Of a DNA stretch of 32,570 nt, positions 1 to 32,570 are shown in pieces (the first letter of the stretch is position 1; each line of letters starts with the position of its first letter). Below the pieces are notes generated by a model. That model was not told the DNA's origin. It was given only the letters and a program-made list of their open reading frames with translations, and searched no databases. Position numbers and translations under genes: made by a program. The stretch spans positions 1 to 32,570 of the forward strand of contig JAJYPK010000022.1 in assembly GCA_021795465.1 (NCBI GenBank), given 5' to 3'. Origin of the DNA: Bacillota bacterium (GTDB taxonomy: Bacteria; Bacillota; Sulfobacillia; Sulfobacillales; Sulfobacillaceae).

Positions 1-142
1 AGTCTAGAATCGGGGCATTGAAATGCGGTCGTCCCTGGTGAGTCCCGTCGTCTTGGTGTTGGGGGACATCCAAGAAGACCTTGGCCATTCTATCACGGAG
101 TCACCACAAAAAAGGAGAGGTACCGGTGCCTTATGCATGAAA
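1..142. other. Upstream region, no gene recognised
   Basis: No open frame continues into the window on the plus strand beyond position 41: the three frames stop at about 6, 21 and 41. The last residues of an upstream gene could therefore lie within the first 41 bases, but too little remains to identify one. In B. subtilis yicC/yloC precedes remA; nothing here can be assigned to it. The stretch just before the promoter contains a purine-rich AAAAAAGGAGAGG at 108-120 that resembles a ribosome binding site, but it is followed only by very short frames. Confidence 0.4.
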
Positions 143-172
143 TTGACAGCGGGTTGTTACCTCCCGTATCAT
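143..172 (+). promoter_or_regulatory. Sigma-A promoter of the remA-rpoZ cluster
   Basis: A perfect -35 TTGACA (143-148) is separated by 18 bases from a -10 TATCAT (167-172). Transcription would start near 179, leaving a leader of about 47 bases before remA. No comparable promoter was noticed in the tightly packed genes that follow, so this may drive much of the cluster to hslO. Confidence 0.7.
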
Positions 173-225
173 AGGACCACTAGACCGTAACGGAAGACGG
201 AACCATAGCGAATGTTGGGGGGCTT

Positions 226-522
226 TTGAAGAGATTGGACATAAAACTGGTTAATATTGGATTCGGTAACATTGTGTCAGCTAACCGAATCGTGGCGATT
301 GTGAGTCCGGATTCGGCTCCGATAAAGCGAATTATTACAGAAGCTCGAGACCAAGGGGTATTAATTGATGCGACCTACGGACGGCGGACGCGTGCGGTTA
401 TTATCACGGATAGTGACCACGTGATATTATCGGCAGTGCAACCCGAAACCGTGGCAAATCGCCTGAGCAATCGTGAGGCCCCCTCATCAGAACTTGACGA
501 CGACGAAGAGGAGAATGAGTAA
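226..522 (+). CDS. remA: RemA/DUF370 family DNA-binding regulator
   Basis: RemA is a small regulator that in Bacillus subtilis activates extracellular-matrix operons and osmoprotection genes, binding DNA as an oligomeric ring. The 98-residue product carries the family's hallmark stretches FGNIVSANR (residues about 13-21), [24 protein letters not shown] and [16 protein letters not shown]. The C-terminal tail (about residues 85-98) is strongly acidic and is probably a lineage-specific extension. The start is TTG at 226, preceded by a GGGGGG-type ribosome binding site at 217-222; no ATG gives a sensible N-terminus. It is the first gene after the promoter at 143-172. In Bacillus gmk lies between remA and rpoZ; here rpoZ follows after 3 bases. 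The family assignment is secure. The target genes in this organism are unknown. Confidence 0.92.
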
Positions 523-525
523 TCA

Positions 526-735
526 ATGGGACGCCGCTTAAGCTTACAGGAATTAACGGATCAAGTGGAGAGTAAGTACGCATTAGTCGTAGCGTCGGCA
601 CGTAGAGCGCGCGCCATTATGGATGGACATCAGCCCTTGTTGGATGTGGTTCATACTAAACCCGTAACGATTGCACTAGAAGAGATTGATCACGGAATGA
701 TCCAGATTGAAGTGCCGCCTGTCGGAATCAAGTAG
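526..735 (+). CDS. rpoZ: RNA polymerase omega subunit
   Basis: Omega binds the C-terminal part of beta-prime and helps assemble and stabilise RNA polymerase. The 69-residue product is the usual size for Firmicutes. The N-terminal part shows the family pattern of an ordered helix, LSLQELTDQVESKYALVVASARRARAI, where the SKYALVVASARRAR segment matches the conserved omega core. It is followed by a short beta-strand tail, with KPVTIALEEI as the usual conserved piece. The ATG at 526 lies 3 bases after the remA stop and is preceded by GAGGAGAATGAG. Its place between remA and coaBC matches the common Firmicute order, apart from the missing gmk. Confidence 0.93.
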   Translation: MGRRLSLQELTDQVESKYALVVASARRARAIMDGHQPLLDVVHTKPVTIALEEIDHGMIQIEVPPVGIK

Positions 736-736
736 T

Positions 737-1930
737 ATGCGTATTATCGTTGGCGTCAGTGGGGGAGTGGCTGCCTATAAAGCAGCCGCTTTGGTTTCGA
801 CATTGGTACAACGCGGACATCAGGTTCAAGTATTACTGACCCCAGGCGCGACTCAGTTTATCGCTCCCTTAACGTTTGAGGCTTTGACCCAACGCACGGT
901 CGGGATAGAAACCTCAGATCAACCGATGGGGCCGATTTCACATGTGCAGTTGGCCAAGTGGGCGGACGCAATGGCGGTGGTTCCCGCTACCCTTGGAGTG
1001 TTGTCTCGTCTGGCGGGTGGACAGGCTTCGGACTTGTTATGTTTAACGTATCTGAGTTTTACGGGGCCGGTGGTGGTGGCGCCCGCAATGGAGCCTCGAA
1101 TGTGGGCGCATCCGCGAACTCAGGCTCATTGCGATGTACTCAAACAGGATGGAGTACGGGTTTGCGGCCCGGTGGCGGGTCACCTAGCATCAGGATCCGA
1201 GGGGGTGGGACGTCTTATTGACCTCGAAATTTTGGTCGGCGAAATTGAGCACGTGCATTCTCGGGACTTCGTAGGTCGGCGCATCCTAATTACCGGCGGG
1301 TCGACCTGGGAACATTTTGATCCTGTCCGGGCTCTTACTAATCCGTCAACCGGACGCATGGGATTTTTACTCGCCCAAGAAGCAGCCTATCGGGGAGCCA
1401 GTGTCACCTATGTGCACGGCCCCCGTGCCGACCAGTTTGGCCCCTTGCCCGATGCCGTTAAACGGATTGCCGTGGTAAGTGCCGACGATATGCGTCAAGC
1501 GGTGTGGGACCACATCGATGACGCGGAGATTTATGTGTCGAGTGCCGCCGTGTCTGACTTTAAGCCGGGAGGGACGGCCACGCACAAACTGCATAAAGAA
1601 ACGCTCGGTCGGTCATGGTCAATGGAGCTAAATCCCGATATTCTTCAAGAAATAGGCGATCGCTATCAGGGGCAAAAAATCTTGGTGGGCTTCGCAGCCG
1701 AGACCGATGAAGTTGTCGAGTCGGCCTCTCGCAAACTGACCAAAAAACACTTAGATCTAGTGGTAGCTAACCCCGTAGGACGATCGGAAGGGTTTGGAGA
1801 CCGTTCCTATGCCGCCGAACTTGTGAGTCGGGTCGGGGGGAGTCAAACCCTAAGCGTGCGCACGAAAGAGGAAGCGGTGCCCTTAATATGGGATCACATC
1901 GGCACGATTTACCGTGAGCGCAATGGGTGA
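737..1930 (+). CDS. coaBC: Bifunctional phosphopantothenoylcysteine decarboxylase / phosphopantothenate-cysteine ligase
   Basis: CoaBC carries out two steps of coenzyme A synthesis: CoaB joins 4'-phosphopantothenate to cysteine, and the FMN-dependent CoaC decarboxylates the product. The start at ATG 737 (397 residues) gives the classical MRIIVGVSGGVAAYKAAAL; longer frames begin inside rpoZ. The CoaC half (about 1-185) keeps the catalytic His (H69, in SHVQLAKWAD). However, the PxMNxxMW motif reads PAMEPRMW (E119 for Asn), and the usual active-site Cys in the substrate flap is Ser (S152, in LASGSEGVGRL). The CoaB half (about 190-397) shows ITGGSTWEHFDPVR, TNPSTGRMG, AAVSDF, KLHK, LNPDIL and GFAAET. 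Residue variation at the Asn position is, as I recall, also seen in actinobacterial CoaBC. The ATG begins one base after the rpoZ stop, so the two are probably co-translated. Confidence 0.93.
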   Translation: MRIIVGVSGGVAAYKAAALVSTLVQRGHQVQVLLTPGATQFIAPLTFEALTQRTVGIETSDQPMGPISHVQLAKWADAMAVVPATLGVLSRLAGGQASDLLCLTYLSFTGPVVVAPAMEPRMWAHPRTQAHCDVLKQDGVRVCGPVAGHLASGSEGVGRLIDLEILVGEIEHVHSRDFVGRRILITGGSTWEHFDPVRALTNPSTGRMGFLLAQEAAYRGASVTYVHGPRADQFGPLPDAVKRIAVVSADDMRQAVWDHIDDAEIYVSSAAVSDFKPGGTATHKLHKETLGRSWSMELNPDILQEIGDRYQGQKILVGFAAETDEVVESASRKLTKKHLDLVVANPVGRSEGFGDRSYAAELVSRVGGSQTLSVRTKEEAVPLIWDHIGTIYRERNG

Positions 1931-1975
1931 GGAAGTCCAGGTTTTTGAGGGCGATGGGCACTCGGGGGACGGTTT

Positions 1976-4129
1976 ATGAAAATTGCAGAAGTGGTCATAG
2001 ACCGAGTTGTTCGGGGATTGGACCGGACTCTATCCTACGAATTGCCCCTATCCGTACGAGGTGTTGAGGTAGGGTCTCGGGTCCGGGTACCTTTGGGCTC
2101 CGCAAAAGCCATTGGGATTGTTCTTCGGATTGATGAGAGGTCATCGGATCGTGTTCTTAAGCCCATTATTGGCCCCGTCGATAGTACCCCGCTCTTAGGT
2201 CCCGAAATGATTGAACTCGCTCAATGGATGGCAGAGTACTACGTCTGCTACCTCCCGCAAGCTATCCGCGCCATGATTCCCCGCGGGATTCGACGCGGTG
2301 TTGCTCCCGCTACGCGATGGCACTATCGGGTTGAGGGGCATCGCGCTGGGCGCAACTCGGCTAAACAATCACTGTGGAGGTGGCTCGCGGAAAATCCCCT
2401 GGCTACGATTGAGGAGATCCGCCAAGCCATCGGCGACAAGGCCGCAACGGCGTTGCGATCCCTCGTAGCAGAAGGCACCGTGGTCTCCGAACACTATGAC
2501 GGGCCGCGTCCCGTTCACTTCAACGCCAGGCGCTATCCTCTGAATCCGGACCAGGTGGCGGTCGTCGAAGAGATCCTTGCGGGAACCCAAAATCGGTGGC
2601 TCCTCGAGGGTGTCACGGGGTCGGGAAAGACCGAAGTCTATTTAGATGTCATTGAGAAGGTTTTGCGCGACGGTGGCCAGGTACTTGTTCTGATCCCGGA
2701 GATTGCTCTGACACCCCAGACATTACAACGCTTTACCGAGCGCTTTTCGCACGGGGTCTATGTTTGGCACTCCGGGCTCTCGGATGGCCAACGGGTGCGC
2801 ATTTGGTTTAATATTCGCCAACCGGTGCCCGCCGTGGTTATCGCCGCACGATCTGGGGTGTTTTTGCCGTTTGCTCGACTACGCCTGGTCGTCCTGGACG
2901 AAGAACAGGAAGCCACTTACAAGCAAGAAGAACATCCGAGTTACCATGCCCGAGAGGTCGCGCTATGGCGCGCGGAACACATTGGCGCCACGGTGATTGT
3001 CGGATCAGCCACGCCGAGTCTCGAATCGGGTTGGGCAGCACGGCAAGGCCAATTTGGATGGTTGCGATTGCCGAGTCGCGTGTTGGACCGACGTCTACCT
3101 GAGGTGCAGATAGTCGACATGCGTGAGGAACTTGAAGGAGGCAATCGAGGGATTTTTAGTCAAACCTTACTGGATGCCATTGATGAGGCTTTGGCCCATG
3201 GTCATCAGGTACTACTTTTTTTGAATCGGCGAGGCTTTTCGACGTTTATCCTCTGCCGAGCCTGTGGTCAAACGTTAGACTGCCCTCATTGTGCGGTGAC
3301 CCTAACCTATCATCAGGATCACGATCGGTTGCTGTGCCACTACTGCGATTACACGGGATCTGCTCCCGCAGTCTGCCCAAAATGCCAGAGCCCAAAAATT
3401 CGTCATTTCGGTGCGGGTACGGAACGTGTGGTTGCCGAAGTAGAAAAGAGGTGGCCTGAAGCTCGGGTGGTGCGTGCCGACCGTGATACCCTAAAGACGC
3501 GAGACAGTTATGAAAAACTTTATCAAACATTTCTAACCGGTGGGGCGGATGTATTGGTCGGTACCCAAATGATTGCCAAGGGCATGGATTTTCCCCGGGT
3601 GACGGTGGTAGGCATTGTCGCGGCGGACATGTCGCTTCATTTTCCGGATTTCCGATCCGGCGAGAGAACTTTTCAGTTGTTGGTACAGGCAGGGGGCAGG
3701 GCGGGTCGGGGGGAGGTGGCCGGTCGCGTCGTGGTCCAGACGTATAACCCCGAGCACTACGCGATTCAACAAGCCGTGAGCCAGGATGTGGATTGCTTTT
3801 TTGAAGAGGAACTTCCTTTGCGTCAGGAACTAAGCTACCCCCCTTACGGTGCACTCTGGCTTTTGGAAGTCGACGACCTAAACATGGAACGGGCCGCGGG
3901 CCGGGCTGGGGAAGTGGCAGCCTATTTGACGGAAATTCTGGGTGAGGTCGGGGCTCAAGTGATGGGGCCAACCCCAGCACCCTTATTGAAAATTAGGAAC
4001 CATTTCCGGTATCATATATTAGTTAAAGTTGAGGTGGCTAGTAAAAGTGCCACGGCCCATCTGTTGGCCGGGGTACGTGATCAATACCCAGACGTACGTC
4101 TTACTACGGATCCATACATGATGTTGTAG
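1976..4129 (+). CDS. priA: Primosomal protein N' (replication restart helicase PriA)
   Basis: PriA is a superfamily-2 3'-5' DNA helicase that recognises abandoned forks and reloads the replisome. The 717-residue product has the N-terminal DNA-binding part (IAEVVIDRVVRGLDRTLSY...), Walker A GVTGSGKT at about 211-218, and the Walker B box at 308-311. A zinc module of four CxxC pairs (CRAC, CPHC, CHYC, CPKC; about 426-470) splits the helicase core. The C-terminal helicase motifs GTQMIAKGMDFPRV and QAGGRAGRG follow. The Walker B box reads DEEQ rather than the family's DEEH. The zinc module is intact, so the protein looks functional. ATG 1976 follows a GGGGGA site, 45 bases after coaBC. Long opposite-strand frames inside this gene look like codon-bias shadows. 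Confidence 0.95.
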   Translation: MKIAEVVIDRVVRGLDRTLSYELPLSVRGVEVGSRVRVPLGSAKAIGIVLRIDERSSDRVLKPIIGPVDSTPLLGPEMIELAQWMAEYYVCYLPQAIRAMIPRGIRRGVAPATRWHYRVEGHRAGRNSAKQSLWRWLAENPLATIEEIRQAIGDKAATALRSLVAEGTVVSEHYDGPRPVHFNARRYPLNPDQVAVVEEILAGTQNRWLLEGVTGSGKTEVYLDVIEKVLRDGGQVLVLIPEIALTPQTLQRFTERFSHGVYVWHSGLSDGQRVRIWFNIRQPVPAVVIAARSGVFLPFARLRLVVLDEEQEATYKQEEHPSYHAREVALWRAEHIGATVIVGSATPSLESGWAARQGQFGWLRLPSRVLDRRLPEVQIVDMREELEGGNRGIFSQTLLDAIDEALAHGHQVLLFLNRRGFSTFILCRACGQTLDCPHCAVTLTYHQDHDRLLCHYCDYTGSAPAVCPKCQSPKIRHFGAGTERVVAEVEKRWPEARVVRADRDTLKTRDSYEKLYQTFLTGGADVLVGTQMIAKGMDFPRVTVVGIVAADMSLHFPDFRSGERTFQLLVQAGGRAGRGEVAGRVVVQTYNPEHYAIQQAVSQDVDCFFEEELPLRQELSYPPYGALWLLEVDDLNMERAAGRAGEVAAYLTEILGEVGAQVMGPTPAPLLKIRNHFRYHILVKVEVASKSATAHLLAGVRDQYPDVRLTTDPYMML

Positions 4130-4151
4130 TTTTTGAAGGAGTCGACGTGTC

Positions 4152-4634
4152 ATGCTGCAAATTTGTTTGGTGGGTGACCAAGTACTACGTAAGAAAGCCA
4201 AGCCGGTTAAATCGGTCAATGGGTCGGTCCAAACCCTACTCGATGAAATGGCCAAAATCATGTACCAGGAATCTGGTGTGGGTTTAGCTGCCCCCCAAGT
4301 GGGGATCTCAAAGCGTCTTATCGTGGTGGATGTGGGTGATGGTTTACTGTCGTTAGTAAACCCCGAGCTCGTGAGTGCTTCGGGAAGTCAACTGGGTATG
4401 GAGGCGTGTCTTTCCATCCCTGATGTGGTAGGTGAAGTGCAACGGTATGCGACCATCCGCGTTACGGGTCTCGACCGTAATGGCCATCGGGTGTGGATAG
4501 ATGCCGAAGGTCTCTTGGCTAGGTGTTTACAGCATGAAATAGACCATTTGGATGGGATCCTATTTACGGATCGAGCATTGCGGATTCTTAGTGATGAAGA
4601 AGTGGCTCAGCGTAACGAGGTGGTGTTGGACTAG
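4152..4634 (+). CDS. def: Peptide deformylase
   Basis: Peptide deformylase removes the formyl group from the N-terminal methionine of new proteins, using a metal ion held by one Cys and two His. The 160-residue product shows the three family motifs: GVGLAAPQ (motif 1), EACLS (motif 2, metal ligand C86; the usual form is EGCLS) and QHEIDH (motif 3, H128 and H132 ligands with catalytic E129). Length fits the short class of deformylases. ATG 4152 has AAGGAG at 4136-4141. Its partner fmt follows after one base, the classic def-fmt pairing. Confidence 0.95.
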   Translation: MLQICLVGDQVLRKKAKPVKSVNGSVQTLLDEMAKIMYQESGVGLAAPQVGISKRLIVVDVGDGLLSLVNPELVSASGSQLGMEACLSIPDVVGEVQRYATIRVTGLDRNGHRVWIDAEGLLARCLQHEIDHLDGILFTDRALRILSDEEVAQRNEVVLD

Positions 4635-4635
4635 C

Positions 4636-5559
4636 ATGTCTCTACGGATCTTATTTATGGGTACTCCCGAATACGGGGCCGTGGTTTTGGATGGCTTGGC
4701 TGCCATGACGGATGTTATCCTTCGCGTGGTAAGTCAGCCTGACGCCCCGGTTGGTCGCGGTTATCGTGTGGTGGCGTCTCCTGTTTCCCGCTGGGCTGAG
4801 GAGCATGGCGTCGACCTCGATCGACCGAAAACACTTAAAGATATGCGTGCCGAGTGGGAGGCGTTCGAACCCGACTTTGTGGTAACCGCAGCTTACGGTA
4901 AGATTTTAGCTCCTTGGGCCTTAGCATTGCCTCGAATTGCTGCCCTTAATGTTCATGCTTCGCTCTTACCCCGTTGGCGGGGTCCTAATCCCATTGCCTG
5001 GGCCATACGAACAGGGGATCTCCGTACCGGCGTCAGCCTCATGGCGATGGACTCAGGGGTAGACACGGGTAAAGTGTATGCTAGACGTGAAGTGTCGATA
5101 GAGGGTGATATGGACCTTGGTCGATTGACCGAGATTTTAGCCATTACGGGTCGGGATTTGTTAATCGATTCCCTTCCCGCTATCACAATGGGAACGCTAC
5201 GGCCTTATCCTCAAGATGAATTGGGCGCCACGTCGGCACCCAAGTTTACAAGAGACGAGCTACGGATTGCATGGGATTCGGATGCCTTGAGCATCGTTCG
5301 ATTGATTCATAGCATGGCGCCGAGCCCCGCGGCCTATACTATGTTCCGGGGGAAAAGACTCCAGATCTTGTCTGCCAAGACCGAATTGTCCTCGCGTTTG
5401 TTACCGGGAGTGCTGGGATTGGATCGAGATGGACCCATGGTGGGAGCATTGTCTGGGGCACTACGCATTGGGGTCGTCAAACCTGAAGGAAAACGAACGA
5501 TGTCCGGAATTGAGTGGGCTCGAGGAATTAGGTTAGAAAAACAGGAGCGCTTCGGATGA
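4636..5559 (+). CDS. fmt: Methionyl-tRNA formyltransferase
   Basis: Fmt transfers a formyl group from 10-formyl-tetrahydrofolate to Met-tRNA(fMet), making initiator tRNA. The ATG at 4636, one base after def, gives MSLRILFMGTPEYGAVVLDGL, the normal family N-terminus; a longer frame beginning inside def is not plausible. The 307-residue length is typical. The catalytic triad of the family is present: N105 and H107 in NVHASLLPRWRGPNPI, and D143 in DSGVDTG. The loop reads RGPNPI where most homologues have RGAAPI. The C-terminal domain (about 205-307) is the tRNA-binding OB-like fold. The TGA stop overlaps the ATG of rsmB (ATGA). Confidence 0.95.
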   Translation: MSLRILFMGTPEYGAVVLDGLAAMTDVILRVVSQPDAPVGRGYRVVASPVSRWAEEHGVDLDRPKTLKDMRAEWEAFEPDFVVTAAYGKILAPWALALPRIAALNVHASLLPRWRGPNPIAWAIRTGDLRTGVSLMAMDSGVDTGKVYARREVSIEGDMDLGRLTEILAITGRDLLIDSLPAITMGTLRPYPQDELGATSAPKFTRDELRIAWDSDALSIVRLIHSMAPSPAAYTMFRGKRLQILSAKTELSSRLLPGVLGLDRDGPMVGALSGALRIGVVKPEGKRTMSGIEWARGIRLEKQERFG

Positions 5560-6881
5560 GTGTAGTGGGTGTATCCCGCACGGAAGCCTTAAAGGTACTG
5601 CAGCGGGTTCGGGCCGGTCAACCGGTCGCCGAGAGCTTGGCAGAATCTCATGGTGCACGCCCCCTGGATGCTAAAGACCGAGCCTTGCTTACCCAACTGG
5701 TCTATGGAGTTTTACGCCATCGGAGGCTTTTGGATGCGATTATCCGACAATTTTCTAAGAATTCCTTGGAACCAGATGTGGCCGATATCCTACGAATGGG
5801 ATTTTTCCAGTTGCGATTTTTGGATAGGATTCCGCCCTATGCCGTGGTAAACGCGGCGGTGGAACAGACCAAACTGGTCCAACCGAAGGCGACACGGCTG
5901 GTTAACGCGGTGCTCCGACGGGGTCAGCGATATGAACCTGAAAATCTATCGCTGGCCGAGCAGTATTCGCACCCAGACTGGTTGGTGGAACGCTGGGGGA
6001 GACGATTTGGCAAAAAGCTTCCCGATATTTTAGCGGCCAACAACCAAATTCCTCCTTTGACGTTGCGGGTTAATCTGGATAAAGCATCTCGTGAACAAGT
6101 GGTTCGTGCACTAGTGCAAGCGGGAGTGACGGTTGAAGCCTCACCCTATATCAACGCCGCCGTGCGCACAACGGGTTCCCTGTGGCTCGAAGACCTCGAG
6201 ATTTTCCATGCGGGCTGGGTGACCGTTCAGGATGAAAGCGGGATGCTCGTGACACTCGTGCTGGATCCGCATCCGGGAGAACGCATTCTCGACATGACGG
6301 CAGGCGTAGGGGGCAAGACCGGCCATGTTTTAGAATACACGCATGGACAGAGTCGTGTGGTGGCCATGGACATAGCAGAGCATCGCTTGGACATTTTGCG
6401 CCGGAACCTCGGGCGATTAGGGTATGCGGACCAGGCAGAAGCTGTGTGTAGAGACGCGACATTAGGTCTACCGACCACGATATTAGGGGGGTTCGATCGG
6501 GTACTCGTCGACGCTCCGTGTAGCAATTTAGGGGTATTGCGGCGTCGTGTGGATGCACGGTGGACGAAGAGTGCGAATGACATCAAAAGCCATCAAGGAC
6601 GCCAAGTATCCTTGCTCAAAATGGGAATCTTGGCCACCAAACCCGGCGGTGTCATCGTTTACAGCACGTGCTCGGTGGAACCTGAAGAGACGGTCGAGGT
6701 GATTAACATGATTGAAACGGAAATGCCTGGGATTCGTCGCGAATCGGTGGCACCGTGGCTGCCCCATAGCGCCCTTCAGGAGCAGGTGCAATCAGGCACC
6801 CTGAGTGTGCTTCCCGGGTCCTTTGGGATGGATGGGTTCTTCATTGCCCGATTACGCTATCGCGAAGGGAGTGAGAAGTAA
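5556..6881 (+). CDS. rsmB: 16S rRNA (cytosine-967-C5)-methyltransferase RsmB
   Basis: RsmB makes m5C967 in 16S rRNA using S-adenosylmethionine. The 441-residue product has an N-terminal NusB-like RNA-binding domain (about 1-140, with DRALLTQLVYGVLRHRRLLD). This is followed by a Rossmann methyltransferase with the SAM site DMTAGVGGKTGHVLE (family form DxxAAPGGKT). Motif IV is DAPCSNLGVLRRRVD, with C322, and motif VI is YSTCSVEPEE, with C372 as the expected nucleophile. ATG 5556 overlaps the fmt stop as ATGA and has AGGAGCG upstream, indicating translational coupling. Confidence 0.94.
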   Translation: MSVVGVSRTEALKVLQRVRAGQPVAESLAESHGARPLDAKDRALLTQLVYGVLRHRRLLDAIIRQFSKNSLEPDVADILRMGFFQLRFLDRIPPYAVVNAAVEQTKLVQPKATRLVNAVLRRGQRYEPENLSLAEQYSHPDWLVERWGRRFGKKLPDILAANNQIPPLTLRVNLDKASREQVVRALVQAGVTVEASPYINAAVRTTGSLWLEDLEIFHAGWVTVQDESGMLVTLVLDPHPGERILDMTAGVGGKTGHVLEYTHGQSRVVAMDIAEHRLDILRRNLGRLGYADQAEAVCRDATLGLPTTILGGFDRVLVDAPCSNLGVLRRRVDARWTKSANDIKSHQGRQVSLLKMGILATKPGGVIVYSTCSVEPEETVEVINMIETEMPGIRRESVAPWLPHSALQEQVQSGTLSVLPGSFGMDGFFIARLRYREGSEK

Positions 6882-7934
6882 ATGGACCAAGAGCCATACG
6901 ATATCTTGTCGATGGGTCCTTTGGAGTTGTCGGCGTTATTCACCGAACTTCAGGAACCACGGTTTCGGGGTCAGCAACTCTTTGAGTGGATTTGGCGGCA
7001 CCAAGCCCAATCGTATAAAGAACTGACAGTCTGGCCAAAGATCTTGCAGCAAAAAATGACAGACCTGGCTCCATTTTCTCGCGTCCAAGCTATCCACACC
7101 CAGGTGGCCACCGATAGCACCACGAAGTTATTGCTACGGTTAGATGATGGAAATCAGGTGGAAACGGTCTTGTTGCCTCATCCTTATGGGTATAGTGTGT
7201 GCGTATCCTCCCAGGTCGGTTGCAACATGGGATGTCACTTTTGTGCATCCGGAATCCTGGGCCGAAAACGTAATCTGACGGCTGGTGAACTTTTAGACCA
7301 GGTCGGTTATGCTCAGAAAATATTAGCCTCTCGGGGAGATCACGTGAGCCGAGTGGACCTCATGGGAATTGGGGAGCCCCTCGACAATTACCAAGCTATG
7401 GTGAAATTCATTCGGCTCTTGCACGAGCCGCGGGGCCTCGGATTGAGTTACCGACATATGACCGTGTCGACCAGCGGATTGGTGCCAGCCATCTATCGCT
7501 TGGCCGATGAAGGAATTCCGGTGACGTTGGCGGTCTCTCTGCATGCTCCGACCGATGCGCTAAGACTCGCGTTAATGCCAGTTAATAAGGCCTATCCGTT
7601 GGACAAGCTTATGCCGGCATGCCGGTATTACAGCGAAACGACCGGGCGTCGTGTGACGTTTGAGTATCTCATGCTGGATGGCATCAATGACTCGCCAGTG
7701 ATAGCGGACCAATTGGTGCAACTGCTCAGGGGATTTCCTTGTCACGTTAATCTCATTCCCTGGAATCCGGTTGATGAGCATCCTTTTCAGCCATCCCCGA
7801 TGAATCGCGTCCGCAGGTTTCTACAGATAGTGCAAGAACATGGAATTTCCTGTACGATACGAAAAGAACTAGGTCAAGAGATTGATGCCGCGTGCGGCCA
7901 ATTGCGCCGACGCGAGGAGGAGATTTTACGGTAA
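6882..7934 (+). CDS. rlmN: Dual-specificity 23S rRNA/tRNA adenine-C2 methyltransferase RlmN
   Basis: RlmN is a radical-SAM enzyme that makes m2A2503 in 23S rRNA and m2A37 in some tRNAs. The 350-residue product has an N-terminal accessory domain (about 1-95), the 4Fe-4S motif CNMGCHFC (C114, C118, C121), the SAM-binding MGIGEPLDN, and the C-terminal Cys (C338, in IDAACGQL) that forms the mechanism's transient methyl-Cys/disulfide. All key residues are present. ATG 6882 directly abuts the rsmB stop, with GGGAG just upstream. The last 40 bases contain the GAGGAGGAG that probably serves as the ribosome binding site of prpC. Confidence 0.95.
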   Translation: MDQEPYDILSMGPLELSALFTELQEPRFRGQQLFEWIWRHQAQSYKELTVWPKILQQKMTDLAPFSRVQAIHTQVATDSTTKLLLRLDDGNQVETVLLPHPYGYSVCVSSQVGCNMGCHFCASGILGRKRNLTAGELLDQVGYAQKILASRGDHVSRVDLMGIGEPLDNYQAMVKFIRLLHEPRGLGLSYRHMTVSTSGLVPAIYRLADEGIPVTLAVSLHAPTDALRLALMPVNKAYPLDKLMPACRYYSETTGRRVTFEYLMLDGINDSPVIADQLVQLLRGFPCHVNLIPWNPVDEHPFQPSPMNRVRRFLQIVQEHGISCTIRKELGQEIDAACGQLRRREEEILR

Positions 7935-8668
7935 AGACCTATGCAAAATCCCATCAAGGGTACGTCCGTCTTCGTAATGAAGATAGTTGGATGATGCGTC
8001 CCGTCGACTTTGACGGGTATCTCATCGCGGTGGCGGATGGTGTTGGCGGGGGACCGAGTGGCGGCGTCGCGAGTCGCATGGCGATTGAGGCACTAGACGA
8101 TGCGGCGGGGGTCGAGGTGCGTGACTCGGCGCGTCTGGTTTCTGCGGTATCCATGGCCAATCGTCGAGTTTTCGACAGTGGATCGGAGGAAGAAACCTTA
8201 CGCGGTATGGGTACGACATTAACGGCTGCGGTGGTTTTTCCGAGTCGAATCCTCTTGGCTCATGTCGGGGACTCGCGTGCATACCGCCTGACCGGAAGTC
8301 GACTGGACCGCCTGACAACGGATCATTCCGTCGCAGGAGAGATGGAGAAGGCGGGATCATTAACCCACGATGAGGCGATGCATCATCCGCGGCGTCATGT
8401 GTTGACGCGTTCGGTGGGGAACTTTAACAAGATTCGGGTGGATGTTGCGGAATTGGCATGGGGTACTCAAGATCGGCTATTGCTCTGTACCGACGGACTG
8501 TCGTCGGTGGTCACGGAAGATGAGATTGTTCGGTTAAGCCTCTCTTATAGCGGGCAAGAATTAGTCGATGAGCTTATTTCGGCTGCACTGACTTCAGGAG
8601 GGCCGGATAATATCACCGTGGTGCTCGCGGAAGTCACGCAGGATGTAGGTGATGCCGATGGTCGGTAA
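7892..8668 (+). CDS. prpC: PP2C-family serine/threonine phosphatase
   Basis: PrpC/Stp removes phosphate from Ser/Thr residues and opposes PrkC. Family metal-binding motifs are all visible: RNEDSW, AVADGVGGG, GMGTTLTA, AHVGDSRAY, LTTDHS, LTRSVG, LLCTDGLSSVV and GGPDNITVV, matching a compact catalytic domain of about 245 residues. The start is problematic. The homologous N-terminus should be close to xKTYAKSHQGYVR, but there is no ATG, GTG or TTG in frame near that point. The only conventional start is GTG 7892, which overlaps rlmN by 43 bases and adds about 13 residues. The strong GAGGAGGAG at 7914-7922 points instead to a non-standard start, with GTA at 7931 overlapping the rlmN TAA. The reported coordinates use GTG 7892. 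prkC begins within the last 11 bases. Confidence 0.88.
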   Translation: MRPIAPTRGGDFTVKTYAKSHQGYVRLRNEDSWMMRPVDFDGYLIAVADGVGGGPSGGVASRMAIEALDDAAGVEVRDSARLVSAVSMANRRVFDSGSEEETLRGMGTTLTAAVVFPSRILLAHVGDSRAYRLTGSRLDRLTTDHSVAGEMEKAGSLTHDEAMHHPRRHVLTRSVGNFNKIRVDVAELAWGTQDRLLLCTDGLSSVVTEDEIVRLSLSYSGQELVDELISAALTSGGPDNITVVLAEVTQDVGDADGR

Positions 8669-10598
8669 AATTTTGGGCGGACGTTACGAAGTTCTCGAGC
8701 GTATTGGGACTGGCGGAATGTCGCTAGTTTATCGAGCCCGTGACTTGACATTGAATCGGCTGGTAGCGGTGAAGATCTTAAAGCATCAATGGGCTGAAAA
8801 TGAAGAAGTGGTCAGACGCTTCGATCAAGAAGCTCGCTCGGCCGCCTCTCTAGTCAACCGGCACATCGTGCAAGTGTACGATGTGGGTCGAGAGGAGCAG
8901 GATGTCCATTACATGGTGATGGAACTTGTGGCTGGCGAGTCGCTGCGAAGTAAAATTGACCGCGAGGCCCCCCTATCGGTGATGGAAGCCATGGATGTGG
9001 TCGACCAGGTCGCGGCAGGCCTGGAAGCGGCTCACGGTAAGAAAGTGGTGCACCGTGATATTAAGCCGCAAAACATTCTCTTGGCCGAAGACGGCACGGC
9101 TAAGGTGACCGACTTTGGGATAGCCTATGCGGCCACATCGGGAACATTGGTGCACACGGGGTCGATGCTAGGCACCGTTCAGTATCTAAGTCCCGAACAG
9201 GCTCGCGGCAAAATGGTGGGGCCCCAGTCTGATCTTTACTCTTTGGGTGTGGTGTTATTCGAAATGCTAACGGGGCGGCTTCCCTTTGAAGGAGAGAGTG
9301 CCATTGGCGTTGCGATAAAACATCTGCAAGATGTGGCGCCAACGGTACAAAGCCTTCGCCCCGAACTGCCCGATGTTGTGAATCAGATAGTGGAAAGAGC
9401 GTTGTCAAAAGATCCGGCCGATCGCTATTTAACGGCGTCAGCGTTTCGACAGGACGTCTCTCGAGTGCTACACCCCGGGTCTCCCATTGAAACACCGTTA
9501 CCGGTCCCCTCCGTCTCACCCGGTCGAGGCGACGCCGGCGCTCTTAGTGCGGGACGAGAGAAAGATAAGGGGGGACCAAAGAAGCGCTGGCCACGGTGGG
9601 TTCCCTGGGCGATGGCATTAGCGGTGCTTATGCTTTTGGTGGGGGGATCAGTGTTTGCCTTTAATCGGTGGCTCAATGTGCCTTCGGTCGGCATCCCAAA
9701 TGTAAAGGGTCAGTCTTTGAGTACAGCCAAAGCCCGGCTCGGCACCTTAAAATTGGTCGCTCAGGTAGCGGGGAAGACGCCTTCAAACCACTTGCCGAAG
9801 AATTATGTCTATAATGAAATTCCCTCACCGGGAACATTGGTTAAGCCGGGCCAAATCGTTAAACTGGTGCTGTCTTCGGGACCACAGACCGCTCTGGTGC
9901 CCAACGTGAAGGGGCAGGATGAATTTCTGGCAAAACAAAATCTCACCTCAATGAATTTTCATGTCACGCTGCATCATGTCAATAGCCGCCAGCCGCAAGG
10001 TTTGGTCATACGGCAATCGCCTCCGCCGAACACCAATTTGGCTGAAGGGAAGGCGGTTACGCTTTGGGTGTCCAACGGCCCCCCTACGGCTACCCAATTA
10101 ATGCCCGATCTGCAACTTTTGACGGTGTCCGAGGCAGCGAGCGAACTCATTGGATTGAATCTTTCGATGGGAACACCCAATTCGACCTATAGTACCCAAC
10201 CCGTCAATACCATTATCGATCAAAGCCCGGCACCATATGCTGCGATTAAGGGAACCTCTACGGTGAATGTTACGATATCAAAGGGGAAAAGCCCGCAGAG
10301 CTCATCACTACCCGTCCACCATTCGACGGTGACTTGGCCGATTCCGTCGTCTGCTCCATCCAAATCTTTGCTCAAAGTCGTTGTAACCGACAGCGCGAAT
10401 AATGAAGAGGTCTTTTATCAGCAGGTCAATCCGGGGGGAACCGGGCAAATTATCTTCTCTTGGTATGGGTCTCACGGTTCCATGCAAATTTGGTTAAACG
10501 GCCAGGCGCAAGCCCCTCAGTCATTTACACCCAATAACTCGAGCTCTACGGCGCCATCGGGCAACGCCTTTAATTCTGGAAACGGGAATTCAGGATGA
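8658..10598 (+). CDS. prkC: PASTA-domain serine/threonine protein kinase PrkC
   Basis: PrkC-type kinases sit in the membrane, sense cell-wall material through extracellular PASTA domains and phosphorylate proteins on Ser/Thr; in Bacillus they also trigger spore germination. The 646-residue product starts with MVGKILGGRYEVLERIG. Its kinase domain (about 7-270) has the glycine loop GTGGMSLVYRA, K39 in VAVKIL, HRDIKPQN (D134), DFGIA (D152) and a Thr/Ser-rich activation loop. A basic juxtamembrane stretch leads to one transmembrane helix (about 316-338). Three PASTA repeats follow (about 341-409, 410-477, 477-543), then a Ser/Pro/Asn-rich, low-complexity tail of about 100 residues. ATG 8658 fits the family and has AGGTGAT upstream; GTG 8649 and ATG 8652 are alternatives. 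The stop overlaps rsgA (ATGA). Confidence 0.94.
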   Translation: MVGKILGGRYEVLERIGTGGMSLVYRARDLTLNRLVAVKILKHQWAENEEVVRRFDQEARSAASLVNRHIVQVYDVGREEQDVHYMVMELVAGESLRSKIDREAPLSVMEAMDVVDQVAAGLEAAHGKKVVHRDIKPQNILLAEDGTAKVTDFGIAYAATSGTLVHTGSMLGTVQYLSPEQARGKMVGPQSDLYSLGVVLFEMLTGRLPFEGESAIGVAIKHLQDVAPTVQSLRPELPDVVNQIVERALSKDPADRYLTASAFRQDVSRVLHPGSPIETPLPVPSVSPGRGDAGALSAGREKDKGGPKKRWPRWVPWAMALAVLMLLVGGSVFAFNRWLNVPSVGIPNVKGQSLSTAKARLGTLKLVAQVAGKTPSNHLPKNYVYNEIPSPGTLVKPGQIVKLVLSSGPQTALVPNVKGQDEFLAKQNLTSMNFHVTLHHVNSRQPQGLVIRQSPPPNTNLAEGKAVTLWVSNGPPTATQLMPDLQLLTVSEAASELIGLNLSMGTPNSTYSTQPVNTIIDQSPAPYAAIKGTSTVNVTISKGKSPQSSSLPVHHSTVTWPIPSSAPSKSLLKVVVTDSANNEEVFYQQVNPGGTGQIIFSWYGSHGSMQIWLNGQAQAPQSFTPNNSSSTAPSGNAFNSGNGNSG

Positions 10599-11464
10599 TG
10601 CTCCGGGGGCTGGTGACCCTGCTCGAAGCCAATAGACCCACGGTGGTGACGGAATCAGGCGTCGAATATTTGTGTTATCTGCGGGGTAAAGTGCGCCGAC
10701 AATCAGGGCGGATCTTGGTGGGTGACCAGGTGGAGTTGGAACCCACTGAAGGTCGCGAAGCGATCATTACCCGTGTGCTACCGCGTCAGCTTCAACTTGT
10801 GAGACCTCCGGTGGCCAATCTTACGGGGATTTTTGCGTGCTTCAGTTTGAGCCACCCCGCAGGTAGCCTAGAGCTTTTAGACAAGCGGTTGGTGATCGCG
10901 GCTCTCTCGGGTATCGCGGTAGAAATTGTGGTGACCAAATCGGATTTAGCAGAAAGTCCGGTGATACTGGAAGATATGGTCCAATTGTATCGATCGATAG
11001 GATATCGAGTTTGGGTGATGAGCGTCAAAACGGCGGTCGGTGTTGCCCCCTGGCTAGCAACCAACCGAGCCGGAATTTGGGTGTTAACCGGCGAAAGCGG
11101 CGTAGGCAAATCGTCTTTGCTCCATGCGGTGATCCCCCAGACCGTGATTGAGACCGCGGATCTAAGTCGGATCGGTCGCGGCCAACAAACGACACGATGG
11201 GTACGCCTCCTAAAAATCCGGGATTTTTTTCTCGCCGACACACCGGGCTATACGGCCCTGGAGACGGAAGTTGCCCACGCCCACGACATCGAGTCGCAAT
11301 TTTTCGAGTGGGAGGATGCGCGATGCCGATTCCCCAACTGCCTGCATCGAGGAGAACCTGGGTGCGCGGTGCGAGAAGGAGTGGCCAATGGGACGTACGC
11401 TTCTAGCCGATATCGCAGCTACTGCGTGATGATGGATCAGTGGGTAAAGCGATGGGGCGTTTAG
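10595..11464 (+). CDS. rsgA: Small-ribosomal-subunit biogenesis GTPase RsgA
   Basis: RsgA is a circularly permuted GTPase that helps late maturation of the 30S subunit. The 289-residue product shows an N-terminal OB fold (about 1-70, with LRGKVRRQSGRILVGDQVELE). The permuted G motifs follow: G4 as TKSD, G5-like SVKTA, G1 GESGVGKS (about 166-173), G2 region GRGQQTT and G3 DTPG. The C-terminal zinc site is CRFPNCLH...C (C244, C249, H251, C257). The G2 region has Gln-Gln where many relatives have a His before the Thr pair. ATG 10595 overlaps the prkC stop, so these genes are probably translationally coupled. The position after prpC-prkC is conserved in Firmicutes. Confidence 0.94.
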   Translation: MMLRGLVTLLEANRPTVVTESGVEYLCYLRGKVRRQSGRILVGDQVELEPTEGREAIITRVLPRQLQLVRPPVANLTGIFACFSLSHPAGSLELLDKRLVIAALSGIAVEIVVTKSDLAESPVILEDMVQLYRSIGYRVWVMSVKTAVGVAPWLATNRAGIWVLTGESGVGKSSLLHAVIPQTVIETADLSRIGRGQQTTRWVRLLKIRDFFLADTPGYTALETEVAHAHDIESQFFEWEDARCRFPNCLHRGEPGCAVREGVANGTYASSRYRSYCVMMDQWVKRWGV

Positions 11465-11970
11465 CGGAATGTTTATGGATCAGGGAAGGTTCTCCGTGGA
11501 TATCTGGCGCTTGGCGAGCGGTGATGGTGGACTTGGCGGCGGGTGAAGAATCCGTTACCCGGGAAGTTATCGCGAGATTACGACCGAAGACTGAGTTGCC
11601 CGTCTTGTTGCATATGTTAAGTGGGAAGCCGCGAGAAGATTATCAGGAGTGGCATCAACGTGGTGTGGATGTGATGACACTGACCTGGAGTCCCTCGCTG
11701 TCACCCCAGACACTGGTTGAGATGAGGATGGCGGGTCTCTTATGTGGCATATCCATTTCGCCGGATAACGCTGGGACTACGAAGCTCAGCGCGCTATGGC
11801 CTCTCCTAGATATCGTCATCGTGGTCGACGAGGGGGACGGAATTGAGAGTAAAACGACCGTGAAAGGATTAAGCGCCATGAGAGGCACGATGGATCGGCC
11901 ACTATTGGCGGTGAAGGACGCCAGGGGTCAGATGGATGAAATTGAGGCGGACCTCTGGATCCATCCCTAG
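11452..11970 (+). CDS. Degenerate, shortened ribulose-phosphate 3-epimerase-like protein
   Basis: The gene occupies the place where rpe follows rsgA in Firmicutes. The 172-residue product aligns by eye with the middle of a TIM-barrel ribulose-5-phosphate epimerase. VIARLRPKTELPVLLHMLSG resembles the family's LRPxTDLPLDVHLMI segment. GVDVMTLTWSPSL resembles GADIITVHxEA. GLLCGISISPDNAG, LLDIVIVV and GLSAMRG occupy the places of the later strands. Key residues are altered: the HVDVMDG box is approximately MVDLAAG, the DVHLM His survives but its Asp is Leu, the VNPGFGGQ phosphate loop is replaced by DEGDG, and the C-terminal strand and glycine-rich phosphate site are missing (172 residues against about 220). 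It is probably not an active epimerase. It may be a relic or a repurposed protein. ATG 11452 is chosen; GTG 11440 is an alternative. Confidence 0.65.
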   Translation: MGRLAECLWIREGSPWISGAWRAVMVDLAAGEESVTREVIARLRPKTELPVLLHMLSGKPREDYQEWHQRGVDVMTLTWSPSLSPQTLVEMRMAGLLCGISISPDNAGTTKLSALWPLLDIVIVVDEGDGIESKTTVKGLSAMRGTMDRPLLAVKDARGQMDEIEADLWIHP

Positions 11971-12028
11971 CCGCTTAAAGTGGTCGCCGTACCCATGCAC
12001 CTTTTATCGGGAGAATCGTACCATGATG

Positions 12029-12050
12029 AGTGTCACGAAAGCGTGACACT
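12029..12050 (+). other. Perfect hairpin upstream of a small membrane-protein gene
   Basis: AGTGTCACG (12029-12037) and CGTGACACT (12042-12050) form a perfect 9-bp stem with an AAAG loop. It is enclosed by a second, distant pair, GCCGCTT (11970-11976) with AAGCGGC (12053-12059), giving a nested structure that starts at the last base of the upstream stop codon. No U-tract follows, so it is not a typical intrinsic terminator. It could be a protein operator, an RNA processing or stability element, or part of a leader. The next ribosome binding site begins eight bases after the outer stem. Confidence 0.6.
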
Positions 12051-12079
12051 AAAAGCGGCCCGGTAAAAGGAGGGAGACT

Positions 12080-12301
12080 ATGCGTCCCATCCGAGGTTCG
12101 TGGCGGGCTCGTCGGCAAATGCCATATAAGCTAGGAGGAGCTGGACTCGCGCTGGTAGGCGGGATTCTTATCGTGAAAATTTTACCAGTGTGGATTTGGC
12201 CGGTCGGTGTCGGATTATGGCTCATGTGGGCAGGATTGGGTCCGATCATGGTGGGGGGATTTTTAATTTGGCTCGGCTATCGCATATTCATTGCGCGATA
12301 A
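12080..12301 (+). CDS. Small hydrophobic membrane protein, function unknown
   Basis: I do not recognise a family. The 73-residue product has a short basic N-terminus (MRPIRGSWRARRQMPYK) that would stay in the cytoplasm. After it come two or three closely spaced hydrophobic segments (about 18-33, 35-50 and 53-70), rich in Gly, Leu, Ile and Trp, ending in a basic RIFIAR. The ribosome binding site AAGGAGGGAG (12067-12076) is among the best in the window, and the upstream hairpin suggests separate control. It lies between the epimerase-like gene and spoVM, where B. subtilis has thiN, but the protein is not related to a thiamine pyrophosphokinase. A sporulation or envelope role is only a guess from position. 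Confidence 0.65.
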   Translation: MRPIRGSWRARRQMPYKLGGAGLALVGGILIVKILPVWIWPVGVGLWLMWAGLGPIMVGGFLIWLGYRIFIAR

Positions 12302-12354
12302 CTCAGGAGGAGATTGGTCACACTCCATACTAGACGAAACGAGGTGAGATGGGC

Positions 12355-12444
12355 ATGCGGGTGCAGGTGGTGAAGGTTCCGCGCGTGGTGGGCAAGATGT
12401 TGCAGTTCGTGTTGGGTTTTTGGGCCACTAAAAGCGCGAAATAA
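12355..12444 (+). CDS. spoVM: Stage V sporulation protein M (SpoVM)
   Basis: SpoVM is a tiny amphipathic peptide that recognises the convex forespore membrane and anchors SpoIVA, the base layer of the spore coat. This 29-residue product, MRVQVVKVPRVVGKMLQFVL followed by GFWATKSAK, aligns without gaps with my memory of the 26-residue Bacillus peptide. K7, P9, G13, L20 and G21 coincide, including the functionally important Pro9, and the rest keeps the amphipathic pattern. ATG 12355 is preferred because GAGGTGA (12341-12347) lies 7 bases upstream; ATG 12349 would be too close. The position between the rsgA/rpe region and a reversed rpmB is exactly the B. subtilis location. This is strong evidence for an endospore former. 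No clear sigma-E promoter was identified. Confidence 0.88.
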   Translation: MRVQVVKVPRVVGKMLQFVLGFWATKSAK

Positions 12445-12450
12445 ACTAAG

Positions 12451-12469
12451 GGCTTGATACAATCAAGCC
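12451..12469 (+). other. Perfect hairpin between spoVM and hslO
   Basis: GGCTTGAT (12451-12458) and ATCAAGCC (12462-12469) form a perfect 8-bp stem with an ACA loop, starting 6 bases after the spoVM stop. The hslO ribosome binding site GAGGAGG (12470-12476) begins immediately after it, with no U-tract. It may stabilise the 3' end of the spoVM message or modulate hslO translation rather than act as an intrinsic terminator. Confidence 0.6.
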
Positions 12470-12487
12470 GAGGAGGAATGAACACTT

Positions 12488-13372
12488 TTGGGGGATTATC
12501 GTGTAAAGGCGACGGCAGCGGGGGGCTCCATTCGGGCAATCGCGGCGGTGACGACAGCCACGGCACTTCGCGTGCAAAACTTGCACCACGCGTCACCGGT
12601 GGCTGCCGCCGCCTTGGGGCGGCTTATCACGGCTGCATCGTTGCTCGCGTCGGATTTTAAAGACGCATTTCGCTTGACGGTGGAGGTTCAGGCTGACGGC
12701 CCTTTAGGTCGTTTGGTGTCTGAGATTCGGACGGGCGGCCTCATACGGGCACGAACGGAGAATTCTTTGGTGGATTTGCCCCTCCGGTCGGACAACAAAT
12801 TGGCGGTGGGACAAGCCGTGGGGAATCGGGGGACCTTACGGGTGACGCGGGAGGAGCGTGGCAGAAATCCCTATGAAGGTCAAGCACCCATCGTCAGCGG
12901 AGAAATTGGGGAAGATTTGGCAAACTATTACCGAATATCGGAGCAGATCCCATCCGCAGTGGCCCTTGGGGTGCTAATCGGTCACGAGGGATTGGTTGTC
13001 GCATCCGGTGGGGTCGTGATTCAGGCCCTGCCCGGCATCCAGACTGTAACGACGGATGAAATTACCGACAAATTTCAGAAGCTCCATAACATCAGCTGGC
13101 GTTTGTCCAATGGAGAGACACCGGAAGATTTGTTGCGAGAAGTCTTACCCACATCGATACATTGGTTAGGCACCGACTCGTTAGAATATCAATGCCAATG
13201 TAGCAGCGAGCGAAGCCTCGAAATTATTGGTAGTTTACCCACCGGAGATTTAGACGCTTTAATTCAAGACAAAGGGGCAGAGGTCGTATGCCATTTCTGC
13301 AATACGGCTTACCCCATCTCTCTATTCCAGTTGGAAAAGGCACGGAGCGATCGCGCCATACCTGAAGGTTAA
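12488..13372 (+). CDS. hslO: Redox-regulated chaperone Hsp33
   Basis: Hsp33 is a cytoplasmic holdase switched on by oxidative unfolding; a zinc ion held by four cysteines acts as the redox sensor. The 294-residue product has the conserved N-terminal domain (DYRVKATAAGGSIRAIAA..., SPVAAAALGRLITAA, ADGPLG) and the C-terminal zinc module CQC (C236, C238) and CHFC (C268, C271) in CxC-x(29)-CxxC form. The start is TTG 12488; GGAGGA lies about 10 bases upstream. The ATG at 12478 is in another frame and gives no Hsp33 sequence. The TAA stop shares bases with the stop of convergent rpmB. Confidence 0.94.
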   Translation: MGDYRVKATAAGGSIRAIAAVTTATALRVQNLHHASPVAAAALGRLITAASLLASDFKDAFRLTVEVQADGPLGRLVSEIRTGGLIRARTENSLVDLPLRSDNKLAVGQAVGNRGTLRVTREERGRNPYEGQAPIVSGEIGEDLANYYRISEQIPSAVALGVLIGHEGLVVASGGVVIQALPGIQTVTTDEITDKFQKLHNISWRLSNGETPEDLLREVLPTSIHWLGTDSLEYQCQCSSERSLEIIGSLPTGDLDALIQDKGAEVVCHFCNTAYPISLFQLEKARSDRAIPEG

Positions 13373-13560
13373 ATAGCCCGATCCACTTTTCCGGACCGCA
13401 GGCATCTGGTACATACATAAATGTGTTGAGTACGCCCGTTAACCCGGGCCCGCACACGTTGAATATTTGGCTTCCAAATGCGCCGAGTCTTATGATGGGA
13501 ATGGCTCACATTATTGCCATGCATGGTGTGCTTGTCGCAAATTTCGCACCGATACGCCAT
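13369..13560 (-). CDS. rpmB: Ribosomal protein L28 (zinc-binding form)
   Basis: L28 is a small protein of the 50S subunit. The 63-residue product MAYRCEICDKHTMHGNNVSH continues with HHKTRRIWKPNIQ and VYVCTRCLRSGKV-type elements. Two CxxC pairs (CEIC, CTRC) mark the zinc-ribbon form. The ATG at 13560 is preceded on the minus strand by GGAGGAGGATCCTTTT; a longer frame upstream is not L28-like. The reversed orientation between spoVM/hslO and asp23 is the same as in B. subtilis. Its TAA overlaps the TAA of hslO in a TTAA, so there is no room for a terminator between them. Confidence 0.95.
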   Translation of the reverse strand: MAYRCEICDKHTMHGNNVSHSHHKTRRIWKPNIQRVRARVNGRTQHIYVCTRCLRSGKVDRAI

Positions 13561-13596
13561 AAAAGGATCCTCCTCCGACACGATGACATACGTCCT

Positions 13597-13625
13597 ATGG
13601 TACCATGAATGAAAATCCTCTGCAA
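13597..13625 (-). promoter_or_regulatory. rpmB promoter with palindromic extended -10
   Basis: On the minus strand a -35 TTGCAG (13620-13625) is 17 bases from TGG-TACCAT (-10 at 13597-13602, extended type). The -10 lies within the palindrome ATGGTACCAT (13597-13606), so the plus strand reads the same extended TGGTACCAT and could fire toward asp23. The plus-strand -35 region is poor. Confidence 0.5.
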
Positions 13626-13638
13626 GGTAGTGGTGTTG

Positions 13639-13995
13639 ATGCATAAGGACAGCGAATATGGACGGCTCTCCGTCAACGATGAGATCCTCTCGCAACTAAC
13701 CAGTAGGGCGGTCATCCAGGTGCCAGGCGTACTAGGATTGATGCTCCGTTCCAAAAACCAGGAGGGTACTCACGATGGATCCGGCGTCATGGAACATGCG
13801 GGTCGGGGAGTGTCGATTGGGGTGGATTCTCTCGGCAGGGTCGTTATTGAAATTTCGATTGCGGTACGCTATGGTGTGAGAATCAAAGATGTTGGGCTCG
13901 AGGTGGTACGGACGGTGGATCAAGTGATATGGGACGCTGTGTCTCTAAGCCCGTACCGTGTCGTGGTTCATGTCGAAGGAGTCCGTAAGTCGTGA
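13639..13995 (+). CDS. Asp23/Gls24 family envelope-stress protein (YloU-like)
   Basis: Asp23-family proteins are small cytoplasmic or membrane-associated proteins linked to cell-envelope stress; the precise function of the YloU branch is not settled. The 118-residue product from ATG 13639 shows the family pattern YGRLSVNDEILSQLTSRAV, VPGVLGL, IGVDSLGRVVIEISIAVRYGVRI and a final VVHVEGVRKS. An upstream ATG (13609) would lie at or before the predicted transcript start and lacks a good ribosome binding site; AAGGTAGTGG precedes the chosen start region. The gene sits directly before fakA, sharing a GTGA overlap, as in other Firmicutes. Confidence 0.85.
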   Translation: MHKDSEYGRLSVNDEILSQLTSRAVIQVPGVLGLMLRSKNQEGTHDGSGVMEHAGRGVSIGVDSLGRVVIEISIAVRYGVRIKDVGLEVVRTVDQVIWDAVSLSPYRVVVHVEGVRKS

Positions 13996-15404
13996 CCGAG
14001 TTTAGACATACCGAGTTACACGTTTTGATCACCGGTCAAGATGTCTACCGGTGGCTCGGACGTGCCACCGAAGTCCTTCGACGCCACGTCGCAGAAATCA
14101 ACCAAATCAATGTATTTCCCGTGGCCGATGGGGATACAGGGTTTAACATGCTGGGAACCATGGAAGCTGCCTTAGGTGAAATTGAAGGAACCGCCAGCGG
14201 GCATTTAGGGAAGATCCTGGATTTAGCGGCCGCAGGTGCTGTCAAGGGGGCCCGTGGTAACTCGGGCACTATCCTCTCCCAAATCTTGGTTGGCTTGTCT
14301 CAATATGCGCAGGATAAACGTGCGTGGACACTAGAGGAATATCGTCAAGCGTGGAAAAATGCGTATGAGGTAGCGTATTCTAGCGTGTCTCAACCCGTCG
14401 AAGGTACCATATTGACGGTGGCGCGCGCCATTGCGTTGTATGCTACGGGTGATGACCGTGACACCGTGATCCGAAACATCACAGAGGCGGCCAAAACCGC
14501 TGTTATGGATACGCCGAAACTCCTACCGGCACTTCAGTCACGAGGGGTCGTGGATGCCGGAGCCGAAGGTCTTTATTTGATAGTGGCTGCTCTGTCCGAG
14601 TCCACGTTGGAGGTAGCTAAAGACATGGTGGGAGAGTGGCGCCAAGTGCCCCGCAACGTTGGCCCTGCGACCATTCCTTACCCCTATGATGTTGAAGCTT
14701 TATTGGCACCGTGGGCTTTTGAACTGTCCACCGAGATTTTGCGTCAAAAGCTTGGGGACTGGGGTGACTCTGTGGTTATCTCGGAAATGGGTGCATCGCT
14801 AAAGATTCATGTCCATACGAATGAGGCTCTAGGGCTAACGAGATTTCTATTCGAATTGGGACCTGTGGTACAAATGGAAATCCGGGATATGCGTCATCAA
14901 GAGCGCGAAACGATGACCGAACGGCGCTTCATGAAAATTGATGCTGCCTGGCTTTCTCTCCTGCCGATCGACGTCGAGCTTATTTACCCAGCACGTGGCG
15001 ACCAGTTGGAGGAATTTGTGTTTTGGGTTGGGGTCGACGCTCCCGTGGGGATCCCGTCGATTGACTCACCTTTTCTTGCGTGTCAATTGATGATGGACTA
15101 CGATGACGACAAATCATGGGAATCTAATGTGACCGATATGGTGCAGGCTTCCCACACTGCGATCACCCTGACCATATCGAGGGATCAGTATCGATATCGG
15201 GTGCAAGACTTGTCTCTCGTGAGTAGAAATCAAGTCGTCGCGGCAGTTAAGGAATTGATAGGACGACGCCGGATGGTGACGATGTATATTTCTCGGGCGG
15301 AATGGGATGGGGAGGCAGATTGGTGGCAGGCTCAGTTGGACGCGGAAGTGGTGGACGCGCCGAGCGTTCTCCAGCCGAACCACATCGAAATCGTGGCCCA
15401 ATAA
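13992..15404 (+). CDS. fakA: Fatty-acid kinase FakA-like (DhaL/DAK domain)
   Basis: FakA phosphorylates fatty acids held by a FakB binding protein, feeding exogenous fatty acids into phospholipids. The N-terminal DhaL-like domain (about 1-200) has INVFPVADGDTGFNML (Mg/ATP-binding Asp residues), KGARGNSGTILSQIL and GVVDAGAEGLYLI. The middle domain has WGDSVVISEMGASLKIHVHTNE with the HxH zinc ligands, but the usual YCTEF-type Cys ligand is absent (AFELSTEIL instead). The C-terminal part is short: 470 residues against about 550 in typical FakA. GTG 13992 overlaps the asp23 stop as GTGA. No fakB is in the window. The family call is firm; substrate is inferred. Confidence 0.88.
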   Translation: MTEFRHTELHVLITGQDVYRWLGRATEVLRRHVAEINQINVFPVADGDTGFNMLGTMEAALGEIEGTASGHLGKILDLAAAGAVKGARGNSGTILSQILVGLSQYAQDKRAWTLEEYRQAWKNAYEVAYSSVSQPVEGTILTVARAIALYATGDDRDTVIRNITEAAKTAVMDTPKLLPALQSRGVVDAGAEGLYLIVAALSESTLEVAKDMVGEWRQVPRNVGPATIPYPYDVEALLAPWAFELSTEILRQKLGDWGDSVVISEMGASLKIHVHTNEALGLTRFLFELGPVVQMEIRDMRHQERETMTERRFMKIDAAWLSLLPIDVELIYPARGDQLEEFVFWVGVDAPVGIPSIDSPFLACQLMMDYDDDKSWESNVTDMVQASHTAITLTISRDQYRYRVQDLSLVSRNQVVAAVKELIGRRRMVTMYISRAEWDGEADWWQAQLDAEVVDAPSVLQPNHIEIVAQ

Positions 15405-17443
15405 TCGCCCTGGCTGAACCTGTAACCCGTCTGGCCGGGATTGGAAACCGGACTCGGGAGGATTTGGAGAAGCTCGGGGTTATGACGCAAGGCGACCTGC
15501 TGTCGTTATGGCCGCGTAGACACGTGGATCGCACGATTATTACTCCTCTGTCTCGGGTACGGGCAGGAGCGGAGTACAGTATTATCGGAGTGGTAGAGAG
15601 AGCACAGTACGACCCCAAGCGCCAACTGCTACGGATTACAGTAACCGATGGACTGTACGAGTTATTTGTCACGTTTTTTCATGGTCGTTGGCTTGTGCAC
15701 CAACTACAACCGGGCACCCGTGTCGTCTTGCAAGGGCAAGTGGAGTATCGAGGGGCGCGGCTGGTCATGACCCATCCCAATCACCAAGTGTTGACGGCCA
15801 ACGAAGAACCCGAGACCGGTCTTATCCCCATTTATCCCCTAGCCGGGGACTTAAAACAACGGAAAATTCAGCAAATCATGAAAGACATCGTGCCCCGATT
15901 GGCGCCACAAGTAGCTGATCCGATACCAACAGCACTGGTAACTAGTGAGGGTTTGCTATCGCGGTCTGAAGCGTTATTGCATATTCACCATCCGCCAACC
16001 CAGGAGGCCTTTGATAGCGCACGCCGGCGGCTAGTGTTTGATGAATTCTTAAGGATTTCTCTGGCTGTCTTACGCCTTCATCAAGCTGATCGACAATACG
16101 AAGGGGTGTCTCAAGAGCCCGAAGGCCCCAAGTCGCGAGAATTTGTGGCACACTTGCCGTTTGATTTGACTGTAGGCCAACAGAGGGCTTGGGACGTATT
16201 GAAAGCTCATTTGGTGGCTAAGCGACCGATGTCATTATTGCTCCAAGGCGATGTAGGTTCGGGGAAGACCATTATCGCCGTGTTGGCGATGCTAGCAGCG
16301 GTTGATGCGGGACACCAGGCTGCGTTTATGGCTCCTACGGAATTGCTAGCAGAACAACAATGGCAGGTGCTAAGAGCATGGTTGGAACCATCCGGTCTTC
16401 GTGTAGGGTTATTGACGGGCCATGATCCCAGTGAGGCGACAAGGATTCGCCAGGATCTTAGCTCTGGGACGTTAAAGTTGGTGGTTGGCACGCAAGCCTT
16501 GGTTTCACCGTCTGTTCAATTTCACCAACTAGGTTTGGTGGTCATTGACGAACAGCATCGCTTTGGCGTGCGTCAACGGGCTCACTTAGCCCAGAAAGGC
16601 TTTTTCCCGGACTTGTTGGTGATGACGGCTACCCCTATCCCCAGAACTCTGGCCTTGACAATCTATGGCGATTTAGACATTGCAGAAATTGAGGGGTTGC
16701 CCCAAGGTCGCCAACCCATTGCGACGCGGCATCTTTCCTATGCACAGCGCAGGGAAGCCTATGAAACCGTACGCCAAGCGGTGCGCCGGGGTGAACAGGC
16801 GTACGTGGTGTGCCCTTTGGTGCACGAGAATGAGGAATCCGATCTCACTGCCGCCACGGCTTTAGCCGAAGGCATGCGGCAAGTTTCCGGCTGGCGCATC
16901 GGTTTGGTTCATGGACAGTTGTCGGCCAAGGAAAAAACCGAGGTCATGGAGCAATATCGCAATCGCCAGCTCGATGTCTTAGTCGCGACCACTATCATAG
17001 AAGTTGGGGTCGATGTCCCCAACGCCACAGTCATGGTAATTGAAGAAGCTGATCGCTTCGGTTTGGCTCAATTGCATCAATTACGCGGACGGGTAGGTCG
17101 GGGAACCAAGCCCGCGAGTTGCTTTTTGTTGGCGGATCCCAAAACCGATGAAGCCAAAAGCCGTATGGAGGCGATGGTCAAATGGACGGATGGGCTCAAA
17201 CTGGCGGAAGAAGATCTAAAAATTCGGGGACCCGGACAAATTCTCGGCCGACAGCAACATGGGTTGAGTGGGTTTGAACTGGCCGATCCGGTTGCCGATT
17301 TGGCCATGCTCGAGCATGTACGAGAAGTCGCTAGAGACTTACTCCGGCGTGACCCCGATTTGGCCGAGGCGGACCATGAACTTCTCCGCCATTGGGTTGA
17401 CGAGGCAATGCACCATGGGGAACTAGGACAATTATTGCACTAG
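15323..17443 (+). CDS. recG: ATP-dependent DNA helicase RecG
   Basis: RecG remodels stalled replication forks and branch-migrates recombination junctions. The product has the wedge/OB domain (about 30-260, with VTRLAGIGNRTREDLEKLG and LLSLWPRRHVDRT). Helicase motifs follow: GDVGSGKT (from about 309), DEQH (from about 409), TATPIPRTLALTIYGDLD, TTIIEVGVDVPNATVMVIEEADRFGLAQLHQLRGRVGRG in two parts, and the RecG-specific GPGQILGRQQHG. The start is uncertain. The family N-terminus would lie near position 15410, but no ATG, GTG or TTG is in frame there. The best choices are GTG 15323 or TTG 15320, with GGGGAGG at 15308-15314 upstream; ATG 15302 is also possible. All overlap fakA by 80-100 bases and add about 30 residues. 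Confidence 0.94.
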   Translation: MAGSVGRGSGGRAERSPAEPHRNRGPIIALAEPVTRLAGIGNRTREDLEKLGVMTQGDLLSLWPRRHVDRTIITPLSRVRAGAEYSIIGVVERAQYDPKRQLLRITVTDGLYELFVTFFHGRWLVHQLQPGTRVVLQGQVEYRGARLVMTHPNHQVLTANEEPETGLIPIYPLAGDLKQRKIQQIMKDIVPRLAPQVADPIPTALVTSEGLLSRSEALLHIHHPPTQEAFDSARRRLVFDEFLRISLAVLRLHQADRQYEGVSQEPEGPKSREFVAHLPFDLTVGQQRAWDVLKAHLVAKRPMSLLLQGDVGSGKTIIAVLAMLAAVDAGHQAAFMAPTELLAEQQWQVLRAWLEPSGLRVGLLTGHDPSEATRIRQDLSSGTLKLVVGTQALVSPSVQFHQLGLVVIDEQHRFGVRQRAHLAQKGFFPDLLVMTATPIPRTLALTIYGDLDIAEIEGLPQGRQPIATRHLSYAQRREAYETVRQAVRRGEQAYVVCPLVHENEESDLTAATALAEGMRQVSGWRIGLVHGQLSAKEKTEVMEQYRNRQLDVLVATTIIEVGVDVPNATVMVIEEADRFGLAQLHQLRGRVGRGTKPASCFLLADPKTDEAKSRMEAMVKWTDGLKLAEEDLKIRGPGQILGRQQHGLSGFELADPVADLAMLEHVREVARDLLRRDPDLAEADHELLRHWVDEAMHHGELGQLLH

Positions 17444-17446
17444 GAT

Positions 17447-17470
17447 TTGGGTCAACTGTTCAGTTCCCAA
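17447..17470 (+). other. Hairpin between recG and the trp promoter
   Basis: TTGGG (17447-17451) plus AACTG (17454-17458) pair with CAGTT plus CCCAA (17461-17470), leaving a two-base bulge and a very tight loop. It lies 3 bases after recG and 4 bases before the -35 of the trp promoter. There is no U-tract, so efficient intrinsic termination is doubtful. It may be a 3'-end stabiliser or an operator. Confidence 0.45.
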
Positions 17471-17474
17471 GGCA

Positions 17475-17503
17475 TTGACATGCCGCCTAGCATGAATTAT
17501 AGT
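17475..17503 (+). promoter_or_regulatory. Sigma-A promoter of the trp operon
   Basis: TTGACA (17475-17480), a 17-base spacer, then TATAGT (17498-17503) give a near-consensus promoter. Transcription would begin at about 17510, immediately before the T-box leader. Confidence 0.75.
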
Positions 17504-17509
17504 GGCTTC

Positions 17510-17785
17510 AATTGAATGCAACTGCGATGAGTGGGAAGAGTAGCATTGTAAAGTCTCCCCAGCGAGCCGATGGCGGTGAAAGATCGGCGTGACTGACCAA
17601 TGGGAATGGGCCCATGAGCTGCCAACCGAAATTTGAGTAGGCTTGGCCGGATTCTTCCACCGTTACTCAGGAAGACAATATCGGATTCGTCCTGTATTGT
17701 ATAAGAGAGACTCGATAGAGTCTAATCAGGGTGGTACCGCGGAGTAGCCTTCGTCCCTAGGTGGGAGGAAGGTATTTTTATTTTT
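17510..17785 (+). promoter_or_regulatory. T-box riboswitch, probable tRNA-Trp (UGG) type, with terminator
   Basis: T-box leaders bind an uncharged tRNA and then prevent premature termination. Stem I elements are visible: GATGAGTGGGAAGAGTAG near 17527, AGCGAGCCGATGGCGGTGAAAG (conserved AG-rich bulge and GGUG loop) near 17560-17582, and a specifier loop reading GAA-TGG-GCC, with TGG (Trp) at 17607-17609. The T-box itself is AGGGTGGTACCGCGG (17728-17742). A small hairpin AGACTC/GAGTCT (about 17708-17723) precedes it. The specifier agrees with the downstream trp operon. The competing terminator is listed separately. Confidence 0.9.
17748..17785 (+). terminator. Intrinsic terminator of the trp T-box
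   Basis: CCTTC (17748-17752) pairs with GAAGG (17768-17772), and TCCC with GGGA lies inside with a 5-base loop. A U-tract TATTTTTATTTTT follows (17773-17785). Its 5' strand (TTCGTCCCT) is the part that pairs with the T-box in the antiterminator. trpE begins 13 bases later. Confidence 0.85.
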
Positions 17786-17798
17786 GCGGAGGGAAATC

Positions 17799-19247
17799 AT
17801 GGGATTTTTTGAGGCCAATAGCGGTATGGAAGTTTGGGGTGATGATGCCAGTGCTTATGTGGCGGTCGCCCAACGCTATATCATTGATCAGATCACACCA
17901 ATCTCGGCGTTTTTGCGGTTGCGTCCCTTCGGGGCGCACACCTTATTAGAAAGTGTTGAAGGCGATGAAAAGATTGCCCGCTTTTCGTTCATTGGCATTG
18001 GCGAATGGGCACGATTATTAGAAGCGGATGGGAAAGCCGTTCTGGTGGGCCCACATGGGACTCAAGTGGACGATGATCCGTTGAGGCTTTTGCGGGAACA
18101 GGCTGCACGTCAAAGGATTGCTATTCCAGACCATGTTGAGTTGCCATTTTGTGGCGGGGCAATAGGGTATTTTGGTTATGAATGGGTCCGTCGACTAGAG
18201 AAACTTCCGAAACGTCACTCCAAGCAAGGACCGGATTGGGAGTGGGTGTGGCCTAAAGCGGTGATCGCGTTTGATCATGCTCGTCATCTGCTTACCGTGA
18301 TTGTTGAGACGCCACGAGAACAAGTTGATCAAGCCAAGACTCGTTTGCAATTGTTGGTGGATGCAATGCGCCAGCCGCTAATGTTGGCAGAGCCTCGCGT
18401 GCAGCGTGTAGGACCGGTGGTACCTAATCTCGATCGGGATCACTATGACCAAATGATTTTTCGTGCCAAGGAACACATTGTCGCGGGAGACATTTTTCAG
18501 GTGGTCCTATCCCAAAGCCTGTCGACCGATATTGCCGGAGATCCTTTTAGTCTCTATAGAAAATTGCGACATATTAACCCCTCACCGTATTTGTTTTATT
18601 TCGAAACACCGCGTAGAACGTTGGTGGGAGCGTCACCGGAAGCTTTGATTCGAGTCAAGGGTGGGGTAATCAGTAATCGACCGATTGCGGGGACTAGACC
18701 GCGTGGCAAGTCGGTCCAGGAAGACCAAATGCTCTGGGAGGAATTAATCCACGATGCCAAAGAACGTGCGGAACACGTGATGTTAGTGGATCTCGCGCGC
18801 AACGATTTGGGTCGCGTCTCGGAGTACGGAAGCATTACGGTCACCGAATTTATGCAACAAGAACGCTACTCACACGTGATGCACATTGTTTCGGAGGTCC
18901 AAGGGAACTTGACGCCGCAATTTGATGCCCTAGATGCCCTGGCCGCATCGTTTCCTGCTGGCACCTTGACCGGAGCGCCTAAAATCCGGGCTATGGAGTT
19001 GATTGAAGCCATAGAACCTAGTGCTCGGGGCACCTATGGCGGCGTTGTGGGCTACTTGGCACACTCGGGCGATCTTGATACCTGCATCACGATTCGAACT
19101 TTAGATATCAGAGGGGAGCATGTCGTTGTCCAAGCGGGCGGCGGTATTGTGGCTGATTCCGATGTCGATCGGGAATATCAGGAATCCCTAAACAAGGCCA
19201 GCGCAGCGCTGTCGGTCTTGGAATCCGGCGAGGAGGAATGGCTGTGA
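17799..19247 (+). CDS. trpE: Anthranilate synthase component I
   Basis: TrpE converts chorismate plus ammonia (from TrpG) to anthranilate, the committed step to tryptophan, and is feedback-inhibited by tryptophan. The 482-residue product has an N-terminal domain with the LLES element that contributes to the Trp site. The chorismate-binding core shows GDIFQVVLSQ, GASPEALIRVKGG, IAGTRPRG, HVMLVDLARNDLGRV, FPAGTLTGAPKIRAMELI and YGGVVGYL. ATG 17799 is chosen over TTG 17784 because GCGGAGGG lies just before it and the TTG lies in the terminator U-tract. It is the first gene behind the Trp T-box; its stop overlaps trpG (GTGA). Confidence 0.95.
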   Translation: MGFFEANSGMEVWGDDASAYVAVAQRYIIDQITPISAFLRLRPFGAHTLLESVEGDEKIARFSFIGIGEWARLLEADGKAVLVGPHGTQVDDDPLRLLREQAARQRIAIPDHVELPFCGGAIGYFGYEWVRRLEKLPKRHSKQGPDWEWVWPKAVIAFDHARHLLTVIVETPREQVDQAKTRLQLLVDAMRQPLMLAEPRVQRVGPVVPNLDRDHYDQMIFRAKEHIVAGDIFQVVLSQSLSTDIAGDPFSLYRKLRHINPSPYLFYFETPRRTLVGASPEALIRVKGGVISNRPIAGTRPRGKSVQEDQMLWEELIHDAKERAEHVMLVDLARNDLGRVSEYGSITVTEFMQQERYSHVMHIVSEVQGNLTPQFDALDALAASFPAGTLTGAPKIRAMELIEAIEPSARGTYGGVVGYLAHSGDLDTCITIRTLDIRGEHVVVQAGGGIVADSDVDREYQESLNKASAALSVLESGEEEWL

Positions 19248-19840
19248 TTCTCGTCATCGATAACTACGATTCATTTACGTTTAACTTGGTGCAATATCTT
19301 GGAATCTTGGACCAATCCGTCGAGGTGGTGAGAAACGATGAAGTCACGACCGATCAAGTCATAACCCTGGAACCACAGCAAATTGTCATTTCTCCGGGAC
19401 CGGGCCGACCTGAGGATGCAGGAATCATCGTCGATCTCATTCACCGCGTAGGTCCTGAAATTCCTCTGTTAGGCGTGTGTCTTGGCCATCAAGCGATTGC
19501 CGTCGCGTACGGCGGCCGTGTAGTTCCCGCGGTGCGGCTGATGCATGGCAAAGAGGATCACATTCGTCACGATGGAAGCGGTATCTTAAGGGACATTCCT
19601 CAAAACTTTTTGGCTGGCCGCTATCACTCGCTCGCCATTGAAGTGGATCCGAAAGGTCCTTTAGAAGTGGCTGCAAAGAGTGATGACGGGACCATCATGG
19701 CCGTATCTCATCGACAGTTTCCGGTCTATGGAATTCAGTTCCATCCGGAATCGATCTTGACACCGGACGGCATGCAAATCCTTCGAAATTTTGTAGCCCT
19801 GCCTAGCCCACAATGGGCGCGGGACCGAAACATTTCATAA
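19244..19840 (+). CDS. trpG: Anthranilate synthase component II (glutamine amidotransferase)
   Basis: TrpG releases ammonia from glutamine for TrpE. It is a class-I amidotransferase of 198 residues with oxyanion ISPGPGRPEDAG, nucleophile Cys in LLGVCLGHQAIA, and the His-Glu pair in GIQFHPESILT. GTG 19244 gives the standard N-terminus MILVIDNYDSFTFNLVQYL, has AGGAGG 7 bases upstream and overlaps the trpE TGA as GTGA. ATG 19238 would sit one base from the ribosome binding site. Whether it also serves aminodeoxychorismate synthase (PabA role) cannot be told from this window. Confidence 0.94.
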   Translation: MILVIDNYDSFTFNLVQYLGILDQSVEVVRNDEVTTDQVITLEPQQIVISPGPGRPEDAGIIVDLIHRVGPEIPLLGVCLGHQAIAVAYGGRVVPAVRLMHGKEDHIRHDGSGILRDIPQNFLAGRYHSLAIEVDPKGPLEVAAKSDDGTIMAVSHRQFPVYGIQFHPESILTPDGMQILRNFVALPSPQWARDRNIS

Positions 19841-19869
19841 ACCTGGGATAGAGAGCGGGGAGGTCGCCA

Positions 19870-20901
19870 ATGATTGACCAAAACGAGGTGGATTTGCAAA
19901 ACCTCAGCGAGGGACATCGCCTGGGGGAGTCGGACGCATATCGCTTAATGGATGCCATTATGAGTGGGTCAGTAAGCACGGTGAAACTTGCAGGAATACT
20001 TATGGCACTCCGGGTGCGCGGTGAAACGATTGATGAGTTAACAGGCTTTGCCCGCGCCATGAGGGATCATGCGGTGAAAGTTCCTGTGAATCGGCGTCCC
20101 GTCCTGGATACCTGTGGTACCGGGGGGGATCGGTCGTATTCCTTTAATGTCTCCACCGTGTCAGCCTTGGTGGTGGCAGGCGCCGGGGTCGCCGTGGCGA
20201 AACATGGGAATCGATCAGCGACCTCCAAAAGCGGTAGTGCCGACCTTTTGGAAGCATTAGGGGTCCCCATTAGTCAAGGGCCCGAGGTCGTTGCACGGAT
20301 GATCGATGAGGTGGGATTTGGGTTCTTGTTTGCCCAACAGGTTCATACATCGATGCGTCATGCTGCTGAGACGAGGAGGGAACTCGGGGTACGCACGGTA
20401 TTTAATGTACTAGGCCCTCTCACCAACCCGGTCAATCCCGAACGTCAGTTGTTAGGGGTGTTCAGCCGCGAGTGGGTGAAGCCGATGACCGAGGTGTTAG
20501 CTCGGTTGGGTACGGATCAGGCGCTGGTCGTCCATGGCGACGGAGGTCTGGATGAAGTGTCCTTATCGGGCCCAACCCAATATGGCCGAGTCGATCGCGG
20601 AGCCGTCACGTACGGAACTTTGGATCCTGGGGATTTGGGGCTGCCTCGATATCCCAAAGCGGCGATTGTCGGTGGAGATCCAACGACTAATGCCAAGATT
20701 TGTTTAGAGGTTCTCAAAGGAGCCCCGAGCCCCTATCTGGATATGGTATTGGCTAACGCGGGAGTCGCCTTGTTTGTAGCGCGCGCCACCGATAAGCTAT
20801 CCGAAGGAGTGGCACTGGCTCGAGAATCGATCAAATCAGGTCGCGCCCAACGGGTATTACATCGTTTAATCACCGAACCCGTTCAATTCGAAGCAAAGTA
20901 A
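19870..20901 (+). CDS. trpD: Anthranilate phosphoribosyltransferase
   Basis: TrpD joins anthranilate and phosphoribosyl pyrophosphate. The 343-residue product has the PRPP/Mg signature DTCGTGGDRSYSFNVST, KHGNRSATSKSGSADLLEALG (anthranilate-channel region), NVLGPLTNP and VHGDGGLDEVS. ATG 19870 has GGGGAGG upstream and lies 29 bases after trpG. The N-terminal helical region GEVDLQNLSEGHRLGESDAY-type is slightly longer than in many homologues but otherwise ordinary. Confidence 0.95.
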   Translation: MIDQNEVDLQNLSEGHRLGESDAYRLMDAIMSGSVSTVKLAGILMALRVRGETIDELTGFARAMRDHAVKVPVNRRPVLDTCGTGGDRSYSFNVSTVSALVVAGAGVAVAKHGNRSATSKSGSADLLEALGVPISQGPEVVARMIDEVGFGFLFAQQVHTSMRHAAETRRELGVRTVFNVLGPLTNPVNPERQLLGVFSREWVKPMTEVLARLGTDQALVVHGDGGLDEVSLSGPTQYGRVDRGAVTYGTLDPGDLGLPRYPKAAIVGGDPTTNAKICLEVLKGAPSPYLDMVLANAGVALFVARATDKLSEGVALARESIKSGRAQRVLHRLITEPVQFEAK

Positions 20902-20922
20902 AAAAGGAGCTGGCAGAATTCC

Positions 20923-21699
20923 ATGTTCTTAGAAGACATTGTGAGCGCGGTGGACGAACGCGTCAAGCGCCTGCAACCGGTAGAGGCCTATCTTGTCAAC
21001 CAGGCCCAGGCAATGCCGCCGGTGAGGTCATTGTCGGCAGCATTGCGGTCATACGACACCGGAATGCGGATCATTGCGGAGTGTAAGCATCGGTCTCCCT
21101 CGAAAGGATGGTTGACGGAGTCCTATGATCCGACAGGTCAAGCGCGGTTCTATCAAGAGAGTGGCGCGGTTGCGATCTCGGTGCTGACCGAACCCCAATT
21201 CTTTGCAGGAGAGCTTGAACATCTGATGGCTGTGCGGGAAGCCGTGGGAGTGCCAGTGCTCCGTAAGGATTTCATTCGAGATCCCGTACAACTTTATCAA
21301 AGCCGGGCAGCAGGGGCCGATGCGGTCCTCCTGATTGTTCGCATCATTGATGATCCGAGTAGGCTCCGGGATCTGTGGCAAACCGCGTCGGCGCTCGGAT
21401 TGGAGGCAGTCGTGGAAGTACACGCGACCGCGGAAGTGGACAGAGCCCTTGAAATTGGCGCGCACATTGTCGGCGTCAATAACCGGGATTTGGATAGCTT
21501 TGAGACCAGGCTGGAACTATCCCGCGAAGTCGCCCAAATGTTACCGTCCTCCATTCTTAAGGTGACGGAGAGTGGGATTCGCTCGATTCAAGATGCCCGT
21601 GATCTTGCGGCACTAGGTTACCATGCAGCGCTAATTGGCGAGACCTTGATGCGGGGAGGCTTGTCATTACAGGAGCTAACCCATGCCGCTTACCGTTAA
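20923..21699 (+). CDS. trpC: Indole-3-glycerol phosphate synthase
   Basis: TrpC closes the indole ring by decarboxylating CdRP. The 258-residue (beta/alpha)8 barrel shows ECKHRSPSKGW (catalytic Glu, Lys), VLTEPQFFAGELEHL, VPVLRKDFIRDPVQLYQS (catalytic Lys), VGVNNRDLDSF and VTESGIRS (phosphate binding). ATG 20923 follows AAAAAGGAGC, 21 bases after trpD. The 3' end overlaps trpF by 17 bases. Confidence 0.95.
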   Translation: MFLEDIVSAVDERVKRLQPVEAYLVNQAQAMPPVRSLSAALRSYDTGMRIIAECKHRSPSKGWLTESYDPTGQARFYQESGAVAISVLTEPQFFAGELEHLMAVREAVGVPVLRKDFIRDPVQLYQSRAAGADAVLLIVRIIDDPSRLRDLWQTASALGLEAVVEVHATAEVDRALEIGAHIVGVNNRDLDSFETRLELSREVAQMLPSSILKVTESGIRSIQDARDLAALGYHAALIGETLMRGGLSLQELTHAAYR

Positions 21700-22243
21700 A
21701 ATTTGTGGGATCCAGGACCCTGGCATGGCGGACTGGAGTTTTTCTCAAGGAGCGGATTTCGTAGGTTTGGTGTTGGCCCCGAGTCGTCGACAACTGACCC
21801 TCGAACAAGCTAAAGCCATTGTCACTAAGGTTCCTGGGCGCTATGTCGCTGTCGTTTGGAGCCCGGGGCCAACGGAATTCGAAGAAATTCTTTCAGATCT
21901 TGGGGTGGCGGCGATCCAACACCATGGCCGACCGCAATTCGATTGGATTGAGAAAACTAGAGCGAGCAATCGTATTGCCATTGCGACAGAATTGGATCCT
22001 ATGGCCGATATTGTTTTGCTGGATGGCCGAGAACCTGGCAGTGGGCAAACCCGAATTTGGGAAAGGCCACCATGGCATCGTCCTTTATGGTTAGCCGGAG
22101 GGCTTACTCCTCAGAACGTGGGAGCTCTCGTGCATGACCTTCATCCCGAGGGTGTAGATGTGTCGTCCGGCGTGGAACGAGACGGTATGAAGAACCGAGA
22201 GCTCATTAGTCAGTTTGTAAGGGAGGCAAAACAATGGCCATGA
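21683..22243 (+). CDS. trpF: Phosphoribosylanthranilate isomerase
   Basis: TrpF performs the Amadori rearrangement of PRA to CdRP. The 186-residue product has the catalytic Cys in KICGI (residue 8), [11 protein letters not shown], the general-acid Asp in [23 protein letters not shown] and GVDVSSGVE. It is at the short end of the family range (about 190-210 residues). ATG 21683 lies inside the end of trpC with AGGAG at 21671-21675, so trpC and trpF are translationally coupled. Confidence 0.93.
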
Positions 22244-23430
22244 TGAAATCGGTACCTGATGCGCGTGGTCGATTTGGCCCATTCGGGGGACAATATGTGC
22301 CAGAAACCCTGATGCCGGTACTCGATTCGCTCACCGCGGCGTATCGCGAAGCCAAGGTGGACCGCACGTTTCATCAAGAGTGGATGGGATTACTCAAGGA
22401 ATATGTGGGGCGCCCTACGGCATTGCGCCAGGCCTTTCGCCTATCCGAACAACTGGGATTTGCGGTATATCTGAAGCGTGAAGATCTTAATCATACCGGT
22501 GCCCACAAAATTAATAACACGATGGGGCAAGTCCTGTTAGCCAAACGGATGGGGAAGCACCGCATCATCGCAGAAACTGGGGCGGGACAACATGGGGTGG
22601 CGACCGCGACGGCTGCGGCCTTGTTTGGTTTGCATGCGGAGATCTACATGGGTGAAGAAGACGTAAAACGTCAGGCCTTAAATGTGTATCGGATGAAACT
22701 CATGGGTGCCGAGGTCCATACGGTGCATTCGGGTACGCGAACCCTTAAAGATGCGACCAATGAGGCAATACGGGACTGGGTGACCAACGTACGAGATACG
22801 TTTTATGTCATTGGATCCGTCGTCGGCCCTCACCCTTATCCGATGATGGTCCGAGATTTTCAATCGATTATTGGGAAAGAGGCGCGACGGCAGTTCCGTC
22901 AATTGACCGATGGACTTCCGAGTCACATCGTGGCGCCGGTTGGCGGAGGTTCCAACGCGATGGGGATCTTCTATGCGTTTCGCAATGACCCGGTATCCTT
23001 AGTCGGAATCGAAGCGGCAGGAGACGGGGTGGACACCGGCCGCCATGCGGCGACGATTACAAAGGCCGAACGCGGTATATTGCACGGGAGTCTTAGTTAT
23101 CTATTACAAGACGAAGATGGACAAATCCAACCTGCCCACTCTATTTCCGCCGGCCTCGACTACCCAGGCGTGGGACCTGAGCACGCCTATTTCCATGATC
23201 TTGGGCGAGCACGCTACGAATCCATCACGGACCGACAGGCGCTTTTGGCATTTCACCAGTTAGCGGAATGGGAGGGGATTATTCCCGCCCTAGAAAGTGC
23301 CCACGCTGTCGCCTGGGTTATTCAAGAGCGTGAAGCACTGCAACGACTTGACGCGAAGGTCTTGATTAATTTGTCGGGGCGTGGCGACAAAGATGTGGAT
23401 GCGGTAGCGGCTTACGAGGAGGGGATTTAG
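22234..23430 (+). CDS. trpB: Tryptophan synthase beta chain
   Basis: TrpB is the PLP enzyme that condenses indole with serine. The 398-residue product shows [19 protein letters not shown], the PLP lysine in [33 protein letters not shown] (phosphate loop) and NLSGRGDKD. It is the standard TrpB1 type that partners with TrpA, which follows. ATG 22234 overlaps the trpF end and is preceded by GGGAGG; ATG 22240 is possible. Confidence 0.96.
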
Positions 23431-23434
23431 GGAT

Positions 23435-24223
23435 ATGACTATGACCATCAGCGAAGCCTTCGCTCGGGCTCGACAAGAAAACCGTGCGGCGCTCATCCCT
23501 TATATTACTGCGGGCTACCCAAGCCTCGAACACCTGGAATCTTTGGTCAAGGCGTTAGAGGCCGGGGGGGCTGATCTGATCGAGATCGGCGTGCCATTTT
23601 CGGACCCGCTTGCGGACGGTCCCATCCTACAACAAGCGGCTACCGAAGCCCTGGCCAGAGGGGTCAAGGTGCAACAAATATTTGATCGCGTGAAAGACCT
23701 CGCGGTATCGGTGCCGCTGATCTTCTTGACCTATGTGAACCCCATCTATCGTCGAGGAATCGACCGCTTTATTACCGACAGCCGCCGATCCGGCGTTCAG
23801 GGGTTAATTGTTCCTGATTGGCCCTGGAACGAAATGCGGGAGGCACAAGAGACCGCCCAGAGCCAGGGTGTAGCCATGATACCCCTGGTCGCTCCAACGT
23901 CGACTGATGCGCACTTAAAGGACATCCGCAATGCTGCCGGATTTGTCTATACGGTATCAGTGACCGGGGTTACCGGGGCCCGATCCCAGTTGAACCACGG
24001 AGTCGGGCCATTGGTGGAAAGGATCCGACAACACGTTCACATTCCGATTGCCGTAGGTTTCGGCATTTCTACTCCTGAACAAGCCAGAGAGACCGGGCGG
24101 GTCGCCGATGGCGTGATTGTCGGTAGCGCACTAGTGAGAGTGATACGAGACAACCGAGATGACCCGAGTGGTTCAGCAGAGTCATTTGTCAGGGCGTTTC
24201 GTGATGCCTTAGAAACTAAATAG
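23435..24223 (+). CDS. trpA: Tryptophan synthase alpha chain
   Basis: TrpA cleaves indole-3-glycerol phosphate and channels indole to TrpB. The 262-residue barrel has PYITAGYPS, the catalytic Glu and Asp in LIEIGVPFSDPLADGP, VYTVSVTGVTGAR, VGFGIST and VIVGSALV. ATG 23435 begins 5 bases after trpB with AGGGAT/GGAGGGG upstream. It is the last gene of the trp operon; the next promoter begins 10 bases after its stop and no terminator is evident between them. Confidence 0.95.
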   Translation: MTMTISEAFARARQENRAALIPYITAGYPSLEHLESLVKALEAGGADLIEIGVPFSDPLADGPILQQAATEALARGVKVQQIFDRVKDLAVSVPLIFLTYVNPIYRRGIDRFITDSRRSGVQGLIVPDWPWNEMREAQETAQSQGVAMIPLVAPTSTDAHLKDIRNAAGFVYTVSVTGVTGARSQLNHGVGPLVERIRQHVHIPIAVGFGISTPEQARETGRVADGVIVGSALVRVIRDNRDDPSGSAESFVRAFRDALETK

Positions 24224-24232
24224 ACGAAGGTC

Positions 24233-24261
24233 TTGACACGTTGTTACATGCGCGGTATTAT
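24233..24261 (+). promoter_or_regulatory. Sigma-A promoter of the aroF-tyrA-aroA unit
   Basis: TTGACA (24233-24238), a 17-base spacer and TATTAT (24256-24261) make a near-consensus promoter. It lies 10 bases after trpA, so trp read-through and this promoter could both transcribe the second T-box. Confidence 0.8.
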
Positions 24262-24267
24262 GCGGGA

Positions 24268-24545
24268 ATAATATCATCGATCCAAAGTGATGATCGGGAA
24301 GAAACCAGAGCCTAGGCGTTGCAGAGAGTCGACGAATGGTGAAAGTCGATACCCTAATTCTGGGATTATACCCCCGGGAACGTGCATCGAACCCCCAAAT
24401 GGGGCAGTAGAGAATCCGGATTCCATCCGTTACCATGGAGCGACGGTGTTAGCCGTCGACTGAGGGGTCAAGCTGTTGCTTGATCACTAGGGTGGTACCG
24501 CGGAGAGAAGGCCTTCGTCCCTAAGCATTAGGGATGGAGGCCTTC
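24268..24545 (+). promoter_or_regulatory. T-box riboswitch, probable tRNA-Tyr (UAU) type, possibly translational
   Basis: Stem I features are GATGATCGGGAAGA near 24290, GCAGAGAGTCGACGAATGGTGAAAG (AG-rich bulge and GGUG loop) near 24320-24345, and a specifier loop GAT-TAT-ACC with TAT (Tyr) at 24367-24369. Hairpins CGACGG/CCGTCG and TCAAGC/GCTTGA precede the T-box AGGGTGGTACCGCGG (24489-24503). The final hairpin (24507-24545) pairs GAAGGCCT with AGGCCTTC and TCCCTAA with TTAGGGA, with a 3x3 internal loop and a GCA loop. It is followed by CATGTGTTGG instead of a U-tract. It contains GGAGG (24536-24540) directly before an ATG. Tyr specificity fits the genes downstream; reading UAU rather than an adjacent triplet rests on alignment with the trp leader. 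Confidence 0.85.
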
Positions 24546-24596
24546 ATGTGTTGGAATGAGTTAGCCAGGCACTTAAAAAAGGCGGGATTTTCGTGA
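24546..24596 (+). CDS. Putative 16-residue leader peptide coupled to the DAHP synthase gene
   Basis: ATG 24546 is 5 bases after GGAGG (24536-24540), which lies within the 3' arm of the T-box hairpin. It begins a 16-codon frame encoding [16 protein letters not shown]. The TGA (24594-24596) overlaps the GTG start of the DAHP synthase as GTGA, and the peptide's last codons contain that gene's own AAGGCGGG site. Start, ribosome site and coupled stop fit a translated leader. I do not know a family for it. It contains one Trp and no Tyr codon, so an attenuator role is not suggested. The frame could also arise by chance. Confidence 0.4.
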
Positions 24597-25603
24597 TTAT
24601 TGTTATGTCGAAGAGTGCGAGTACCGACGATGTTGATGCGGTAACGACGCGATTAAAGGCCGAAGGATTTCAAGTTCACTTGTCCCAGGGCGTGGAACGC
24701 ACCATTATCGGGGTGATCGGTGAGCGAACTGAGGAGGTCATGAGATTGGGGGCAATGCAAGCCGTGGAACAAGTGGTGCCAGTACGACGACCATATAAAT
24801 TGGTTAGCCGTGACTTCCACCCGGAAAATACGGTAGTCCGGGTGGGCCCGGTCGAATTTGGTACCGAGAAGGCCGTGATTATCGCGGGTCCCTGTGCGGT
24901 TGAAAGCCGAGAACAGGTTATGGAGTCAGCGGCGGCCGTCCAACGGATGGGAATTCCCGTACTGCGGGGCGGGGCGTATAAACCACGCACGTCTCCCTAC
25001 AGCTTCCAGGGGATGGCGGTGGAGGGCCTTAGGATTTTGGCTGAAGCGCGGGACCGCTATGGCCTCATGGTTGTGACCGAAGCCGTGGACCACGAAAGTT
25101 TACGCAATGTTGCCGAGTGGGCGGACATTGTGCAAATCGGGGCGCGCAACATGCAGAACTTCGAATTGTTGAAAGCGGTTGGGCAAACTGGCAAGCCGGT
25201 GTTGCTCAAACGCGGTATCGCAGCGACCATCGACGAATGGTTAATGGCGGCGGAATATATTGCTGCCCATGGCAATCCCAATATCATTCTGTGTGAACGT
25301 GGAATCCGGACCTACGAACAGAAGACACGAAATACTTTAGATCTTAGTGCGATTCCGGTGATTAAGCAATTGTGCCATCTGCCGATCATCATCGATCCGT
25401 CTCACTCTACTGGACAGTGGAACTGGGTGGCGCCTATGGCGCGTGCGGGGATTGCAGCAGGTGCTGATGGATTAATTATTGAGGCGCATCCCAATCCCCA
25501 AGAAGCCCTGTCGGACGGGCCACAGAGTCTGAACCTACCGCACTTGGCAGAATTAGTGACGTCGCTGAGCGCAGTAGCACAGGCCGTCGGACGAACGATA
25601 TGA
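24593..25603 (+). CDS. aroF: 3-deoxy-7-phosphoheptulonate (DAHP) synthase, type I-beta with N-terminal regulatory domain
   Basis: This enzyme condenses phosphoenolpyruvate and erythrose 4-phosphate, the first step of aromatic amino-acid synthesis. The 336-residue product closely resembles the Thermotoga maritima type. It has a ferredoxin-like N-terminal regulatory domain (about 1-70, including [11 protein letters not shown]), the linker [16 protein letters not shown], then a barrel with [58 protein letters not shown] and [17 protein letters not shown]. In the Thermotoga enzyme this N-terminal domain mediates Tyr/Phe inhibition, so feedback is expected here too. GTG 24593 has AAGGCGGG 5 bases upstream. 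It lies behind a Tyr T-box, and its stop overlaps tyrA (ATGA). Confidence 0.93.
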
Positions 25604-26418
25604 ATGTTGGAGTCATTGGCATGGGACTGATTGGAGGGTCTATCGCCAAGGCTTGGCGGAGTCACGGGGATACGGTGTTCGGGTACGACACCGACGCCAG
25701 CAGTTTAGCCACAGCCATTGATGAAGGCGTTATCGAAGATGTTTTAGACTGGCACCAATGGATTGATCAGGTCGATGAGGTAGTGGTGGCGACCCCGCTG
25801 TCCACGGTGCCGCACTGGATAGCCGGGTTAGGGTCGACACCTCGAGACCGAGCGGGAATCGTCGTCGAAGTAGGCTCGGTAAAGCAACCCTTGATGCCAG
25901 CACTTTACGCGCTAAGACATCCCTGGTCATTTTTGTCGCTGCATCCGATGGCTGGTAAAGAATCCCGCGGCTATGTCTCGAGTGAAGCTGCGCTCTTTGC
26001 GGGATGTGCTTGTGCCGTCATTGAGAGAGAAGGCGGGATACCGGAACCCGCGATCCGGCAATGGATGCAGGTGCTAGGAACACGTCCCGTCATGGTAAGT
26101 GCGGCAGAACACGATACTATGGTAGCCGAGGTGAGCCATCTTCCGTATTTGATTGCAGCAGCTTTGCTCTATAGCGTCGGAGATCCAAAGGCTGCGTCCT
26201 TGCAGTTGGCGGGCACTGGATTTCGTGATACCAGCCGGGTGGGGGCCAGTGACGCGAGGTTATGGCAAGAGATCTTAGAGGCCAATCGGGAACCGGTAAA
26301 GACCGCGTTGAGGCATTATTCGCGGATCTTGGGGGAGTTCGGAAATGCCCTCGAAACGGGAGACAGTCTACCAGGACTTGATGTCATCGCCCGCGTTCGT
26401 CAAGCCATCTCAGGGTAA
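25600..26418 (+). CDS. tyrA: Prephenate dehydrogenase
   Basis: TyrA oxidatively decarboxylates prephenate to 4-hydroxyphenylpyruvate for tyrosine synthesis (or arogenate to tyrosine; the substrate cannot be told from sequence alone). The 272-residue product has the NAD(P)-binding GMGLIGGS near residue 8, [17 protein letters not shown], the catalytic His in [16 protein letters not shown] and the later helical dimer domain ([23 protein letters not shown]). There is no fused chorismate mutase and no C-terminal ACT domain, so control probably falls on the T-box and on AroF. ATG 25600 overlaps the aroF stop (ATGA). Confidence 0.93.
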
Positions 26419-26436
26419 CGGAAAGGGTGTCGTCGA

Positions 26437-27714
26437 ATGCAACTACGTCCATGGAATACGCGGTTGAAGGGTCGTATTCGGCCCCCTAGTGATAAATCGA
26501 TCACGCATCGAGGCGTGCTCTTTAGTGCACTGGCTAAAGGGGTGAGTGAAATCAAAGATCCCCTGGACTCATTGGATACGGCAGCAAGCCTGGCGGTGAT
26601 TCAAAACTTGGGTGTCAAATTGATTGAACGAACCGCGACGCACTGGGTCTTGAAAAGCCCTGGATACCAGGATTTAGAAGAGCCGCGGACTATCATCGAC
26701 TGTCTTAATTCGGGAACCACGATGCGTCTAACCACAGGACTTTTGGCGGGTACGCCATTTCTTACGGTGTTGTCGGGAGACGACTCCTTGCGCGAAAGAC
26801 CCATGGCTCGGGTTATGGACCCCTTAAGGGCCCTAGGGATAGACATTCGCGGACGCCAGGGCGGCAAGGCCCCACTTGTCGTTCAAGGGGGACCTCATCG
26901 GGGTGGGGTATCGCGACTGTCGGTCGCGTCGGCACAGGTAAAGTCCGCCCTGATCTTAGCGGGCTTAAGCGCAGATGCCCCCTTAACTATCCATGAATTA
27001 TTGCCGACCCGAGACCATACCGAACGATTGTTAAAGGCCATGGGTGCTTCGATTGAGGTGCAATCCAAAACCATCACGGTGGCGCCTGGACCGGTCATGC
27101 CTTATACCGTAGCCGTTCCCGGGGACCCTTCGAGTGCTGCTTATTGGGCCGCTTTGGCCTCGTTATTGGAAGATTCCGAACTGTTGGTCGAGGGAGTCAG
27201 TTTGAACCCCGGGCGGATCGGATTTTACCAACTACTGCAGGACATGGGTGCTCATGTCGAATTTAGGGTCATCCAGAAATCACCGGAGCCGATTGGAGAT
27301 ATTCGGATAGGGTGGGCACCGTTACACGGCGTGGTGGTCGATGCGGACATCGTGCCGGGACTCATTGACGAACTGCCTTTAATTGCGTTGTTGGCGGCTC
27401 ATGCAAAGGGGGATACCGTAGTCTCCGGTGCTGGAGAATTGCGTGTTAAGGAGACCGATAGAATTCGAGCCACTACGGACAACTTACGAAGCCTGGGAGT
27501 GGAGATCGAAGAGCACGCCGATGGGTTTAGCGTTAAAGGAGGACAACGCCTATGTGGAGGCGTGGTCAAGGCCATGGGAGATCACCGCATTGCGATGATG
27601 TTAGCCATCGCAGCGACTGTGGCTTCAGGCCCCGTGGTTCTCGAGGGCGCTGAGGCGATGGAGATTAGCTATCCAGAATTTTTTCGGGATTACTGGCGTT
27701 TTGCAGATGAATAA
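26437..27714 (+). CDS. aroA: 3-phosphoshikimate 1-carboxyvinyltransferase (EPSP synthase)
   Basis: AroA transfers the enolpyruvyl group of PEP to shikimate 3-phosphate. The 425-residue product carries SDKSITHRG (Lys and Arg for both substrates), LNSGTTMRL, RERPMARVMDPLRALG, SAQVKSALILAGL, TRDHTERLL, PGDPSSAAYW, the catalytic Asp in LIDELPLIALLAA, KETDRI and MGDHRIAMML. ATG 26437 follows tyrA by 18 bases. Other shikimate-pathway genes (aroB, D, E, K, C) are not in this window. Confidence 0.95.
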   Translation: MQLRPWNTRLKGRIRPPSDKSITHRGVLFSALAKGVSEIKDPLDSLDTAASLAVIQNLGVKLIERTATHWVLKSPGYQDLEEPRTIIDCLNSGTTMRLTTGLLAGTPFLTVLSGDDSLRERPMARVMDPLRALGIDIRGRQGGKAPLVVQGGPHRGGVSRLSVASAQVKSALILAGLSADAPLTIHELLPTRDHTERLLKAMGASIEVQSKTITVAPGPVMPYTVAVPGDPSSAAYWAALASLLEDSELLVEGVSLNPGRIGFYQLLQDMGAHVEFRVIQKSPEPIGDIRIGWAPLHGVVVDADIVPGLIDELPLIALLAAHAKGDTVVSGAGELRVKETDRIRATTDNLRSLGVEIEEHADGFSVKGGQRLCGGVVKAMGDHRIAMMLAIAATVASGPVVLEGAEAMEISYPEFFRDYWRFADE

Positions 27715-27723
27715 CAGGCCTCG

Positions 27724-27750
27724 GGCGTATCTCGACGGTGTCCGTTTTTT
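27724..27750 (+). terminator. Possible terminator after aroA
   Basis: CGGGC and GTCCG could pair as a short 5-bp stem with one G-U across a 13-base loop, directly followed by TTTTTT (27745-27750). The stem is weak; the T6 run is the main evidence. Confidence 0.3.
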
Positions 27751-27759
27751 CCTCTCCCC

Positions 27760-27789
27760 GCGACGGTCTACTCTCCGGTAGATCGTCGC
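27760..27789 (+). terminator. Strong 12-bp hairpin, probable transcription terminator of the aro unit
   Basis: GCGACGGTCTAC (27760-27771) pairs with GTAGATCGTCGC (27778-27789) over 12 base pairs with a single G-U and a TCTCCG loop. The following TGTTTCG gives only a poor U-tract, so termination may be incomplete or rely on the T6 run upstream for the opposite function. It is the most stable-looking hairpin in the region. Confidence 0.5.
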
Positions 27790-28065
27790 TGTTTCGCGTG
27801 ACGACGGTCATGCTGTGTTCCCGACGAGTAAAAATCTCCCCGATAAGACTCAAGAGGCCGTGAATCCTGGGCCTGGAAGTTGGTGGGTCCATTACGCAGA
27901 AATCTGAGAGAGGGGGGTGGAACCTGCGCCGATGTGGGACAGCGGAGGTTCAAGGGGGCATGGGAGGGGTCTCAAGATTTGATGAATCCCTGACCCGTGA
28001 TTACGGTGAGCAGGAAAATCTGACTTCCGACGCGAATACAGTACATGATAAGAGGCGAGGGTGAA

Positions 28066-28992
28066 ATGTATATAGGGATTGACGGGGGTGGAACAGGCAC
28101 CCGTGGTATACTGCGAGACCCCGCAGGCAAGGTCCTCGGAGAGGCCGAGGCGGGGCCGGGTAATGCCCTGGTGGTGGGAATGGATAGGGCTTATGAAGCC
28201 GTAGCGACCGTGTGGAATCGCCTGCAGTCTCGCGTTGACGGTGGTGGCGTGAGCGGTACCGTGATCGGGCTAGCAGGGGTTGAGCGTCCTTTGTTACGTG
28301 CCGAGTGGATCCGACGTCTAGACCACGCGGTAGGGGATCCGTATTGGCTAGTGGGGGACTATCAATTGGCATGGGCTGCCTTAACGCATGGACGCCCCGG
28401 GATCATCGGAGTGGTGGGAACCGGCTCCGTGTTTTTTGGCGAGAATGGGAGCAATACGCGTCGCATCGGTGGGTATGGGTGGCAAATTGGCGACGTGGGA
28501 TCTGGCATTAGGCTGGGCCAATTGGGCGTCCGGGAAGCATTAAAAGCTATGGAGGGTATCGAAGGGTCGACGACCTTGGTAGATCTGGTTCAGCAGTTTT
28601 TTGGGACCGCACACCCGGCGGATATTTTAAGCCAGTGGTATGACAAGGGATTTGAAGTGCAACGCGTTGCCCAATTGGCCAGTGGTATTTTGGAAACGGC
28701 GAACTGGGACTTTGTGGCTCGGCGCCTGGTTGAGGCGGAGGCGCACGGCATCGTCGCCCATTTGAAGGCCTTAAGCAGGGCATTGAATTGGCAGGATCAG
28801 TGGCCCATCGGCCTGACGGGAGGGCTGGCGGACCGATGGATGCCATGGATCGAACGAAGTTGGATACCGTGCGGCTATCGCACCGCGATTCAGCTAGTGA
28901 GCGACCGTCCGGTAATGGGGGCGGCATGGCTGGCTCAACACTGGAAAGAAACCTGTCGAAGGAGTGACCGTGGTGACCATACTGAGGGGTAA
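28066..28992 (+). CDS. BadF/BadG/BcrA/BcrD-type ATPase, probable N-acetyl amino-sugar kinase
   Basis: The 308-residue product belongs to the ASKHA kinase fold. It has phosphate-1 IGIDGGGTGTRGIL at the N-terminus, phosphate-2 GVVGTGSVFFG, RIGGYGWQIGDVGSGIRLG and a C-terminal GLTGGLAD adenosine motif. In this family the Clostridium acetobutylicum MurK phosphorylates both MurNAc and GlcNAc, and mammalian NAGK phosphorylates GlcNAc. Placed beside nagA and murQ, this gene probably supplies MurNAc-6-P and/or GlcNAc-6-P. ATG 28066 with GCGAGGGTG upstream is preferred over ATG 28045. The 3' end overlaps nagA by about 23 bases. The exact sugar is inference. Confidence 0.82.
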   Translation: MYIGIDGGGTGTRGILRDPAGKVLGEAEAGPGNALVVGMDRAYEAVATVWNRLQSRVDGGGVSGTVIGLAGVERPLLRAEWIRRLDHAVGDPYWLVGDYQLAWAALTHGRPGIIGVVGTGSVFFGENGSNTRRIGGYGWQIGDVGSGIRLGQLGVREALKAMEGIEGSTTLVDLVQQFFGTAHPADILSQWYDKGFEVQRVAQLASGILETANWDFVARRLVEAEAHGIVAHLKALSRALNWQDQWPIGLTGGLADRWMPWIERSWIPCGYRTAIQLVSDRPVMGAAWLAQHWKETCRRSDRGDHTEG

Positions 28993-30097
28993 CATCTTCC
29001 TAGACAGCATCGGGGCCTTGATCTCGGGCCAGATCGCGTGGGATAGCTTGGGCCAGATTGTTGCGATCGAACCCCTTCCCCAACAATCGTTTGAGCAAAT
29101 CATCTTGCCTGGGTTCATTGAGGAGCATGTCCATGGGATTGCTGGTGACGATGTCATGAACCAGGGCCCTGAGCGCTTTTCGCGGATTGCGAAACAACTG
29201 GCGGCGCACGGAGTGACGTCCTACTTGGCGACGACTCTGACCGCGCCTTTTCCCCACCTTACGCGTGTGATCCAAGAAACCCGGACCGCCGCTCCTCTGA
29301 CCAGAGTTGGTGCCAGGCTTGTCGGGGTTCACTTAGAGGGACCATTTATTGATCGGCGTGCCAAGGGGGCTCAACCGTTAGAGGAGGTGGCGGAATCCAA
29401 CCTGGGGAACTTGGCTCTTCTGATCGGTGAGAACCATGATGGATGGGTTCAACTAATGACGTGGGCACCCAATTTAGCTCATACGCGAAAAGCCATTGCG
29501 TGGCTGACGCAACGCGGCGTTCGCGTTAATCTTGGGCATTCATTAGCCACCTACGAAGAAGGGCGTTTGGCTGTGGATGCGGGCGCAACCGGATTGACCC
29601 ACTTTTTCAATGCAATGAGCCCCTTCCAACACCGTGAACCGGGATTGGTTGGACTAGGCTTCATGGATCATAGGCTTTGGTGCGAGTTGATCGTGGATGG
29701 AACGCATGTGCGGCCTGAAGTGGTGCACTATGTGATGAGTGTCATGGGTGAGCGCGTAATCCTGGTTACCGACGGGATGGCGGCCACCGACATGGATGAG
29801 GGCGTGTATACTTTGGGGGGCCATGCGGTTACGGCAACCCAGGGAGCGGCGCGGTTGGCTGACGGAACCCTCGCAGGCAGCATTCTAACTATGGACCAGG
29901 CCCTGCGGAACTTGGTTCGTTGGGGTGTACCGCTTGCCTCCATTGTGCGAAGTCTGGCGACAAATCCGGCTCGGAGACTAGGATTGACCGATTGTGGCAG
30001 TCTCTTTGTGGGAGCGCGCGCGGATGTCGTCGTGATGGACTCTGGCTTTCATGTGATAAAGACCTATCGTCACGGACGTCTTGTATATGAGCGCTGA
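28970..30097 (+). CDS. nagA: N-acetylglucosamine-6-phosphate deacetylase
   Basis: NagA removes acetate from GlcNAc-6-P, giving glucosamine-6-P for glycolysis or new cell wall. The roughly 375-residue amidohydrolase shows LPGFIEEHVHG (metal-site HxH; the family's usual PGFID has Glu here), VHLEGPFIDRRAKGA (metal Glu), NLGHSLATYEEG, THFFNAMSPFQHREPGLVG and the catalytic Asp in LVTDGMAATDM. Several GTG codons could start it (28964, 28970, 28973). AAGGAG at 28959-28964 favours 28970 or 28973. Its overlap with the upstream kinase suggests coupling. nagB is not in this window. Confidence 0.92.
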   Translation: MVTILRGNIFLDSIGALISGQIAWDSLGQIVAIEPLPQQSFEQIILPGFIEEHVHGIAGDDVMNQGPERFSRIAKQLAAHGVTSYLATTLTAPFPHLTRVIQETRTAAPLTRVGARLVGVHLEGPFIDRRAKGAQPLEEVAESNLGNLALLIGENHDGWVQLMTWAPNLAHTRKAIAWLTQRGVRVNLGHSLATYEEGRLAVDAGATGLTHFFNAMSPFQHREPGLVGLGFMDHRLWCELIVDGTHVRPEVVHYVMSVMGERVILVTDGMAATDMDEGVYTLGGHAVTATQGAARLADGTLAGSILTMDQALRNLVRWGVPLASIVRSLATNPARRLGLTDCGSLFVGARADVVVMDSGFHVIKTYRHGRLVYER

Positions 30098-30174
30098 TTA
30101 CTTCTCTTGTCCTCCTCCTAAGGCGCCAGGGAGCGTTCATCACCAAAAATTTCGTTATAGAAGGAGATTCGAAC

Positions 30175-31047
30175 ATGCCGTCGCTGGAAAACCTGGATAC
30201 CTTGAGCTTAGTCACGCATCTCAATCAACAAGACACGCGGCCGCAGGCGGCCGTGAACACGGCGCTTAACGAGATTGCCCAAGCAGTCGATGCTATATCG
30301 CACCGTATAGAGCGGGGCGGAAGGGTTCGGGTGATAGGAGCCGGCACCTCGGGTCGGCTTGCTCAGTTGGATGCATCCGAATTGCCTCCGACCTTCGGCA
30401 TTGAATCCCATTTGTGGTCGGCGATCATGGCGGGGGGACGCGAGGCCTTTTGGGAAGCCGTTGAAGGTGCCGAGGATGATAAAAATGCGGGGGAGGCGGC
30501 GGTGGTTCAAGAGAACTTGGCCGAACCCGACGTCGTGATTGGTATTGCCGCGTCGGGTCGCACGCCTTTCGTGCAAGGGGCCTTAGAGGCCGCGGCCGCA
30601 CGCGACTGTCTACGAATTGGAATAATTTGTGTGCCTAACACCCCGTGGTTACCGCTTTTGGATATTGCTATTCGATTGCCGGTGGGAGAAGAGTCGTTAC
30701 AGGGCTCGACCCGAATGCTAGCGGGAACCGCGCAAAAGATGGCGCTTAATATTTTGTCTAGTAGTGTCATGATCAAAGGCGGCCACGTACTGAAGAGCCT
30801 GATGATCGATATGCGGCCTTCGAACGACAAACTTAGGCAACGCGCAGAAGTTATTGTAGCGTCAATTCTGGGTTGTTCGGAGGGGGAGGCGAAGTCCCTC
30901 CTCGTGAGACACGATTACCGGATTCGGCGTGTCCTGGTTGCCCAATTGACCGGTGAAACGGGCAATGCGCTTGAACAAGCCTTAAGCCGATACCACGGCT
31001 CGCTTGCCTCGTTACTGGTGGATAAGGCTCCGCAGACTCCACGTTAA
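30175..31047 (+). CDS. murQ: N-acetylmuramic acid 6-phosphate etherase
   Basis: MurQ cleaves the lactyl ether of MurNAc-6-P, giving GlcNAc-6-P, the NagA substrate. The 290-residue SIS-domain product has RVIGAGTSGRLAQLDASELPPTFG (phosphate binding plus catalytic Glu), AVEGAEDD (second catalytic Glu), GIAASGRTPFV and LQGSTRMLAGTAQKMALN, then a C-terminal helical domain. ATG 30175 is preceded by AGAAGGAGATTCG. It follows nagA by 77 bases and is probably in the same unit. Its TAA overlaps the stop of the convergent membrane-protein gene as TTAA. No MurNAc transporter is present nearby. Confidence 0.95.
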   Translation: MPSLENLDTLSLVTHLNQQDTRPQAAVNTALNEIAQAVDAISHRIERGGRVRVIGAGTSGRLAQLDASELPPTFGIESHLWSAIMAGGREAFWEAVEGAEDDKNAGEAAVVQENLAEPDVVIGIAASGRTPFVQGALEAAAARDCLRIGIICVPNTPWLPLLDIAIRLPVGEESLQGSTRMLAGTAQKMALNILSSSVMIKGGHVLKSLMIDMRPSNDKLRQRAEVIVASILGCSEGEAKSLLVRHDYRIRRVLVAQLTGETGNALEQALSRYHGSLASLLVDKAPQTPR

Positions 31048-31625
31048 ATCGCATAGATATCCCAATGGAATGCCCAAAATGCTAAGACGAGGATCACCAG
31101 AACCGCACCGCAAAGTCCCAAAACTAAAATAGCGGCATCGCGTTGAGAGATGTTTTGAGTCCTGGCTAAGCCGTCTTGAAGCGTGTAGAGGGTGGCTAAG
31201 ATGGCCAGGGCAGGAATCATGAACCAGGGTGATACCGTCATGGCGACGGCGATGGCAATAAACCAGGGACTAAGAGCCATCAAGACGGCACGTCGCGTCA
31301 ACGCATGGCCACGAATATTTAGGCGGCGAGATATGCTGTCCAAGATCAGCATCCCTGGGTAGAGTATAAACGCTCCGGTACCAAGAACTAAGAGGATTGC
31401 GTAAAAAGCGTGAAGGAAGGCCCGTTCCGGAAACGGAATACTGAATACCTGATCGAGAGAGACTACCAGGGAAGACCAGATCAAATTCCACCAATAAAAG
31501 GTTTGGAGTGTGGAAGTTGGTGGGTGACGTTGAGCCATGCGTCCCGCTGTCAGGGGAGACACCGCGAATTCCCTCCAGAGATTTCTAGAGGGACGGGGAT
31601 ATTGGGGTCGCAGGAGCCGGTTCAT
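31044..31625 (-). CDS. Yip1-like multi-spanning membrane protein
   Basis: The 193-residue product has a cytoplasmic N-terminus with SRNLWREFAVSPLTAGRMA-like character, typical of bacterial Yip1-domain proteins. About five hydrophobic helices follow, at roughly residues 42-60, 70-92, 110-130, 133-148 and 165-187. A conserved-looking segment SPWFIAIAVAMTVSPWF and LATLYTLQDGLARTQNIS precede the last helix. Bacterial Yip1 proteins have no well-defined function. ATG 31625 has AAGGGGG 7 bases upstream on this strand. The stop shares bases with murQ. Relation to amino-sugar salvage or to HspR is not shown. Confidence 0.7.
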   Translation of the reverse strand: MNRLLRPQYPRPSRNLWREFAVSPLTAGRMAQRHPPTSTLQTFYWWNLIWSSLVVSLDQVFSIPFPERAFLHAFYAILLVLGTGAFILYPGMLILDSISRRLNIRGHALTRRAVLMALSPWFIAIAVAMTVSPWFMIPALAILATLYTLQDGLARTQNISQRDAAILVLGLCGAVLVILVLAFWAFHWDIYAI

Positions 31626-31681
31626 TGGGAATCCCCCTTTGCTTCGGACGAACGGCTCGGACCTGATTCACCGTTCTTGTC

Positions 31682-31780
31682 TCATGGGTATTCGGCGGCT
31701 TGCCCAAAGATTCGGCGAATCAAGGAAATAATTTTGTTGGCACGGGCTGTATAACTTTCTTGATCCTTCGCTAAAGTCAT
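31682..31780 (-). CDS. Doubtful 32-residue small ORF upstream of the Yip1-like gene
   Basis: This frame starts at ATG 31780 on the minus strand and encodes MTLAKDQESYTARANKIISL followed by IRRIFGQAAEYP, ending 56 bases before the Yip1-like gene. The sequence looks like a charged N-terminus plus an amphipathic basic helix. There is no Shine-Dalgarno sequence, and its start overlaps the hspR promoter on the other strand. A GTG 15 bases further upstream is also in frame. I recognise no family. It could be a genuine small protein or chance. Confidence 0.2.
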   Translation of the reverse strand: MTLAKDQESYTARANKIISLIRRIFGQAAEYP

Positions 31781-31788
31781 ACTATGAT
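31760..31788 (+). promoter_or_regulatory. Promoter of hspR-dnaK
   Basis: TTGATC (31760-31765), a 17-base spacer and TATGAT (31783-31788) form a good sigma-A promoter about 30 bases before hspR. I could not find a HAIR inverted repeat (CTTGAGT-N7-ACTCAAG) or a CIRCE element here. A short GTAC-ACGGA-GTAC repeat lies just downstream (about 31790-31802). Confidence 0.6.
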
Positions 31789-31818
31789 GGTACACGGAGT
31801 ACGGTTTTTGAGGAAGTG

Positions 31819-32133
31819 ATGGCGTTGCCGATTCATGGCCCTGATGAGCCGGTTTACACAATTAGCGTAATGGCGCGATTGATTGGCGTGTCGACCCAGG
31901 TGCTTAGAATTTGGGAGCGGGAGTGCCTGGTGTGCCCGGCACGAACAGATACCAATAATCGGCTGTACTCGGAAAACGATTTTTATCGATTGGTCAAGAT
32001 TGTCGAGCTCACGCAGCAAGGGATTAACGTGGCCGGTATCCGGGCGATTCTGGGTACCGTCGAGATTCATTACATAACCAGCAGTCGAAGTAAAGCGAGG
32101 GAGAACAGTTATGGGCAAGGTCGTCGGAATTGA
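31819..32133 (+). CDS. hspR: MerR-family heat-shock regulator, HspR-like
   Basis: HspR represses chaperone genes, in actinobacteria together with DnaK as co-repressor. The 104-residue product begins with an acidic [20 protein letters not shown] segment (DNA-binding helix-turn-helix plus wing: [35 protein letters not shown]). [11 protein letters not shown] and a short C-terminal coiled region follow. This is the HspR pattern, with an Ile-Trp-Glu where the family often has Ile-Tyr-Glu. ATG 31819 has GAGGAAG just upstream; GTG 31816 is possible. The gene overlaps dnaK by 23 bases, so the two are translationally linked. In actinobacteria hspR usually closes the dnaK operon; here it leads it. Confidence 0.82.
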
Positions 32134-32570
32134 TTTAGGTACAACCAACTCGGTAATTGCGGTGATGGAGGGTGGGCAACCCACTGTTATCTTAAACACG
32201 GAAGGGAGTCGCTTAACCCCATCGGTCGTGGGATTCAGCAAGTCCGGCGAACGATTGGTGGGACAACTAGCACGGCGTCAAGCGGTGATGAATCCGGAAA
32301 ACACCGTGTTTTCCATAAAACGGTTCATCGGCCGCCGGTTCGATGAAGTAGAGTCCGAACGTACGCGGGTCCCTTATAAGGTTAAAGGCGGCTCCACACA
32401 ACAGGTATTGGTGGATTTGCCAAACTCGGGCAAGAGCATGACGGCGGAGGAAATTTCCGCAATGATCTTAGGCAAACTAAAGGTAGACGCGGAAAAATAC
32501 CTGGGAGAATCCGTGACTCAAGCTGTAATCACGGTTCCCGCCTACTTTAACGATGCCCAACGCCAAGCCA
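32111..32570 (+). CDS. dnaK: Chaperone DnaK (Hsp70), 5' part only
   Basis: The window ends inside this gene, after about 153 codons. The N-terminal ATPase domain is unmistakable: [22 protein letters not shown] (phosphate-1 loop), [47 protein letters not shown], and [16 protein letters not shown] at the edge. The short N-terminal form without the 24-residue Gram-negative insertion is typical of Gram-positive DnaK. ATG 32111 is preceded by GAGGGAGA and lies within the end of hspR. No grpE precedes it, unlike the hrcA-grpE-dnaK order of Bacillus. Confidence 0.97.

Follow-up and report, generated by a model that had tools for sequence, protein, structure and literature searches.

In the window analysed here, a stretch of 32,570 nucleotides from a Bacillota bacterium of the Sulfobacillaceae, the slot downstream of rsgA is occupied by a degenerate descendant of the epimerase gene rpe, which has lost the catalytic set while its protein sequence is under purifying selection, and which we therefore regard as a pseudoenzyme. 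The explanation that we consider probable is that this protein was made redundant by the Rpe of the Calvin cycle and owes its retention to a role in binding or regulation. The genome's family, made up of acid-loving bacteria of the Sulfobacillus type, displays several stages: a single intact gene, two intact genes, a degenerate but selected gene, and a deleted one. The features of the region are collected in Table 1.

Table 1. Features around the rpe slot (window positions).
Feature	Position	Strand	Basis or remark
prpC-like protein phosphatase	7892..8668	+	ORF; named from gene order and motifs
prkC-like PASTA Ser/Thr kinase	8649..10598	+	ORF; named from gene order and motifs
rsgA (ribosome small subunit GTPase)	10595..11464	+	Pfam RsgA_GTPase, 120.8 bits
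Degenerate Rpe homologue (pseudoenzyme)	11452..11970	+	172 aa; helices alpha1, alpha7 and alpha8 absent from the predicted (beta/alpha)8-type barrel
Promoter-like element TGCACC-N15-CGTA (ECF-sigma-like), 5' of the 73-aa gene	11996..12020	+	Alignment
73-aa membrane protein gene, 3' of the rpe slot	12080..12301	+	Conserved neighbour across the family
SpoVM-like peptide gene, 29 aa (MRVQVVKVPRVVGKMLQFVLGFWATKSAK)	12355..12444	+	NCBIfam SpoVM_broad

The degenerate ORF runs from an ATG at 11452 to a stop codon at 11968-11970, and an in-frame GTG upstream, at 11440, would give a form of 176 residues. Its start overlaps the 3' end of rsgA by 13 bases, and the alignment places the same overlap in the g11 homologues. 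The order rsgA, slot, 73-aa gene, hslO (the latter named from gene order and sequence motifs) is common across the family. No Rfam match was found inside the slot; elsewhere in the window, at 17518-17761 (+), the same database identifies a T-box leader (RF00230, 124.9 bits).

The family set comprises the 32 genomes with an rsgA match, mostly draft metagenome assemblies, divided among genera g1 to g11. The slot after rsgA carries an intact rpe in 18 of them (g2, g3, g5, g6, g7, g9 and g10), a degenerate gene in seven (two in g1, four in g11 and one in g4), and is empty in the remaining seven, all of them g8 genomes, where about 200-225 bases separate rsgA from the 73-aa gene. Neither profile used detected an rpe remnant in this g8 gap (best E-value of a permissive search, 1.7). 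Degenerate and empty slots are confined to genomes in which the Calvin-type rpe lineage exists.

The original prediction that the rpe slot after rsgA holds a degenerate gene is upheld by the synteny of this slot in the 32 genomes and, with regard to ancestry, by profile searches. Compared alone with the NCBIfam rpe models, the window protein (in its 176-residue form) matches across residues 38-129 with E-values of 3.4e-4 and 1.4e-3, its scores falling under every curated cut-off, and a phmmer search of the PDB retrieves the Rpe of S. pyogenes (2fli, E=1.9e-4) and 1rpx (E=2.5e-3). A Pfam scan of the window protein alone returned no match; of the seven homologues in the slot, five match Ribul_P_3_epim (PF00834), with a best value of 1.7e-12. 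Furthermore, a profile built from the seven degenerate proteins recovers the intact rsgA-linked Rpes of the family, with E-values down to 9e-31. Among the relatives, that of the same genus (57% identity) is recorded publicly as Sulfobacillus sp., and the g11 record is that of S. benefaciens AMDSBA4. The degenerate proteins also carry residues of the rsgA-linked Rpe lineage that are absent from the Calvin-type enzymes, namely LP before beta3, M55 and the RG...RPL residues. The window ORF does descend from the rpe linked to rsgA, an assignment that is firm once the relatives are included. Descent from the Calvin-type rpe was ruled out, because the residues shared with the degenerate proteins belong to the rsgA-linked lineage. 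No other family beat Rpe by sequence in Pfam, NCBIfam or the PDB, and the HisF-like proteins display a weak barrel resemblance.

In Rpe, two His and two Asp bind the metal, both Asp acting as acid/base, and Met residues stabilise the intermediate (PMC9978339). In an alignment of 28 rows, in which all intact family members carry the full catalytic set, the window protein has Met in place of His35 and Lys in place of Asp177 (of EVDGG), retaining Asp37 and His68 among the metal ligands, so that the set of two His and two Asp is incomplete. The three Met are all replaced (M39 by Ala, M70 by Leu, M141 by Val). The phosphate-binding segments have gone as well: the NPGFGGQ loop is shortened and rewritten, DGG lacks its GG, and the C-terminus stops before VAGS, in agreement with the announced loss of the VNPGFGGQ loop and of the C-terminal phosphate site. 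Two other elements of the original prediction need amending. The HVDVMDG box, described as lost, has indeed been deprived of its MDG (D40 is Ala) and of His35, but its first Asp, Asp37, survives in the window protein; the Asp of DVHLM is lost as described (Asp66, in DVHMM, is Leu), and the list of residues is corrected by the persistence of His68. Among the seven degenerate proteins, all have lost Asp177, Met39, Asp40 and the NPGFGGQ loop, and all keep His68 together with Asp or Glu at position 37 (Glu in the same-genus genome G007); position 177 is Lys, Ala, Thr or Gln, and His35 is lost in g1. Inherited residues account for 21 of the 29 conserved positions of the set, the others being mostly hydrophobic or aromatic, and this mostly inherited scaffold suggests that the fold has been kept, without pointing to a new binding site.

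The prediction of AlphaFold2 from the 28-row alignment is an eight-stranded barrel (pLDDT 88.9). With the seven degenerate rows only, the same strands form a compact barrel (pLDDT 84.6), so the barrel is obtained independently of the intact Rpes. The model has five helices; those missing are the ones that would link beta1 to beta2 and beta7 to beta8, and the one following beta8. Its best matches among solved structures are Rpes, with a Foldseek value of 1e-6 and a VIA-align Z-score of 20.0 to 1tqj_E (170 residues aligned at 2.4 A). Next come the DeNovoTIM entries, TIM barrels designed to be minimal, for which the compact predicted barrel offers a natural comparison. The window protein thus resembles Rpe (PF00834; 2fli, 1tqj, 1rpx) in its descent, its position after rsgA, its predicted barrel, the alignable stretch from beta2 to beta7 and His68, but differs from it by the absence of the second catalytic Asp, the MDG motif, the Met cage, both phosphate-binding segments and helices alpha1, alpha7 and alpha8, and by its length of 172 versus about 215 residues.

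Selection was measured in g1 (two genomes) and g11, g4 being represented by a single sequence, using pairwise codon models in our own GY94 implementation (F3x4), which is a pairwise treatment rather than a branch-specific one. The g1 pair G000/G007 gives an omega of 0.20 (dS 1.55), with omega=1 rejected (2dlnL 55.8), and three close g11 pairs give 0.24 (G031/G033), 0.17 and 0.27 (2dlnL against omega=1 of 33.8, 64.5 and 33.6, respectively); since the three g11 pairs share branches, these values amount to two independent tests, one in g1 and one in g11. The compared pairs postdate the loss of Asp177 in each genus, so that omega reports selection on an already non-catalytic protein. Constraint is weaker than on intact rsgA-linked rpe (0.04-0.10) and rsgA (0.05-0.11), the values being three to five times as high. 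Substitutions number 88 at third codon positions versus 50 and 40 at the other two, and the constraint peaks at residues 46-105 and is lowest, in g11, at the C-terminus. Stops are absent in all seven genomes, and indels between the degenerate homologues are in frame; in a neutral simulation at half the pair distance, the chance of a stop-free frame was 0.002-0.03 per lineage. The proposal that the open frame reflects selection rather than simple decay is borne out by these data, and the checks suggested with it (profile search, Ka/Ks, structure prediction and a search for another intact rpe) all gave concordant results.

With regard to epimerase activity, the same genome harbours a second, intact rpe (G000:C225:5351-5944(-), 281 bits), as the original prediction had suggested looking for. 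It sits between genes for phosphoribulokinase (PRK07429, 268 bits) and CbbX (505 bits with the CbbX model), both above the cut-off. Within this prk-rpe-cbbX locus (L088, 4370-6932), no RuBisCO gene lies between rpe and cbbX, and the large subunit is encoded on contig C216. In G020, the sole g9 genome, cbbL does stand between rpe and cbbX, in a cluster that reads fba-prk-rpe-cbbL-cbbX-gap-tkt, with names assigned by inspection; alongside it, this genome carries an rpe linked to rsgA, and both copies are intact. The prk gene adjoins the Calvin-type rpe in g1, g4, g9 and g11 (G000, G007, G005, G020, G029, G030 and G032) but not in g8. Two extra, related but divergent epimerases, apparently intact and outside both Rpe lineages, were noticed in G031:C22 (L027, 173 bits) and G005:C107 (L028, 183 bits).

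In the rsgA tree, g4, g1, g11 and g8 form a group (support 91/86), within which g1, g11 and g8 (98/94) and then g1 and g11 (100/98) are united. In the Rpe tree, a branch with support 94/93 separates off the degenerate rows, and the Calvin-type Rpes form a fully supported group; the AU test does not reject a tree that unites the degenerate proteins with the rsgA-linked Rpes (p-AU 0.56). The simplest history is a single degeneration in the common ancestor, followed by deletion in g8, although a single origin that includes g4 is not certain because the degenerate branches are very long (0.7-3.6 versus about 0.1-0.2 for intact copies). We propose that, in the ancestor of g1, g4, g8 and g11, the prk-linked Rpe of the Calvin cycle would have assumed the epimerisation of ribulose-5-phosphate and xylulose-5-phosphate. 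The rsgA-linked gene, formerly the housekeeping rpe, would then have been freed from catalysis, and its product no longer has the second catalytic Asp, the Met cage or the phosphate-binding loops; the folded, non-catalytic barrel would have been retained under purifying selection in g1, g4 and g11, and the gene deleted in g8. It is rare for pseudoenzymes of bacterial central carbon metabolism to be observed together with all their intermediate stages, and this family makes it directly testable when a redundant enzyme turns into a pseudoenzyme and when into a pseudogene.

That the degenerate protein retains some function appears very likely, even though the gene is dispensable in g8, and a binding or regulatory role is the reasonable, if less secure, expectation. 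Were it to act by binding, it would most likely bind a protein, either a subunit of the intact epimerase or something else encoded in the rsgA operon; the naming of any specific partner is doubtful. The overlap of the rsgA stop with the degenerate start in g1 and g11 suggests that translation is tied to that of rsgA, which would make a role related to RsgA or the ribosome as plausible as one related to Rpe. More speculatively, we can tentatively picture a lineage-specific Rpe pseudoenzyme that might scaffold or regulate either RsgA or the Calvin-cycle Rpe and whose TIM barrel would be unusually compact for a natural one, with all evolutionary stages present in one family. PDX1 is also a TIM barrel. 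The plant protein PDX1.2, a pseudoenzyme of this PLP synthase subunit, regulates vitamin B6 synthesis (PMC6829848); it resembles the present case in being a non-catalytic paralogue kept beside an active enzyme, but differs in family, kingdom and its role in vitamin B6 regulation. The plant TSB-like protein, a pseudoenzyme of tryptophan synthase beta, is an allosteric activator of its partner (PMC12727527); in it, as in the window protein, key catalytic residues have been lost and the protein retained, but the plant change concerns only two key residues, compared with several active-site segments in the window protein. Both offer, by analogy, earlier examples of regulation as the reason for keeping a paralogue that lacks catalysis. 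A search of openly accessible literature retrieved no paper linking Sulfobacillus with this gene, nor Rpe with the term pseudoenzyme.

Other explanations deserve consideration. The gene might be a redundant copy on its way to becoming a pseudogene, not yet interrupted by a stop and carrying constraint left from its enzymatic era; the intact rpe does make it redundant, its branches are long, and it has been lost in g8, but the compared pairs split after the loss of catalysis and still yield omega values well below 1, and stop-free frames in seven genomes with in-frame indels are improbable under drift. We regard such slow decay as quite improbable. New catalysis within the superfamily of ribulose-phosphate-binding barrels, reusing leftover residues of the metal site (His35, Asp37 and His68 in g11, and part of them in g4 and g1), is an unlikely alternative as well. 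It would account for the invariance of His68, for Asp or Glu at position 37 and for Trp79, which stands at the C-terminal end of beta4 and, like Trp116, is invariant in the degenerate set (some intact rsgA-linked Rpes also have Trp at these positions), but it fits poorly with the loss of His35 in g1, the variability of residue 177 and the loss of the phosphate loops in all; nor was a shared new active-site constellation found among the degenerate proteins on the catalytic face.

The frame could also be open solely to let translation continue from rsgA into the genes beyond, or to avoid the harm that a misfolded coupled product would do. This structural-spacer explanation, which the overlapping start and the translational coupling it suggests would favour, is very improbable: frame-keeping alone is not expected to yield an omega near 0.2, and in exactly the genomes concerned a conserved promoter-like element of its own precedes the 73-aa gene, g8 doing without the slot altogether. 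A scan revealed this element (TGCACC, a spacer of 15 or 16 bases, CGTA) in all 14 of the genomes in which the slot gene is degenerate or missing, but in no genome (0 of 16) where that gene is intact, a distribution that probably represents one event on the tree and not 14 independent observations. Together with the g8 deletion, it speaks against any need of the downstream genes for the slot. Retention of the pseudoenzyme for a binding or regulatory role remains the explanation that we prefer.

Further observations concern the region downstream of the slot. The 73-aa membrane protein has no match in Pfam or NCBIfam scans. Its gene and leader (window 12045-12300, +) exhibit an unusual conservation at the DNA level, which is less marked in g8 and g7: four-fold sites are identical at 37 of 38 positions between G031 and G033, versus 63 of 123 in rsgA, and at 27 of 34 between G000 and G007, versus 53 of 131. 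Expression, an RNA element and recombination are candidate causes. The SpoVM-like ORF, absent from the ORF list, occupies the same place in most family genomes scanned; the SpoVM_broad model gives E=0.14 for the window peptide and 1.1e-3 for its g8 homologue, both under the curated cut-off. Just 3' of the promoter-like element, the window genome G000 carries a perfect short inverted repeat, GTGTCACG-AAAG-CGTGACAC (12031-12050), of which the left half alone is well conserved in relatives.
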